Part shown: piece after piece, positions 1 through 64,000 of the stretch
Position numbering within the stretch: the first letter of the stretch is position 1
How the letters are laid out: each line of letters opens with the position of its first letter
Assembly (NCBI GenBank): GCA_003225005.1
Contig: QIAN01000222.1
Location: forward strand, 1-64,000
Direction: 5' to 3'
Source of the DNA: Acidobacteriota bacterium
GTDB lineage: Bacteria > Acidobacteriota > Terriglobia > Terriglobales > Acidobacteriaceae
Length of the DNA stretch: 64,000 nucleotides
Made by a program: the position numbers and the translations under genes
Notes under the pieces: model-generated
Database searches by the model: none
Seen by the model: only the letters and a program-made list of their open reading frames with translations
Told to the model about the DNA's origin: nothing

Positions 1-403
1 GAAAAATGCTTCTCCGTCGACCGGAAGGCGGAAAGATTCGCGACATCCAGCCCCTGTCACCACCGAAGACGCTCGTCTGGTGTTGTGCCCCTGGGTTAGG
101 TTTAGGTGATTCCATCTCAGCAGCTGCATCTTCGTTAGTAGCGACGACGCCGATCAGTTTCGAAACGAAAATCAAGCCGTGCGGTTGTACGGTGTCAACC
201 ATGGGTCTATCTGAGGCTCGGGGCCTAGTGCTTTTTCGGGTTATCCGAGGGGGCATAGGGGTTACACAGAGACTGGGTGCCACAGGCACCGTGTCGTCTA
301 CAGGCCATAGTCATACTCACCCTCGAACCCGAGCGTCTCCAGAACCGACTGGCCACCACCAGAGAAGATCACCGGAGATGGAGGGGCTCTTCACCCGAGA
401 CGC
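1..403 (-). other. Long noncoding 3' region of IS110-type element, possible guide (bridge) RNA region
   Basis: This stretch follows the transposase stop on the minus strand and has no convincing gene. It contains a perfect 9-bp inverted repeat, GAGCGTCTC at 331-339 and GAGACGCTC at 397-405, the second arm overlapping the transposase stop codon. Between that and the window edge lies a tight hairpin, GGTGCC-ACA-GGCACC, at 276-290. IS110-family elements carry a structured guide RNA in a noncoding end: upstream of the transposase in the IS110 group, downstream in the IS1111 group. The upstream gap here is at most 113 bp, so a downstream RNA fits better. The outer end of the element cannot be placed. 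Confidence 0.35.
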
Positions 404-1471
404 TCAAGCGGCTTGCGATTTTAGTTTTTCTGCGTCGAAGTTTTCTCCCTTCTTCCAAAGTGTCAGCGTAATCGCTGCCAGCTTGCGCGCCAGCGTGAGA
501 CGCGCCATGGTCGGCTTGATGCCTTTGGCCAGCGCAGCTTGGTAGAAGTCCTGGAACGGTCCGGAACGCACACTGGCCATGGTGGCCGCTCCTTTGAACA
601 GACCTTTGAGATCATGGTTGTGGTCTTTGTTCAGGCCCCGGATGGAAAGCAGTTTCTTGGAACGCCGCACTTGACCTTCGACCAAGCGGTATTCCGCACT
701 GATGCGGGTTTCCAAGGCCAGTCCGCTATAGGCCCACAGTTGTCGCTTGCTGCGGAAACGATGCGGAGTCTGGATCAGGGCCACGGCCAGCGCCGAGCGA
801 ATCGGCCCCAGATACGGAATCTGTCGCAGCTTCGCGGTGATGGCATGCTTGCGACTTTCGGCCAGCAGTTCCCGCCGCGCTTGCTGACGCAAGTGTTGCA
901 ACATGTCCAGCTGCTCATAGAGTCGCTCCGCTCGTCGCCGCACGCCGGCTTCCCGAATCTTGGCCAGCCACTGAGCTCGATGCCGACGATAGTAGACATC
1001 TCTTCCCGCACAAGGAATCGCCCAGCTGCGATACACCGCTTTCAGTCGGTTCATGACCCGCGACAGGTCTTTAACGATGGTCAAGTAACTCCGCGCCAGT
1101 TCCCGCAGCATGCGCACGCCTGTCTCGCCGTGGTAAACCGGTTTGAGCTGATTGCCGCGTAACAACTCCGCCAGCTTGCGGGCATCGATCCGATCACTCT
1201 TGTTCCCGTCTTTGAGCAACGCGTTCTTCCGTGGATTGCACACCACCAGTTTGTCAACGTGAGGCTTGAGCAAATCGTACAGCCAGACCGACCAGGTTCC
1301 TTCCTCGAAGGTCACTGACAAAGTTCCGCGCAAGCCGGCGAAGAACTGAAGAATCGTCGCCGCTTCTGTTTCCAGAATCGATTCCATGACTAACTTACCC
1401 GTGGAATCCAGTACCGCCACCACGATGGTTGCTTGATGAACGTCCAGCCCAATATACTTTTCATCGTCCAC
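404..1471 (-). CDS. IS110-family transposase
   Basis: The product is a 355-residue DEDD transposase of the IS110 (probably IS1111-like) family, which mobilises its element by an RNA-guided recombinase mechanism. The N-terminal RuvC-like domain shows the first Asp in YIGLDVHQ (about residue 10), Glu in VTFEEG, and paired Asp residues in NKSDRIDARKLAEL. The C-terminal Tnp_20 domain carries IPYLGPIRSALAVALI, and the serine that acts as nucleophile in this family should lie near YSGL. Start is GTG at 1471, preceded by AAAGGAG about 8 bases upstream. Length matches the family, so the gene looks intact. Only 113 bp separate it from the next gene, including a GC-rich palindrome AAAGGGGCGCCCTTT at 1523-1537. 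Confidence 0.9.
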   Translation of the reverse strand: MDDEKYIGLDVHQATIVVAVLDSTGKLVMESILETEAATILQFFAGLRGTLSVTFEEGTWSVWLYDLLKPHVDKLVVCNPRKNALLKDGNKSDRIDARKLAELLRGNQLKPVYHGETGVRMLRELARSYLTIVKDLSRVMNRLKAVYRSWAIPCAGRDVYYRRHRAQWLAKIREAGVRRRAERLYEQLDMLQHLRQQARRELLAESRKHAITAKLRQIPYLGPIRSALAVALIQTPHRFRSKRQLWAYSGLALETRISAEYRLVEGQVRRSKKLLSIRGLNKDHNHDLKGLFKGAATMASVRSGPFQDFYQAALAKGIKPTMARLTLARKLAAITLTLWKKGENFDAEKLKSQAA

Positions 1472-1584
1472 GAGGGTGCTCCTTTCTGTAGGTCATGATG
1501 CAGACCATCACAACCTACTCCTAAAGGGGCGCCCTTTTATAATGCGGTTACAACAGCGCCGGGAGCGTTCCTCCGTTTTGACTG

Positions 1585-2253
1585 CTAGGATGCCGCCCTC
1601 AGGCTGCAATTCTGTATTGGCAAAGCGCGTAAAACCACAGGAACGGATGCACCCTTACAAAAATTGTTTACATCGCACTGTGGATCAAGTGCAGCCTGAT
1701 TGTTTCCCGCTAGTACGAAGATGTTTGTTATTCCATTCGTGCAGAACGTTTCTCCATCAAGGAGTTGGAAGCTGAAGTTCTTTCCTGTCGTTGAAACCAA
1801 TTGCAATGCTACGGAAACGCAATTCTGTACCAACGTCTGGTTAGTTCCTATTGTTGCGCAAGCTGGAAGAACAAATCCCTCTTCTCCTCCCAGAGCAAGC
1901 AAACTACATGGAGGAGCCGGAAGAGGTATGCCAGATTGCCCGCACCCGGGACCCGTAGTGATTATTGGGAAGCCTCCCTGCTGCGAACTGAGACTGCTTC
2001 CTTTGACTACAAAAATCACATTTCCGAAGGAGATCGGATCTACCGTCACAGCTGACGCATCAAGATTCAGCTTGTATGAACTCACGACTCCTGTTGTGCC
2101 GTCACTATTAGCTCTTATGGCAGAGCCTAGATATTCAAAGTTGCCAATGGTGATCGACTTGGTTTGTGGAGCGTTTGACTTTGTTTGTGCAACCGCTGGT
2201 GAAACGGCTAGAAGTACTAACAGAACCACTGCCCAAACCGTATTGATGAACAT
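1585..2253 (-). CDS. Secreted protein of unknown function
   Basis: The product has 222 residues with a clear Sec signal peptide (hydrophobic VVLLVLLAVSP followed by AVAQ near residue 22), so it is exported. The mature part is rich in Ser, Thr, Gly and Asn. It has about seven cysteines, which suggests disulfides, and no recognisable catalytic motif. The ATG is preceded by GTGAGGACAA, a usable ribosome binding site. It sits between the IS110 transposase and a tRNA-Sec fragment, so it may belong to an integrated element. The C-terminus ends 113 bp before the transposase and shows no sign of truncation. Function not recognised. Confidence 0.6.
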   Translation of the reverse strand: MFINTVWAVVLLVLLAVSPAVAQTKSNAPQTKSITIGNFEYLGSAIRANSDGTTGVVSSYKLNLDASAVTVDPISFGNVIFVVKGSSLSSQQGGFPIITTGPGCGQSGIPLPAPPCSLLALGGEEGFVLPACATIGTNQTLVQNCVSVALQLVSTTGKNFSFQLLDGETFCTNGITNIFVLAGNNQAALDPQCDVNNFCKGASVPVVLRALPIQNCSLRAAS

Positions 2254-2680
2254 TTGTCCTCACAGATTAGGAGACTAGGCGGGGGAAAGCGCATTATAGT
2301 CCATGGTGGCCCTCGATCGGTATCTTTGATGTGGTGGGTCCCAGGTTTCGGTTTTCGCAGGGACTCACGTTGTCGAAAAGGACCTCGACTTGTGTGGGCT
2401 GGCTTCGCAGAAAGAATAGCAATGAACGCAAGAATCGAGGCGATTGATCGCATTGATAGCTCCCCGTTTCTCAGCGGAAGCATCATAACTGCAACATCGC
2501 TATATCCCTCACTGACCTTGGTCGTGGTCGTTTTGGCGAAGAACTGCTGTGATAAAAACGTGATAGTTCCATGTTCAGAACGGGTCAGAGTTGAACAAAA
2601 CGGATCAGAACGCATTTCTGGTAACTGGTTGAAGAATCAAGTAGAGTAGAGAATTTTCCTAACCCGTCAGAACACACTAG
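2254..2680. other. Gene-poor stretch left of the tRNA fragment
   Basis: About 430 bases without a gene I can support. Open frames exist on both strands (one on the minus strand begins MRSIASILAFIAILSA, signal-peptide-like) but lack a homologous look and overlap the start of the neighbouring secreted-protein gene. The stretch should contain the promoter of that minus-strand gene. It may be the inner edge of an integrated element ending at the tRNA-Sec fragment. Confidence 0.3.
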
Positions 2681-2685
2681 GTGAT

Positions 2686-2751
2686 CTTCAAAACCGGTGG
2701 GTGGCAGGCAATCCTGTCACCGGTGGGTTCGACCCCCATTCGCTTCCGCCA
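2686..2751 (+). tRNA. selC: 3' half of a selenocysteine tRNA (selC fragment, probable att site)
   Basis: The sequence begins with an anticodon loop CTTCAAA (anticodon TCA at 2688-2690), characteristic of tRNA-Sec. A long variable arm follows: GGTGGCAGG (2700-2708) pairs with CCTGTCACC (2713-2721) around a 4-base loop. The T arm is GTGGG-TTCGACC-CCCAT (2723-2739). An 8-base acceptor strand TCGCTTCC, discriminator G and encoded CCA end at 2751. No matching 5' half (GGAAGCGA, D arm, 5' anticodon stem) lies upstream; resemblance stops at the anticodon loop. This is the usual footprint of a tyrosine-recombinase insertion at the 3' end of a tRNA gene, with the intact copy expected to the left, outside the window. 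As it stands it cannot fold into a tRNA. Confidence 0.7.
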
Positions 2752-3011
2752 AGAAATCCCCTGGAAACAGGCCTTTCCTATGAGCTTGTCTGTCCGTGGG
2801 CTTCCTCGCGGACCTCCAAACAAATCGTCAGCCGTCCGCATGTGCAGGCTTGCCAGAATTGCGGCCTTGATTCCGATGACTCGCTGACGCCCCTCCTCCA
2901 TGACGGTGAATGGTACATCTTCGCCGTATGTCGCTTTAATGTCGCGCTCTTTCCTGCTCTTCGGACGTTCTCGTTGACTGGTGAACCGCCGCGACCTACT
3001 ATTGCCGCTCA

Positions 3012-6005
3012 GTGGTCACTCCATCCCAATTCATCGGCCAAACCATTTCGCACTACCGCATCGTCGAGAAACTGGGCGGCGGAGGGATGGGTGTGGTTTA
3101 CAAGGCCGAGGACACCCGGTTGCACCGATTTGTCGCCCTGAAATTCCTGCCCGATGAAGTCGCCAAAGACACCCAAGCTCTTTCCCGTTTTCAACGTGAA
3201 GCGCAGGCCGCGTCGGCTCTCAACCATTCCAACATCTGCACGATTCACGACATCGGCGAGGAGAGCGGCCAGGCGTTCATCGCCATGGAGTTCTTGGATG
3301 GCCAGACTCTGAAGCACTTGATCGGCAACCGCCCTCTTGAACTGGAGACGCTGCTTTTGCTCGGAATTGAGATCGCAGACGCGCTGGACGCGGCGCACGC
3401 GGAAGGAATCGTTCATCGCGACATCAAGCCCGCGAATATTTTCGTAACTAAACGCGGACACGCCAAGATTCTCGACTTTGGGTTGGCGAAGGTTGCGGCG
3501 GCGAAAAGCTCGGCCGGTCAGGTGGCTGCCCTTAACACAAATTCGGGCACGCTGGATGGTGAGAACCTGACCAGCCCAGGCGCGGCCATCGGCACGGTGG
3601 CGTACATGTCCCCGGAGCAGGCGCGGGCGAAAGAACTGGATGCGCGCAGCGATTTGTTCTCCTTCGGTGCGGTGCTGTACGAAATGGCGACGGGCGCATT
3701 GCCTTTCCGCGGCGAGAGTTCTGCGGTCATCTTCCGCGAGATTCTGGATCGTGACCCGGTTCCGCCGGTACGGCTGAATCCTGACCTTCCGCCCAAGCTG
3801 GAAGAGATCATCAATAAAGCGTTGGAGAAGGATCGAGAGCTGCGCTACCAGCACGCTGCCGACATGCGGACCGATTTGAAGCGGCTGAAACGGGAAACGG
3901 ACACGGGACGTTCGGGTGCGGCTAGTTCCGCGGCGATGCCGGTGGGGTCGGATAGTGGTTCTCGGGCGGCAGTGGCGCCGGCAATTCCGTCTTCGGGTTC
4001 GACTCCAGCAATGGTTGCGGCATCTTCGTCGGACGCCACTCAGCCGCCGGCAGCCATGGCGAGTGGGGGAAGCAAACTTTGGAGAGTGCTTCTTCCGACG
4101 GCTATCGTTTTCATCGCGGCACTCGTTGCCGCTGGCCTCTACCTGCGCTCGCGGCCGGAAGCCGGGGCGACGAAGACAGAGCGGCTCACCGAGAAAGACA
4201 GCGTGGTGCTCGCGGATTTCGACAACAAGACTGGTGATGCCGTCTTCGATGATGCACTGAAGCAGGCGTTGTCGGTACAACTCGGGCAATCACCATTCCT
4301 CAATATTCTCTCCGACCGCAGAGTCGAAGAAACGCTGCGTTTGATGGGCCGTCCCTCGACAGAGCGGATCACCCGCGATGTGGCGCGGGAACTTTGTATT
4401 CGGACGGGCAGCAAGGCGATCGTCCTCGGGTCGATTTCCAACCTGGGAGGCCAGTACGTGATTGGCCTGAACACCGTCGGATGCAACAGCGGAGATACGC
4501 TGGCCACTGAACAGGAGCAAACAGACGCGAAGCAGGACGTGTTGAAGGCGCTTAGCACGGCGGCCTCTGCGCTGCGGGGAAAACTTGGTGAATCCCTGGC
4601 CACCATCCAGAAGTTCGATGTCCCGGTGGAGGCAACCACACCTTCGCTGGAAGCTTTGAAAGCTTATAGCATGGGCATTACCACCGGGCGCACGAAGGGC
4701 GATGCTGAGGCCATTCCGTTCATGAAGCGCGCCATTGAACTCGACCCCAATTTCGCCATGGCCTATGTCGGGCTGGGCGTCGAGTACGCGAACCTCGGGC
4801 AAGCAAGCCTGGCGGCCGGATATGCCAAGAGAGCCTATGACCTCCGAGATCGCGTGAGTGACCGCGAGAAGTACCGCATCTCCGCGTTTTACTATCAGTA
4901 CGTCACCGGTGAAGTGGAAAAGGCCACGGAAGCATACGAACTCTGGGCCAAAACTTACCCGCGGGATCTGGTACCGCACACCAACTTGGGTTACATATAT
5001 AGCACTCTCGGACAATACGACAAGGCAGCGGCCGAGACTGAACAGTCGCAGCGTCTTGAGCCCAGTCTGACGGGGTTCGGTAATCTTGCTGGCATTTACA
5101 TGAACCTGAACCGTCTGGACGACGCGCGGTCAGTGCTGCAGCAGGCCCAAGCCAACAAACTCGATGGGTTGGTGATTCGTGTCACCTGGTACGACCTTGC
5201 ATTTCTGCGCAGTGATGCGGCTGAAATGGAGCGGCAAGCAGCCTGGGCAGCCGGCCGGCCCGGGGAAGAAGACTCGATGCTCTCGACCCAGTCTGATACT
5301 GAAGCCTATTACGGTAGATTGACTCGAGCCCGCGACTTCTCTCGCCGTGCGGTGGACGCCGCGGTACGGGCCGATTCCAAGGAGACGGCTGCGCTGTGGC
5401 AAGCCAACGCCGCCTTGCGGGAGGCTGAGTTCGGCAATACTGCCGTCGCCAAACAGCAGGTGGGTGCTGCCCTGGCTAGGGCTCCGGGACGAGACGTAAA
5501 AGTGCTGGCCGCCATGACCCTAGCGCGAGCAGGCGAGACGGCACGAGCGAAGGCGATCGTCGAGCTGTTAGAAAAAAGCGAAGCTACCAACACAATGCTG
5601 AAGATTTACTGGCTGCCGACGATCAAGGCAGCCATCGAACTCAACAGGGGTAACTCATCTCAGGCACTGATTGATCTGGAAGCACCCGCCCCGTACGAAC
5701 TGGGTGGGCCAGTGCCCATAAGCGGCTTATACCCGGTTTACGTGCGCGGCCTCGCGTTCCTGACGGCTCACAACGGCGCTGCGGCCGCCGGTGAGTTCCA
5801 GAAGATTCTCGATCACCGCGGCATCGTGCTCAACCTGCCTCTGGGAACGCTGGCCCAACTGCAACTTGGCCGGGCCTATACATTGTCTAGCGACACGGCT
5901 AAGGCTCGAAGCACCTATCAGGATTTCTTCAACGTCTGGAAAGATGCCGACCCCGACATCCCCATCCTGAAGCGGGCCCGGGAGGAGTACGCGAAGCTGC
6001 AGTGA
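3012..6005 (+). CDS. Membrane-anchored serine/threonine protein kinase with TolB-like and TPR regions
   Basis: A 997-residue Hanks-type kinase. Residues about 14-280 form the kinase domain: glycine loop [14 protein letters not shown] (21-34), ATP-binding Lys44 in VALK, catalytic HRDIKPAN (135-142), DFG at 155-157 and [21 protein letters not shown] Ser/Ala/Pro-rich linker precedes one membrane segment near 355-377. The outer part begins with a TolB/FlgO-like stretch ([20 protein letters not shown]) and continues as many TPR-like helical repeats to the end. In this family the kinase domain is cytoplasmic and the repeats are presumed to sense or bind partners outside. The start is GTG with no strong ribosome binding site. 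A remnant of a second, similar tail lies at 6446-6543, and a STAS gene follows 67 bp later. Confidence 0.92.
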
Positions 6006-6072
6006 AATTTCTTGGGTTATGTTCAGCGGATTCCATTAAGAGCAGCTCGAAGATCGGAAAGGAACTTGGCTT

Positions 6073-6414
6073 ATGCTGGAGATTCAGACCACGCACCTGC
6101 GCCTTGACGTTGTTGTCCTGGAAATAACGGGAAGAATCAAGATCGGCAGGGAAGGCAAGCAACTGGAAGAGGCCGTCGACAGCCTCGTGAGTGGGGAGCG
6201 GAAAAAGGTTATCTTTGACCTAACCGGCGTGACGCACATCGATAGCACTGGAATTCGGATCATCGTGATGTCTGCCGGCCAAGTGAAGAAGGCGGGAGGA
6301 GAGTTGCGACTGGCAGGGGCCAACGGACATGTGGAACAAGCGTTGAAGATGACGCACATAGATCAGATTGTCGGACTGCACCCCACGACCGTGGCAGCGG
6401 CGACAGGCTTCTGA
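6073..6414 (+). CDS. STAS-domain anti-sigma factor antagonist
   Basis: The product has 113 residues and is a single STAS domain of the SpoIIAA/RsbV type. In this family the protein binds an anti-sigma kinase and is switched off by phosphorylation of a conserved serine. The signature VTHIDSTGIRIIV gives the predicted phospho-Ser in DST. Length and the pattern of alternating strands and helices are normal for a complete protein. It lies 67 bp downstream of a Ser/Thr kinase on the same strand, so a regulatory link with that kinase is plausible. No cognate anti-sigma factor or sigma factor is seen nearby. Confidence 0.85.
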   Translation: MLEIQTTHLRLDVVVLEITGRIKIGREGKQLEEAVDSLVSGERKKVIFDLTGVTHIDSTGIRIIVMSAGQVKKAGGELRLAGANGHVEQALKMTHIDQIVGLHPTTVAAATGF

Positions 6415-6445
6415 CATGGATAGGGAGGTGGTGGCCTTATCCAAA

Positions 6446-6543
6446 GTGTTGCCTGTCAGGATTTCCTCACCCTCTGGAAAGATGCCGACCCCGACATCCC
6501 CATCCTGAAGCAAGCCAAGGCGGAGTACGAGAAGCTGCAGTAG
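6446..6543 (+). pseudogene. Remnant of a second kinase/TPR C-terminus
   Basis: This short in-frame piece reads [20 protein letters not shown] followed by AKAEYEKLQ and a stop. It closely copies the last 29 residues of the kinase gene that ends at 6005 ([20 protein letters not shown] and onward). The DNA is highly similar over about 85 bp. Nothing of the rest of a kinase precedes it: the STAS gene ends just upstream. It is therefore the tail of a lost paralogue or a partial duplication. Confidence 0.7.
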
Positions 6544-6848
6544 CTTGCCGGAGTTCGGTCTTTAGTGACCTTGGTTGAAACCGCCGCGATTGTGTTTCTG
6601 TGGCAGGTATCCTCATCGAACTTGCTATCTTCGCGAAAGCGCCGTCTGACGCGGCATTCACCTGGTCTAACGCAACCTCAGATCGCCCGCAAGCGGAGAG
6701 TGTCGGAGCGAACCATACGCGCGCGCCTAGAAGAGCTACCGCCGGAGCCACCGAAGGAGACCACCGCCGCTGATGTGTTGAGGCTGCGTATGCGTGCGAA
6801 CCGGGGCAGGAATACGTTCTGACAAAAACCCTTCTCAGGTACATGATG

Positions 6849-6987
6849 AGGTCGGCATTAGCACTACTCTATTTCTCAATTTGGCGATCCGCCTGTATGA
6901 AAGATTTGGTTTCGAGCGGACTAACGATGGGCCTTCGATCTCTTTGGCACGCTGCTGTTCACGATGGTGAATCCCCTCTCGCGATAA
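6849..6987 (+). pseudogene. C-terminal remnant of a GNAT acetyltransferase
   Basis: One frame reads LFLNLAIRLYERFGFERTND and then, after a frame change, DLFGTLLFTMVNP with a stop at 6985-6987. The pattern (N)xAIxLYERFGFxR...LFGTxLFTM is the usual end of a GNAT N-acetyltransferase. The acetyl-CoA-binding part is missing. The surrounding 6544-7174 region shows no other supportable gene; a short frame at 6565-6822 has no family resemblance. The stretch is decayed sequence between the kinase/STAS pair and the permeases. Confidence 0.45.
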
Positions 6988-7174
6988 CCGAGCCTCGCTT
7001 CCGTCGCTGAACAGCCAAGGCGGCATCCCTTGGATGGTTCGCGCTGGCCGGCGATCCTCTAGCTTCATTTCTGCAACAAAATATCTCTGGAATCCGTATC
7101 CAATATTGATTGGCACGGAATCCGCGGAGAGGCTTACCTTCCCGGCTGGACCGCGTCCAACTGCTGGTAGCGCT

Positions 7175-8434
7175 GTGTCTTTGAGCGATCTCATTTTCGA
7201 CGTCCTGCGGACATTGTGGGCACACAAGCTGAGGGCATTTCTGACCATGTTTGGCATTGCCTGGGGAATCGTGTCGATTGTGCTGATGGTGGCGGCGGGA
7301 GAGGGGCTACGCAAGGGCCAGGAGGATCAGGCCAGGAATCTGGGCAAGGACGTGATGATCGTTTTCCACGGCCGCACCAGCCTGCAGGCCGGTGGGACGC
7401 ATGCGGGACGAGTGGTGCACTGGGAGGCTGAGGATGTCCCGGTCGTGCAGTCTGAGTCTCCAGACTGCGAATACGCGATTCCGGAGTTAGAGCAGGATAC
7501 TGTGCGCACGCACAGCAATTTCAACAATGCAGCGTTCACCGTGACCGGGTCGTATCCACAGTTCGGATACATCCGGAGTCTCGACGTGGGCCAGGGACGC
7601 TTCTACGACTGGGATGATATGCGCGAGGAAAGGCGTGTGGCGTTTTTGGGATCGGACGCGGCCAAACAATTATTTCAAGGGCGCAGTCCCGTGGGCGATA
7701 CGGTTTACTTGAACGCCTTTCCCTACACCGTGATTGGCGTGATGGCTAAGAAGAAACAGGATTCGAGCTACGACGGTTGGGACGTGAACAAGGTTTTTGT
7801 TCCGTTCTCCGCCATGCGGCGTGATTTTCCCGACAAACCGCCCGGAACATCGAGCACTTTTGATCAATTGCTGGTAACGCCGAAATCTGTCGAGCAGCAT
7901 GAAGCTTGCAAGCACGAAGTGCGCGTAGCGCTGGCGCGAATGCATCGCTACGAGCCTGCGGACAAGGAAGCTTGCCCCATCTGGGATACGGTGCAGGAGG
8001 CGCAGGCGTTCAAGACGATGACGGACGGAATGAAGTATTTCCTGGGAGCGGTGGGGATTGTGACGCTGCTGCTGGGTGGCATTGGCGTGATGAATGTAAT
8101 GATGGTGGCGGTACGCGAACGGACGCGGGAGATTGGCGTGCGCAAAGCGATCGGGGCTCCGTCGGGAACCATTTTGCGGCAATTCTTTCTCGAGGCCTTG
8201 ATTATCGCTTCTCTCAGCGGAGTGATTGGGCTGGGAGTGGCATTCGGCTTTTGCGCACTGGTGAATCTGTTGCCGATGCCCGACTTCTTTGCTGGTCTGC
8301 TGCCCAGTTGGACTTCAGGGTTGGTGGCGACCGGCTTGTTGGGGACGGTTGCCGTGGGCGCGGCGCTGTACCCGGCGCGGATGGCGGCTTCCGTCGATCC
8401 TATTGAGGCGTTGAGGTATGAGGCCGGGGGATAG
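7175..8434 (+). CDS. MacB-type ABC transporter permease (first of a pair)
   Basis: An integral membrane permease of the MacB/FtsX-like class, about 419 residues from the proposed GTG at 7175. The open frame extends further upstream to 7034, but those residues look unlike the family. The N-terminus DLIFDVLRTLWAHKLRAFLT runs into the first membrane segment and is typical. A large periplasmic MacB core domain follows, then three C-terminal membrane segments with the conserved IGVMNVMMVAVRERTREIGV and RKAIGAP motifs, ending DPIEALRYE. A second permease follows in the same direction. No ATP-binding subunit is encoded in the window, so one must be supplied from elsewhere. Confidence 0.85.
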   Translation: MSLSDLIFDVLRTLWAHKLRAFLTMFGIAWGIVSIVLMVAAGEGLRKGQEDQARNLGKDVMIVFHGRTSLQAGGTHAGRVVHWEAEDVPVVQSESPDCEYAIPELEQDTVRTHSNFNNAAFTVTGSYPQFGYIRSLDVGQGRFYDWDDMREERRVAFLGSDAAKQLFQGRSPVGDTVYLNAFPYTVIGVMAKKKQDSSYDGWDVNKVFVPFSAMRRDFPDKPPGTSSTFDQLLVTPKSVEQHEACKHEVRVALARMHRYEPADKEACPIWDTVQEAQAFKTMTDGMKYFLGAVGIVTLLLGGIGVMNVMMVAVRERTREIGVRKAIGAPSGTILRQFFLEALIIASLSGVIGLGVAFGFCALVNLLPMPDFFAGLLPSWTSGLVATGLLGTVAVGAALYPARMAASVDPIEALRYEAGG

Positions 8435-8442
8435 GAATGTTT

Positions 8443-8515
8443 ACCACGAAGGGCACGAACGATCACCAAGAAAACCTGACTCTGTCACTTAGTGAAACTT
8501 CGTGTCTTTGGTGGT
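8443..8515. repeat. Intergenic imperfect inverted repeat between the permease genes
   Basis: ACCACGAAGGGCACGAA at 8443-8459 and TTCGTGTCTTTGGTGGT at 8499-8515 are inverted copies matching at 14 of 17 positions. A small palindrome, TCACT-T-AGTGA, lies inside. Repeats of the form CACCACGAAGG.CACGAA are common between genes in acidobacterial and related genomes. It could fold as an RNA hairpin between two cotranscribed genes. Confidence 0.5.
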
Positions 8516-8532
8516 TCATAGATTTTCAACGA

Positions 8533-9789
8533 ATGTTAATTGAGATCATTCTCGAGGCTTGGATCGCGCTGAAGCGGAACCTTACGCGCAGTCTGCTGAC
8601 CATGCTGGGGATTGTTTGGGGGATTGCCACCGTCACCCTGCTGATCGCCTACGGAAGCAGCTTCCGCAGCGTTCTGGTGCACGGGTTTGATGCCTTTGGC
8701 AAAAGTGTGGTGATCTGCTGGCCGCAGCAGACCAGCGAGCAGCCGGGTGGGCAGCGCGCGGGCAAGAAAGTTCTTCTCGAGCAAGCTGACCTGGAGATGG
8801 TGAAGCAGACAGCTCCGCTGGTGAAGCATGCGTGTTTGGAAACCGTCAGGCGGCCCGGGATTGTCTATGGTGACCGCATGGTGGGAACGGCACCGGTGCG
8901 CGGAGTTTGCCCTGAGTACGGTGAGATGCGGAACGAAGTGCCTTCGGAAGGACGCTGGATTAATTCTGAGGACGAACTGGAGCGGCGGCGCGTGATCTTT
9001 CTGGGTGGCCGTCTCAAGGAACAACTCTTCAGCGGGCGTCCAGCAGTGGGAGAAACGGTGCTTGTGAGCGGGGTGCGCTTCACTGTGGTCGGAGTGATGG
9101 CGCGCAAGATCCAACTCAGCAATTACTTCAGCAGCGATGACGAGTCGTCATGGATTCCTTACTCGGCGGCGGGTGATTTGTGGAACACGCGATACGCCGC
9201 AGTGATGGTGTTTGAGCCAATCGCACCCCAGTTCGAGAAGAAAGCCATGGCGCAGGTTTTGGCGGCGGTGGCAACCAGACAGCAATTTTCGCCGACCGAT
9301 CCGAAAGCCTTCCAGATGTTTGGGCGGGATGAGTTTCGTCCGGTGATTGATGCGTTGACGATCGGGTTGCAGGTCCTGCTGACCTTTATTGGGACCCTGA
9401 CTCTAGGGATCGGCGGCGTGGGCGTGATGAATATCATGCTGGTGTCGGTGGACGAGAGGATTCGCGAGATCGGACTGCGCCGTGCACTGGGCGCGAGGAA
9501 ACGACACATCAAGCTGCAGTTTCTGGCCGAGACCCTGTTGATCATGATGGCGGGCGGGGCCATCGGCGTGGCACTTTCGTATGCGATTGCAGCTGCTGTA
9601 GGCACGCTGCCGTTGATGGGACCTCTGTTTGAGGACGATTCGGGGCAGGCCGACATTCACCTGCGGATTTCGATGCTGACCGTGATGTTGTCGAGCATTG
9701 TGCTCTTGATGGTCGGCGTCCTTAGCGGGATGGTTCCAGCATTGCGGGCCTCGAAGCTGGACCCGGTGGAAGCGCTGCGGTATGAGTGA
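8533..9789 (+). CDS. MacB-type ABC transporter permease (second of a pair)
   Basis: A second MacB/FtsX-like permease of about 418 residues, starting at ATG 8533 (MLIEIILEAWIALKRNLTRS). The frame is open back to 8437, but that part is translated repeat sequence. It has the N-terminal membrane helix TMLGIVWGIATVTLLIAYG, a periplasmic core domain, then GVGVMNIMLVSVDERIREIG, RRALGARKRHI and the terminal LDPVEALRYE. The pair probably forms a heterodimeric permease, since both share direction and a gap of under 100 bp. The substrate is unknown; related systems export peptides, lipids or antibiotics or act mechanically. Confidence 0.85.
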   Translation: MLIEIILEAWIALKRNLTRSLLTMLGIVWGIATVTLLIAYGSSFRSVLVHGFDAFGKSVVICWPQQTSEQPGGQRAGKKVLLEQADLEMVKQTAPLVKHACLETVRRPGIVYGDRMVGTAPVRGVCPEYGEMRNEVPSEGRWINSEDELERRRVIFLGGRLKEQLFSGRPAVGETVLVSGVRFTVVGVMARKIQLSNYFSSDDESSWIPYSAAGDLWNTRYAAVMVFEPIAPQFEKKAMAQVLAAVATRQQFSPTDPKAFQMFGRDEFRPVIDALTIGLQVLLTFIGTLTLGIGGVGVMNIMLVSVDERIREIGLRRALGARKRHIKLQFLAETLLIMMAGGAIGVALSYAIAAAVGTLPLMGPLFEDDSGQADIHLRISMLTVMLSSIVLLMVGVLSGMVPALRASKLDPVEALRYE

Positions 9790-9806
9790 GCTGAGAAAGT
9801 GAGAGG

Positions 9807-10213
9807 TCAAAAGTACACCCGGAACCGCCCGGCGGCGATTTCGGTCTTCTCCGACCAGCGCCGGACGAAATCCACGATCTGATCCCGCGTATCGTGCGGA
9901 ACCCAGACCCCGGTCAGAGTTCCCCCAAGCGTTTTTTTAGTGCGACGTGCTCCGCCATCAGTTTCGCCTCATCTTTGGTTTGGATCTTCTTCTCCGCTTG
10001 GGCGATCCGCTCCTGCTCTGCGGAATGGTTGGGCCGCGCTTTCGGCTGAAAGGCAGCCGCGCCGTCCTCGAAGAACTCCTTCTGCCAGCGGTAGAAGACC
10101 GTGGGCTGGAGTCCCTGTTTGTCGCACAGCTCAGGATTCGTCGTCGCGGGATGTCCGTTGGTAGTGCCGGAGCCACGGCGCCTCCTAGAGCAATGGGCGG
10201 AAAAATATCGCAA
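9807..10213 (-). pseudogene. Decayed IS3-type transposase (orfA plus start of orfB)
   Basis: On the minus strand the orfA part reads ELCDKQGLQPTVFYRWQKEF followed by EDGAAAFQ, the helix-turn-helix of IS3-like OrfA proteins, ending KKRLGEL-stop at about 9912. The overlapping orfB frame starts TGVWVPHDTRDQIVDFVRRW and stops at 9807 after some 37 residues, without the DDE integrase core. The beginning of orfA is out of register with the family. The element has lost its catalytic part and both ends, so it cannot move by itself. Confidence 0.65.
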
Positions 10214-10235
10214 ACGCTACCGCTGGCGGCTGAGA

Positions 10236-10506
10236 AGTTCATTTCAAACCAATAATCCTTTCGGTCGCACATTGGAAGACATCAATCCAGGATTGAAGTC
10301 GATGATCGCAACGCCGTACGTCTTCAGCGGAGCCATGGCTGCTTCCGATGTCCGTTTGTCGACATCGATCAGGTGGAGATCTTCTTCTTACTTGCCGGCG
10401 CGGGCGACCGACAGCTCCGAGAATTGAAAAGCGAACCGAATGCCGGACCGAAATTGCGCTTCACCTATCCCTATGACGACGGCGTCTTCAGTACTCCGGG
10501 CGTGTA
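10236..10506 (+). pseudogene. Frameshifted coding remnant, family not recognised
   Basis: Two frames look like one broken gene: NPFGRTLEDINPGLKSMIAT followed by PYVFSGAMAASDV, then after a shift IFFLLAGAGDRQLRELKSEP and FTYPYDDGVFSTPGV with a stop. The reading-frame switch lies near 10365-10375. I do not recognise the family. The piece lies between an IS remnant and a toxin/antitoxin remnant, so it may be cargo debris. Confidence 0.35.
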
Positions 10507-10515
10507 AGTCAAGCT

Positions 10516-10724
10516 CCGCTATCTTCTCCCATCCAGGTGTATCTCGATCTGTACGCTCGTGGAGGACGTGACTTCAAGCAAGCCGAGTATCTGCTGGCAA
10601 ACATTATTCGGCCGCGTTGGGGGACGGCATGATTCCGGAACCACAGCGAACCTACGTCCTGGAACTGCTGCAGGCGGTCGGGCCGATCGCGGACGACTTG
10701 GTCGTGGCCGAAGGGCATGATTGA
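10516..10724 (+). pseudogene. Remnant of an AbiEi/AbiEii-like (type IV) toxin-antitoxin pair
   Basis: The first frame reads SSPIQVYLDLYARGGRDFKQ and AEYLLANIIRPRW and stops at 10630-10632. It resembles the C-terminus of AbiEi-like antitoxins. A second frame starts inside that stop (ATGA overlap, ATG at 10629) with MIPEPQRTYVLELLQAVGPI and stops after 31 residues. It resembles the beginning of an AbiEii-like nucleotidyltransferase toxin. The 4-base overlap is typical of such operons. Both proteins are truncated and inactive. Family naming is from remembered patterns and needs a profile search. Confidence 0.4.
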
Positions 10725-10726
10725 GA

Positions 10727-11072
10727 GATGCCCAGTAGCCTTTCCCACAGGTTCGGCCGGATGTATCGGCGCAGCATGGCTTTCATAGTCCGGGTAGGTC
10801 TTCTCCCGTACTCTGGGTTTCACGGCCGTCTCACGCCATCGATCAAGATACTCGTTGAGGGTGATCTGTGCTCCTTCCAAATCACGCCGCAAATCACGTT
10901 CGCGCAACCTCTAAGTCAGGTAGGCTGGCGCTTCCCGCACGAGCCCGTGGATGGTTCGATTGTGGTATCTGCATTTGTTCTTTTCACGATCACGACCGAG
11001 ATAAACCCGAATGAGCCGTCTGCGGTCGCCCCATGCGATGATTTGACCAACTTTGGGAGCCACATAGCTCAT
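10727..11072 (-). pseudogene. Broken tyrosine recombinase (integrase) N-terminus
   Basis: From an ATG at 11072 the minus strand reads KVGQIIAWGDRRRLIRVYLG and YHNRTIHGLVREAPAYLT, which looks like an AP2-like arm-binding domain. It then meets an in-frame TAG (10908-10910) and continues as RERDLRRDLEGAQITLNEYL and DRWRETAVKPRVREKTYPDY, a core-binding SAM-like domain. A +1 shift near 10800 is needed to continue with MLRRYIRPNLWERLLG. The catalytic R-H-R-Y domain is absent because the sequence joins the AbiE-like remnant. It is a dead integrase of an ICE, phage or genomic island. Confidence 0.65.
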
Positions 11073-11183
11073 TGCAATTGACAAGGCAACTTTCCTTTGC
11101 CATATTGTCGAAGCGGTTAGCAAGATTGCCCTGAGCATCCCTTGCTTGCGCTCGAGGGTGCTTAGACTCGCGCGGAGACCGAC

Positions 11184-12029
11184 ATGAACAAACCTGAATC
11201 TCTCCACTCCCGGAGTTTGCCTCCGGAACAGGGGGGCGAACTGCTTCATTTGCCGCGCCAGAAGGCCGGATGGGAATGGATGAGCTTCTTCGTTCGGCGG
11301 CTACTTCCCGGTGAAGTCTACCCGACCAATACGGACGGCGAGGAAGCGGCGTTCGTCCTTCTCGGGGGAGTCTGTTTAGCCGATTGGGGAGAGGGGACAC
11401 AGCGCATCGGAAAAAGGAAAAATGTCTTCGATGGTTTTCCTTTTGCAGTGTACCTGCCCAGTGGAAAGAACGTAAGTTTTGCCGCGGAATCTGCCTGCGA
11501 AATCGCCGAATGCCGGGTCCCCTCAAAAGCCAAACTTGAGCCCAGACTGGTCACTCCTCAGGATGTAGTCAGCGGCCTGCGGGGAGGCGGCAACGTTTCA
11601 CGCCAGATCGTCGACGTCATCACGCCTGCCTTTCCTGCGGACAAACTCATGGTGATCGAGGTCTACACACCCGGCGGAAACTGGTCGAGTTATCCGCCCC
11701 ATAAGCATGACGTGCACGATCCGCCCCGCGAAGTCGACCTCGATGAGATCTATTACTACCGCATGAACCAACCGGAGGCCTTCGCGTTCCAGCACCTTTA
11801 TTCGAGGCAGAATTCAGTCGAGCGAACGTTGAAAACCAAAGACGGGGATGCCGTCCTCGTGCGCAGCGGTTACCATCCCGTAGTCGCCGGACCGGGATAT
11901 GACGTGTATTACCTGAATTTTCTTGCCGGATCGTCTCGCACGCTGGCGGTCACCGAGGACCCCCGACATGTGTGGATACGTTCCACGTGGAAAGAAACGG
12001 ACCCCCGCTTGCCGATGGTGACAGGATGA
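11184..12029 (+). CDS. iolB: 5-deoxy-glucuronate isomerase
   Basis: A 281-residue cupin-fold enzyme of the KduI/IolB family. IolB converts 5-deoxy-D-glucuronate to 2-deoxy-5-keto-D-gluconate in myo-inositol breakdown. The second cupin carries YPPHKHDVHDPPREVDLDEI, in which the His residues and Glu are the expected metal ligands, followed by YYYRMNQPEAFAFQHLY. The ending DPRHVWIRSTWKETDPRLP is typical. Start ATG with GGAGA 5 bases upstream. The neighbours iolD, iolG and iolE support the assignment. It is separated from iolD by a convergent LacI-type regulator and a Rieske remnant. Confidence 0.9.
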   Translation: MNKPESLHSRSLPPEQGGELLHLPRQKAGWEWMSFFVRRLLPGEVYPTNTDGEEAAFVLLGGVCLADWGEGTQRIGKRKNVFDGFPFAVYLPSGKNVSFAAESACEIAECRVPSKAKLEPRLVTPQDVVSGLRGGGNVSRQIVDVITPAFPADKLMVIEVYTPGGNWSSYPPHKHDVHDPPREVDLDEIYYYRMNQPEAFAFQHLYSRQNSVERTLKTKDGDAVLVRSGYHPVVAGPGYDVYYLNFLAGSSRTLAVTEDPRHVWIRSTWKETDPRLPMVTG

Positions 12030-12043
12030 TCAGTCCGTGCAGG

Positions 12044-12155
12044 GTTGCAACGGTTCCTTTAGATTGGCGCAACGGACAACCCCGTTTGCCTGGACTTGTC
12101 AACTTACCCCACCAAAATCAAGGACGGCCAGATCTTCGTGGGAATTCCCCAGTAG
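12044..12155 (+). pseudogene. C-terminal remnant of a Rieske [2Fe-2S] protein
   Basis: Frame pieces CNGSF, LDWRNGQP and VCLDLSTYPTKIKDGQIFVG followed by IPQ and a stop line up with the last 40 residues of a small Rieske ferredoxin (nitrite-reductase small-subunit type). Two frame changes are required. Only the second cluster-binding half is hinted at. It sits between iolB and the convergent LacI gene. Confidence 0.4.
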
Positions 12156-12163
12156 GTCGTTCG

Positions 12164-13261
12164 TCACGGCTTGTCGTGCGCGTGCAGGGCCGCAGCGGCC
12201 TCTCTCTTTGGGTATAGCATGAAGCCGCAGGATTCACGCACGCGTAGCTGCGGCAACATGTTCACGGTTATGGGTTGGGTGCGCTTGCCTTGAATGCGCT
12301 CCAGAATGAGTCGTACCGCTGCATCACCGAGTTCATACTTCGGCAATTCGATGGTCGTCAGGCGGGGTCGAAAGCAACCCAGCCAGGGGTAATCGTCAAA
12401 ACTGACCAGGCCAAAATCTTCGGGGCACCGGAGACCGATTTCGTCCGCGGCGCTCATGAATCCAATGGTCATCAGGTAATTGGTCACCAGAACCGCATCC
12501 GGACGATGCGGCAACAACGCATGCCCGGCACGATGGCCGGATTCGATACGATAGTCGCCTTCAAACGTTAGCTCCGGAAGATACTCAAGTCCCCATTGTT
12601 CCAGGGCAGCGCAGTACCCCTGTCGGCGGGCCCGTGCATTGCTGACATCCAGAGGTCCGCTGACGAATGCGATTTTCTTATGGCCGATGCGCGCAAGGTG
12701 AGAGATGGCCTCGATCGCGCCTAGTCTGTCATTGGTCTGCACAATATCGGTTTTCAGACCGGGACAGGTTCTCATCAACAAGACGATCGGAACTTTGGCC
12801 TCCTCCAACATCCGGCGTTGCGCAACCGTGAGCGTCGAGGGAGTTTTATTCAGAATGATCCCGTCGACCCGCTTGGAAACCAGGAGCTCCAGGTAAACCG
12901 CTTCCTTATCCTCCTTATCGTCGCTGTTGCAGAGCAACATGCTATAGCCGGCCTTCTGGGCGGCATCCTCGGCACCACGCACAATGGCAGGGAAGAAGGG
13001 ATTGGCGATGTCGGTCACGACCATGCCCAGCGTGTGGGTTTGCTGTTTGGCCAGACTGCGGGCCAGCAAGTTGGGACGGTAATTCAGCTTGCGAACAGCA
13101 GCTTCGACACGGCGAGCCAGGGTCGTGCTCACCCGGCCGGTGTCGTTGATCACCGCCGACACGGTGAATACCGAAACCTTAGCCTCACGGGCCACGTCGT
13201 AGATGCTGGGCACTTTGGAACCTCGGTTCGCGGTTCGCGTTCGCTTTACGTTCTTAGGCAT
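12164..13261 (-). CDS. LacI-family transcriptional regulator, probable inositol regulator
   Basis: 365 residues. An N-terminal helix-turn-helix (SIYDVAREAKVSVFTVSAVI, residues about 19-38) and hinge helix (YRPNLLARSLAKQQTHTLGM) are followed by a periplasmic-binding-protein-like ligand domain (VVTDIANPFFPAIVRGAEDA, VSGPLDVSNARARRQGY, DAVLVTNYLMTIGF). It is transcribed away from iolD and toward iolB. By position it most likely represses the surrounding iol genes and responds to inositol or a downstream intermediate. The ligand is inferred, not shown. Confidence 0.9.
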   Translation of the reverse strand: MPKNVKRTRTANRGSKVPSIYDVAREAKVSVFTVSAVINDTGRVSTTLARRVEAAVRKLNYRPNLLARSLAKQQTHTLGMVVTDIANPFFPAIVRGAEDAAQKAGYSMLLCNSDDKEDKEAVYLELLVSKRVDGIILNKTPSTLTVAQRRMLEEAKVPIVLLMRTCPGLKTDIVQTNDRLGAIEAISHLARIGHKKIAFVSGPLDVSNARARRQGYCAALEQWGLEYLPELTFEGDYRIESGHRAGHALLPHRPDAVLVTNYLMTIGFMSAADEIGLRCPEDFGLVSFDDYPWLGCFRPRLTTIELPKYELGDAAVRLILERIQGKRTQPITVNMLPQLRVRESCGFMLYPKREAAAALHAHDKP

Positions 13262-13726
13262 AAGAGGCTACGACTGTACAACACAATCAAAGGCTTCCCC
13301 AAACCTGCATACATTAATATGCTCTGCCACACCGGCAACATATATCACGATGGCGATGCCGCCGGCCGTTGAGTTGTGCTGGCAGGAAGCTGAGGCGCAG
13401 CGACTTTCATGGTCGCGGTGCAGCATTTTCCAAGAGGAACTAACCCCTTATGGGAACCATCGTCAACTCAAACTGCAGGTCTATTCTGCTTTGTGATCGT
13501 TCCCAGCACACCTTGTAAGCGATGATTTTATCAGGGATCATCCCTTATCTAAGCGATTTGGAGTTCTTGGCAACAAGCTGTTGGCGCTTTGCCTCGAGTT
13601 GCAGTATCCTTTGCTCGGCACAGCGTTCCTGGCGGCGCAGGAACGGCGAGTTCCGTTTGCAGCAGCGGAGGGGACGGACCGCGAGCGCCTACAGCCGAGG
13701 ATGGTCGCAACCGGAGTGCGGAAACC
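13262..13726. promoter_or_regulatory. Divergent intergenic region of the regulator and iolD, with candidate operator
   Basis: 465 bases without a gene separate the regulator start from the iolD start and must hold promoters in both directions. A perfect palindrome AGGGAT-C-ATCCCT sits at 13533-13545, flanked by two copies of TAAGCGAT (13516-13523 and 13550-13557). The symmetry suits a LacI-type dimer, although it is not the classical centre with CG. Longer upstream frames of iolD run through this region but do not resemble the family. Confidence 0.35.
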
Positions 13727-15589
13727 ATGACGCGAAGACTGACGATGGCGCAGGCTGTCATCCGGTTCCTGAAAGTCCAACATGTATCGCGCGACGGAAG
13801 CGAAAGCCCGTTCTTCGCGGGCTGCTTCGGCATCTTCGGGCATGGCAATGTGGCGGGTATCGGGCAGGCGCTACAGCAAAGCTCGGACTTCCCCTACTAT
13901 CTGTGCCGCAATGAGCAGGCGATGGTGCATACGGCCGCTGGCTTCGCAAAGATGAGCAACCGCCTGCGGGCGCTGGTGTGCACCACTTCCATTGGCCCCG
14001 GGGCTACCAACATGGTGACCGGCGCAGCGGGCGCGACCATTAACCGCATTCCGGTGTTACTGCTTCCCGGCGACATTTTTGCACGCCGGAACGTCGCTCC
14101 GGTCCTGCAGCAGCTGGAGTTGGCTTCTACCCAGGATGTCTCTGTCAACGATTGTTTCAAACCCGTTTCGCGCTATTGGGACCGTATCGAGCGTCCCGAA
14201 CAAATCCTGACTTCTCTTCCGGAAGCGATGCGAGTGCTTACTTCGCCCGCGGAGACTGGCGCGGTGACCTTAGCGCTTCCCCAGGATGTCCAGGCCGAGG
14301 CTTTTGATTATCCGGAGGAATTCTTCCAGCGCCGCAGCTGGACAGTTTCCCGGCCCCGTGCTGATGCTGCTCTGCTGAATCAGGCTGTCGGGTGGATTCG
14401 CGCTGCCCAACGGCCACTGATCATCGCTGGCGGTGGCGTGATCTATTCGAATGCCACGGAGGCACTGGCGGGCTTTGCCGCGCGCACTGGAATTCCGGTG
14501 GCGGAGACGCAAGCTGGCAAAGGTACGCTCAACTTCGATCACGCTCAGTCGGTGGGTGCGATTGGTGTTACAGGAACTTCCGTGGCTAACCGATTGGCCC
14601 GCAACGCAGACTTGATTCTGTCATTCGGCACACGCTACAGCGATTTCACGACTGCCTCGAAGACCGCTTTTCAGAATCCAGATTTGCGGTTCATCAATGT
14701 GAACGTTGCCGAGTTCGACGCTTTCAAGCACGCCGCTTTGCCGCTGGTCAGCGATGCCCGCACCACTTTGGAGGAGCTCTCCGGCGCGCTCGCTTCGTAT
14801 CGCGTCTCTGAAGACTACCGCTCGGAGATATCTCGTCTCCGAAGCGAGTGGGCACCCGAAGTAGACAGGATCTACAGCCGGCGGCACGGTCCGCCGTTCA
14901 GCCAGGGAGAGGTGATCGGAGTGCTGAATGCCGCTCTTGGTCCGCGCGACGTGATCGTGTGTGCTGCAGGCAGCCTTCCCGGTGATCTGCACAAGCTCTG
15001 GCGCACTCGCGATCCCAAAGGCTATCACCTCGAGTACGGTTACTCTTGCATGGGGTACGAAATCGCCGGCGGCCTGGGGGTGAAAATGGCTGACCCCAGC
15101 CGCGAGGTCTACGTACTGGTGGGCGACGGTTCGTATCTGATGATGGCGCAGGAGATTGTCACGTCGCTGCAGGAGAACATCACGCTCAACATCATTCTAT
15201 TCGACAATTCGGGATTCTCCAGCATCGGCGGCCTGAGCCGCGCTTGCGGCAGTGGAGGATTCGGCACGAGATATCAATATCGTAATCAAGGAAAAGTCAG
15301 CGCCGTAATTCCTGTCGATTTCGTGGCGAATGCGGCCAGTCTGGGCGCGCATGCCGTGCGAGCGCGAACTCACGAGGAGCTGACGGAGGCTTTGGCTGGA
15401 TTGAAAAAACAGACTCGCACCTCGGTCGTGGTCGTGGAGACCGACTATTACGATTCTGTCCCGGGCTATGAATCGTGGTGGGACGTGCCGATCGCTGAGG
15501 TCTCTGAATCGGAGTCCGTTCAGAAAGCCCGCAAGGCTCATGTCGAGGGCAGGAAGCGGGAGAGATATTTCTGGCCGCCTCAGCGGTGA
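13727..15589 (+). CDS. iolD: 3D-(3,5/4)-trihydroxycyclohexane-1,2-dione hydrolase
   Basis: A 620-residue thiamine-diphosphate enzyme that opens the ring of trihydroxycyclohexane-1,2-dione to give 5-deoxy-glucuronate. The order is N-terminal PYR domain (GIFGHGNVAGIGQAL, then the active-site Glu in CRNEQAMVHTAAGFA), a central domain (PLIIAGGGVIYSNATEAL) and a C-terminal PP domain with the ThDP/Mg motif VGDGSYLMMAQEI ending in IILFDN. I chose the ATG at 13727, preceded by GGAG, because it gives MTRRLTMAQAVIRFL, the normal start of IolD. The open frame goes back to 13589. iolG follows 117 bp later. Confidence 0.93.
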   Translation: MTRRLTMAQAVIRFLKVQHVSRDGSESPFFAGCFGIFGHGNVAGIGQALQQSSDFPYYLCRNEQAMVHTAAGFAKMSNRLRALVCTTSIGPGATNMVTGAAGATINRIPVLLLPGDIFARRNVAPVLQQLELASTQDVSVNDCFKPVSRYWDRIERPEQILTSLPEAMRVLTSPAETGAVTLALPQDVQAEAFDYPEEFFQRRSWTVSRPRADAALLNQAVGWIRAAQRPLIIAGGGVIYSNATEALAGFAARTGIPVAETQAGKGTLNFDHAQSVGAIGVTGTSVANRLARNADLILSFGTRYSDFTTASKTAFQNPDLRFINVNVAEFDAFKHAALPLVSDARTTLEELSGALASYRVSEDYRSEISRLRSEWAPEVDRIYSRRHGPPFSQGEVIGVLNAALGPRDVIVCAAGSLPGDLHKLWRTRDPKGYHLEYGYSCMGYEIAGGLGVKMADPSREVYVLVGDGSYLMMAQEIVTSLQENITLNIILFDNSGFSSIGGLSRACGSGGFGTRYQYRNQGKVSAVIPVDFVANAASLGAHAVRARTHEELTEALAGLKKQTRTSVVVVETDYYDSVPGYESWWDVPIAEVSESESVQKARKAHVEGRKRERYFWPPQR

Positions 15590-15706
15590 AGCTGGATCTC
15601 GAGTCGTTATGAGGGTAGTTCTACAGTTGCGGTTTGACGAGGATGCGGAGCATGGGTGTTGCTGACCGCGCAGTGCAAGCGCGAAGACTTTCGGAGAGAA
15701 ACCGGC

Positions 15707-16726
15707 ATGCATAAGTTGGGAGTCGGTGTACTTGGAGTGGGGGAAATGGGCCGGCGCCACGCGGAGAATCTCCGTCGCCTGATACCCGAGGCTCGCCTGG
15801 TAGCCGTGGCCGACATCGCCGCCACCCGGGCCAGGCAGGTGGCGGATGAACTTGAAATCGAGCATTCATTCGGCTGCTTTGAGGACATGCTCGCGCACAA
15901 GGACGTCAACTGCGTCGTGATCGCCGCACCCGACAAGTTCCACGCCCAGGCGATTCGCACCGCGGCGGCAGCTCGAAAACATATTCTTTCTGAAAAACCG
16001 CTGGCAACGAACCTCGCGGACGCCCACGCCGCTGTGGATGCCGTCGCCAAAGCAGGCGTCCACTTGCAGGTGGGGTTCATGCGCCGTTACGATCCCGCCT
16101 ATTCTGCGGCGATGAAACGGATTGAAGCCGGCGAGATTGGAGAGCCCGTCCTGTTCAAGTCGATTGGGCGCGACAAAAATGCTCCGCCGATCTCCGCCTA
16201 TCAGTCAAAGCTCAACGGCATGTTGCTCTACAACAACACGATTCACGATTTCGATCTCGCCCGTTGGCTCATGCGGGATGAAGTCATTGAGGCCCACACC
16301 TATGCCACCGTCGCGATTCGTCCCGAGGTTGCACAGTACGGCGACGTGGTGGCGGCTGTCGTTAACCTGAAATACCGCCGTGGTGCCATTGGCAATATCG
16401 AATCATTTGTGCAATCCACCTACGGCTATGACGTTCGGACTGAGATTGTCGGATCCGCCGGATCAATTTTGGTGGGAAGCTTCCGACAGACGCCCGCGAC
16501 TTTCCTGACCAAGCATGGCGGCACGCAAATGCTTGCCGACCATTACCTGACACGGTTTGCGGAAGCGTACGTGGCTGAGGTCAGAGATTTTGCTCATAAC
16601 ATTTTGAACGACCGCCCGCCACAAATCACCGGCGAAGATGGCCTGCGCGCGCTCGAAATTGCGGTGGCGGCCGAAACTTCTTTTCGAGAAGGCAAGCCAT
16701 GCGGCGTGAACCAAGTAACAGTATGA
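15707..16726 (+). CDS. iolG: Inositol 2-dehydrogenase (Gfo/Idh/MocA family)
   Basis: 339 residues from ATG 15707, which follows GGAGAG; the frame is open back to 15656. The Rossmann motif is GVGVLGVGEMGRRHAENL (residues about 4-21). The EKPLATNLADAH motif contains the conserved Lys. VGFMRRYDPAYSAAMKRIEA and the catalytic-region TIHDFDLARWLM complete the signature of myo-inositol dehydrogenases, which oxidise inositol to 2-keto-myo-inositol with NAD. It is 117 bp downstream of iolD and 22 bp upstream of a transaldolase gene, so these form an operon. Related scyllo-inositol dehydrogenases look similar, so exact substrate is inferred. Confidence 0.85.
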   Translation: MHKLGVGVLGVGEMGRRHAENLRRLIPEARLVAVADIAATRARQVADELEIEHSFGCFEDMLAHKDVNCVVIAAPDKFHAQAIRTAAAARKHILSEKPLATNLADAHAAVDAVAKAGVHLQVGFMRRYDPAYSAAMKRIEAGEIGEPVLFKSIGRDKNAPPISAYQSKLNGMLLYNNTIHDFDLARWLMRDEVIEAHTYATVAIRPEVAQYGDVVAAVVNLKYRRGAIGNIESFVQSTYGYDVRTEIVGSAGSILVGSFRQTPATFLTKHGGTQMLADHYLTRFAEAYVAEVRDFAHNILNDRPPQITGEDGLRALEIAVAAETSFREGKPCGVNQVTV

Positions 16727-16748
16727 AAGCAACTGGCCGGAGGATTTC

Positions 16749-17849
16749 ATGACCCAAACCATCGCCCCTGCAACCTACAAGAGTCCACTGCATGAGATGA
16801 CGCAAACGACTCCGACCTGTCTGTGGAACGACTCGGCCTCGATCCAGGAGCTTACTTATTCGATCGAACACGGCGCAGTAGGGGCCACGTGCAATCCGGT
16901 GATTGTGCTCGGAGTGCTCAAGAAGGAAATGAGTCTCTGGAAGGATCGCATTCGCAGCTTGATCGACGAACGTTCTACCGCCACCGAGGATCAGATCAGC
17001 TGGCAACTGGTTCGTGAGATCTCAGTCAAGGCCGCGAGCTTGCTGCGGCCGGTCTTCGAAGCTCATCGGGGCAAGAATGGCCGGCTTTCCATACAGACGG
17101 ACCCAAGATTGTTTCGAGATTCGAACGCCATCGTGGAGCAGGCTGAGGAATTCAACCGGCTCGCTCCCAATATGATCGTCAAAATCCCGGTCACCCGCGC
17201 TGGGATTCCAGCGATTGAGGAAGCGACTTATCGCGGCATCAGCATCAACGCGACGGTTTCTTTCACGTTGCCGCAGTGCATCGCGGTCGCCGAAGCAGTA
17301 GAACGCGGGCTCAAGCGGCGCGAGCAAGAAGGCAAGGACATCACCGCAATGGGGCCGGTCTGCACGATCATGGTGGGGCGGTTGGATGACTGGCTGAAAG
17401 TGGTGGTGGAGAAAGAGAACATTGCGATTGACCCCGGGCACCTGGAATGGGCTGGGGTTGCGGTGTTCAAAAAGGCGTATCAGATTTTCCGCGAGCGAGG
17501 CTATCGTGTTCGTCTGCTTTCCGCGGCCTTTCGCAATCACATGCACTGGAGCGAGTTGATCGGCGGCGTCATTGTCATTTCACCGCCTTACTCGTGGCAG
17601 GTCCGCTTCAATGCCAGCGACATAGAGGTCTCCCCCCGCATTGATAACCCGGTCGATCAGAGAATCGTTGAGGAGTTGTCCAAGAAATTCACTGATTTCC
17701 GGCGGGCTTACAACGAGAAGGGCCTCTCGGTCGAAGAGTTCGATGCATTCGGTCCCAGTCGCCGGACGCTCCGCCAGTTCATCGCCGCGTGTCATGATCT
17801 GGATGCTCTTGTGCGCGACTTTATGGTTCCGAACCCGGACGTTGCGTGA
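16749..17849 (+). CDS. Transaldolase-family protein
   Basis: A 366-residue protein of the transaldolase family. The Schiff-base lysine is expected in MIVKIPVTRAGIPAIEEAT, followed by the family motif YRGISINATVSFTLPQ. The N-terminal TCLWNDSASIQELTYSIEHG and GATCNPVIV also match the transaldolase fold. It lies 22 bp after iolG and 131 bp before another dehydrogenase, in the middle of inositol genes. The window has no iolC kinase or iolJ aldolase. It may serve a sugar-phosphate step of this pathway, but that is a guess from position. It is longer than the small fructose-6-phosphate aldolase type. Confidence 0.75.
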   Translation: MTQTIAPATYKSPLHEMTQTTPTCLWNDSASIQELTYSIEHGAVGATCNPVIVLGVLKKEMSLWKDRIRSLIDERSTATEDQISWQLVREISVKAASLLRPVFEAHRGKNGRLSIQTDPRLFRDSNAIVEQAEEFNRLAPNMIVKIPVTRAGIPAIEEATYRGISINATVSFTLPQCIAVAEAVERGLKRREQEGKDITAMGPVCTIMVGRLDDWLKVVVEKENIAIDPGHLEWAGVAVFKKAYQIFRERGYRVRLLSAAFRNHMHWSELIGGVIVISPPYSWQVRFNASDIEVSPRIDNPVDQRIVEELSKKFTDFRRAYNEKGLSVEEFDAFGPSRRTLRQFIAACHDLDALVRDFMVPNPDVA

Positions 17850-17980
17850 TTGAAGTAACCAACGGCCCGGAAGCTTTCAACTGCCGGGTAAGACGAATCT
17901 GCCTCGAACTCAATTTATGGGCCATTGACGGGCGACACAGCGTCAGCCAGGCTCATCGTGACCATTGAGGAGTTTAAGAA

Positions 17981-19150
17981 TTGAAGCAAATCATTGGCGT
18001 GGGTGTGATTGGGATGGGTTGGATGGGAACCGTACACAGCCGGTCTTATCTTGCGGCTGCCGATCGCTTCCACGATAGTGGCTTCCAGGCAAAGCTTGTG
18101 GTCTGTGCGGATGACGTTGAGGAGAGGGCCAGGGAAGCCCAGGAGCGGTTTGGTTTCGAAGGTTACACAACTCGCTGGCAGGATGTGATTACCGACCCTC
18201 AAGTTCAAGTTGTCAATATCGCAACGCCGAATTACATGCACCTCGAGATTGTGAGAGCCGCAGCCGCAGCCGGAAAGCATATCTTTTGCGAAAAGCCCGT
18301 GGGCAAGGATCCGCGCGAGACCGCTGAGATCGAACGCTTGTCGCGCGAGGCCGGTGTTCTCACCTTTGTCGGGTACAACTACCGATGGTCTCCCATGGTG
18401 CAGTACGCGCGGCAACTTATCTGCGACGGGAAACTGGGGAGGCTCACCCACTTCCGAAGCCGGTTTTTTGCCGGCTACGCTTCCAACCCGCAAGGCGTGC
18501 TCTCGTGGCGATTCCAGCAGGAATTCTCCGGGTTGGGTGTCCTGGGCGACCTGATGTCTCACGTCGTGGACCTGGGCGTGACGCTCGCCGGCCCGATCAA
18601 GCGGGTGGTGGGCAATCGGGAGACGTTCTTACGAAAGCGGCCTTTGGCGGCACCCGGAGTCGGCACCCACTTCAGTGTAGGACAGGGAGGTCCGATGGGC
18701 GATGTAAGCAACGAAGACTATGCCGGAGCGCTGGCGCAATTTGCTAACGGCGTGCAGGGCTGCCTGGAGGTTTGCCGGGTGATTCAGGGGCACAAGTGTC
18801 AGTTTGCCTTTGAGGTTGAGGGTACCAAGGGCGCACTCAGCTGGGACTTCGAACGCATGAACGAACTGAAGGTATTCGCTCCGGATGAAGACGGTGTCCA
18901 TGACGGAACGGTCCGCATTGTGAGTGGTCCTCAGCACCCGTTTCACGCGCGATTTAATCCGGGCGCCGGTGTCGGATTGAGCTACGAGGACCTGAAAACC
19001 ATTGAAGCCCACCAGTTCTTGAAGTCGGTCGCAGAAAAGCGTCAGGGAGAACCCGGTTTTGCCGAAGCTTTGCGGGTGGCGAAGGTTCTGGGAACGATCG
19101 AGCGCACCTGGGAGAGCGAGAGATGGGAGAACGTCGAAAGCAGTCTGTAA
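17981..19150 (+). CDS. Gfo/Idh/MocA-family oxidoreductase, probable second inositol dehydrogenase
   Basis: 389 residues starting at TTG 17981, with GAGGAG 9 bases upstream. The Rossmann motif is [39 protein letters not shown] carries the conserved EKP, and [20 protein letters not shown] is typical. The C-terminal domain contains [20 protein letters not shown] with the conserved His/Asp pair. Members in iol loci act on scyllo-inositol, inosose isomers or related cyclitols with NAD(P). Its place after iolG and the transaldolase supports a role in cyclitol interconversion. The specific substrate cannot be read from the sequence. Confidence 0.8.
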
Positions 19151-19219
19151 TGATTGCAGATAAAGACGACTCGAGAGCCAAGCGAAATTTTTCGTGAGTG
19201 GACTGAACTCGTGGCCGTC

Positions 19220-19395
19220 TTAGTTTCCGTATGAGTAGCAGTGCTTCACGCCAAACCTTGCGCCGAGTTGTTGGGCCCTCGACTCATCATGGCTTACCAA
19301 GGGCACCAGTTTGGACTTCTTTGCACTCCGGAAGGCGGGAAGAACAGCGGTCTCTACGATGCTACCCAGGCCTACGACTGCGTATCCGATAGGTA
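19220..19395 (-). pseudogene. Inverted N-terminal part of a broken Gfo/Idh/MocA oxidoreductase
   Basis: The minus strand reads PIGYAVVGLGSIVETAVLPA followed by FRSAKKSKLVPLVSHDESRA and ARFGVKHCYSYGN, then a stop. This is the NAD-binding Rossmann start of a glucose-fructose-oxidoreductase-like protein. The rest of the same gene continues on the opposite strand from about 19430. The two parts fit end to end in protein order (N-terminus, then the EKP region), so an inversion of about 200 bp inside one gene is the simplest explanation. Confidence 0.65.
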
Positions 19396-19429
19396 TTGAC
19401 CGCCGACTGCCTTAGACAACCCGGTGTTG

Positions 19430-20275
19430 ATGCAGTTTTATCGCCTCGGTGAACAGCGCCCATGCCGAACAGACCATTCGTGCTGCGGCAGTCAGGCAAA
19501 CATGTACTCTGCGAAAAACCGATGGCGACGTTAGTAGAGGATTGCGGCCGGATGGTGGCGGCCTGCCAAGCCAACGGCGTTCGCCTGATGATTGCGTACC
19601 GCAAGTACTTTGAGCCGGGCAGTGTGGCGCTGAAAGAGCTGGTCACACGCGGTAAGCTGGGCCGCCTCAGCACATTTTTTCGAGCTACACCGAGATCGTT
19701 GATCCCGGCAAAGCCAAGACCTGGCAACTGAACCAGAGGCTGGCGGGAGGGGGGCTCGCTGATGGACATAGGCATCTATTGTGTCAACACCATGCGTTGG
19801 GTGGCAGGCAGCGCGCCGCTCGACGCCACAGCTTATCGATGGACCGACGTCCCCGAGCGCTTTAGCGAGGTGGAGGATAGCACCGCATTTCGCTTGACCC
19901 ATCCCGACGGCCTTGTCTGCCAGGGGACTTCGAGTTATAGCTCCATGGCCGCCTCTTGTTTGCAGGTCCAAGGTGACCAGGGTTGGGCAGCACTGAATCC
20001 TGCGTTCGCTTTCGAGGAGGAGCGTCGTCTGTTCGGCAAGATACCGATGGTTCCAGCAGACGTTTAAGGTGATTGACGAGTTCGCTCTCGAACTCGACGC
20101 CTTCACGGAATCGATTCACCGGGGACGCGACCCGGAGCCCGATGGAATGGAAGGCGCGCGTGACATGGCAACGATTGAAGCCATCTACGACCGCCATCAG
20201 TGCGCCATGTCGCACGCGATCAGGCCATGTTTGCTGTCAAAAGAGCTTGACAGTCGGCGGTGCAGCACGCCATAG
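19430..20275 (+). pseudogene. Remaining part of the broken Gfo/Idh/MocA oxidoreductase
   Basis: Pieces in different frames read VNSAHAEQTIRAA, SGKHVLCEKPMATLVEDCGR, MIAYRKYFEPGSVALKELVT, then after a shift LMDIGIYCVNTMRWVAGSAP and VEDSTAFRLTHPDGLVCQGT, and after another shift VIDEFALELDAFTESIHRGR with DMATIEAIYDRHQ. Together these make the middle and C-terminal domain of a glucose-fructose-oxidoreductase-like enzyme. At least three frameshifts are present. The N-terminal part lies inverted at 19220-19395. It is a paralogue of the intact dehydrogenase upstream and is dead. Confidence 0.75.
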
Positions 20276-20434
20276 ATAACCGCTTATCAGATTAGCATTA
20301 GACTTTGTCGCTGTTCTGGGGGTTCGCAACTCATAGGGTTTGGGGGATAACTCATGACGACGCGCGCATGGTTCCGGGCGACTCTTCTCGTGCGTACAGT
20401 GGCGGCAGTTGCCCTCCGCGGGGGCGCAGGACGC

Positions 20435-21334
20435 TCAGACCCCAAGCTTGTGCAGGTAATCTCTCCCCGCGATAGCATTGGCCAACGGCGCATCAGCCCC
20501 AACGCCGCCGGGCAGCACATCCGCTTCAACGACGACCCAGCCGTCGAACTCACCGCGCTTCAGCAGGGAGAGCACCTGCGCAAAATCAATGCTTCCCTGG
20601 CCCAAGGGGGCAAATACTCCGTGCCGGACCGCCGCGTGAAAATTCATTTGCTGTGCACGCGCCTCGGCCGACTGCTTGTCATACACATCCTTCAAGTGGA
20701 CGCACCAGACGCGCGAGACTTGCTTCTCGAGGAATGCAATCGTGTCGCCGCCGCCATATACATAGTGCCCTGTGTCCAAACAGAGACCCAGTTCATCGGC
20801 AGAAAACAACGAAAAAAGATGGTCAATTTCCTCGGGAGTTTCCACGTGGCTCCCAACGTGGTGGTGAAAGGCTACCCTTAGTCCGACTGCCTTGCAGAGC
20901 GCAATTACCTCACGAATGGCTGCCGCCGCCGCCTTCCATTCGGCCTCGCTCCACGACACCCGGTTGGCATCGGCACGGCGCCCGGACGTGGCGTTTCTCA
21001 CGGGAGTGATCTTGTCGGAAAGGACCAGCAGTCGGGCGCCGGCTTCACTGATCAGTTTGGCCGAGCGGCTGACGAACGTGAGGCCGGCTTGCGCAGCTTT
21101 GTTTCCTAGCTCAATGTCCACAAACGCGGAACACAGGGTGAGGAAGCGCTTCGCCAGTTCTTTGCGAAGCACCGCAGAGTCGGTGGGAAGAAATCCGTAC
21201 GGGCCGAGTTCGGTACCGGAATAACCTGCAGTTTTAATTTCGTTCAGAACCCGGCTGTAGGGATACTCAGCGGGGAGCTCGACGTGCTCCATAATTCCCC
21301 AGTTGATCGGTGCGCTAGCTACCTTGATAGCCAT
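20435..21334 (-). CDS. iolE: Inosose dehydratase-like TIM-barrel protein
   Basis: A 299-residue member of the AP-endonuclease-2/xylose-isomerase-like TIM-barrel family. The start KVASAPINWGIMEHVELPAE and GYSGTELGPYGFLPTD are typical of IolE, which dehydrates 2-keto-myo-inositol to 3D-(3,5/4)-trihydroxycyclohexane-1,2-dione. Metal and substrate residues are expected in FHHHVGSHVET, LCLDTGHYVYGGGD, VHLKDVYD and VVVEAD. It supplies the step between IolG and IolD, which are both encoded upstream on the other strand. It converges on the broken oxidoreductase. A myo-inosose isomerase (IolI-like) is the main alternative. Confidence 0.82.
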   Translation of the reverse strand: MAIKVASAPINWGIMEHVELPAEYPYSRVLNEIKTAGYSGTELGPYGFLPTDSAVLRKELAKRFLTLCSAFVDIELGNKAAQAGLTFVSRSAKLISEAGARLLVLSDKITPVRNATSGRRADANRVSWSEAEWKAAAAAIREVIALCKAVGLRVAFHHHVGSHVETPEEIDHLFSLFSADELGLCLDTGHYVYGGGDTIAFLEKQVSRVWCVHLKDVYDKQSAEARAQQMNFHAAVRHGVFAPLGQGSIDFAQVLSLLKRGEFDGWVVVEADVLPGGVGADAPLANAIAGRDYLHKLGV

Positions 21335-21578
21335 CCTTCGACCCTGTGCCTCGGCGAGAAGATTCTCAGCGCGAGCTTCGCTGAATTCAAAGCACCCGTG
21401 CAGAATTTTACTTCAAGAGGTTCAACAACGTATAAGTCCAATGTTTTCAATGAACTGTGACGCCGGGCACGAGGCAGCGGAAAGGCGCTGGGAACCGATT
21501 GAAAAACGGGCTTCACCGGGTCCTTGAGCACAGATGCCTACTCGCTTCCGCCATTTCCATCGTGGGTTTGTGGGAGCT

Positions 21579-21875
21579 TTACCCACCGGCGATGGCCCCG
21601 ATGACGATGAACGGCTCCTTCCCGGATGCCACGGCGTCGGGGAGCGGGGCGTCAGACGGTTCGTGGGAGAGATCCTCTTCGCAGGCGAAGAAGCGCAAAA
21701 ACGGCCGGCGCTGTTGCGTGACCTGGTCGCGGATTGTGCCGCGCAGCATCGGATAGCGGGCCTCGAGAGCATCAAGCACCGAGCGCTGCGTAACCGGGCC
21801 TTCGACGTCGAGCTCCACTTCGTAGCCGACGTGCGCCAGAGTTCGAAGGTGTTGCGGGATGGTGACTCGAATCAT
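21579..21875 (-). CDS. MoaD/ThiS-like ubiquitin-fold sulfur carrier
   Basis: 98 residues from ATG 21875, preceded by AGGAG at a good distance; the frame is open further upstream to 21965. It has the ubiquitin-like pattern [37 protein letters not shown] and [10 protein letters not shown]. The C-terminal Gly-Gly is where MoaD/ThiS proteins are adenylated and receive sulfur. No partner E1-like enzyme or MoaE is adjacent, so the pathway (molybdopterin, thiamine or other) is open. It follows the VOC gene on the same strand. Confidence 0.75.
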
Positions 21876-21915
21876 ATTGAGCTCCTGGATGCAGCAAGGC
21901 CTTTCTCCGGCCAGC

Positions 21916-22338
21916 CTAGGCGTCGAGCGGCCGACCAATCTCCCAGTGATGCCCGAAAGGATCAACCACCCGCCCCAGTCACCATCCGTGCTCCTCCCCT
22001 ACCGGGAAGACCTCGGCTGCGCCAGCCGCCCGCGCTTGGATGAAGACAGCATCCGGATCGGCTACAGTCAATATCATTCGAACCGAGCCGCCACCGAGGG
22101 ATTCGGGACTGAAGTTGCCATGCGCAGGAGACTCGTCGCTCAGCCAAAACTCCGCGCCATCGACGGAAAGCCTTGCCACCACGCTTCCGCTGGGGTCTTC
22201 GAGGCGAAACAGTTCAGTCGCTCCGAATGCGGCCTTGTAGAAGTCGACGGCTCGCGCACTATTGCGAACCGATAGCCAAGGCGCGATCGAGGTCCGGAAG
22301 GAACCGCCCGATGCGGAATTTGAGAGTGGCTCACTCAC
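21916..22338 (-). pseudogene. VOC-family (glyoxalase-like) protein interrupted by an in-frame TGA
   Basis: From GTG 22338 the frame encodes 119 residues of a PhnB-like VOC domain ([36 protein letters not shown]). It meets TGA at 21979-21981 and continues in the same frame as [20 protein letters not shown] to a TAG at 21916-21918. The part after the TGA is the conserved end of the family (DPFGHxWEI), where Arg usually follows HGW; CGA to TGA is a single change. The start overlaps the stop of the BNR gene by 4 bases (GTGA), suggesting coupled translation. The truncated product probably cannot complete its metal site. Confidence 0.7.
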
Positions 22339-23516
22339 GCTAGGGTCTGCACCTCCACCGAAAGTACGGCTGGCAGATCCCGCACAATCGGATTCCAGCT
22401 ATCGCCCGCATCGGCGGAGGCGTACACCTGTCCGCCGCTGGTGCCGAAATAGATGCCGCATTTGTCGAGCGTATCCACGGCCATGGCATCGCGCAGCACG
22501 TTCACGTAGCAGTCTTTTTGCGGAAGGCCTTTGGTGAGAGCCTCCCACTCGTTGCCGCCGCTGCGGCTGCGGAAGACGCGCAGCTTGCCTTCGTGCACGT
22601 AGTGCTCCGAGTCGCTCTTGATGGGGACAACGTAAATCGTCTCCGGCTCGTGTGCGTGCACGTCGATGGCGAAACCAAAATCAGTCGGCAGGTTGCCGCT
22701 GATTTCTTTCCAGTTGTCGCCGGCGTCGTCGGAGCGCATCACGTCCCAGTGTTTCTGCATGAAGAGTACGCCCGGGCGCAAGGGACTCATGGCGATGTGG
22801 TGAACGCAGTGGCCGACTTCGGCGTCCTGGTCGGGAATATATTGGGACCTCAGTCCGCGGTTAATCGGCTTCCAGCTTTTGCCAGCGTCGTCACTGCGGA
22901 AGGCGCCCGCTGCGGAGATGGCGATCCACATCCGCTGCGGATTGCTGGGGTCAAGAATAATGGTATGCAGGCACATGCCGCCTGCCCCCGGCTGCCATTT
23001 GGGGCCGGTGCCGTGGCCGCGCAGGCCGGGAAGTTCTTTCCAATTCTCGCCGCCGTCGGTCGAGCGGAAGATGGCGGCGTCTTCCACGCCGGCGTAGACC
23101 GTATCGGGATCCTTGAGCGACGGCTCCAGATGCCACACGCGCTTGAATTCCCACGGACGCTGAGTTCCGTCATACCACTGATGCGTGGTGAGCGGCTTGC
23201 CGGTTTCGGCGGAGGCATCGTAAGCGAATTGGTTGCTGGCCACTTTTGGAGGACCTGGGGCCGGCGGTTCTCCGGGGGGCGTTCCCGGCTGGTGCCAGGT
23301 CTTGCCGCCGTCATCCGAGCGCTGAATGATCTGTCCGAACCAGCCGCTCGTCTGCGAGGCGTAGATTCGATTTGGATCAGCGGGCGATCCCTTGAGGTGA
23401 TACATCTCCCAGCCGGCAAAATGCGGGCCGCTGACATCCCATTTTTCACGCTTGCCGTCTGACGTTAGAATGAATGCGCCCTTGCGTGTGCCAACCGATA
23501 CTCGTACCTTGCTCAT
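22335..23516 (-). CDS. BNR/sialidase-fold beta-propeller protein
   Basis: 393 residues from ATG 23516, which follows a strong AGGAGG; the frame is open to 23561. Several Asp-box-like repeats are visible: [56 protein letters not shown] and [13 protein letters not shown]. These make a VPS10/sialidase-type beta-propeller. No signal peptide is seen, so it is probably cytoplasmic. Relatives are often annotated as exo-alpha-sialidase or glycosyl hydrolase, but sialidase catalytic residues are not evident. The next gene (VOC) starts inside its stop codon. Confidence 0.82.
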
Positions 23517-23550
23517 TTTTCCTCCTGGCTCTGATTTCACATCCGGCATC

Positions 23551-24060
23551 CTATCGCTCACCGATCTCGCTCTGCTTCAGCTCAACCCAGCGCAGGGCTT
23601 CCCGCCGGTCGGCGAACGCTTGCATCTCGACCACCCTGCCATTACGGACTGTGTAGACATCCGCAAGGCTTACATCCTGCCAATGGTGGCTACCCTTGGG
23701 GCGAACCCGGGCGTGAACAAATACGACGATCCGGTTGCCCGCAATGATAAACCGCTCCGGTTGGCTGTTTACCTCGGCCCAAGCGGCACGGGACTGCGTC
23801 AGATACTGTTTCACGCCATCTCGCCCATGATACCTGCCGCCGCGAGGGAACTCGGCCGGCTCGGTCCATTCGATCTGCGCATCGAGCGGCTCTACGGCTG
23901 CGGTCATATCGCCGCGATTGAACGCTGCGTACGCTCCACCCAGCGCCGTAACGACGTGTTCCATGTCCGGCGAAACATCCACGTTAGTCGGCTTCCGTGA
24001 CTCCGTGCAGCCACCCAGATACAGCATGGCGAATGTGAATAAGATCAAAAACCGGCGCAT
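23551..24060 (-). CDS. SnoaL/NTF2-like lipoprotein
   Basis: 169 residues with a lipoprotein signal ending in the lipobox LYLGGC (Cys about residue 18), so it should be anchored to a membrane. The mature part is a SnoaL-like NTF2 fold: [38 protein letters not shown] and [20 protein letters not shown]. These domains bind small hydrophobic ligands or act as hydrolases or isomerases; no specific activity can be assigned. It is 34 bp upstream of the BNR gene on the same strand, probably one transcript. Confidence 0.8.
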
Positions 24061-24094
24061 ACCTCTAAGACTCGAATCACAGCCAATTGGGCTC

Positions 24095-24697
24095 TCAACT
24101 CTTCGGGAAGTTTGGATCAGCGGTCACTTCGAGGATTTGTTTCGTGTGACGCTGGCTGTGCGCTGCCATAAACAGCACCCATTCGTATGCGTCCAATTGC
24201 TGGCCGAGCGGACTGTCGGAAGCATGCGCGCGCAACCCTGGCGTAGATTCCAGAAACGCGATCGTCTTGGTGCGGGTTTTAAGAAAACGGTCGAGGGTGT
24301 CGGCCGGAGTCCAGCGGCCGGTAGGCGTGACCGGCGGTGGCGCCTGCGCCTTGTGGCTCCGGTCGGGAATCATCGCTAAAACCATGGCGTCGATTTTCGC
24401 GGTGTCACGGTCGGCTGCTCTGGGAGGCGACTTCATGACCTTGTCGGTGATGTTTTGCAGGAGAAAATCTTCGACCAGAACGATGTGCTTCAGCTTCTCC
24501 GCTACCGACCAGCGGTCTGGCGCCGGCTTGAATTTCATCTCAGCTTCCGAAAGTTCCCCAGTTGCCGCGACTACCCCGTCGCGGGTCTCGTCGAGATACG
24601 TCGCGGCCTTTTCCTTGTCCCCTTGGGTGAGTGTCTGGCCGAACGCGACGCCGCACAAAAGTAGGAGCGTGCAGAAATTCAAGGCCGTTTTCTTCAT
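24095..24697 (-). CDS. Exported DinB-like domain protein
   Basis: 200 residues with a signal peptide (FCTLLLLCGVAFGQ). The rest is a DinB/YfiT-like four-helix bundle: RDGVVAATGELSEAEMKFKP, RWSVAEKLKHIVLVEDFLLQ and EWVLFMAAHSQRHTKQILEV. The His residues in LKHI and HSQRH are where metal is bound in this superfamily. Secreted versions are frequent in acidobacteria, with unknown substrates; thiol transfer is typical for the superfamily. It is 34 bp upstream of the NTF2-like lipoprotein gene in the same direction. Confidence 0.82.
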   Translation of the reverse strand: MKKTALNFCTLLLLCGVAFGQTLTQGDKEKAATYLDETRDGVVAATGELSEAEMKFKPAPDRWSVAEKLKHIVLVEDFLLQNITDKVMKSPPRAADRDTAKIDAMVLAMIPDRSHKAQAPPPVTPTGRWTPADTLDRFLKTRTKTIAFLESTPGLRAHASDSPLGQQLDAYEWVLFMAAHSQRHTKQILEVTADPNFPKS

Positions 24698-24792
24698 GGG
24701 CGGCTTCTCCGGGATTCAATCGAGAATCAAAAGACCCAGAGGACTATAAATATATCACTTGCGAAATGCAAGTAAAATGATACTGTGGGGAT

Positions 24793-25257
24793 GTGCGAAA
24801 ACGACGCAAAGCCGAGCGCCGGTCGGAGTGTCCGCTGAATGCTTCGGTGGAGATGCTGGGCGACCGCTGGTCGCTATTGATCATTCGCGACATGATGCTG
24901 CGGGGGGCGCGGACCTACAAGGAATTCTTGCAGTGCTACGAAGGCATCGCGACGAATATCTTGGCAGATCGCCTGCGGAAGCTGATCGCTTACCGGATCA
25001 TCACGACGGAGCCAGACCCGTCGGACGGGCGCAAGCTGACCTACCGGCTGACTGCGAAAGGAATCGATTTGGCGCCGGTCCTTACGGAAATGGTTCTGTG
25101 GGCAGCCGCGCACGAAGATACCGGCAATCAAGCGCTCGTCGAACAAATGCGCGAGGACAAGGAGAAGTTTATGGCGGGAGTGCGGCAACGCTGGGTCAGT
25201 AGTCCTTCACTGGGTCGCTCACCGCGCTCGGTTGCCATTCCCACCCCCAGTTTTTAA
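24793..25257 (+). CDS. HxlR-family transcriptional regulator
   Basis: 154 residues with a winged helix-turn-helix of the HxlR type: CPLNASVEMLGDRWSLLIIR, then RTYKEFLQCYEGIATNILAD and RLRKLIAYRIITTEPDPSDG with the wing KLTYRLTAKGIDLAPVL. The conserved Cys at residue 13 is the redox- or ligand-sensing position in several members. Start GTG at 24793. The last 20 residues (SSPSLGRSPRSVAIPTPSF region) are unlike the family and lie opposite a minus-strand fragment, so the natural stop may have been lost. It is divergent from the DinB-like gene and may regulate it. Confidence 0.82.
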   Translation: MRKRRKAERRSECPLNASVEMLGDRWSLLIIRDMMLRGARTYKEFLQCYEGIATNILADRLRKLIAYRIITTEPDPSDGRKLTYRLTAKGIDLAPVLTEMVLWAAAHEDTGNQALVEQMREDKEKFMAGVRQRWVSSPSLGRSPRSVAIPTPSF

Positions 25258-25374
25258 TACCGCTAGTGCGATTCCAGCGGTGAACCAACGTAATCTCGGT
25301 CACATGGGGCATCGGAGATAGCATCTTTGGAGCCAGCCCGTCGTCCCCCTGGCGGCTTCCAGCGGGAGCGTCCC

Positions 25375-25923
25375 ATGTCTCAAACATGCAGATTTCGTCC
25401 TCAGTCTGTGACCGTGATTTTTTTATTGGCCGCGGTGAGCTACGGCCAGGATTCGCAATCTTTGGGGGATGTGGCTCGCCAGGCGCGTCAGAAAAAAACA
25501 CAAGTCAACAATACGCCGGGGAAAGACCTGCAGGCGCGTAAAGTCGTTACTAACGACGAGATTGCTGAACAGGCGGCGTCAACTGCGGATGGTTCCGGCG
25601 CCGATCAAAGCCATGAATTGGCATCTCATCACACGTCTTCAGAGCCCGGCAAATTGTCGGCCGAGCGGTGGAAGGCGCTGATTCAAGCGCAAAAGAACGT
25701 GGTCAGCTCTCTGCAAAAACAGATCGACAAGCTTAATTCCTCCATCCACTTTGTCGAAGCCAACCTCTACGTGAACGGACCGCAGTACAACAAGCGCCAG
25801 GCCCAAAAGCAGCAGGAAGTCGAACGCGCGCAGGCACAATTGGAAGAACAAAACAAACGCCTGGAGGACATGCAGGAATCCGCCCGCAAGCAAGGCTATG
25901 GTAACTCGGTTTACGATCCGTAG
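25375..25923 (+). CDS. Exported coiled-coil protein
   Basis: 182 residues with a signal peptide (VTVIFLLAAVSYGQ). The C-terminal half is a charged coiled coil, roughly residues 98-172 (LIQAQKNVVSSLQKQIDKLN, KRQAQKQQEVERAQAQLEEQ). The first half is polar and low in complexity. The ATG at 25375 follows GGGAG; the frame is open back to 25327. No enzyme motif is visible. Related short exported coiled-coil proteins are common in acidobacteria without known function. Confidence 0.65.
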   Translation: MSQTCRFRPQSVTVIFLLAAVSYGQDSQSLGDVARQARQKKTQVNNTPGKDLQARKVVTNDEIAEQAASTADGSGADQSHELASHHTSSEPGKLSAERWKALIQAQKNVVSSLQKQIDKLNSSIHFVEANLYVNGPQYNKRQAQKQQEVERAQAQLEEQNKRLEDMQESARKQGYGNSVYDP

Positions 25924-26036
25924 CCCCCGACGGGGTTTATCTACATGTGTGCACGTAAGATATAGCCTAGCTTGCTGGTTCCATTTGTTCAGCACCGACC
26001 CTTCCATAAAACATCGCATCATGCGAAATTAGTTTC

Positions 26037-26576
26037 ATGGCCCTGGTTATCCGTCCCTCCCGCATTCACTCCGTTGGCGTCTACACCTCCACTCCCATTG
26101 GTAAAGGCGCGCGCATTGTTGAATACGTGGGTCCCCGCATCACGCAGGAGGAGGCGGATCGTCGCTATGAGGGGTGCGAACGCACCTATCTGTACGGTCT
26201 TAATGACGGCAAGACAATCATTGACGGAGAAGGCCTCGGCGCCTATCTGAATCATTCGTGCGAGCCCAACTGCGAAGTGGACGAGATCAAAGGCCGCGTC
26301 TGGATTTTTGCCATGCGCGACATCGCGGCCGGGGAGGAGTTGGTTTGGGATTACAGCCTCTACGATGACGACGATCCCGCCCCTTGCCACTGCGGCGCCA
26401 CCAACTGCCGCGGCACCATGTATTCCGCGGAATGGATGGAGAAATTGCGCCTGCACGAGAGAGCCAAGCTCATCGAAAAGCAAGCCGGAGCAAGAACGCC
26501 AGTGCAGCGCAAGCACGCTAGAAAAACCAAACATAGAGAAGGGCGGAGGCGTCATCCAGCTCGCGCCGAGGGTTAA
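26037..26576 (+). CDS. SET-domain protein (putative lysine methyltransferase)
   Basis: 179 residues. The SET core is complete: VGVYTSTPIGKGARIVEYVG, the pseudoknot motifs GAYLNHSCEPNCEV and GEELVWDYSLY, and the cofactor-site Tyr. A post-SET zinc motif CHCGATNCRGTMY follows, giving three cysteines that join the NHSC cysteine in binding zinc. The tail from residue 140 is very basic (RKHARKTKHREGRRRHPAR), suitable for nucleic-acid or acidic partner binding. SET proteins methylate lysines with S-adenosylmethionine; the bacterial substrate is unknown. No neighbour points to one. The ATG is weakly preceded by a purine-rich site. Confidence 0.85.
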   Translation: MALVIRPSRIHSVGVYTSTPIGKGARIVEYVGPRITQEEADRRYEGCERTYLYGLNDGKTIIDGEGLGAYLNHSCEPNCEVDEIKGRVWIFAMRDIAAGEELVWDYSLYDDDDPAPCHCGATNCRGTMYSAEWMEKLRLHERAKLIEKQAGARTPVQRKHARKTKHREGRRRHPARAEG

Positions 26577-26605
26577 AGCCAATTTCGGCTGATCTGTGGT
26601 CAGAC

Positions 26606-27080
26606 CTACTGGGCTTTTGCAAGCGTTTCTTGACCGTAGTCGGGTTGCGGAGCTGGCGTGGTTATCCGGTTTTCGTTGAAGCAGGCCTGTTTCACCCAGC
26701 TTCCCGAGTAGCGATTGCGGACTTCGGCAGGAATGTCGCTTGTCTTCAGCTCGGTAAATTCGAAGTCGATGCTGCCATCAGGATAGACCCGACCGAGCAT
26801 GTATCCGTAAACGTAGGTCTTCGACTTTGCCAGATCGGCCAACGGAGGCAGCGGATAGCGCTCGGCGCCGGCAGTCCCAACGATCCAGCCGGGCAATATG
26901 CCTCCATCGTCTCGCCAGTGCTTGGTATTGAAGATGTCCAGCCTGAAGAAGTGCGAATGGCTTGCCAGCCCGTACACCTTCTTGTCTGGCTTCTGCAGGT
27001 TCAGAAGAGTCCGAGTTCGCGAATGTCCAACGCCAGAAAGGATGGGGCCCTCGACCGTCGAATTCTGCAGTGAGGGGAGC
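26606..27080 (-). pseudogene. C-terminal fragment, possibly of a calcineurin-like phosphoesterase
   Basis: The frame reads NSTVEGPILSGVGHSRTRTL, LLNLQKPDKKVYGLASHSHF and FRLDIFNTKHW, then GGILPGWIVGTAGAERYPLP and ends ETLAKAQ. The SHSHF stretch followed by GWIVGTAGAERYPLP resembles the end of metallophosphoesterases, where a Gly/Ser-His-Ser/Thr-His motif binds metal. No N-terminal part with the first metal motifs is found upstream; that space runs into the end of the RND pump gene. Start coordinate is approximate. Identity is tentative. Confidence 0.4.
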
Positions 27081-27217
27081 GGACGATGCGACGGTGACCG
27101 CCCGACTAAACCGGGCGGCGCGGAGAATTTTGCCGTTTCTCTCGCTGGGATTCAACCGAAAAACGCCGCCAGCAGGCAGATAGCGACGGTCGCGGGTCGA
27201 CACCAAACGCCGGTTCT

Positions 27218-30200
27218 TTAAGCTTGAGCCGTCTTCCCGTGTTCGCGCCAGCCCTCGATGATCAGGTACAGCACCGGAATGAAAAATAAGTTGAGAATGG
27301 TGGACATGATCATGCCGCCAAACACAGTCGTGCCTACAGAGTGCCGTCCGTTCTCGCCGGCGCCGGTGGCTAGCACTAGAGGCACTACGCCCAGGATGAA
27401 CGCCAGCGAGGTCATCAGGATCGGCCGCAGGCGGATGGTGGCCGACTGCACCGCGGCTTCCACCAACGGCAATCCGCGATGTCGCAACTGCTCTGCAAAT
27501 TCGACGATCAAAATCGCGTTCTTGCTGGAGAGGCCGACCAGCATGACCAGCCCGACTTGGCAGAAGACGTCGTTCTGTAGGCCGCGCAGCCATTGAGCGG
27601 CCAACGCTCCCAATAGCGCCATGGGCACCGCCAGCAACACGATGAACGGCAGCACGAAACTTTCATACTGCGCCGAGAGCGTCAGGTAGACGACCAACGT
27701 ACCCAACCCAAACAGAATCAGGGATGTTCCGCCAGCCTGCAGTTCTTCCAGTGAAAGGCCCGTCCAACTGTAAGCGAAGCCCTGAGGCATCTTCTTGGCG
27801 AGGTCATCCATGGCTTGGATGGCCTGGCCGGAACTATAGCCGGGCGCAGCGGAACCATCGATCTCGGCAGAGCGGAATAAGTTGTAATGGCTGATCACTT
27901 GCGGCGTTGTGGTCTGCGTGAAACTGATCAGATTTTCCAGTGGCACCATCCCGCCGCTATCGGACCGCACGTAGAACTCCTTCATGTTTCTCGCTTCCGA
28001 ACGGAACTGCTTGTCTGCCTGCACGTAAACTCGATACGAGCGGTTACTGAAATCAAAGTCGTTAACGTAGGCTGAACCCATAAAGACGCCCAGCGTATCG
28101 GTGATCTGCGACAGCGGAACGTGCAAGCTCTTCGCCTTCTCGCGGTCGATCGTTACCAGGTACTGCGGGTCGTTCGCCGTGAACGGCGTGTAAAGTCCGA
28201 CCAGATCCTGGCGTTGGCGAGATTGAGCGAGAATCGTCTGCGCGGCGGCCGCCAGTTCCTCCAGTTTGTGAGCGGCCTGGTCTTGAACGATGAACTGAAA
28301 ACCGCCGAACGCTCCCAGTCCGTTGATCGCAGGCGGCAAGGTGGCAAAGACGATGGCTCCCGTGATACCGAACAATCGGGGACGAACACGGTTCAAAATG
28401 GCTGTTGCTGTGTGAGCGTCGCCTTTGCGCTGGGAGTAGGGCTTCAGCGGAACGAAGATTAGTCCCTGGTTCGATGCGCTTCCCGAAAAACTGAAGCCGG
28501 CTACTGAGAAAGTTCCCTCGGATTCCGGCACATCGGCAAGCAGGTCGGAAACCTGTTTGCCAATCGCTTTCGTATATTCCAGCGATGCTCCTGACGGTGC
28601 TTGCACCACGATAATGAAATATCCCTGGTCTTCGTCAGGGACGAAAGCCCTCGGCACGCGCGTGAACACAAAATAAGTTAGCCCCAGACCGGCGAAAAAC
28701 AGCACCACCATCGCCAACTTGTATTCCAGCACGTAATGCAGCAAGCCACGGTACCCGCGCGTAAGGACAACGACGGCGTCGTCAAACTTTCGCAGCCACC
28801 ACCACTTTTGCCGGTGGGAGTCGCGCAGGAAAATTGCCGCCAGCACCGGAGCCAGGGTGAGCGCGTTGAAGGCGGAAATGGCAATGGAAAATGCGATGGT
28901 CAGAGCAAACTGGCGAAACAGAATGCCGGTCGTCCCGGGAAAGAACGCCACAGGAACAAACACGGCCACGAGAACCAGCGAAGTGGCGATGACGGCGCTA
29001 GTAATCTCGGCGGTGGCTGCTGCCGCTGCTTTGCGGGAGTCGTGTTCACCCTCAGCGATATGGCGCTCAATGTTTTCAATGACGACGATAGCGTCGTCGA
29101 CGACCAGTCCGGTGGCGAGTGTGATCCCGAACAACGTCAGCGTATTGATGGAGAAACCGAGTAACTTCACAAAGACGAAGGTGCCGATCAGCGAAACCGG
29201 AGTGGCGATGAAGTGAATCATGGTCGTTCGCCAGTCACCTAGAAAGATGAAGATCACTAGGATAACCAGCAGGATCGCCGAACCTATCGTGAAGACGACG
29301 TCGCGGATGGATTCACCGACCGCGTCGGTAGTATCAAACGCCAGCTTGTAGTGCATTCCTGGAGGGAAGCTCTTGGAGAGCCGCTCCAGTTCAGCGATTG
29401 CGCGGCGGTCAACGTCGAGTGCATTCGCCGTGGAGAGCTGCGTGACGCCCAGGCCGATGGCGTCCTGTCCGTTGAATTGCAGGTCGGAACTGTAATCTTC
29501 GGCGCCCAGTTCTGCACGTCCCACGTCCTTCAGGCGAACCAGTGTGCCGTCGGCATTGGTCTTCAGAATGATGTTGTCAAACTGAGTGGGCTCGCTCAGG
29601 CGGCCAACTGCGCGGACGCTGATCTGATATTGCTGTCCCTGACGGGCAGGCTGCTGGCCTACCTGGCCGGCTGCTACTTCAACGTTCTGCTCAGCCAGGG
29701 CATTGACCACGTCGGGGGCAGTGAGTGCGCGCCCCGCCATACGCACGGGGTCCAGCCACAACCGCATGGAGTACTTCCGCTCGCCGAAAATGATGACATT
29801 GGCGACTCCGGGAATGCGCTTGAGCGAATCCCTCACGTAAACGTCGAGGTAATTGCTCATGAACAGCGTTGAGTATTTGTTGTTGTCAGAGATAACGGCC
29901 GCGCCGAAGACGAAGTTCTGCGACGTCTTCACGGTTGTAATACCGACCGCCTTGACGGCGCTGGGCAGCCGCCCTTGGGCGGTGTTAACCCGGTTCTGAA
30001 TGTCGACCGTCGCGAGATCCGGATCGCGGGTCAGGTCGAAAGTCGCAGTAATGTTGCTGGATCCATCATTGCCGCTCGTCGAGGTGATGTATTTCATTCC
30101 CTCGGCGCCGTTGATCTGCTGTTCCAAGGGGATGGTAACTGCGCTTTCGACGGTCTGCGCGCTGGCCCCGATATAAAAACTGGAGACCCCAACTTGCGGC

Positions 30201-30322
30201 GGAGCCAGGTCGGGGAATTGAGCGATGGGAAGCGTGGGAATTACCGCTGCGCCCGCCAGAATGATCAGCAGGGCGCAAACCGTGGCAAACACCGGACGAT
30301 GGATAAAGAAATCTACGAACAT
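27218..30322 (-). CDS. RND efflux transporter, HAE1 (AcrB-like) inner-membrane pump
   Basis: 1034 residues, the full length for an AcrB/MexB-type pump that exports hydrophobic compounds using the proton gradient. It begins MFVDFFIHRPVFATVCALLI and has the twelve-helix plan with two large periplasmic loops. The proton-relay residues are present: paired Asp in GLVVDDAIVVIENIERHIAE (helix 4) and Lys in GLSSKNAILIVEFAEQLRHR (helix 10). It forms an operon with the upstream adaptor (102 bp gap). No TolC-type outer-membrane channel is encoded next to it. Confidence 0.95.
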   Translation of the reverse strand: MFVDFFIHRPVFATVCALLIILAGAAVIPTLPIAQFPDLAPPQVGVSSFYIGASAQTVESAVTIPLEQQINGAEGMKYITSTSGNDGSSNITATFDLTRDPDLATVDIQNRVNTAQGRLPSAVKAVGITTVKTSQNFVFGAAVISDNNKYSTLFMSNYLDVYVRDSLKRIPGVANVIIFGERKYSMRLWLDPVRMAGRALTAPDVVNALAEQNVEVAAGQVGQQPARQGQQYQISVRAVGRLSEPTQFDNIILKTNADGTLVRLKDVGRAELGAEDYSSDLQFNGQDAIGLGVTQLSTANALDVDRRAIAELERLSKSFPPGMHYKLAFDTTDAVGESIRDVVFTIGSAILLVILVIFIFLGDWRTTMIHFIATPVSLIGTFVFVKLLGFSINTLTLFGITLATGLVVDDAIVVIENIERHIAEGEHDSRKAAAAATAEITSAVIATSLVLVAVFVPVAFFPGTTGILFRQFALTIAFSIAISAFNALTLAPVLAAIFLRDSHRQKWWWLRKFDDAVVVLTRGYRGLLHYVLEYKLAMVVLFFAGLGLTYFVFTRVPRAFVPDEDQGYFIIVVQAPSGASLEYTKAIGKQVSDLLADVPESEGTFSVAGFSFSGSASNQGLIFVPLKPYSQRKGDAHTATAILNRVRPRLFGITGAIVFATLPPAINGLGAFGGFQFIVQDQAAHKLEELAAAAQTILAQSRQRQDLVGLYTPFTANDPQYLVTIDREKAKSLHVPLSQITDTLGVFMGSAYVNDFDFSNRSYRVYVQADKQFRSEARNMKEFYVRSDSGGMVPLENLISFTQTTTPQVISHYNLFRSAEIDGSAAPGYSSGQAIQAMDDLAKKMPQGFAYSWTGLSLEELQAGGTSLILFGLGTLVVYLTLSAQYESFVLPFIVLLAVPMALLGALAAQWLRGLQNDVFCQVGLVMLVGLSSKNAILIVEFAEQLRHRGLPLVEAAVQSATIRLRPILMTSLAFILGVVPLVLATGAGENGRHSVGTTVFGGMIMSTILNLFFIPVLYLIIEGWREHGKTAQA

Positions 30323-30424
30323 GAAACCGGCCTATACGGACGCAAAAATACTCTGCCCGTGTCGCTTGCCAGGCGACTTCTCAAGACAACAAGAAGCTGG
30401 AAACTCGAAACTCGAAACGGTAAA

Positions 30425-31537
30425 CTAACTTTGCGGAATCACCGGTGCCCCGTCTAGCAGAAATTGCGTCCCCGAGATGATTACTTTGTCGCCCGGCTTG
30501 ATGCCATCCTGTACTTCATAATCGTTGCCCACGGTCTGCCCGATCTTTAGCGGCTTCTGCCGCGCGGCGTAGGATCCACCGTTCTGCGGCTCGGCCACAA
30601 AGGCGAAGTATTGGCCCGCCAGACGGGAGACCGCAAGAACAGGTACAACCGGATTCTTATGAGTTCCCCACACGACACGCGCGCGAATGAACTGCGATTG
30701 CCTTAGTGCGTCATGGTTGTTGGCAACGCGCGCCTTGACCAGTATCGTCTGCGTGGTGTTGTCCACTTGGGGCGAGATAAAGCTGACGCGGCTTTCGGCC
30801 ATCACTTTCCCTTCACCATCCAGTACCTGAACCGGTAGATTCATCTTGAGTTGAGAAGCGCGCTCGATCGGAGCGTAAACATAGACTTCCAGGCTGCCAG
30901 GCTTGTCGACGGTGGTGAGCAGGGTGGTTGTCGTAACCCGATCGCCCACATGCACTGGAACATCTCCGACGATTCCACTCCAGGGCGCTACCACCTTGTA
31001 ATAGTGCAACTGCACCTGCTGCTCGCGCACTTGGGCATCCAGCGAGTCGACCTGCGCTTGAGCAGCATCACGGGCGGTCTTGGCCTGGTCCAGATCTTGT
31101 TTGCTCACAACGCCCGCGGAAAAAAGTCCTTGCGCGCGCTCATATTGCTGTTGGGTCCAGTTCAGGTTTGCCAATTGCGCAGCCTTGGTGCTCTCCTGAC
31201 TCTTCACCGTCGCCTGTTGTTTGAGGGGGTCAATCTCCATCACAGGCGCGCCGGCCGCAACTCGGTCGCCCGAGTGGACATAGATTCGCGTCACTTGTCC
31301 TTCTACCTGCGGCATGAGAACCGCCGAGTCGCGCGATTTCAGCGTAGCGACGTACTCCGTGGTGTCATTCACCGGCACAGCCCGTGCCTCTTGCACTTTC
31401 ACTGGCATACCGGCCGATGAGTCGGCTTTAGGATTCTGAGAACCGCCGCCCGAGCAAGCTAGTGTCGCGCCTATGGCCCCCCCAAGACCTGCCAGCAACA
31501 AGGTTTTGCCGACGGGATTTCGAAAACTCGTTGCCAT
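30425..31537 (-). CDS. RND periplasmic adaptor (membrane fusion protein)
   Basis: 370 residues of the AcrA/MexA family. The N-terminus has a lipoprotein signal ending ATLACSGGG, so it is lipid-anchored. Then come the beta-barrel/lipoyl part (VTRIYVHSGDRVAAGAPVME), a helical hairpin (residues about 115-170, QQQYERAQGLFSAGVVSKQD) and the second lipoyl half VVAPWSGIVGDVPVHVGDRV. It bridges the inner-membrane pump encoded just downstream to an outer-membrane channel. As the first gene of the pair it probably carries the promoter; no local regulator is present. Confidence 0.93.
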   Translation of the reverse strand: MATSFRNPVGKTLLLAGLGGAIGATLACSGGGSQNPKADSSAGMPVKVQEARAVPVNDTTEYVATLKSRDSAVLMPQVEGQVTRIYVHSGDRVAAGAPVMEIDPLKQQATVKSQESTKAAQLANLNWTQQQYERAQGLFSAGVVSKQDLDQAKTARDAAQAQVDSLDAQVREQQVQLHYYKVVAPWSGIVGDVPVHVGDRVTTTTLLTTVDKPGSLEVYVYAPIERASQLKMNLPVQVLDGEGKVMAESRVSFISPQVDNTTQTILVKARVANNHDALRQSQFIRARVVWGTHKNPVVPVLAVSRLAGQYFAFVAEPQNGGSYAARQKPLKIGQTVGNDYEVQDGIKPGDKVIISGTQFLLDGAPVIPQS

Positions 31538-31804
31538 GGATTGCGAATACTCACCGTGGAGTGCGAGCTGCCGTTAATACTCTAACCCGAAGTTCGGCTT
31601 AGGTAAAAATCACCCAGTTCGTTGGACGAAGAGTCGAGTCAAATGTTTCACCCCGCCTAACAGGTTATCCGCCGGGCTCCTGAGACGCAAGATTAAGTGT
31701 GAATTCCTAATTTCCCCGCCGGAGGAATGAAAGGAGGAAAGGACTTGCATAGCGAGAGTTGCCTCCGCGCCCGTCGCCTTTGCCACTCTGCTACATTGTT
31801 TCGG

Positions 31805-32854
31805 ATGAAATCTGTCCCCATCAAGCCCGGGCGCAGCTTTGCCAGCGACAATAATGCCGGAGTGCATCCGGAAGTCCTCGAGGCCCTTGCCCGGGTAAAC
31901 CAAGGCCACGTCGTGGCTTATGGCGACGACCCTTATACGCGTTCGGCGATCGAGAAGTTTCACGAACATTTCGGTTCAGACATTGATGTTTTCTTCACAT
32001 TCAACGGAACCGGCGCCAATGTTCTCGGACTTCAATCTTTGACTCGTCCTTACCACGCCGTGCTCTGCAGCGAGTATGCGCACATTTATACCGACGAATG
32101 CGGCGCGCCTGAAAAGCATACGGGTTGCAAGCTGATCCCGCTGCCGCATCACGACGGCAAAATCACACTGCATGACGTGCGCCACGCCTATCACGGTATT
32201 GGCGATCAGCACCACGTGCAGGTCCGGGTGGTCTCCATCACGCAATCCACTGAGATGGGCACTGTTTACCGTCCGCAAGAAGTTCGGGCCTTGGGGGAGT
32301 TCGCGCATGAGCGGGACATGTTCCTGCATATGGACGGCGCCCGCATCGCGAACGCCGCGGCTTCGCTCGGCCAGAATTTGCGCCATGCAACGCGCGATCT
32401 GGGCGTGGACGTTCTTTCTTTCGGCGGAACGAAAAATGGCATCATTGGAGGCGAGGCCGTCGTATTCTTCAATCGCAAGTTCAGCGAGGATTTCCTGTAC
32501 CTGCGCAAGCAGAGCATGCAGCTCGCCTCGAAAATGCGCTTCATTGCCGCGCAATTCGAAGTTTTATTGACGAACGAGCTTTGGCGACGAAGCGCCGAAC
32601 ATGCCAACCGCATGGCTCGGCTGCTGGAGAAAGAACTCGCTCGCATTCCGGAGGTAAAAGTAGTTTGGGAGGTCGAAGCCAATGGCGTCTTCGCGCAGAT
32701 TCCGCGTCATGCCATCGAGAAGATCAGGCAGCAATACTTCTTTTACACGTGGATGGAAGAGGAATCGGTTGTGCGCTGGATGTGCTCGTTCGACACGACG
32801 GAAGAAGACGTGAGGGAGTTCGCAAAAATCGTCGGGGAAGCCGTGAAAGGTTAA
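31805..32854 (+). CDS. Low-specificity L-threonine aldolase
   Basis: 349 residues, a fold-type I PLP enzyme that cleaves L-threonine or allo-threonine to glycine and acetaldehyde. SFASDNNAGVHPEVLEALAR is the usual beginning. HMDGARIANAAASLGQ holds the Asp that contacts the cofactor nitrogen, and VDVLSFGGTKNGIIGGEAVV holds the PLP lysine (about residue 209). I chose the ATG at 31805; the open frame begins at 31727. It stands alone, with the efflux adaptor divergent upstream. Members of this family are sometimes beta-eliminating lyases, but these motifs favour the aldolase. Confidence 0.88.
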   Translation: MKSVPIKPGRSFASDNNAGVHPEVLEALARVNQGHVVAYGDDPYTRSAIEKFHEHFGSDIDVFFTFNGTGANVLGLQSLTRPYHAVLCSEYAHIYTDECGAPEKHTGCKLIPLPHHDGKITLHDVRHAYHGIGDQHHVQVRVVSITQSTEMGTVYRPQEVRALGEFAHERDMFLHMDGARIANAAASLGQNLRHATRDLGVDVLSFGGTKNGIIGGEAVVFFNRKFSEDFLYLRKQSMQLASKMRFIAAQFEVLLTNELWRRSAEHANRMARLLEKELARIPEVKVVWEVEANGVFAQIPRHAIEKIRQQYFFYTWMEEESVVRWMCSFDTTEEDVREFAKIVGEAVKG

Positions 32855-32958
32855 GCTTACCTCGCCTCATCTGGTTTTGCTTTTTGTCCTGCCTTTCACT
32901 AAATTGCCCTTTCTCCACTGAGTGCATTCATCCGGGTCGAAGAATCCAGGAGTCCTTC

Positions 32959-33410
32959 ATGAACAGGAAGTGGTTCAGCGCTGTTTGCCCTCGTGGTCGC
33001 CGTGGCCTTACTCCTCGTCTTCAGCAGTTGCGGACACGGACAAGAATTGGTGTCGATCACGGTCCAGCCTACCAGTGAGACTTTCGGGGCCTCGAACATT
33101 CCGGTGTGATTGACAACGCCGGGGCGGGCGTGCAGCTCAGGGCCCTGGGTTCCTATATCCATCCACCGGTGACTAAGGACATTACGAACAAAGTTACGTG
33201 GGCGTCGAATGATACGCGAATGTTTTCAGTAAGCTCTACGGGACTGCTGACCGCTACGGGCTTCGCGTGGAGGCTCTCTAGTCTCGGCCCACGGTGACCA
33301 CAAATAGCAGCGCTCGGGGACTGTCTTCATCCGGGGCCATCGCGACTGGATCCATGACCGCGAACGTAGTGTGTTTTACGAGCACCGGCTCCGGCGGCGG
33401 GTCGCCCGGT
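32959..33410 (+). pseudogene. Frameshifted BIG2-type lipoprotein
   Basis: Pieces in three frames make one gene: MNRKWFS, then LFALVVAVALLLVFSSCGHG (a lipoprotein signal) with ELVSITVQPTSETFGASNIP, then VQLRALGSYIHPPVTKDITN and WASNDTRMFSVSSTGLLTAT, then SSSGAIATGSMTANVVCFTS. The order is that of a bacterial Ig-like (BIG2) surface lipoprotein, as in the intact gene at 44239-44892. Two or more frameshifts and an early stop make it non-functional. The 3' limit is approximate. The rest up to 33562 shows no gene. Confidence 0.65.
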
Positions 33411-33562
33411 TGGCGCCTCCTCAGTCGGGGGGTGGAGTGGAGGGTGCACAAACAGCACCTCCGTCTGCACTTTCTCATTGCAAAGCGACACGGCAGTGAT
33501 GGCAAGCTTCAATTGAACAGCGGTCGATTACGAAGTAACCTGCACAGCGGACTACCTGATCG

Positions 33563-33730
33563 TTACTCCGTTTCAGTCAGCAACTTCCCCAGCGTGGGTT
33601 TGTGCTTCTCCGGCTTCTTCTTTTTCTCCAAAACAATCTTCCCGGCCGGAGGAGCACCCACCTGTTCCCGCGCCAACTCCTTGACCGCAGTCACGGCCCG
33701 AAACCGCTTCGCCTTTTTTTTGCGGGCCAT
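33563..33730 (-). CDS. Small basic protein, 55 residues
   Basis: A short minus-strand frame from ATG 33730 to TAA 33563 encodes MARKKKAKRFRAVTAVKELA, VGAPPAGKIVLEKKKKPEKH and ends KPTLGKLLTETE. About one third of the residues are Lys or Arg. The sequence has the look of a small conserved protein rather than random frame, with an ordered core between two basic ends. The upstream GGATGG is a weak ribosome binding site. It is divergent from the zinc-ribbon gene at 33865. A nucleic-acid-binding or ribosome-associated role is a guess from composition only. Confidence 0.5.
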   Translation of the reverse strand: MARKKKAKRFRAVTAVKELAREQVGAPPAGKIVLEKKKKPEKHKPTLGKLLTETE

Positions 33731-33864
33731 TCGATTGCGTCCATCCTATTCCGTCTCGTCGCATCCATGTTGCCATAGCTTGGCAGCCGCAAAACTGTAA
33801 TAATCATCTTCAGGAGCTGAATTCGACTGGTAACGACTAACGAACGGCAGGTAACGACCGCCCT

Positions 33865-34140
33865 ATGGAAGAACGGGACTTTTTCGACGAACGGCAAGAG
33901 AAGAAGGTGGCCACGCTGAATTGTCCCCACTGCCAGCAGTCTGCCGAGTACGAAGTTACATGGGTGGTTCGCACCAAAAAGCGGCAACTCTCCGGCCGAG
34001 CCGACGAGCGTGACCGTGCCCGCTTCGCCAAAGCCCGCTCTTACATGCTTCGCAAAGATGATCTGATGGCCTGCAAGAACATGCGCTGCCGCAAGCGTTT
34101 CGACATCTCCGGCGTGCAGTCGGTTGTGTTTACGGAGTAA
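33865..34140 (+). CDS. Small zinc-ribbon-like protein
   Basis: 91 residues with two Cys pairs, CPHC near residue 20 and CKNMRC near residue 70, spaced like a zinc ribbon. The middle is basic (RTKKRQLSGRADERDRARFA). No other domain is visible. It may bind nucleic acid or a protein. It lies between a divergent small basic gene and etfB, with about 200 bp of spacer to etfB. Not further recognised. Confidence 0.65.
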   Translation: MEERDFFDERQEKKVATLNCPHCQQSAEYEVTWVVRTKKRQLSGRADERDRARFAKARSYMLRKDDLMACKNMRCRKRFDISGVQSVVFTE

Positions 34141-34346
34141 GCTGTTAGCACTTGGTCATTAGCATTTCGCCCCTCGAGTGTCGGAAGATCTCTTGTCCTG
34201 TCCCGTGATGTTTTCGTCTTTGTCAGGTACGACCTGTGCTGGCTATTGCCATGGCTAATTGGCAAGTGCCAATTGCAAATTGCTCGTTTATACTGACAAG
34301 TTTTCCTTGGCTTCAAGAAGCTGCACGAGAGTAAAGGAGTCATCGT

Positions 34347-35117
34347 TTGAAAATCCTGGTCTGCATGAAACAGGTGCCGCAGAAAGACGCGCCCCTCAAG
34401 CTCAACGAAACCGGCGCCTGGATCCGCGAAGATGTTTCGTATGAGGTCAACGAACCCGATGCCTATGCGCTTGAGGAAGCACTTCGCCAGAAGGAACAGC
34501 ACAGCGGAGAAGTTGTCGTCATCACTAGCGGTCCGGCTCGGGCCCAGCAGGTGCTCCGAGAAGCCCTGGCTAAGGGTGCCGACCGAGCGATTCACCTTGA
34601 GGACAACGCTTTCGTCGGACTGGACGCTTTCAACACCGCCAAGGCCTTTGCCGCCGCCATTAAAGACGAGAAATTCGATCTCATCTTCACCGGCTTGCAA
34701 TCCGACGACTACGGCTATGCGCAAACCGGCGTCGTACTGGCGGAGCTTCTGGGATGGCCTCACGCGACAATCATCATGCAGATTGAAAAAAAGGAGTCCG
34801 GCATTCGGGTGAAGAGGGAACTCGAAGCCGGTTACTTCCAGTTCGTGGACATGCCGCTGCCCGCGGTGCTCACGATTCAATCGGGCATCAACAAGCTGCG
34901 CTATGCCACGCTGATCGGCATCAAGAATGCGAAGAACAAGCCGCTGCGCAAGGTGGCGATAGCCGAAGTGAAGTCCGCCATTGGCGAAAATCTACAGAAG
35001 ATCGAACGCCTCTACATTCCACAGAAGACGAAGAAGACCGAGCACATCGAAGGTCTGCCAGCCGAAATCGCAAAGAAACTGGTCGACAAACTGCGCAACG
35101 AACTGCGCGTGCTGTGA
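34347..35117 (+). CDS. etfB: Electron transfer flavoprotein beta subunit
   Basis: 256 residues starting at TTG 34347 with AAAGGAG 7 bases upstream. MKILVCMKQVPQKDAPLKLN and the AMP-binding region of EtfB (VVVITSGPARAQQVLREALA; FDLIFTGLQSDDYGYAQTG) are complete. With EtfA it forms the FAD/AMP heterodimer that takes electrons from acyl-CoA dehydrogenases and other flavin dehydrogenases. The order etfB, etfA, ETF-quinone oxidoreductase over 34-38 kb shows a bioenergetic module that should feed the quinone pool. It lacks the extra features of bifurcating types that I can recognise. Confidence 0.93.
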   Translation: MKILVCMKQVPQKDAPLKLNETGAWIREDVSYEVNEPDAYALEEALRQKEQHSGEVVVITSGPARAQQVLREALAKGADRAIHLEDNAFVGLDAFNTAKAFAAAIKDEKFDLIFTGLQSDDYGYAQTGVVLAELLGWPHATIIMQIEKKESGIRVKRELEAGYFQFVDMPLPAVLTIQSGINKLRYATLIGIKNAKNKPLRKVAIAEVKSAIGENLQKIERLYIPQKTKKTEHIEGLPAEIAKKLVDKLRNELRVL

Positions 35118-35147
35118 GAGTTCTTTCTGTCGGCAAGATTCATGTGG

Positions 35148-35188
35148 GGACAGCCGCTCCTCGGCTGTCCGGCCGAGCAAAGCTCGGC
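35148..35188 (+). repeat. Double hairpin between etfB and etfA
   Basis: Two perfect stem-loops stand back to back: GGACAGCCG-CTCCT-CGGCTGTCC (35148-35170) and GCCGAGC-AAA-GCTCGGC (35172-35188). There is no T-run after them, so a classical terminator is unlikely. Such GGACAGCCG/CGGCTGTCC units are typical dispersed repeats. In the mRNA they may stabilise ends or tune the ratio of the two subunits. Confidence 0.65.
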
Positions 35189-35235
35189 AGTACCATGCCA
35201 GAGGCAAGGAGCTTCGGACTAGAAGCTGATTTCTT

Positions 35236-36231
35236 ATGCCCGATACAATTCTCGTAGTCATCGAACAACGCGAAGGCACACTGAATCGCGTCTCCTGGGA
35301 AACCATTAGCGCCGGCCAGGCCATCGCCGCTGCTACGCGCTGGACTCTCGAAGCCGCAGTGGTTGGTGCCAAAGTCGCGGAGCTCGCCAGCGAAGTGGCG
35401 GCCAAGAAAGTCGCGAAGGCGTACGCCGTCGAATCGCCCAAGCTGGAACCTTACACTCCTGACGCCTTCGTGGCAGCGCTCAAGCAATTCATCACCGCAA
35501 AGCAGCCCAAGCTTGTACTCATGCCCCACACCTATCAAGTGCGCGACTTCGTCCCCAAGCTGGCGACGGCGATGGGTCGCACCGTAATCAGCGACTGCAT
35601 CGGCTTCAAGCACGAGAGCGGAAAGCTCGTCTTCACCCGCCAGATGTTCCAGGGAAAATTCTCTGCTGACGTGAGCTTCGCATCCGAGGCTCCGTGGTTT
35701 GCCACCTTTCAGAATGGCGCTTTCCGCGGAGACAAGGCTGAAGCCGGTGCTAGTGCGGCTCCGGTCGAACCCGTGAGCGTGGAGATTGCCGACAACCTAG
35801 TTCGCAATAAGCCGCAAGAAGTTTTCAAGGAGGCGAAGCAGGCCGTCGACCTCACGCAGGCGGAAATTATTGTCTCCGTTGGCCGCGGCATCAAAGAGCA
35901 AAAAAACATCGAGCTGGCCAAGCAACTCGCGGACGCGCTGGGCGGAGACCTCGCGGCGTCCCGTCCCATTTGCGATTCCGGCTGGCTGCCCATGGACCGC
36001 CAGATCGGCTCATCCGGTCAGACCGTGGCGCCCAAGCTTTATCTCGCTCTCGGCATCAGCGGCGCCATTCAGCACATCGTTGGAATGAAAGGCTCACGCA
36101 CGATCATCGCGGTGAACAAAGATCCCGAAGCACCTATCTTCGAGATTGCAGACTATGCCATCGTTGGCAACTTGTTCGACATCGTCCCGCCGCTGATTGA
36201 GGAAGTTAAGAAGGCGAAGGCGGGGGGGTAG
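35236..36231 (+). CDS. etfA: Electron transfer flavoprotein alpha subunit
   Basis: 331 residues. The C-terminal FAD-binding domain shows the standard pattern: VSVGRGIKEQKNIELAKQLA, ASRPICDSGWLPMDRQIGSS with GQTVAPKLYLALGISGAIQH, and TIIAVNKDPEAPIFEIADYA. The N-terminal domain (VVIEQREGTLNRVSWETISA) pairs with EtfB. It is 118 bp downstream of etfB on the same strand. The stop codon overlaps the first base of a 14-bp inverted repeat that flanks the next pseudogene. Confidence 0.95.
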   Translation: MPDTILVVIEQREGTLNRVSWETISAGQAIAAATRWTLEAAVVGAKVAELASEVAAKKVAKAYAVESPKLEPYTPDAFVAALKQFITAKQPKLVLMPHTYQVRDFVPKLATAMGRTVISDCIGFKHESGKLVFTRQMFQGKFSADVSFASEAPWFATFQNGAFRGDKAEAGASAAPVEPVSVEIADNLVRNKPQEVFKEAKQAVDLTQAEIIVSVGRGIKEQKNIELAKQLADALGGDLAASRPICDSGWLPMDRQIGSSGQTVAPKLYLALGISGAIQHIVGMKGSRTIIAVNKDPEAPIFEIADYAIVGNLFDIVPPLIEEVKKAKAGG

Positions 36232-36680
36232 TTTCGAGTTTCAGGTGTATTCCGAGGGGGAAGGAAGGGGTTCGGATTGAGCCACAAATATCAAGATCTC
36301 ATCGTTTGATTCTCGCGTGACCGAAGGTTTTCCTAAGATTGAGATCCATGGCTTGACTTCGCAACTGCGTCGTCTCAGTAGCTTCGAACATTGCCGAAGG
36401 CCAAGGCCGGCTAACCAGAGGCGAGTTTTGTCACTTCCTCGGCCAGGCAGGGGGCTCGCTGCTTGAATTGGAAACTCAGCCGGCAATTGCCGTTGATTTG
36501 CGCTTTCTTGCTCAGGCCGAGTTTAAAGAGCTGGAAGAAAGAATCCTGCGAAGTCCGAAGATGACTGAACGGCCTAAGCGAATCGATCCCAGTGCATGAA
36601 ACTGGAACAGAGTAGTTCGTGGACGCGCGGTCGCGCTTGCGCCACACCAAACTTGAAACTCGAAACCTGAAACTCGAAAC
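36231..36680. repeat. Inverted 14-bp repeats flanking a four-helix-bundle pseudogene
   Basis: GTTTCGAGTTTCAG at 36231-36244 is the exact inverse of CTGAAACTCGAAAC at 36667-36680. A further tandem copy, TTGAAACTCGAAAC, stands at 36653-36666. A related run of GAAACTCGAAAC units lies at 30399-30418 between the two efflux genes. The inverted pair bounds a 450-bp unit inserted between etfA and the ETF-quinone oxidoreductase gene, which looks like a small mobile or repeat-derived unit. Confidence 0.6.
36277..36599 (+). pseudogene. Broken four-helix-bundle (23S rRNA intervening-sequence type) protein
   Basis: Frame pieces LSHKYQDLIV, HGLTSQLRRLS, then after a shift ASNIAEGQGRLTRGEFCHFL, GQAGGSLLELETQPAIAVDL and RFLAQAEFKELEERI fit the S23/four-helix-bundle family (pattern YxDLxVW...YGLTSQLRRA..S...NIAEG..R). 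An early TGA and at least two frameshifts destroy it. It lies inside the 14-bp inverted repeats at 36231 and 36680. Confidence 0.7.
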
Positions 36681-36682
36681 GT

Positions 36683-38401
36683 ATGCTGATTTTCCGCAAA
36701 CCCATCGAAGGCATTGAGCGGCCGCAGATGCCGGCCGATGCAGTCATCGTCGGCGGCGGACCGGCGGGCATGGCGTGTGCCTTACGTTTGTCGCAGCTCA
36801 TTGACGCGCACAACGTCAAGAACTCCGATTCGCAGCTCAGCAAAGAAAACATCTACGTTCTAGAAAAAGCGCGCGAGATCGGACAGCACTGTCTTTCAGG
36901 TGCGCTGCTCGATCCGCGCTCCATGCGCGAACTGCTTCCCGGATTCGAGCAAGAAGCTCCGCTCGACGCCGAAGTCGGCAAAGAAGCTGTCTACTTTCTC
37001 ACCAAGAAGGGCAAGCTCAAGCTGCCGATCACTCCGCCGCCTCTGCGCGACCACGGCAATTACGTGATCTCACTTAACCGCTTTGTGAAGTGGCTGGGCG
37101 GCAAGGTCGAACAGACGGGCATCACTATCTTCACGGGCTTCGCCGGGTCTGAGCTTCTTTTTGACGGCGACCGCGTCACCGGCGTCCGCACCGACGACAA
37201 GGGCGTGGATAAACAAGGGCGCCCGAAGTCCAATTTCGAGCCCGGCTACGACCTGCACGCCAAAGTCGTCATTCTCGCCGAGGGGCCGCGCGGGTCTTTA
37301 GCCAAGCAGCTCATCAATAAATTCGATCTTGCCAAAGACGCCAATCCGCAAACCTATGGCGTTGGCGTGAAAGAACTTTGGGAAGTCCCTTCCGGCCGCA
37401 TCGCTGCGGGCGAAGTGATGTATACCCTGGGCTGGCCGCTGACCAGCAAAGAATATGGCGGCGCCTGGATTTACGGATCAAAGGACAATATCGTCTCGCT
37501 CGGTTTCGTCATCGGACTTGACTACCCCGATCCGCGCCTCGACCCGCAGCATGTCCTGCAGGAATTCAAAAAGCATCCGTTTGTCGGGAAGCTTCTCGAA
37601 GGCGGCAAGATGATCCGCTACGGAGCGAAGGCGATGCCTTACGGCGGATGGTGGGCAGTTCCGCCCGTCGCCGGCAGTGGATGGATGCTTGTGGGCGACT
37701 CGGCCGGCTTCGTCAATTCGGCGCGGCTGAAGGGAATTCATCTTGCGATCAAGAGTGGCATGCTTGCCGCAGAGGCCGCGTTCGAAGCTTTGAGCAAGGG
37801 CGATACCTCCGCCGCGACTTTGAGCGAGTACCAGAAAAAAGTCGAGCGCAGCTGGATCAAGGACGAACTCTGGAAAGTCCGCAACATGCACCAGGGATTC
37901 GAGCACGGACTCTACGCTGGCATGTTCCACGCTGCGCTGCAATTTGTTACGGGAGGACACGGTTTGCACAACCGGTATCCCGGAAAGGCTGGACATGAGC
38001 ATATGCGCAAGCTCGCAGTGCTTCCTCCCCATGGAGGGTCAGAAGAGGCTCATCTGCTCGGCCCCGCCAAAGGTGACGGCAAGCTTACCTTCGACAAGCT
38101 GACTGACCTCTACCACTCCGGCACGAAGCACGAAGAGGACCAACCCGCGCACCTGGTCATTCACGACACCAATATTTGCGAGCAGCGCTGCGTGAAAGAG
38201 TACGGCAGCCCGTGCCAGAATTTCTGCCCAGCCAACGTCTATGAGATGCTCGACGACGCGTCCACCCCCAACGGCAAGCGCATCAGCTTGAACCCATCGA
38301 ACTGCGTCCACTGCAAGACGTGCGACATCGCCGATCCGTATCAGATCATCACTTGGGTTCCGCCGGAAGGGGGTGGTGGTCCGAACTACGACGGCATGTG
38401 A
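36683..38401 (+). CDS. Electron transfer flavoprotein-ubiquinone oxidoreductase
   Basis: 572 residues. The FAD-binding start is DAVIVGGGPAGMACALRLSQ, followed by EKAREIGQHCLSGALLDPRS, the ubiquinone-binding region and a C-terminal ferredoxin-like domain. The 4Fe-4S cysteines appear as NICEQRCVKEYGSPCQNFCP and NCVHCKTCDIADP, ending GGGGPNYDGM. The enzyme is a monotopic membrane protein that moves electrons from reduced ETF to quinone. It lies just downstream of etfB-etfA, completing the route. The repeat-bounded pseudogene separates it from etfA, so it may have its own promoter. Confidence 0.95.
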   Translation: MLIFRKPIEGIERPQMPADAVIVGGGPAGMACALRLSQLIDAHNVKNSDSQLSKENIYVLEKAREIGQHCLSGALLDPRSMRELLPGFEQEAPLDAEVGKEAVYFLTKKGKLKLPITPPPLRDHGNYVISLNRFVKWLGGKVEQTGITIFTGFAGSELLFDGDRVTGVRTDDKGVDKQGRPKSNFEPGYDLHAKVVILAEGPRGSLAKQLINKFDLAKDANPQTYGVGVKELWEVPSGRIAAGEVMYTLGWPLTSKEYGGAWIYGSKDNIVSLGFVIGLDYPDPRLDPQHVLQEFKKHPFVGKLLEGGKMIRYGAKAMPYGGWWAVPPVAGSGWMLVGDSAGFVNSARLKGIHLAIKSGMLAAEAAFEALSKGDTSAATLSEYQKKVERSWIKDELWKVRNMHQGFEHGLYAGMFHAALQFVTGGHGLHNRYPGKAGHEHMRKLAVLPPHGGSEEAHLLGPAKGDGKLTFDKLTDLYHSGTKHEEDQPAHLVIHDTNICEQRCVKEYGSPCQNFCPANVYEMLDDASTPNGKRISLNPSNCVHCKTCDIADPYQIITWVPPEGGGGPNYDGM

Positions 38402-38480
38402 TATTCATGCCGTTGACACGGGCGCCCGCGCCCGGGTGAAATTCACTGCGTAAACTGATTCGCCGAAGGGGACCTCGCGA

Positions 38481-39404
38481 ATGAAGCTCGGCTGCGGAAT
38501 TCTTCCTCTATCTAAGCAAGCGTTCTTTGCCGTACTGCTTTCACTGTCCGCTCTCGCGCAGCAAGCCGCCCAGCCGGTGCAGCCAAATGCCACGCCCAAG
38601 CCGGTGACCGGGGCCGAGCGGCTGCAGCAATGGCGATTATCACAGATGCCCATGCTCATGGACGACTTCGGCGAGCTGGCGCGCTACCGAGAGGCCAATG
38701 CTGCTCTCCAGCCTCCTGCGCCCAGTGAGAACCGCGTCGTGTTCTTTGGCGACTCCATCACCGACATGTGGAAGCTCGACGTGTCATTCCCCGGCAAACC
38801 GTACATCAACCGCGGGATCAGCGGGCAGACTACGCCGCAACTGCTGATTCGATTCCGGCCGGAGGTGATCGACCTTCACCCGAAAGTGGTTGTCATTCTC
38901 GCCGGGACCAATGACATTGCCGGCAACACCGGGCCCGAGAGTTTGGAACAGATCGAGGGGAACTACGCGTCCATGGCGGAACTGGCACGTGCGCATGAGA
39001 TCAAGGTGATCTACGCATCGGTGCTCCCCGTGCACGAATACACGCCCGAAGCCGGAGACATGTTCACCCAGCGCCCTCCTGAGAAGATCGTGGCGCTCAA
39101 TCGCTGGCTGAAGAACTATTGTGCGTCTTCATCTGTTGTCCCGCGAACCAGCTGCGTCTATCTCGACTACTTCAGCGCCATGGTTGACGATAAGGGATAC
39201 ATGAAGAAAGAGCTGGCCGACGACGGGTTAAATCCCAACGCTGCGGGATACAAGATCATGGCTCCCCTGGCGGAGGCAGCGATCGAGAAGGCGCTTATGG
39301 ACCTTCCCAAAACTGCCCATTTGGGCTTCGCCGAAATCAATGTAACCTCGCGTCGGCCCCGGCAATCTATAATGACAATGAGTTTCCGACTGCCCTGGCC
39401 TTAG
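38481..39404 (+). CDS. Exported SGNH/GDSL hydrolase
   Basis: 307 residues with a signal peptide (AFFAVLLSLSALAQQ). Block I is VVFFGDSITDMW (Ser about residue 90), block II Gly in INRGISGQTTPQLL, block III VVVILAGTNDIAGN, and the late Asp/His box is in DDGLNPNAAGYKIM (the usual DxxHP is DGLNP here). It is an esterase/lipase or acylhydrolase acting outside the cytoplasm. The change of catalytic His to Asn in the last block, if the alignment is right, would weaken activity. Substrate unknown; related proteins deacetylate sugars. Confidence 0.8.
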   Translation: MKLGCGILPLSKQAFFAVLLSLSALAQQAAQPVQPNATPKPVTGAERLQQWRLSQMPMLMDDFGELARYREANAALQPPAPSENRVVFFGDSITDMWKLDVSFPGKPYINRGISGQTTPQLLIRFRPEVIDLHPKVVVILAGTNDIAGNTGPESLEQIEGNYASMAELARAHEIKVIYASVLPVHEYTPEAGDMFTQRPPEKIVALNRWLKNYCASSSVVPRTSCVYLDYFSAMVDDKGYMKKELADDGLNPNAAGYKIMAPLAEAAIEKALMDLPKTAHLGFAEINVTSRRPRQSIMTMSFRLPWP

Positions 39405-39430
39405 GGGATACCCAGGCCGCGGCGGCGAGG

Positions 39431-39560
39431 GAAAGGGTTTGACGGACAACGAGTGTCCGTCCCTTATATTTCCCGAGGGCGCTGGTGGAAACGCCGGCGC
39501 CTCCCGGTCCTTCGAAGGACCATTGGAAAGGAAACAGCCGCCGGGATTTCTCCTCCCTGC
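39431..39560 (+). ncRNA. Structured leader upstream of moaA, Moco-riboswitch-like
   Basis: Four stems are readable: GACGGACA-ACGAG-TGTCCGTC (39441-39461), GGCGCTGG-TGGAAACG-CCGGCGCC (39478-39501), the palindrome GGTCCTTC/GAAGGACC (39506-39521), and TCCCGG (39502-39507) closing with CCGGGA (39541-39546) around it. The conserved-looking CATTGGAAAGGAAAC (39521-39535) sits between the last stem and its closing strand. The position ahead of moaA and this arrangement match the molybdenum- or tungsten-cofactor riboswitch as I remember it. A covariance search is needed. The moaA start lies about 120 bp further on. Confidence 0.55.
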
Positions 39561-39600
39561 CTGTTTGTTTCCTTTTTCCAGAACAAGCTTTTCGCCATTA

Positions 39601-39663
39601 GCTTTTGGCTCTTAGCTCGATCCGTTCCCGACTACGGGCGCGAGAAACCTAAGAGCTAAAAGC
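39601..39663 (+). repeat. Stem-loop repeat inserted between the leader and moaA
   Basis: GCTTTTGGCTCTTAG (39601-39615) pairs with CTAAGAGCTAAAAGC (39649-39663) at 14 of 15 positions plus one G-U. The loop contains CCCG-ACTA-CGGG. The unit belongs to a word family (GCTAAGAGC, TTAGCTCTT) that recurs in the atp operon spacers at 58.4, 60.0 and 61.4 kb. The presumed moaA ribosome binding site AGGAG follows immediately. Confidence 0.6.
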
Positions 39664-39678
39664 ACAGGAGCCAAGAGC

Positions 39679-40680
39679 CTGGTTCTCACCGACAAATTCG
39701 GGCGCGCCATCACCGACCTGCGGATATCGATTACCGACCGCTGCAACTACAAGTGTGTTTACTGCCGCACGGGGACCGGAGGTGCGCTCTACGGAGATCT
39801 GCCCTTCGAAGACTATCTGCGGATGGCGCGGGTGCTGGTGGGGATGGGGATTACGAAGATTCGGTTGACTGGCGGGGAGCCGCTGCTGCGCAAGGGTGTG
39901 GTGGACTTTGTGCGTGAGTTGGCACAACTCCGTGCGCCGGACGGCGGAAGCGGCGGCGAGCCGCTCCACATCGCTCTGACCACGAACGGCCACCTGCTAG
40001 CCGATCTTGCTCAGCCGCTCAAGGATGCGGGCCTCACTCGCGTGACGGTCTCGATGGACGCGGTCGATGCCGATCGCTTCGCCCGCATCACCCGCGTGCC
40101 CAACGGATACGATCACGTGCTTGCCGGCATCGGCGCTGCACGCCGTGCCGGACTCTGGCCGGTGAAAGTGAATTGCGTGCTGCTCCGCGGATTCAACGAA
40201 GATCAAGTCGTCCCCTTTGGAAAGTTTGCGCGTGAAGAAGGCGTCACCGTACGCTTCATCGAATTCATGCCGCTTGAAGAGGACCGCGTGTGGTCGCCCG
40301 ACACCGTGGTTGCGCTCGACGAAATCCTGGCGCGCATGGCCGACTATCGGCGGCTGGTCGAGATCCCGCACGCGCGCTCGGAAACCGCCCGCCGCTACCG
40401 CTTCGACGACGGCGTCGGCGAGATCGGCATCATCGCGCCCGTCACGCATCCTTTCTGCGGACAGTGTAGCCGAATACGCATCACCAGCGACGGAAAGATC
40501 CGCACCTGCCTGTTCTCGGTGTGGGACCACGATCTGCATGCCCAGATGCGCCGCGGTGCTAGCGACGAAGAGTTGGCAGAATTTATTTGCGGAGTGGTGG
40601 CGAAAAAAGAGGAACGCCATCACATCGGCGAGCCGGATTTTGTGCCGGCGTCAAGGACGATGGTACACATTGGGGGATAG
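39679..40680 (+). CDS. moaA: GTP 3',8-cyclase, molybdopterin step 1 (probable CTG start)
   Basis: A radical-SAM enzyme that converts GTP to 3',8-cH2GTP. Reading from CTG 39679 gives 333 residues: LTDKFGRAITDLRISITDRC, the SAM cluster CX3CX2C (Cys 22, 26, 29), GGEPLLRKGVVDFVREL, the second cluster FCGQCSRIRITSDGKIRTCL, and the C-terminal Gly-Gly. No ATG, GTG or TTG lies in frame between the upstream stop near 39613 and the first cluster; the first ATG (39823) would delete the SAM cluster. AGGAG lies 9 bases before the CTG. A riboswitch-like leader precedes it. The gene is otherwise intact. Confidence 0.88.
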   Translation: MVLTDKFGRAITDLRISITDRCNYKCVYCRTGTGGALYGDLPFEDYLRMARVLVGMGITKIRLTGGEPLLRKGVVDFVRELAQLRAPDGGSGGEPLHIALTTNGHLLADLAQPLKDAGLTRVTVSMDAVDADRFARITRVPNGYDHVLAGIGAARRAGLWPVKVNCVLLRGFNEDQVVPFGKFAREEGVTVRFIEFMPLEEDRVWSPDTVVALDEILARMADYRRLVEIPHARSETARRYRFDDGVGEIGIIAPVTHPFCGQCSRIRITSDGKIRTCLFSVWDHDLHAQMRRGASDEELAEFICGVVAKKEERHHIGEPDFVPASRTMVHIGG

Positions 40681-40783
40681 CTGCCAGTTCTCAGCTGTCA
40701 GTAGCGTTTCCCCCCGACAGAGTGCGCCGTGAACGAATGTCTCCTTCCTGAAATGCAACATCAATCCGTCAAAATCCGGATTC

Positions 40784-41077
40784 ATGGTTGCTATCCTTGC
40801 GATTTGCATTTTTCTTAGCGCCAGCCAGGGGGCGCAGGCTCAAACCGGTACCTGCCTAGGTTTCGAGCGCAACCATTACCCCGGCGACGCGAATCTGAAA
40901 GGCTTGAACCCTGCCACCTCCCCCGATCCTTTCCTCGGGGCAGGACTCACTGATCGAATGGGGACGGGTCGAGAGCGGTCCGGCTCTTGCCCGTTGGTGC
41001 GCCGACGGTGCACAATACTCGCGGAGCCGGGCAACTGTCCTTTGGATGCCTTCGAAAAGGTATCTTGGGGAGACTAG
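40784..41077 (+). pseudogene. Signal peptide plus start of a secreted protein, truncated
   Basis: The frame begins with a good signal peptide (MVAILAICIFLSASQGAQAQ) and TCLGFERNHYPGDANLKGL, which resembles the beginning of DUF1906-type glycoside-hydrolase-like proteins (GFDxNxYPGD). After about residue 40 the sequence becomes non-protein-like and passes a hairpin CCCCGA-TCCTTTCC-TCGGGG at 40921-40940. The remainder of the domain is missing. The following 41078-41390 contains no gene I can support. Confidence 0.4.
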
Positions 41078-41390
41078 CTGTGAAAGGAAACACCAGCAGC
41101 TTCAACATCCCCGCAGGCTGGGCGCTGACGTCGAATTGCGGATCTCAATCAAGGGTCGGCTAAACGATAACGCGCAGTGGGTCTGCTGCAGCCGCTGTGA
41201 GCTTTCAACATCCCCGTTCCAAGATGAAGCTGACGAAAGCAGTTTGTTGCGGCTTATTTGGAGCTGAAGGCGAGTCACAACATGGGCACCGTTACTGCCG
41301 TTTGCAGTCTGGAGAACTATCTCGTCCTTCCCTAACTACATTGTCTTTTGCGGCGTGCACTTTATGGCCAGCCGCAGATGCGGTAGAATA

Positions 41391-41837
41391 ATGACATCCT
41401 CCATGTCCGACCGCACCTTCACTCTGGATGAAGCTCAATCATTACTGCCCGTACTTGAGTCGCTTCTGCGCGCCGCCATCGCCGGTAAGGAACTGATCGA
41501 GGACGTTGAAGCCGAGATGCAGGCCGTAAACCATCGCATCTTTCTCAACGGCGGAACTTCTGTGGATATTGTTCCACTGGCTCGTCGCAAGGCGGAGCGC
41601 GTCAAGGCTGAGCAGCGTGTGCGCGATGCGCTGGCAGAAATTGATTCCATCGGGGTGCAGGTCAAAGACATCGATATCGGCCTGTTGGACTTCCCCTGCA
41701 CGGTCGAAGGCCGCACGGTTCTGCTTTGCTGGAAGCTGGGCGAGAAAAGCATCACGCAATGGCACGGGGTGGAAGAAGGTTTTGCAGGCCGCAAGCCCAT
41801 CGACGAGCGCATCGCCAAGGGAAAGAGAACAAACTAA
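41391..41837 (+). CDS. DUF2203 family protein
   Basis: 148 residues from ATG 41391 (the frame is open to 41355). TFTLDEAQSLLPVLESLLRA at the start and VKDIDIGLLDFPCTVEGRTV with VLLCWKLGEKSITQWHGVEE and GFAGRKPID at the end are the hallmarks of DUF2203. The first half is a charged helical region. The family is widespread and uncharacterised; no partner gene is adjacent. A second start four codons later (ATG 41403) is possible. Confidence 0.82.
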   Translation: MTSSMSDRTFTLDEAQSLLPVLESLLRAAIAGKELIEDVEAEMQAVNHRIFLNGGTSVDIVPLARRKAERVKAEQRVRDALAEIDSIGVQVKDIDIGLLDFPCTVEGRTVLLCWKLGEKSITQWHGVEEGFAGRKPIDERIAKGKRTN

Positions 41838-42043
41838 CGCCTGGCTGCTGCGTTAGAGATATGAGATGAGGCCTACAGGCCTCCGAGCGGTTGGAGTTCC
41901 TACCAAACGAAACTCCTAGTCCCGACTCCAGCAGGCCGCGCAATCCTCGAAAACGAGGGGTTCTGTTCTTGCCGAATCCTGCTCTGGCTCTGAGATGTGG
42001 CGGAGATAATGCGTGGCTATCTGACTCATTCTGAGCACGCTTC

Positions 42044-42166
42044 TTACTGTTCTTCGTTGAGTGCGGTGTGCAGAGAGACGAGCAGCTGATGGACCTTCTC
42101 GGGGTCTGTTTCTTGGGCGATCTGCCGGCACAGATCCCTGACAGCGGTGCCCTGTACTCCGGACAT
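42044..42166 (-). CDS. Small 40-residue helical protein
   Basis: From ATG 42166 to TAA 42044 the minus strand encodes MSGVQGTAVRDLCRQIAQET followed by DPEKVHQLLVSLHTALNEEQ. The pattern RxLCRxIxxExDPxKxxxLxxxLxxxLxE is a short amphipathic two-helix unit that recurs in acidobacterial small proteins, so I believe it is real. Ribosome binding site weak. No function known. Positions 42167-42548 to its right hold no further gene and should contain promoters for this gene and the next. Confidence 0.45.
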   Translation of the reverse strand: MSGVQGTAVRDLCRQIAQETDPEKVHQLLVSLHTALNEEQ

Positions 42167-42548
42167 GCTTGGAATTGGTCCTCGCCTGGTTCCAATTATT
42201 TTACGACATGAAAATAATGAGTCTATCAAGTGGTTTCCCTAGCGCAAGTGCCTTAGTAGCAGTGAATTGCGGGCTTGCTGTCTTGGCCTTCGGGGTCCGG
42301 CAGTCTAGGGCACCGGGCGGAACAATCAGATTCCAAACAACTTTCAGATGAGCAACATCCTCATACTCGAGGGGTTTATAGTAAAAGCACTTCGACGAGA
42401 GCATTTTTTGGATACTTGGTATGACTGGTAAAGAGAACCTTGCGTCTGGACTGGCGTGCTCAGTCGGGCAAGGTTGAACGTCCGGCGTTCGCTTGGAGAA
42501 CTTCGCCTCATCTCCCCACACGAGGGCGGTGCGGCCAAAGGAACTACA

Positions 42549-43913
42549 ATGAACCTCTATCGGTCAAGTTTTTTGGTGTTGCTCGTAACCGTGTTACTGA
42601 TGCTGTCTTTTTCGCCAGCTTCGTCCGCGCAGGTTGCGGTGGGAATTTCGGTTAGGATCGGCCCGCCAGCGTTGCCGGTTTACGCGCAGCCCCTTTGCCC
42701 CGGCCCCGGCTATTTCTGGACGCCCGGGTACTGGGCTTGGGATGACGACGATGGCTATTACTGGGTGCCCGGAACCTGGGTACTCGCCCCCGTTGGGATG
42801 CTCTGGACTCCTGGCTACTGGGGTTGGAATGATGGACTCTACGCTTGGAACGGCGGCTACTGGGGTCCGCACATCGGCTTTTACGGTGGCATCAACTACG
42901 GCTTTGGCTACACCGGCGTCGGCTTTTTCGGTGGGGAGTGGCGAGGGGACACATTTTTCTACAACCGTAGCGTCACCAACGTGAACGTCACCAACGTGAC
43001 CAATATCTATAACAAGACGGTCATCGTGAACAACAATGCCCGTGTCAGCTTCAACGGCGGCAACGGCGGCGTCCGCGCGCGGCCCACTCCTCAGCAGGAA
43101 GCTGCAGCGCATGAACGGCACTTACCTCCGATCGGCGAACAAGCGAAGCACGAGCAGGCAGCACGAGGCAATCGTCAGCTGTTTGCTTCGGCAAACCACG
43201 GCCGGCCGGCGATTGCTGCCACTGCCAGACCAGCGGAATTCAGCCGCGGAGTAGTACGGGCAAAAGCTGCGGGTGCGCCCTATCATCCGCCGAAGATCGC
43301 GCCCAGAGAGGCGGTCGTCCGTGGCGGTGCTGGCGGCAACCGCTCCTCCGGCGCTAACAACCGCGCATCTACCCCGCCCAATCGGAGCAACGCGGCTCCC
43401 CGTGGAAACAACGCTCGTCCTGAGTCGTCGCGCAGCACTTCAACGGCGCGTCCGAATGCGAATCGTCCGAGCGAGAACCGTCCGAACGAGAACAAGGCGC
43501 GGAACGATTTCCATCCACCAGCTTCTTCGCGTTCGGCGACTCCGCGCACCGAGAAGTCCCCGAGCCGGACTAACGATCGTCCGCCAGCGCGGGAGTCTCG
43601 TGCGCCGAGTTCATCTCGTCCGGCAAGCGCGCCCCCTTCGCGGGAGAATCGTCCGCCACAACGGGAGGCTGCGCCAACGCCACGGCGCCAAGAGAGCGCA
43701 CCACCCACGCGCCACGAAAGCGCACCACCCACGCGCCACGAAAGCGCACCACCCACGCGCCACGAAAGCGCGCCACCCGCGCGCCACGAAAGCGCGCCAC
43801 CTCCACGGCGCGAAAGTGCACCTCCACAGCGCGAGAGTGCCCCTCCGCCGCGCCGCGAAAGTGCACCGCCGCAAAGGAAGGAAGTTCCTAAGGAACCGGG
43901 CAAGGGACGGTGA
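42549..43913 (+). CDS. Exported YXWGXW-repeat protein with Pro/Arg/Ser-rich repetitive tail
   Basis: 454 residues from ATG 42549, which follows AAAGGA. A signal peptide (VLLVTVLLMLSFSPASSAQ) leads into aromatic repeats: PGYFWTPGYWAWDDDDGYYW, VPGTWVLAPVGMLWTPGYWG and WNDGLYAWNGGYWGPHIGFY, the YXWGXW type. An Asn-rich section (VTNVNVTNVTNIYNKTVIVN) follows. Residues about 210-454 are disordered, built of Arg, Pro, Ser and Ala, ending in near-perfect 8-residue repeats of HESAPPTR. It should be an outer-surface or periplasmic structural protein. The tail could bind anionic polymers. Confidence 0.75.
   Translation: MNLYRSSFLVLLVTVLLMLSFSPASSAQVAVGISVRIGPPALPVYAQPLCPGPGYFWTPGYWAWDDDDGYYWVPGTWVLAPVGMLWTPGYWGWNDGLYAWNGGYWGPHIGFYGGINYGFGYTGVGFFGGEWRGDTFFYNRSVTNVNVTNVTNIYNKTVIVNNNARVSFNGGNGGVRARPTPQQEAAAHERHLPPIGEQAKHEQAARGNRQLFASANHGRPAIAATARPAEFSRGVVRAKAAGAPYHPPKIAPREAVVRGGAGGNRSSGANNRASTPPNRSNAAPRGNNARPESSRSTSTARPNANRPSENRPNENKARNDFHPPASSRSATPRTEKSPSRTNDRPPARESRAPSSSRPASAPPSRENRPPQREAAPTPRRQESAPPTRHESAPPTRHESAPPTRHESAPPARHESAPPPRRESAPPQRESAPPPRRESAPPQRKEVPKEPGKGR
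43701..43870 (+). repeat. 24-bp coding tandem repeat
   Basis: Units of CCACCCACGCGCCACGAAAG plus CGCA repeat exactly three times from 43701 and then degenerate toward 43870. They are in frame and encode the HESAPPTR repeats at the end of the YXWGXW protein. Copy number is likely to vary between strains by slippage or recombination, without frameshift. Confidence 0.8.
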
Positions 43914-44238
43914 GAATCAGTGGATAGTATGCAGAGGCCAGCGGCTGGTTTTGAGCTGCTGGCCAGTTTCCTAGTCAGAGAGGCGTGGCTCCCAGACGAG
44001 TACGAAATCGCAGAGGAAGACTGGCTGCAAGGCACGGAGAGGCGCAGAATCTGTGCAAGCCCGTCTGGACCTACCGTTCTACCTCCCGAGCAACGGTAGC
44101 GGCGCTGGTTCGGCTCCCGCAGACTGGTACAAGTGTGCGTGACAGCGGAATTTTCTCTGCTACAATTTTTTAGCAGGCGTCGGGCTGGAGCGCGGCTGGC
44201 GGATCGATTATGAAGTGACCCAAGGAGTCACAACGACC
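43914..44238. other. Spacer without gene
   Basis: About 325 bases between the YXWGXW gene and the BIG2 lipoprotein gene. No frame looks like a protein. It should hold the promoter of the downstream gene, whose ribosome binding site AAGGAG lies at 44220-44225. I see no repeat or strong hairpin. Confidence 0.35.
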
Positions 44239-44892
44239 ATGTCACCTACCAAGCAAAAACTCCGCCTGGCCGGCGCCTTCACCGCGCTCGCAACCTTTGC
44301 CTTTACCCTCGGGTGCCGCGGCTTCTTCGTAAATCCCACGCTCACGACAGTCACCGTGGGACCCACCGGCTTTACCCTTCCCGTCGGATCAACGCAGCAA
44401 ATGAGCGCCACCGGTACGTTCAATGACGGCAGCACAAAGACCCTTACTTCCGGCGTGGTCTGGACCAGTTCGGACGGAAATGTGGCCACGGTAAGCAGTT
44501 CGGGCCAAGTTACTGGAGTGGCGGCAGGAACAGCGACGATTACGGCCCAATCCGGAACAATTACCGGCACCGCGAGCATCACCGTATCGCTTACCAACGT
44601 GACCGGGCTCACCATCAGTCCAACCAGCCAGAGTGTACGCATGAATGGCGGCACGACTACCTTCCAGGCTTTCGCCACAATTTCTGGATCTAGCACACCG
44701 GTTGATGTGAGCGCGCAGGCCAGTTGGAGCATCGGTACTCCGGCGAACTACACACTGTCGCAGGGTGTAACACCCGAAACGGTTACTACAACCGCGACCG
44801 CGACCAGCGGGGAAATCGACAATATTACGGCGACCTACACAAGCGGTACTACTCAGTTTACGGCCACGGCGAAGGTGACCGTTACACAGTAG
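44239..44892 (+). CDS. BIG2 (bacterial Ig-like) lipoprotein
   Basis: 217 residues from ATG 44239 (AAGGAG about 13 bases upstream; frame open to 44215). A lipoprotein signal (FTALATFAFTLGC, Cys about residue 26) is followed by two Ig-like units: LTTVTVGPTGFTLPVGSTQQ with WTSSDGNVATVSSSGQVTGV and AAGTATITAQSGTITG, then LTISPTSQSVRMNGGTTTFQ and an analogous second half. It should be a surface-exposed lipid-anchored protein for adhesion or structure. A broken relative lies at 32959-33410. Confidence 0.82.
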   Translation: MSPTKQKLRLAGAFTALATFAFTLGCRGFFVNPTLTTVTVGPTGFTLPVGSTQQMSATGTFNDGSTKTLTSGVVWTSSDGNVATVSSSGQVTGVAAGTATITAQSGTITGTASITVSLTNVTGLTISPTSQSVRMNGGTTTFQAFATISGSSTPVDVSAQASWSIGTPANYTLSQGVTPETVTTTATATSGEIDNITATYTSGTTQFTATAKVTVTQ

Positions 44893-45078
44893 CTATAACG
44901 CCGGAGTTTTCTGGGGTAACCGGCCGAGATGTAGGCGCCGGGCTTAATGGCCCGTGCTCTCATTCCATGCCCACTCGTAATATGGCAATCCTTGAGCACG
45001 GAACGATATGATCACACGCAGGAACCGTTGGGAGGCGCAAGGAGGTAGAGCGCTGCCGATCTAGTAATCTGGCCGACC

Positions 45079-46140
45079 ATGTCCAACATTCGCTGCATCG
45101 GTATTGCCACCGGAGGCGGGGACGCTCCCGGTCTCAACGCCGTCATTCGCGCCGCTACCAGGGCGGCCATTCTAAAGTACAAATGGAAGGTCATTGGCAT
45201 CCCCGATGGCTTTGACGGCCTTATCTGGCCGGAGAAGTCGTTTGAGCTTACGCTCAAGGAAGTTTCTGGAATCCTGCCCCGCGGTGGCACCATCCTCGGA
45301 ACCACCAGCCGCGGCAATCCTTTCCAATACAAGACGGGCGAAAATCGTGGAGAAGTCCGCGATATTTCCGATCAGGTGATTGCCAACGCGGGCAAGCTCG
45401 GCATTGACGCCATCATCAGCATCGGCGGCGACGGCTCGCAGAAAATCGGCCACGAACTTTTCCTGAAGGGGATGAAGATCGTTGGCGTTCCCAAGACCAT
45501 CGACAACGATCTCTCCGCGACGGACGTGACCTTCGGATTCGACACTGCTCTGCACACCGTCACCGACGCCATCGACAAAATCCATACCACGGCTGCATCG
45601 CACCATCGCGTGATGGTGGTTGCGGTCATGGGTCGAGACTGCGGTTGGATCGCACTCGAAGCCGGCATTGCCGGAGGAGCTCACATCATCCTCATGCCGG
45701 AAATTTCGTTTACCCTCAAGCGCGTCTGCGAGCAGATTGGGGGACGCGAAAACGTGGGCCGGCGCTTCACCATCGTAGTGGTGGCGGAAGGGGTCAAGCT
45801 GCCGCCGGAATTAAAAGAGAACCGCCGCGCCAGTCCGGTGGGAAATCTGCTCGGCAATGCCATCGCCACTGGTGCGAACAAAGAAGTGAGGATCAGCGTG
45901 CTCGGGCACATTCAGCGCGGAGGATCACCCTCGCCCTTCGATCGCATTTTGGCTACGCGCTTCGGCGTGGCCGCTGTCGACCTGATAGCCGCCGGCGGCT
46001 TCGGCATGATGGTTGCGTTGCGTGGCGAATCCATCGTCTCCGTGGATGTGGCTCACGTCATCGGCCATCTCAAGTCCGTCGATCCGCAAGGTGAGATGGT
46101 GCGGACTGCGCGGGCGATTGGAATTGGATTTGGAGACTGA
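45079..46140 (+). CDS. pfkA: 6-phosphofructokinase
   Basis: 353 residues. Motifs GIATGGGDAPGLNAVIRAAT, IISIGGDGSQKIGHE, VGVPKTIDNDLSATDVTFGF and HIQRGGSPSPFDRIL are those of PFK, which phosphorylates fructose 6-phosphate in glycolysis. The residue pair that separates donors is mixed: Gly in GGDGS is as in ATP enzymes, while Lys in PKTIDND is found in PPi-dependent and some ATP-dependent forms. Whether ATP or PPi is used is therefore undecided. It stands alone, with a DsbA-like gene converging on it. Confidence 0.9.
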   Translation: MSNIRCIGIATGGGDAPGLNAVIRAATRAAILKYKWKVIGIPDGFDGLIWPEKSFELTLKEVSGILPRGGTILGTTSRGNPFQYKTGENRGEVRDISDQVIANAGKLGIDAIISIGGDGSQKIGHELFLKGMKIVGVPKTIDNDLSATDVTFGFDTALHTVTDAIDKIHTTAASHHRVMVVAVMGRDCGWIALEAGIAGGAHIILMPEISFTLKRVCEQIGGRENVGRRFTIVVVAEGVKLPPELKENRRASPVGNLLGNAIATGANKEVRISVLGHIQRGGSPSPFDRILATRFGVAAVDLIAAGGFGMMVALRGESIVSVDVAHVIGHLKSVDPQGEMVRTARAIGIGFGD

Positions 46141-46206
46141 GGAAGGTGATTGTGGAATGGCGAAACCATCAACCATTGTCACTCGGCAATCGGCAATGGC
46201 TTCGCC

Positions 46207-46821
46207 CTACTCTTTCAGCATACTGTCAATCAGCGCATAAAGCTGGCTGCGGTCCACGACTTCCACAAATGGCTTGCCGGCGCGCTTGTTGCTGACCACG
46301 TAGAGGGTCGGGGTGTGGTTGATCGGGACTGTTTTGCCCAATTCCTTATCAGCATTGACCAGGGCCGCGAGTTTGCCCTCGGGATCAACCACAAAAGGCA
46401 GGTCGACCTTGTGCTCGGCGGCGAACTTCTCCGCAAAGCCGCGCAGGTTCTGCGGAGTGATCTCGAGCTGATTGCTGAAGATGTAGTCGCGAAATTCGTT
46501 GCCCAGGCTTTTTGAATGAGTGTCGAAGTAACGTGCTAGAACGGCCGCATCGAACGACCATGTGTGAAAGGGCAGGGGGAAATCATGGCGCACCACAGGA
46601 ATCTTGTAAGTCTTGGATGCTTCTTCCACCAAGGGCGCGGCGCGGCGGCAGTCGGGACATTGCAAGTCCTCAAACAGCACGATGGCTACGGTCGCGCCCT
46701 TAGGCGGACGCAAAGCCGGGTTCACCGCGCTCTGCGCGGATGCAAGCCAGCCGGCGTTCAGTGCAAGGACAGCCAGAAGGGAAAAAAACTGAGTCCAACT
46801 TTTTGTCATGATTCGTGCCAT
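46207..46821 (-). CDS. Exported DsbA/thioredoxin-like disulfide protein
   Basis: About 204 residues from ATG 46821; the frame is open to 46869 and a second ATG is at 46809. A signal peptide (FFSLLAVLALNAGWLASAQ) precedes a thioredoxin fold with the active site FEDLQCPDCRRAAPLVEEAS (CPDC) and the cis-Pro region INHTPTLYVVSNKRAG. In between is the helical insertion of DsbA/DsbG-like proteins. It should form or shuffle disulfides, or act as a sodium-dependent thiol reductase, in the periplasm. The gene stands alone. The following 46822-47158 contains no gene and must hold its promoter. Confidence 0.85.
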   Translation of the reverse strand: MARIMTKSWTQFFSLLAVLALNAGWLASAQSAVNPALRPPKGATVAIVLFEDLQCPDCRRAAPLVEEASKTYKIPVVRHDFPLPFHTWSFDAAVLARYFDTHSKSLGNEFRDYIFSNQLEITPQNLRGFAEKFAAEHKVDLPFVVDPEGKLAALVNADKELGKTVPINHTPTLYVVSNKRAGKPFVEVVDRSQLYALIDSMLKE

Positions 46822-47158
46822 AGGGTCGGATACGCTCCAAACTCGCTCTCCATACCGGAGATCTGCCACGAAGCAAACCGCTCACTGTTAGTCGCGTCGA
46901 TCCGCGGTTCGGTCGCCTGCTGCGCGGCCCGCATTGTATCCATGGTAACCGAAGGGGCGCAGCAATGTCAGGCCTCCGCGGGTTGTAGGAATCCAAGACC
47001 AATCGCAGAGCGCGCGATCTCGGCGGCAGGGCTCCGTGATCTCGGCAAATTGCCGTTCCCCCGGGGAACAGGTGTATGCGGGGTAAACCTCGTAACGAAA
47101 AACCGCTACTGACACGCGCTATATTTGGGGAATCGGTTCTTCGGAGACATGTGCTGCT

Positions 47159-48205
47159 GTGCGATGCTTTCGCCAATCCGCTCCTCGCTTTGTCCTAGCC
47201 AGCGTGCTTATTGCCGCATCGGTGTTTATAGCCTGCAGAAGCGGCCATCGCGTGCTGGAGGTGGCTTATGTGTCGGCACCGCAAGCCACGCTTCGCGACC
47301 AGGTCGCGGCGGTCTACAACAAGAATGGCACGGTCAAGAACGGGGAGCGCGTGGAGGTTCTTGAGCATGAAAAGCGTTTCGCCCGGGTGCGCACCGCGAG
47401 CGGGATCGAAGGTTGGATTGAACAGCGCTATCTGGCAGATCAGAAGACCTACGACGGCGTGCAGAAGCTCACGCAAGACAATCAGAACGACCCGGTGCAG
47501 GCCACCGGCGTGTTGCGCAACGACACCAACCTGCACATCAGTCCCGGGCGCGAGACCGAACACCTATATCAACTCACGCAGGGAGCGAAGGTCGCGATCC
47601 TGAAACGCGACACCGCGGAGAAGCAGCCCACGGTGGTGATCTCGACTCGCGCCACGACCACGCCCGGAGGAAGGCCTAACGCAAAGAAGGGTTCCAGCCA
47701 GCCAGCGGCACCAGGGCTCGAAGACTGGTGGCTGGGTCGCGATAGCGCGGGGCGTGTGGGTTGGGTGCTGGCGCGAATGGTGGACGTTGATGTGCCCATC
47801 GAAATCGCGCAGTACGCCGAAGGGCAGCGCTTCGTGGCTTTCTTCGTATTGAATGAGGTGCAAGATGGCGATAAAAAAGTTTCGCAATGTCTCGCCGTGC
47901 TCACCGAACCTCATGACGGGTTGCCCTATGACTTCGATCAGGTGCGAGTCTTTACCTGGAACGTTAAAAGGCACCGCTACGAGACCGCGTACCGCGAGCA
48001 CAAGCTCAACGGAGTGCTCCCGGTCACAGTGACGACTGAGAATTTCGATAAAGAAGGGGCGCTGCCGGTTTTCGTGTTGCGCGTGAAAGACGACAGCGGA
48101 AACGTCAGCGAGCGTAAATACAAATTGAATACGCCGATCGTGCGGCGAGTGCTGGCACCTGGAGAAGAGCCGGCGCGCAGCGTGACGAAGCGGCGGCGGC
48201 GCTAG
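47159..48205 (+). CDS. Lipoprotein with two bacterial SH3 domains
   Basis: 348 residues from GTG 47159. A lipoprotein signal (LIAASVFIACRSG) precedes SH3-like units: VAYVSAPQATLRDQVAAVYN with GERVEVLEHEKRFARVRTAS and IEGWIEQRYLADQ, then GVLRNDTNLHISPGRETEHL and GRDSAGRVGWVLARMVDVDV. The last third is a beta-rich domain without family recognition, ending in basic TKRRRR. Such proteins are cell-wall or envelope-binding. It lies in its own transcription unit. The start is not marked by a good ribosome binding site, so a nearby alternative cannot be excluded. Confidence 0.75.
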   Translation: MRCFRQSAPRFVLASVLIAASVFIACRSGHRVLEVAYVSAPQATLRDQVAAVYNKNGTVKNGERVEVLEHEKRFARVRTASGIEGWIEQRYLADQKTYDGVQKLTQDNQNDPVQATGVLRNDTNLHISPGRETEHLYQLTQGAKVAILKRDTAEKQPTVVISTRATTTPGGRPNAKKGSSQPAAPGLEDWWLGRDSAGRVGWVLARMVDVDVPIEIAQYAEGQRFVAFFVLNEVQDGDKKVSQCLAVLTEPHDGLPYDFDQVRVFTWNVKRHRYETAYREHKLNGVLPVTVTTENFDKEGALPVFVLRVKDDSGNVSERKYKLNTPIVRRVLAPGEEPARSVTKRRRR

Positions 48206-48353
48206 GAGGGAACCCTTCCGCCGTAGCATACCTCACATTTTCGTAGAGACGTTGCTCGTTCCTTCTCCCGGTTACGTCTTCAGGACTCTCTTTGTTACAG
48301 GTCAGCCGTAAGACCAAGGCGCCAGATGTTGCAAGCCCCGTTTCTACTCGAGC

Positions 48354-50003
48354 TTAGCCGTAGAACTCCGCAATACTGGCAACCACACAGCGCTGCTCGT
48401 CGTCCGTGAGTTCGGGAAACATCGGTAAGGCCAAGACTTCTTTGGCAGCGCGCTCGGCCTCGGGAAAATCTCCTTCGCGATATCCCAGATACGCGAAACA
48501 AGGCTGCAAGTGCAGCGGGATGGGATAGTAGATCTCGCTGCCGATCTGACGCGCGCTCAGGAATTCCCGGAGTTCGTCGCGGCGGTCAGCGCGGATGACA
48601 TACTGATGGAATATGTGAAGGGCATTCGAGGAGGTCTTCGGCAATTGAACTGGCGAACTCGCTGAGATGGTGGATGGTGGATGGTTGATTGTTGAATGAG
48701 AGACCGAGGCGGATTCCGATCTTGGCCGGGCTGCATGCGACTGGGATCGCCGACCGGCGGTGAGGCCGGCCTCCGCAAACAATTTGTCATATACGACAGC
48801 GCGCTGGCGGCGAGCCTGGTTCCATCCTTCGAGATATTTCAACTTCACGTGCAGGATGGCAGCCTGCATAGCGTCGAGGCGGCTGTTCCATCCGAGTTCT
48901 TCATGCACGTATCGGCGAGAGCTGCCGTGGTTGCGCAGGCGCCTCATGTGCGCTGCCAGCTCGGGGTCATTCGTAGTCACCAAGCCGGCCTCCCCATAGG
49001 CGCTGAGATTCTTGGTGGGATAGAAGCTGAACGCAGCGGCCACGCCCGCGGATCCGGCGCGACGGTCGCGCCAGGCGGCGCCGATGGCCTGGGCGGCGTC
49101 TTCAACCATCGCCAGATGAAACTCGTTGGCCAGTACCTGAAAGCGATCCATATCGGCGCACTGGCCATACAGATGGACGGGAAGCAGCGCTCGCAACTTC
49201 CGGTAACCGCTGTGCCGCAGACGGGCTTCAACCTGCGTTGGATCGAGATTGAAGGTAGCGGCATTGATGTCGGCAAACACCGGACGTGCCCCGGCTCGCG
49301 CAATTGCGCTAGCGGAAGCGAAGAAACTGAAGGGAGTAGTAAGAACTTGGTCTCCGGGCTGCACGCCGGCGGCGACCAGGGCGAGCCAAAGCGCGTCCGT
49401 TCCCGACGCGCAGCCGACGGCTTCTTTCGCTCCACAAAAGTCGGCGAGGTCGTGCTCGAAGGACTCCACCTCACTTCCCAGAATGTATTGTTGCGAGGCA
49501 CACACCCGCCCCACCGCCGCCAGAACCTCGGCGCGGATTTGTTCATACTGCCTCTGCAAGTCGAGCAAAGGTACGGCCGCCAGCGGCTTCGCCCCCAGCG
49601 TATGCGGCTTTGAAGGTGCGGTCACGGGAAAGTCGGATTGTAACAGGCGGGTACCCGAGCCTTCGCACCTCTCGAGGTGAGGCAGCGGGGGGAGAGGCCG
49701 GCCGTCTGCCAGCGCCCGCTTCCACGCGGCAAGAGAGTGCAAAAAGACGGCGAGTCTCAGATCGCCATGTTCTTCGGGATAGCCTTGCAAATTCCGCGTG
49801 CCGCGCTCGAGCAAGGAGCGTGCGCCGACGAGATTCCCAGTCGAGTGATGATGGAAGGCAACCGCGACCTGAATCAGTCCCTGCAAGAACTTCTTTTCTT
49901 CCGGCGGCGCCGCGCGCCAAACGTCTTCCCAGACCTCGTGTGCGTCGAAGAATGCCGCGCGGTTGAAGAGGTCCAGAGCGTGTAAGTAGAGCGCCTGTTC
50001 CAT
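48354..50003 (-). CDS. Fusion of DUF309 with DegT/DnrJ/EryC1/StrS aminotransferase
   Basis: About 549 residues from ATG 50003; the frame is open to 50126 and the exact start is uncertain. Residues 1-130 are DUF309 (LFNRAAFFDAHEVWEDVWRA, FLQGLIQVAVAFHHHSTGNL). From about residue 145 begins a PLP aminotransferase of the sugar-aminotransferase class: VPLLDLQRQYEQIRAEVLAA, CASGTDALWLALVAAGVQPG, VEDAAQAIGA and the PLP lysine in FSFYPTKNLSAYGEAG. It would make amino sugars for envelope polysaccharide. An insert of about 35 Ser/Pro/His-rich residues (HSTINHPPSTISASS) interrupts the C-terminal domain before NALHIFHQYVIRADRR. Confidence 0.8.
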   Translation of the reverse strand: MEQALYLHALDLFNRAAFFDAHEVWEDVWRAAPPEEKKFLQGLIQVAVAFHHHSTGNLVGARSLLERGTRNLQGYPEEHGDLRLAVFLHSLAAWKRALADGRPLPPLPHLERCEGSGTRLLQSDFPVTAPSKPHTLGAKPLAAVPLLDLQRQYEQIRAEVLAAVGRVCASQQYILGSEVESFEHDLADFCGAKEAVGCASGTDALWLALVAAGVQPGDQVLTTPFSFFASASAIARAGARPVFADINAATFNLDPTQVEARLRHSGYRKLRALLPVHLYGQCADMDRFQVLANEFHLAMVEDAAQAIGAAWRDRRAGSAGVAAAFSFYPTKNLSAYGEAGLVTTNDPELAAHMRRLRNHGSSRRYVHEELGWNSRLDAMQAAILHVKLKYLEGWNQARRQRAVVYDKLFAEAGLTAGRRSQSHAARPRSESASVSHSTINHPPSTISASSPVQLPKTSSNALHIFHQYVIRADRRDELREFLSARQIGSEIYYPIPLHLQPCFAYLGYREGDFPEAERAAKEVLALPMFPELTDDEQRCVVASIAEFYG

Positions 50004-50284
50004 GTACTCGCGTCGTCCAGCCGGGGAAGAGGCAAGGATTGTAAAGCTTTCTCCATCTGTCCCCGGCCGCCTGCGCCCTTGCAGGATATTTTCGGCAGGT
50101 CGCGCGTCACGCTGCCGATTCGCCAAAACATCCGCCGGGATTGAGTCTACAGAAAATGTGGGCCACGCCTATGGAAAATTGCATTTCCAGGATTCTGCAG
50201 GAAAAGGGCAAATTGATCCCGCCGGCAGGTTCCAAGTCAAATCTCGGAAGCGGACTTTTCACGTCTTTGACCACTCCTTCAATG

Positions 50285-51007
50285 CTACTTTCCCAAAATC
50301 GTGTAGTGCGAACTGGTAGCCATGAAGAACAACAGCGGTACAGAGAGATAGAGATTTGTTCGTGACGCCAGAAAGGCCTGGCGGGCTAGAGTGGCGGCGT
50401 CGGCGGGTGGAGTACCGGCTAGGGTGCCTTTGATTATTTTCTTATTGTTGGGCCAGATGATGCCCCAGACGTTGAACAACATGATGAAGCCAAATCCGCC
50501 GCCGACTCCGATGGAGAGGACGTGGTTATCGTCCTGGCCGACGGGAGTATAGTTGACAAACAGCCATGCGGCTGCAATGACCACGACGGCTGTAACGGCC
50601 CCGAGAACGTATCCGCTAGGCAGCTTCTTGATCACGGCGAATAGGATTCCCCAACTCACAATCCAGACCAGCAAGAATAGTCCGATGGTGCTGCCCGCGC
50701 CTACGCCTATGCGCTGCGCGTCGGGACCGACGAATATCTGCGCCCAATACCAGAAGCCCACGAAGACCGTGATCAACGCGCTCCAACGGAATAAATTCAG
50801 AGCAGGCAGTGTGAGGTATTGAAATATCTTGGGCTTCATGGTGGCGTCCACCTGTTTCATGAAGGGGACGTTGACCAGATTAAAGAAATACAGCAGTCCG
50901 ATCCATGTGATGCCGGCCAGAAAGTGAAACCAGCGCAGAATTAAGCCCAGAGCTTCCGTGCCGGTGTGATTGGGCATGACAAATGCGAACCCAGCCAGAT
51001 CATGCAT
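50285..51007 (-). CDS. PuuD-like urate-oxidase N-terminal membrane protein
   Basis: 240 residues from ATG 51007, preceded by GGAGGA; the frame is open to 51085. About seven membrane segments, beginning ALGLILRWFHFLAGITWIGL and including GFIMLFNVWGIIWPNNKKII, match the membrane domain of PuuD (urate hydroxylase) and related proteins. The C-terminal cytochrome c part of PuuD is missing, as in many stand-alone relatives. Its role is therefore uncertain; it may be a quinone-, heme- or metal-linked membrane protein. No purine genes are near. Confidence 0.7.
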   Translation of the reverse strand: MHDLAGFAFVMPNHTGTEALGLILRWFHFLAGITWIGLLYFFNLVNVPFMKQVDATMKPKIFQYLTLPALNLFRWSALITVFVGFWYWAQIFVGPDAQRIGVGAGSTIGLFLLVWIVSWGILFAVIKKLPSGYVLGAVTAVVVIAAAWLFVNYTPVGQDDNHVLSIGVGGGFGFIMLFNVWGIIWPNNKKIIKGTLAGTPPADAATLARQAFLASRTNLYLSVPLLFFMATSSHYTILGK

Positions 51008-51426
51008 TAGTTCCTCCGCTAACCTTGAAGTGACAGATTCCCCGGCTCCAGAGAAGGGCGCGCGTTGCGAAGATCTGAAAGCCAACTGCGGCAGCGCAAG
51101 CGTCTGCCACGCTAGTTTTCGTCCGCTGGTGTTTCCTGGGGCGGGGGAATACTTGCATTTTGACCAAGTTATGTCAAGGTTCGGTGATTTTGACCTGCGC
51201 AGAACCTACTGACCGGAACCTGATGAAAAGGTGAGTTGAAAAGCGCGGCGGGACGCCGTATGGTACTCGCAGCCATCTGCCGGAGGTGCTGCCTCGCGGA
51301 AACTTGGCGGCACCGGGACGGCAGGATGTCCCCCCTTGTTCTCGCGGCAGGCGGAAGCCGCACGGAACATGCTGTTGCATGTGCACTAGTTTGTTGAAAG
51401 GCCAATAATGGGCAAGGAGATCGGCT
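51008..51426. promoter_or_regulatory. Divergent intergenic region, probable hfq promoter region
   Basis: About 420 bases without a gene between the PuuD-like gene (leftward) and hfq (rightward). A promoter for hfq-hflX should lie here; TTGACC at 51189 is a possible -35 but I see no convincing -10 partner. The hfq ribosome binding site AAGGAG is at 51414-51419. No other structure stands out. Confidence 0.35.
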
Positions 51427-51744
51427 ATGGAAAGCAACAAGCCGGCGCAGAACATTCAGGACTCTTTCCTCAATACCGCCCGTAAGGAGAGGACGAACAT
51501 CACCATTTATCTGTTGAGCGGAGTAAAGCTGACGGGCCGTATCCGCTCCTTCGACAAGTATGCGGTGGTGTTGGAGGCGAACGGGCAGGAGCAGCTGATT
51601 TTCAAACACGCCATTTCTACGGTGGTGATGGGCCGGACGGCGGCTCATGGCACGCACCTGGCCCATACCGATACGAAACCGGCGGCGACCTCTACAGCTT
51701 CGCCAGCGGTTTCGGCGGCCAGTGCGTCGGGCACTGAAGGGTAA
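51427..51744 (+). CDS. hfq: RNA chaperone Hfq
   Basis: 105 residues. The Sm core is complete: [40 protein letters not shown] and [18 protein letters not shown] (Sm2 with the usual KHA). The C-terminal tail of about 30 residues is Ala/Ser/Thr-rich and disordered. Hfq is a hexamer that pairs small RNAs with mRNAs. Start ATG 51427 with AAGGAG 8 bases upstream. hflX follows after 8 bp, the classic hfq-hflX pairing. Confidence 0.95.
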
Positions 51745-51752
51745 AGCTTCGC

Positions 51753-53216
51753 TTGCGCAGGTCCGATCTCAAGGATGCCCGCGACGTAACGCGTGTGGGT
51801 AGAGCTGCGCGCCATGGCGCAGACCACGAGACCGCTGGGCCACGCGAACGAGCGTTCCTGGTTGGGCTGTGGTGTCGCTCACGCCGACGCTCTGGCGCGA
51901 AAGCTGCCCTCACGGCGGGCGCGCAGGCGGCTCGCGATAGTGCGCTAACCTCGGCGAGTGTCGCCTCTGGCGCCAAGGCTACGTCTAAAGCACCCGCCAT
52001 TCCGGAATTCGACGCGGAAGAATCGCTGGCCGAGCTGCGAGCTCTGGCGGGAAGTGCGGGCGCGGAAGTTATCGGCGAGATCCTGCAGCGGCGCGACCGG
52101 CCTGATCCAGCCACGCTGATCGGCGCGGGAAAGCTCGAAGAGATCGCTGGCGCAGCGGCTTCCATGGACGCCGACCTTCTGTTGTTCGATCACGATCTGA
52201 GTCCTTCCCAGCAGCGCAATATTGAAAAAATCGCAAAGCGGCGCGTAATCGACCGCACGCAGCTGATCCTTGACATTTTTGCCCGCCACGCGCGCACGCG
52301 AGAAGGCCAGTTACAGGTGGAGCTGGCACAACTGCAGTACATGCTGCCGCGGCTGGCGGGGCGGGGGATTGAGATGTCCCAGCTCGGCGGCGGCATCGGT
52401 ACACGCGGTCCTGGTGAAACGCAGCTGGAAACGGACCGTCGGAAGATTTACCGGCGTATCCGGCACGTGGAGCAGCAACTGGAAAACGTGCGGCGTATCC
52501 GGGCACAACAGCGGCAGCGGCGGGAGTCGGCGCCGGTTGCGACCGTGGCGCTGGTAGGATACACGAACGCTGGGAAGTCGACGCTGTTCAATGCCCTGAC
52601 ACGTGCTGGTGTGCTGGCGTCGTCCAAGATGTTTGCGACGCTTGATCCGACGATTCGGGCTGTGGCGCTGCCTTCAAAGCGGAAAGTTCTGCTGTCGGAC
52701 ACGGTGGGCTTCATCCGCAACCTGCCCCACACGCTGGTGTCGGCTTTTCGAGCGACCTTGGAAGAAGTGCAGCGGGCGTCGTTAATCCTTCAAGTCTCTG
52801 ATGCGAGCAGCCGGCTCTCGGCCGAGCAGGACGCACAAGTGGAGTTGGTTTTGAAAGAATTGGAAGTGGAAAAGAAGCCGCGGCTGTTGGTGATGAACAA
52901 AGTTGATTTGCTGGATGTGGAGGTCGCCCAAGCTTTGCAGGCTGGCGCTCTGCGCGATGATGCAACGACGCTGTATGTTTCGGCCGTGGAAGGTACTGGG
53001 CTTAGCACGCTGCTCGAACGCATCGACGCGAAGATTGATGAAGATCGGGTAAGCCGCGTACACCTGCGCGTTCCGCAGAAGGAAGGGAAGATGCTTGCGA
53101 TGCTGGCGGCGCGGGCGCGAATCTATTCGCGGAAGTACAAAGACGGGGCAGTGGAACTGGAGGCGGAAGCGCCGGAGTCGGTGGTGCGGAAGGTGCGGGA
53201 TTTTGTCATAGGGTAG
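51753..53216 (+). CDS. hflX: Ribosome-associated GTPase HflX
   Basis: 487 residues read from TTG 51753; the first 20-25 residues are not family-like and an internal GTG is possible. The N-terminal HflX domain ([52 protein letters not shown]) leads into a coiled linker and the GTPase domain with [14 protein letters not shown] (about residue 270), [24 protein letters not shown] and VMNKVDLLD. It splits or rescues stalled ribosomes. It lies 8 bp after hfq. Confidence 0.93.
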
Positions 53217-53277
53217 ACTTGGCGCTTGAATTGGGAAAGTCAACTCGCTGTTTGGGCGGGCCTCAGATCGGGAGCGC

Positions 53278-55005
53278 ATGATGAATGCACGTCGCCGCTT
53301 TCTCAGCTTTTGCGTTGCGGTTGCCATCTTCTTCTCGGGAGTTGCGCTGTTTGGAACTGACACGGTTCTGATTCACGGACACATCTACACCGGCAATCCA
53401 AAAGCTCCTTGGGTACAGGCGCTGGCAATTAGCGGCAGTCGCATTGACGCCGTGGGGACGGACGGGGAGATTTTGAGCCAGCGGTCGGCCAAAACGGAAG
53501 TTATCGATCTGCAAGGGAGAACCGTGGTTCCGGGATTTTCTGATTCTCACACCCATATGTGGTTCGGGGCGCTGGCACTTCACGGGCTCAATCTCTCAAC
53601 TCCCGAGTCGAGCATCACACCGGAAGACGATCCTGAGATTCTAGTCAGCAGGCTCAAGGCTTACGCCGCGAGCCATCCCACCGATAAGGTTCTGTTCGTT
53701 CGGGCGGACTACAGCACCACTCCGCCATCGACGCCGACGCATGAGTTGCTGGACCGTGCCGTTGCCGACCGTCCCGTGGTGGTCCATAACACGGCTGAAC
53801 ATGCGCTCTGGGTGAACGCCAACGCTCTGGCGCTCGCCGGAATTACGGATCAGCCAGTGGCCGATCCGGCGGAGGAAAGAAATATCATCCGCGATGCCAG
53901 CGGACATCCCAGCGGAGTTCTGCTCGAGGCTGCGATGGCGGCCATGGAGCGGGCTCTGGCGAAGCAGTTTTCGCAGGAAGAAAAGCTCGCCCTGCTGCGG
54001 GACGCATCGCAGCATCTCAGCCGCTACGGAGTCACCAGCGTGGTGAACGCGACCGGGAAGCTGGCGGAGATCCAGCTTTATGCTGCGTTGCGGGACCGTG
54101 GCCAGCTCACAGTCCGCACTCGGACTTCCTTCGGAGCGGTGGCCGTGAACCACCACTTGACCCCTGAGTTCCTCGCCGATCTGGAACAGGCGCGCACGCT
54201 TTACCACGACGACTGGGTTTCGGCGAATCTGGTGAAATTCTTCGTCGACGGAGGCACCGGTTTGATCCCGCCGCTAACCTATGAACCTGCGGAATACAAG
54301 AAGCTGGTTCTCGAACTGGACAAGCGCGGCTACCAGATTATGACGCATACCTATCGCCCCGACTCCTCGCGCTTGGTAGTGGACACCTACGAAGAAGTTA
54401 GGAAGATCAACGGGCCGCGAGACCGACGCCTCCGCCTGGAGCACGCGGACTTTGTTCCGGCGCAAGACATTCCACGGATGGCAAAGCTCTCTCTGATCGC
54501 CAGCATGCAGCCTACGTTCTGCTGCGACGAGAATGGCTCGAACTATGATCCGCGCGACCGGACCACAACTGATCGATGGCAAAGTATGGAAAAAAGCGGA
54601 GTGAAGTTGGCCTTCGGCAGCGACTGGCCGTGTACCTGGCCGCCGAACCCGTTGGTCGCGATCCAGGAGGCTGTTACTCGCACGATTTGGCGGCCGGCCA
54701 AGGGTGGGAACGATTTTCCCGGAGGAGTCTTTGACGGGGCAGGCCAGGGAGGAACCGTCCCGACGAAGGACTCGTACGTTCCCGAGGAGCGGCTCACCGT
54801 GGAACAAGCCGTGAATGCGTACACGCAGGGATCGGCCTACGCCAGATTCGCTGACGACCGGACGGGAACGCTGGAAGCGGGAAAGGAAGCTGACCTCGCG
54901 GTGCTTTCGCAAGATATCTTCTCGGCCAAGCCTGAAGAAATTGCGAAGGCCAGAGTGGTGATCACCATGGTCGGCGGAAGAGTAGTATTCACGGAAGGAA
55001 ATTAA
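53278..55005 (+). CDS. Exported YtcJ-like amidohydrolase
   Basis: 575 residues with an N-terminal signal (FCVAVAIFFSGVALFG). It is a metal-dependent amidohydrolase of the YtcJ class: VIDLQGRTVVPGFSDSHTHM (metal HxH about residue 91), VKFFVDGGTGL with the bridging-Lys region, RLEHADFVPAQDI with His ligands, and FGSDWPCTWPPNPLVAIQEA carrying the final Asp. The C-terminal GTLEAGKEADLAVLSQDIFS closes the beta-sandwich. It hydrolyses an amide or similar bond; substrate unknown. The serine hydrolase gene starts 7 bp downstream, so both are cotranscribed. Confidence 0.9.
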   Translation: MMNARRRFLSFCVAVAIFFSGVALFGTDTVLIHGHIYTGNPKAPWVQALAISGSRIDAVGTDGEILSQRSAKTEVIDLQGRTVVPGFSDSHTHMWFGALALHGLNLSTPESSITPEDDPEILVSRLKAYAASHPTDKVLFVRADYSTTPPSTPTHELLDRAVADRPVVVHNTAEHALWVNANALALAGITDQPVADPAEERNIIRDASGHPSGVLLEAAMAAMERALAKQFSQEEKLALLRDASQHLSRYGVTSVVNATGKLAEIQLYAALRDRGQLTVRTRTSFGAVAVNHHLTPEFLADLEQARTLYHDDWVSANLVKFFVDGGTGLIPPLTYEPAEYKKLVLELDKRGYQIMTHTYRPDSSRLVVDTYEEVRKINGPRDRRLRLEHADFVPAQDIPRMAKLSLIASMQPTFCCDENGSNYDPRDRTTTDRWQSMEKSGVKLAFGSDWPCTWPPNPLVAIQEAVTRTIWRPAKGGNDFPGGVFDGAGQGGTVPTKDSYVPEERLTVEQAVNAYTQGSAYARFADDRTGTLEAGKEADLAVLSQDIFSAKPEEIAKARVVITMVGGRVVFTEGN

Positions 55006-55012
55006 TCCCCGA

Positions 55013-56236
55013 ATGAAAAAGGCTGCGTCAGTCCTGGTATTCGTAAGCTGTGTCTTCTTCGTGCAGAACGCGCCGCTGCGAGCGCGAGAGTCCCAGGGTT
55101 CCGGACCGCGCGGCACAACGTGGCCGACCCACGGTTGGGCTAAGAGTGCGCCGACCAGCGTTAGACTTGAGGAGAAAGTCCTCGCCGGGTTAGATGCTGA
55201 TCTGGCGACCGGGAAATATCCGATGGTGGACAGCTTTGCCGTGTTTCGCTGCGGGAACGAGGTCTTCGAGCGGACATATTCTCACGACTATGGGACGATC
55301 TACGCGAAAGAGGCGAAGACGCGTGGTCCGCTGAACGCGCGCCTGACAGGCCCGTACAACTACTTCGATCCCGCCTGGCACCCCTACTATCACGGAACTG
55401 ATCTGCACAGCATGCAGTCTGTGAGCAAGACCGTTTCCTCGATTATTGTCGGCATCGCAGTTACCCGCGGCGATTTCAAAGCTAGCCTGGACACGCCGCT
55501 GCTCAAGTATTTCGACGGGGCAAGGGTGAAGAATGTCGACGAGCGAAAGCGACGCATTACGCTGCGTCACGTTCTGACGATGTCGACCGGTCTCGACTGG
55601 AATGAAGAGGTGGCATACGACGATCCCAGAAACGATGCCGACTTGATGGAGGCTACTGACGATTGGGTGCAGTATGTGATCGATCGGCCCATGGCACACG
55701 AACCGGGGAAGGTTTTTAATTACAGCAGCGGTGTGTCGGAATTACTGGCCTTTATTTTCCAGAAAGAGACCGGGCAGGACATTGAAAAGTATGGAGAGAA
55801 GTATTTATTCACGCCGCTGGGCATGGATCACTACTGGAAGCGCTCACCAATGGCTGTGGTCGATACCGAGGGAGGTCTGTTTCTGCGCACCACAGATCTG
55901 GCGAAGATGGGCTACCTCTATTTGCACGATGGAATGTGGGACGGACAACAGATTGTGTCGAAAGACTGGGTTAAACAGTCGCTGGCTCCTTTCATCGATG
56001 CCGAGGAAGGTTTCAAGTATGGATTCAAGTGGTGGCTGCTGCCGCGCACGGATCGGCAGGGGTACGTCTGGATGGCTCGAGGCTTTGGCGGACAGCGTTT
56101 GATGGTGTTTCCGGAGGAAGATATGATTGTGGTATTTACGGGATGGGAAATCCTCAAGGATCCGGCTGGAGATCGCGAGCTGGTCAACCGGATTCTGCCG
56201 GCGGTGCGTACGCAATCCTGCACAGCCACGCAGTGA
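55013..56236 (+). CDS. Exported beta-lactamase-family serine hydrolase
   Basis: 407 residues with a signal peptide (VLVFVSCVFFVQNAPLRA). The class C beta-lactamase/esterase fold is seen: the catalytic SxxK as SMQSVSKTVSSIIVGIAV (about residues 135-138), YSS/N as FNYSSGVSELLAFI, and the third motif near GFGGQRLMVFPEEDM. Such enzymes are often esterases or D-aminopeptidases rather than resistance enzymes. It follows the amidohydrolase by 7 bp, and the two may process the same peptide-like or amide substrate outside the cell. Confidence 0.87.
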   Translation: MKKAASVLVFVSCVFFVQNAPLRARESQGSGPRGTTWPTHGWAKSAPTSVRLEEKVLAGLDADLATGKYPMVDSFAVFRCGNEVFERTYSHDYGTIYAKEAKTRGPLNARLTGPYNYFDPAWHPYYHGTDLHSMQSVSKTVSSIIVGIAVTRGDFKASLDTPLLKYFDGARVKNVDERKRRITLRHVLTMSTGLDWNEEVAYDDPRNDADLMEATDDWVQYVIDRPMAHEPGKVFNYSSGVSELLAFIFQKETGQDIEKYGEKYLFTPLGMDHYWKRSPMAVVDTEGGLFLRTTDLAKMGYLYLHDGMWDGQQIVSKDWVKQSLAPFIDAEEGFKYGFKWWLLPRTDRQGYVWMARGFGGQRLMVFPEEDMIVVFTGWEILKDPAGDRELVNRILPAVRTQSCTATQ

Positions 56237-56362
56237 AGGTCAGGGAATGAAGGGCTGGAGCGACCGGTTTTGTTCGGGGGAACGCCCAGCAACACTTAAG
56301 ACCCCAAAATTAAATAGGCCGACGACCAAGAAGCGGTGACATTCCTTGGCTGCCGGCCCACT

Positions 56363-56380
56363 CGATCCTGAATTGGATCG
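56363..56380 (+). promoter_or_regulatory. Hairpin in the atp operon leader
   Basis: CGATCC-TGAATT-GGATCG is a perfect 6-bp stem. It ends directly at the ribosome binding site GGAGGTGAT of a 28-codon ORF. In RNA it would stand next to that site and could influence its use. No T-run follows, so it is not a standard terminator. Confidence 0.4.
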
Positions 56381-56394
56381 GAGGTGATTCTTCT

Positions 56395-56481
56395 ATGCTA
56401 ACCTTCTTGACAGAGAAGTCAAGGACTAGTTGCAGTTTTTTGCAGCAATCTTTGACCGCGCCGTGGACAATCTTGCGCTAA
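56395..56481 (+). CDS. 28-residue leader ORF upstream of the atp genes
   Basis: ATG 56395 is preceded by GGAGGTGAT at 56380-56388, a nine-base match to the 16S anti-SD, at an ideal distance. The product is MLTFLTEKSRTSCSFLQQSL followed by TAPWTILR and TAA at 56479. No homologue is recalled. The rest of 56237-56605 has no other gene; possible promoter pieces are TTGACC near 56453 and TTGACA near 56533, each with a poor -10. The short ORF overlaps a CTTGAC/GTCAAG hairpin at 56409-56426. It may be a leader peptide for the operon or a small protein. Confidence 0.4.
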   Translation: MLTFLTEKSRTSCSFLQQSLTAPWTILR

Positions 56482-56605
56482 AATCCGGCCCTGTGAATCG
56501 ATGAAACGGCAAGAAAATCAATGCCGTCGAATTGACATAAAGTCCCTCGGATGTTAGTTTTATAGGTTTTGTAGCCCTCATTTCTCCGGCTTATATCAGC
56601 AACCC

Positions 56606-57061
56606 ATGGACGAGACGCTGCGACAGCTAGGCGAATTACTGCTCGGGTCAGTACCGACCGTGATTCTGCTGACGTTGCTCTTTGCCTTATATAGCGCAAT
56701 CGTGCATAAGCCGCTGCAACAGGTCTTGGCGGAGCGCCGCAGCAAGACCGAAGGGGCGGTGGAAAAAGCGCAGGCCGATATTGCCGCTGCCGGGGCGCGC
56801 ACCACGGAGTATGAGCAACGCCTACGCGAGGCTCGAGCGACGGTGTTCCGCAGCCAGGAGGCGCGGCGGCAGGCAGCTCTGCATGCGCGGGCAACAGCGG
56901 TAGCGGAAGCGCGCAAAAAAGCTCAGGCGCAGGTTCAGGCGGCAAAGCAGGATATCGAATTGGACAAGGAAAAGGCGAAGTCGGGGTTGCAAGCGCAAGT
57001 ATCGACGCTGGCAGCGGAAATCGTGCGCCGCGTGCTGCAACCGGCGGGGGATGCGCGGTGA
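56606..57061 (+). CDS. ATP synthase F0 subunit b (b')
   Basis: 151 residues: one N-terminal membrane helix (LGSVPTVILLTLLFALYSAI) followed by a long charged coiled coil (KPLQQVLAERRSKTEGAVEK onward). This is the peripheral stalk subunit that holds F1 against rotation. The next gene encodes a second b-type subunit, so the stalk is a b/b' heterodimer; which one is called b' is a matter of convention. The stop overlaps the next GTG start (GTGA). Confidence 0.88.
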   Translation: MDETLRQLGELLLGSVPTVILLTLLFALYSAIVHKPLQQVLAERRSKTEGAVEKAQADIAAAGARTTEYEQRLREARATVFRSQEARRQAALHARATAVAEARKKAQAQVQAAKQDIELDKEKAKSGLQAQVSTLAAEIVRRVLQPAGDAR

Positions 57062-57837
57062 ACTTCTTTCAGAGTGTCTTCCGGGGAATCCCACGAGTTT
57101 GCGGGCTGGCCCTGCTCCTGGTGGCCCTCTCCGGAGTTTTCGTTCCACTTCGCGCGCAGGAGCAGCTTCCACAACAAAAGAAGCAGGTTAAGTCAGAGCC
57201 GCAGCGGGAGGGCTTCGGCCGGCAACTGGCGCGAGAATCCCGTGAAGCCGCGGGAGAAGAAGAGAAGAACGAGACCGCGGAATTCAAGCAGTCGGCGGCG
57301 GTACAGTGGATCGCACGCAAGACTGGGCTGAGTCTGCAGCATGCGTACCGGTTATGTGTGCTGCTGAATTTCGCCGTTATGGGCGGGGTACTTTTCTGGG
57401 CATCGCGCAAGTACTTGCCGGGGCTGTTCCGCGAGCGCACATCTGCCATCCAGAAGGCGATGCAGGAAGCACAAAAAGCCAGCGATGAAGCGCGGCGCAG
57501 GTTGGCGGAGATTGAGTTTCGCCTGATGAGACTGGATGGGGAAATTGGCATGATGCGCAACGCCGCAGAGCGGGAGGCGGCAAACGAGGAGGCGCGTATT
57601 CACGCCGCTGCTGAAGAAGATGCGCGAAAGATTGTGGAGTCCGCGGGGCAGGAAATCGCCGCCGCGGCGAAAGCGGCGCGCCGCCAATTGACGGCTTATG
57701 CAGCCGACCTTGCTGTGGGGCTGGCGCAGAAACAGATTCGGGTGGATGCCGCGACCGATCAGGCGCTGGTGCGCGAGTTTGCCGGACAATTGGCGGCGTC
57801 GCCGGATGGACCGCCCGGCCGGAAGGGCAGGCGCTAA
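57058..57837 (+). CDS. atpF: ATP synthase F0 subunit b with signal-peptide-like N-terminus
   Basis: 259 residues from GTG 57058, overlapping the previous stop by 4 bases. The start looks like a signal peptide (CGLALLLVALSGVFVPLRAQ). A polar stretch of about 60 residues follows, then the membrane helix LCVLLNFAVMGGVLFWASRK near residues 97-115 and the stalk coiled coil (YLPGLFRERTSAIQKAMQEA onward). It is about 100 residues longer than E. coli b because of the N-terminal addition, which would place that part outside. The stalk portion ends near the delta gene, 4 bp before its start. Confidence 0.88.
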   Translation: MNFFQSVFRGIPRVCGLALLLVALSGVFVPLRAQEQLPQQKKQVKSEPQREGFGRQLARESREAAGEEEKNETAEFKQSAAVQWIARKTGLSLQHAYRLCVLLNFAVMGGVLFWASRKYLPGLFRERTSAIQKAMQEAQKASDEARRRLAEIEFRLMRLDGEIGMMRNAAEREAANEEARIHAAAEEDARKIVESAGQEIAAAAKAARRQLTAYAADLAVGLAQKQIRVDAATDQALVREFAGQLAASPDGPPGRKGRR

Positions 57838-57841
57838 GATC

Positions 57842-58378
57842 ATGGCTTCAGTAGCCAGCGTTTACGCTCGGGCTTTCGCCGACGTGATTTTGGACGTAAA
57901 ACTGGACGCTGGCCAGGCGCTGACGGAACTTCGTACCGTGCAGGCGTTGCTTGCCCAGAGTGGGGAATTGCGGCGGGTGTGGGAGAATCCGGCGATTCCG
58001 GTGGAGCAAAAACGCGGACTGCTCGACGCGATCGCGGAGCGCGACCGGATCTCGAGCCCGGTGCGGAATCTTGTGGCGGTGTTGATCGACCATCAACGCG
58101 TGAAGTTTTTCGATCCCATCATCCGGCAAGTGCAGAAGGAGCTTGACGCCCGGCTGGGATTCGCGGAAGCAGATGTAACCAGTGCCCGCGAGTTGGGCGA
58201 ATCCGAAAAACGTGCTCTGGAGTCGAGAGTGGGGACGTTAACCGGCAAGAAAGTGCGCGCCCGATACGAGCAGGATACGTCGCTTTTGGGCGGTGTTGTA
58301 GTGCGGGTGGGTAGCACGATTTACGACGGATCGGTGAAGGGGCAATTGGAGAAGATCAGGGAAGCCATTCGCGCTTAG
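57842..58378 (+). CDS. atpH: ATP synthase F1 subunit delta
   Basis: 178 residues from ATG 57842. VYARAFADVILDVKLDAGQA at the N-terminus forms the helical domain that binds alpha, and EKRALESRVGTLTGKKVRAR with DTSLLGGVVVRVGSTIYDGS and VKGQLEKIREAI is the conserved OSCP/delta end. It links the b stalk to the top of F1. It lies 4 bp after atpF. Normal length. Confidence 0.93.
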   Translation: MASVASVYARAFADVILDVKLDAGQALTELRTVQALLAQSGELRRVWENPAIPVEQKRGLLDAIAERDRISSPVRNLVAVLIDHQRVKFFDPIIRQVQKELDARLGFAEADVTSARELGESEKRALESRVGTLTGKKVRARYEQDTSLLGGVVVRVGSTIYDGSVKGQLEKIREAIRA

Positions 58379-60038
<1,660 letters not shown>

Positions 60039-60239
60039 GCTCTTAGCCTTTAGCTCTTGCTTGAACCGGAAGAGGGTCGGGTGCCATACGACACACTGGC
60101 AACGATCTTCGACGAGAGATAGCAAAAGCCAGTGCAGAGACCACCACAAGAAAGATCATCGGTGCTTCGGCTTTGACCGATGGGAGGGTGGGGCGCGAAA
60201 GGCTGAGGGCTAACAGCGAATGGCCAAAAGCTGGTTCCC
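60039..60239. repeat. Repeat-bearing spacer before atpG
   Basis: 201 bases without a gene. The left end is GGCTCTTAGCCTTTAGCTCT and the right end GAAAGGCTGAGGGCTAACAG, which are partly inverse copies (CTTAGCC/GGCTAA). The middle includes GGGTCGGGTGCCATAC, a word shared in part with the spacer before atpA (CGGTCGGGTT). It belongs to the same dispersed family as the stem-loop before moaA. Confidence 0.45.
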
Positions 60240-61319
60240 ATGGCAAACATTCTCGACATTCGGCGTCGCATCCGCAGCGTGGTCAACACGCGGCAGATCA
60301 CCAAAGCCATGAAAATGGTCTCGGCAGCGAAGCTGCGCCGGACGCAGGATCGGGCGCTGGCGGCGCGCCCTTATGCGCAGATGTTGACGAATGTGTTGAA
60401 GTCGCTGGTGTCTCGGGTGGAAATTTACGACCCGAAGACGGGTGAACCCAAGCATCCTCTGCTGGCGCAGCGTGAGGAAAGCAACATTTTGCTGATCGTC
60501 GTCACTGGTGACAAGGGTCTGGCAGGCGCGTTCAACGCCAACATCATTAAAGCCGCGAGCCGCTTTCTGGAGTCGAAGGCGGGCAAGAATATCGACATTG
60601 AAGCCGTGGGTCGCAAAGGACGCGACTTCTTGCGAAGGCGCTATCCGGTCGCACCGGTGCAGACACGTAGCTTGGCCGAAGAAGACGAGATGCTGGAGCC
60701 GGAAGGGCAAGGGGAAGAACGGGCAGGAGCGATCCAGATCGCTGGCGAGCATGTGGGCATTCTAGGGAAAGTGGAGTTTTCTCAGGCGCGCCGCCTGGCT
60801 GAAGCTGTGATTGCGCGTTACGAACGCCAAGAGATCGACTCCGTCTATGTGGCCTTCAACGAATTCAAGTCGGTAATCGCTCAGCGGCTGGTGGTGGAAC
60901 AGATTCTGCCCATTGAGCAGATTGGCGAAGCCGCGGTGCGCCAGGCCGAAGAGCTGTCGGAGGAAGAAAAGAAAAAGGCTAAAGCCGCCGCTGTCAGTGC
61001 TGGGGTGGGCATGCGGAAAGCGGAGATTTTGGCGGACGAGGGTGGGCAATTCGGCACATCGCAGGTGGATTACATCTACGAGCAGCCGCCCGAAGAGTTG
61101 TTCCGGGTGCTACTGCCGAAATATGTGGGCATCCAGATATTCCGCGCGCTGATGGAGTCGGTTGCGGCAGAGCATGCAGCCCGCATGACCGCCATGGACG
61201 CCGCCACCAACAACGCCACGGACATGATTGACTCGCTGACGCTGGCGATGAACCGGGCGCGGCAGGCGAAGATCACGAAAGAGATCATCGAGATCGTCAG
61301 CGGCGCGGCAGCGATGTAA
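60240..61319 (+). CDS. atpG: ATP synthase F1 subunit gamma, with two insertions
   Basis: 359 residues compared with about 287 in E. coli. The N-terminal helix MANILDIRRRIRSVVNTRQI with TKAMKMVSAAKLRRTQ and the C-terminal MDAATNNATDMIDSLTLAMN with RARQAKITKEIIEIVSGA are canonical. The extra length is in two places: residues about 143-175 (SLAEEDEMLEPEGQGEERAG) and about 228-272 (QAEELSEEEKKKAKAAAVSA then GVGMRKAEILADEGGQFG), both acidic or charged. Gamma is the rotor shaft; additions in the Rossmann-like part could affect regulation of rotation. Confidence 0.93.
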   Translation: MANILDIRRRIRSVVNTRQITKAMKMVSAAKLRRTQDRALAARPYAQMLTNVLKSLVSRVEIYDPKTGEPKHPLLAQREESNILLIVVTGDKGLAGAFNANIIKAASRFLESKAGKNIDIEAVGRKGRDFLRRRYPVAPVQTRSLAEEDEMLEPEGQGEERAGAIQIAGEHVGILGKVEFSQARRLAEAVIARYERQEIDSVYVAFNEFKSVIAQRLVVEQILPIEQIGEAAVRQAEELSEEEKKKAKAAAVSAGVGMRKAEILADEGGQFGTSQVDYIYEQPPEELFRVLLPKYVGIQIFRALMESVAAEHAARMTAMDAATNNATDMIDSLTLAMNRARQAKITKEIIEIVSGAAAM

Positions 61320-62915
<1,596 letters not shown>

Positions 62916-63004
62916 CAGCAGCGATCAGTTTCAGCCGTCAATCGTCAGCCTGTTCGTAACCTGGCTGCCGTTGGAGTGAGCTGATAGCAGATCAGATCCG
63001 GTAT

Positions 63005-63409
63005 ATGGCAGAAGTGTTCCAATTCGAGATTGTCACGCCAGAGAAGAGAGTGGTCGACACGGCGGCGACAGAGGCTCAGATTCCCGGCAAAAACGGGTAT
63101 CTGGGCGTCCTCCCGGGACACGCGCCCCTGATCACTGAGCTCGCGGTGGGTGAAATCACGTTTCGATCGGACTCGGGGGAGCAGCGCTTAGCGGTCGCCT
63201 CCGGCTTTGCCGAGGTGCTGCCGGACAAGGTTACCGTTCTCGCGGAAACTGCGGAACGTCCTGAAGAAATCAACGTGGAGCGCGTCCGCAAGGCCAAAGA
63301 ACGCGCCGAGCAATGGTTGGCAGGCGCCCAGACTGAAGCCGACGTGGAACGCGCCTTGGATGCGCTGCATCGCGCGGAAGTACGGCTTCGAGTGGCGGGC
63401 AAGAGTTAA
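63005..63409 (+). CDS. atpC: ATP synthase F1 subunit epsilon
   Basis: 134 residues. The N-terminal beta sandwich (FQFEIVTPEKRVVDTAATEA, IPGKNGYLGVLPGHAPLITE) and the C-terminal two-helix hairpin (ERVRKAKERAEQWLAGAQTE, VERALDALHRAEVRLRVAG) are both present. In bacteria the hairpin can inhibit ATP hydrolysis. This closes the F1 cluster; subunits a and c are not in the window. Confidence 0.94.
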   Translation: MAEVFQFEIVTPEKRVVDTAATEAQIPGKNGYLGVLPGHAPLITELAVGEITFRSDSGEQRLAVASGFAEVLPDKVTVLAETAERPEEINVERVRKAKERAEQWLAGAQTEADVERALDALHRAEVRLRVAGKS

Positions 63410-63454
63410 CATAGCAGACAGTTTCAATCCCGAATTTCCGCAAGGGGAAACCAC

Positions 63455-64000
63455 TATGCGTCGGCGAATGCAACGGTGGAGCTGCCTGACCGCAGTTCTC
63501 GTGACACTGTCGTCATTGACCCTCGCCCAGGGCGCCGGTCATCCCGATAAAGGGCCAAATCCCGACGAGCCCGCCATTCACGATTACGTCCTTACCATGG
63601 ACAAGATCAAAAAGTATGCCGACGTGGCCAAGAGACTGGAAGCGGCGGCCAAGTCCGACCCCGTCATCGCCGCGGAAATGAAGAAGATCGAAGACGCCGA
63701 CGTCTACAACCTGGACAAAGCAGCCATGATGGAAAAATCGCCGCGGGTGGCCGCCGCGCTGAAGAGCAATGACATCGCGGCTCGCGACTTTGTCTTCACG
63801 CCGTTGACAGCGTTTACGGCCGCGATTGGAATTGCGGCAGAAGATGCGAAGAAGCAGCCTCCGGCATATGTCAATCCGACCAACATAAAGTTCGTTCGCG
63901 ATCATAAGGAAGAGTTAGAGAAGCTCAATTTATTCGAGCCTGCGTTGGATAAAAGTTCCCCGGACAAAAGAAAAGAAGAAAAAGAAGAAGATAAAGCGGA
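63455..64000 (+). CDS. Exported protein of unknown function, cut by the window edge
   Basis: Starts at ATG 63455 after AAGGGG and is still open at 64000 (182 codons). A signal peptide (LTAVLVTLSSLTLAQG) leads to a helical charged part: YVLTMDKIKKYADVAKRLEA, AEMKKIEDADVYNLDKAAMM and VFTPLTAFTAAIGIAAEDAK. The end visible here turns into Lys/Glu runs (KRKEEKEEDKA). The helical region resembles a short family of exported acidobacterial proteins that I cannot name. 45 bp separate it from atpC, so it may be cotranscribed. Confidence 0.7.

Follow-up and report, generated by a model that had tools for sequence, protein, structure and literature searches.

The selC gene of this acidobacterium appears to have been replaced by mobile DNA from both ends, one kind of element giving the 3′ half and a rarer kind the 5′ half. 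The window, that is the whole 64-kb stretch analysed here (contig C189:1-64000), contains half of a selC gene, and contig C249 of the same genome contains an intact selC together with a second, orphan half. In the reading that we consider probable from these sequences, the window holds the attR of an island, E2, with an element of opposite polarity, E1, on the other side, and the live selC would be a mosaic of the two elements' halves. The genome comprises 7.9 Mb in 550 contigs, with a completeness of 99.73 and a contamination of 1.5.

The selC 3′ half and the island end in the window

The original prediction had placed half a tRNA-Sec gene, lacking its 5′ half, at 2686..2751. The sequence confirmed this and moved the true start one base to the left. 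From T2685, where similarity to genuine selC genes begins, to position 2751 on the plus strand, the anticodon loop is followed by the long variable arm, the T arm, the acceptor strand and CCA, and the 5′ half is missing. Comparison of positions 2600-2800 with the intact selC of the same genome (C249:1670-1736) gave an E value of 1.2e-10, beyond chance, and the reversed control of the selC 3′ end pattern gave 0 matches in all 45 genomes. ARAGORN called no tRNA in the 64-kb window, as expected for a half gene, and Rfam found none there at the gathering score. The 3′ end pattern search also turned up further selC 3′ remnants in the 45 genomes, and a selC-like T-arm and acceptor remnant at G000:C144:1798-1827 is the second in this genome.

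The origin of the half gene was sought among 41 selC 3′ halves drawn from 39 genomes: the genome's own intact copy, 37 halves that represent all copies from the 35 same-genus relatives giving a match, and 3 from the same family or order. The nearest was that of the congener G041, with 2 differences in 67 positions, followed by G012 (3 differences) and G013 (4 differences). The genome's own intact selC ranked 35th of 41, with 12 differences, too many for the half in the window to have been copied recently from the live gene. Because of this near-identity to relatives and the 12 differences to its own selC, the window is read as retaining the host's original 3′ half, displaced as part of attR, and the live selC as carrying a foreign 3′ half that the element would have supplied. 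The 66 bases at the 3′ end had been predicted to be identical to those of the intact selC; they are not, since the window keeps the host's original half, as the relatives show. Such an arrangement is an ordinary outcome of integration, in which the attP of the element replaces the 3′ half of the tRNA gene and the old half is displaced to the far end.

An island end module at 2541..2697 (plus strand) runs into the anticodon-loop core and has related copies elsewhere in the genome. This 157-bp module is 89% identical to a copy on C231 and 82% identical to one on C121, with shorter matches on C122, C386 and C93. It contains a 21-bp repeat at 2545..2565 (plus strand), which an exact search found at only two places genome-wide: at this island end and at C249:1581-1601, between the live selC and an integrase remnant. 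Two more places matched with 1 and 3 mismatches, and the control gave 0 matches. We infer that the repeat is an arm-type integrase site marking each end of a single element, E2. One end is on C249 and the other on C189, and the island between the live selC and the window junction was not assembled because both lie less than 3 kb from a contig end. Elsewhere, at about 22100-22440 on C121, there is a tandem pair of island-end modules, of which the second continues into a 3′ half that looks by eye like tRNA-Ser, and C93 carries a tRNA-Ser-like gene, an integrase-like ORF and a module remnant at about 7770-8080.

On the island side of the junction, the window encodes an IS110-family transposase (404..1471, minus strand; PF01548 and PF02371) and an ORF with a signal-peptide-like start, judged by eye, and no Pfam family (1585..2253, minus strand). 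The first large gene on the presumed host side encodes a Ser/Thr kinase with TPR repeats (3012..6005, plus strand). G031, the sole relative that backs the flank to the right of the half gene, does so weakly: a kinase gene follows its selC at a similar distance, with 432 bits against 551 bits for another kinase of G031. A tblastx match had put forward G019 as a second case, with a kinase beside a selC 3′ remnant; it was rejected when the first long ORF was by eye no kinase. Farther into the window there are a molybdenum-cofactor riboswitch match (39371-39549) and two tandem nadA riboswitch matches (41098-41271).

The half gene had been claimed as an att site; its most likely identity is attR, the far end of an island that would have entered selC. 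In the G042 bin there are two selC alleles, nearly equal through the upstream stretch and the 5′ half, whose 3′ halves differ from the loop on. Beyond the loop, one contig has 487 bases left, and these showed no match exceeding the length of the tRNA half plus a short flank. An orphan 3′ half, 93% identical to that of G041, starts 175 bp from the selC start in one of these alleles.

The live selC and the orphan 5′ half on contig C249

The intact selC that had been expected in the same genome is present at C249:1674-1767 (66.9 bits), and ARAGORN calls it tRNA-Sec. The family search of the genome returned 16 matches at E values up to 0.001, and one besides the live gene, on C171 (48.2 bits), narrowly passed the cut-off of 47. 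A tRNA-Sec fragment and an intact copy coexist in one genome, as classic islands of the 3′-half type require. An integrase gene had also been predicted next to the intact copy. A convergent ORF with a weak phage-integrase match does end about 145 bp past the 3′ end of the live selC, but it is a C-terminal remnant of a tyrosine integrase with a Pfam score of 22.4 bits, below the cut-off of 27.1. The implied selenocysteine system of the host was found: SelB scored 359 bits and SelA, together with a neighbouring stretch, 533 bits, both above their cut-offs.

A search of the genome with the selC region of a relative revealed an orphan selC 5′ half at C249:39369-39409 (minus strand). It lies 37.6 kb upstream of the live selC on the same 45,140-base contig, has one inserted base and ends at the loop (TTCAAAA, then unrelated sequence). 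A peroxiredoxin match ends about 105 bp before this orphan; in G026 the corresponding distance to selC is about 119 bp. Next in the conserved upstream stretch are genes for a response regulator and an ABC ATPase, and the stretch has matches at 22 of 39 relatives' selC loci. When the orphan 5′ half was joined to the window half, ARAGORN called tRNA-SeC(tca). Since the orphan adjoins the conserved upstream genes and the joined halves are called as one tRNA, what remains of the ancestral selC appears to flank the occupied region, one piece at either outer edge. An element of the 5′-half type would leave the host 5′ half behind at the original site, and this genome has such an orphan there.

The live 5′ half (C249:1729-1767) contains one base unseen in the other 40 copies, which breaks the outer anticodon-stem pair, and the upstream flank of the live gene bears the motif TAA-four bases-TTGA of 5′-type elements. 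The 37.6-kb stretch encodes heparinase-like, DeoR/LacI, esterase, MFS, amino-sugar isomerase, GH109-type, oxidoreductase and reverse transcriptase genes. No integrase was found at the 5′ end of the live selC or between it and the orphan among the 29 scanned of 30 ORFs of at least 100 aa. A separate island on the same contig has an intact integrase gene (C249:42824-43942) about 96 bp away from a tRNA-Cys 3′ end; a tRNA-Gly gene is close by.

In the proposed sequence of events, the tyrosine-integrase island E2 would have entered selC at the anticodon loop, with window positions 2685-2751 as its attR. It would have brought its own 3′ half, which now completes the live selC on C249, and pushed the host 3′ half to the far end in the window. 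E1, of opposite polarity, would have brought a 5′ half and its own upstream sequence and left the host 5′ half at C249:39369-39409. The live selC would then consist of the E1 5′ half and the E2 3′ half, with the host halves at the outer edges of the two islands. The live gene, the two orphan halves, the 21-bp repeat common to both island ends, and the empty and filled sites of relatives are all seen in the sequences, and they fit together if strands were exchanged in the loop and if C249 and the window's contig are contiguous. The order of the two events, and that the upstream sequence of E1 may drive selC, is deduced in the same way.

Elements of the 5′ type in relatives and their integrases

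A search of 45 same-genus genomes for a 39-nt selC 5′ half, with up to 3 mismatches, gave 41 places spread over 36 genomes. Five of these places were orphan 5′ halves (G001, G011, G013, G023 and G038). The pattern missed the orphan in the window's own genome because of its inserted base, and with it orphan selC 5′ halves occur in 6 of the 45 genomes. In G001 the orphan is present and no intact selC was found at an E value of 1e-9. G013 and G030 form a filled/empty pair for a 5′-type element. The G030 flank and 5′ half align with the G013 orphan (G013 1049-1110, 89%), and the G030 selC with 4.3 kb of downstream DNA aligns with the intact selC of G013 (14740-19081, 82%). From these alignments, the 13.6-kb insert in G013 is bounded by the orphan 5′ half and by a rebuilt selC whose 5′ half the insert supplied.

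Matches to the G038 integrase, some of them remnants, were located at the 5′ end of selC in at least seven genomes (G006, G013, G021, G023, G028, G038 and G044). In relatives such as G038, G028 and G023 the integrase lies between the orphan and the rebuilt tRNA 5′ end, and the integrase frames are whole in G038 and others. Short repeats at both insert ends are common to the attachment flanks of G038 and G023 (by eye). The live selC genes of G021 and G023 have foreign D-arms, and one unusual selC 3′ half is common to G023 and G042. Three of 41 selC copies (G000, G021 and G023) have a broken outer pair in the anticodon stem, and signs of a 5′-type element accompany each. The TAA-four bases-TTGA motif, which was picked after the sequences were seen, occurs upstream of 6 of the 41 copies, all with an orphan 5′ half or a 5′-side integrase, and is missing in G011, G028 and G044, which are likewise 5′-type genomes. 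In G035, two identical complete selC copies lie 12 kb apart (C1086:10154-10247 and 22221-22314), one of them 9 bp from the contig end.

The facing of the integrases was surveyed more widely. In the genus, 13 of the 17 integrase loci examined have a tRNA gene within 250 bp; 12 of these face the tRNA 5′ end (10 by the integrase start and 2 by its stop) and 1 the 3′ end. A search of 1.6-13.7 kb of upstream DNA at the 13 loci gave two orphan 5′ halves, that of G038 and an exact one of 37 bp in G023, 8.0 kb upstream of tRNA-Cys. In named genomes there were at least 384 confirmed integrase matches. Among the best 80 of these, 38 have a tRNA gene within 800 bp, with 7 facing its 5′ end and 31 its 3′ end. 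The genus and named-genome counts overlap, since 4 start-first 5′-facing loci are common to both. Orphan fragments were found at 7 of these 38 tRNA-adjacent loci: four at 5′-facing loci, all 5′ halves upstream, and three at 3′-facing loci, all 3′ halves downstream. Within the best 80 of at least 384 matches, the type of orphan agreed with the facing of the integrase at all 7 loci that have one.

A tree was built from 36 integrases, 26 of the 38 (12 of the 31 facing the 3′ end were left out) and 10 from the genus set. The ten integrases that face the 5′ end by their start form one group (91/96). The five that face it by their stop are split, with two 3′-facing integrases near them, one of these on a very long branch. 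One integrase family sits at the 5′ ends of tRNA genes (Sec, Ser, Met, Arg and Cys), and its elements probably supply the 5′ half, the mirror of the usual kind.

Alternative readings and relation to known systems

A single element with a short shared core could have split selC while carrying a complete replacement selC, as in tRNA-dependent lysogeny. In its favour, the two orphan halves break off at the loop with a common core of about nine bases, contiguous contigs would place a complete selC between them, and the carried-tRNA principle has been proven in mycobacteriophages (PMC10865867). The 21-bp repeat in the window, however, has its counterpart beside the 3′ end of the live selC and not beside the orphan, so a carried whole selC leaves the repeat unexplained. 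In relatives, the intact selC lies at a junction with host DNA rather than within an element (G013 against G030), and here the motif of 5′-type elements stands upstream of the live gene. We therefore regard the single-element reading as unlikely.

It is less likely still that the window half is an island end while an unrelated rearrangement, or an insertion long since decayed, produced the C249 orphan, with the live selC keeping its own 5′ half. The ORF scan of C249, which gave no 5′-side integrase, and the live 5′ half, one base off the genus type, would suit such a history, but it is the orphan and not the live gene that adjoins the conserved upstream genes, and similar orphans recur with integrases in relatives. 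An assembly or binning error, with another organism in the sample as the source of the half gene, the intact selC or the orphan, is very improbable. The number of contigs and the two selC alleles in the G042 bin speak for it; against it stand the completeness and contamination values, the position of the window junction inside an 86,675-base contig, the placement of orphan and live selC together on one contig, and the recurrence of similar elements in other genomes.

Several features are shared with known systems. The standard island signature is an intact tRNA gene (tDNA) with a displaced tDNA fragment (Islander, PMC4383910). In those islands the intact tRNA gene stands by the integrase and the displaced fragment lies at the far end, a layout that suits E2 and the window half; unlike there, the integrase here is a remnant, the island is not assembled, and the other half of the intact gene also appears foreign. 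Integrases of the archaeal pTN3 type are described as using the tRNA 5′ half, so that the rebuilt tRNA loses its original promoter (PMC8371274, PMC5495485); their own gene is split when the element integrates. In bacteria, according to the review, a comparable situation occurs seldom (PMC8371274). The elements described here resemble that type in that they would supply the 5′ half and separate the rebuilt tRNA from its original promoter, and differ in having Acidobacteriota as hosts and in keeping an unbroken integrase frame, as in G038 and others. In tRNA-dependent lysogeny, as outlined in PMC10865867, the tRNA gene comes entire with the actinobacteriophage, and no tRNA gene is restored at the junction. 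There, too, the host tRNA is split at the anticodon region and mobile DNA supplies the function, but the halves here appear to be exchanged at the junctions. Titles and abstract openings of the top literature matches gave no 5′-half elements or mosaic tRNA-Sec genes in these bacteria. The use of 5′ halves is known in archaea and called seldom in bacteria.

Integration into tRNA genes is usually pictured as a swap of the 3′ half only, with the host promoter and 5′ half staying in charge. Here, both tRNA halves look exchangeable. On balance we favour the view that the elements mobilised by one clade of bacterial tyrosine integrases bring along the 5′ half of the target tRNA gene (Sec, Ser, Met, Arg and Cys) with its upstream sequence. 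Where they encounter classic 3′-half elements at one anticodon loop, they would be able to replace an essential tRNA gene piecewise, so that the only recognised tRNA-Sec gene of this genome would be wholly mobile-element DNA with a predicted mobile-element promoter. If true, this would explain the independent variation of the selC halves in the genus (the D-arms of G021 and G023, and the 3′ half of G023 and G042), and the near-palindromic anticodon stem-loop would offer a natural test of how integrases choose their orientation. Mobile elements could then take over the expression of host tRNAs.
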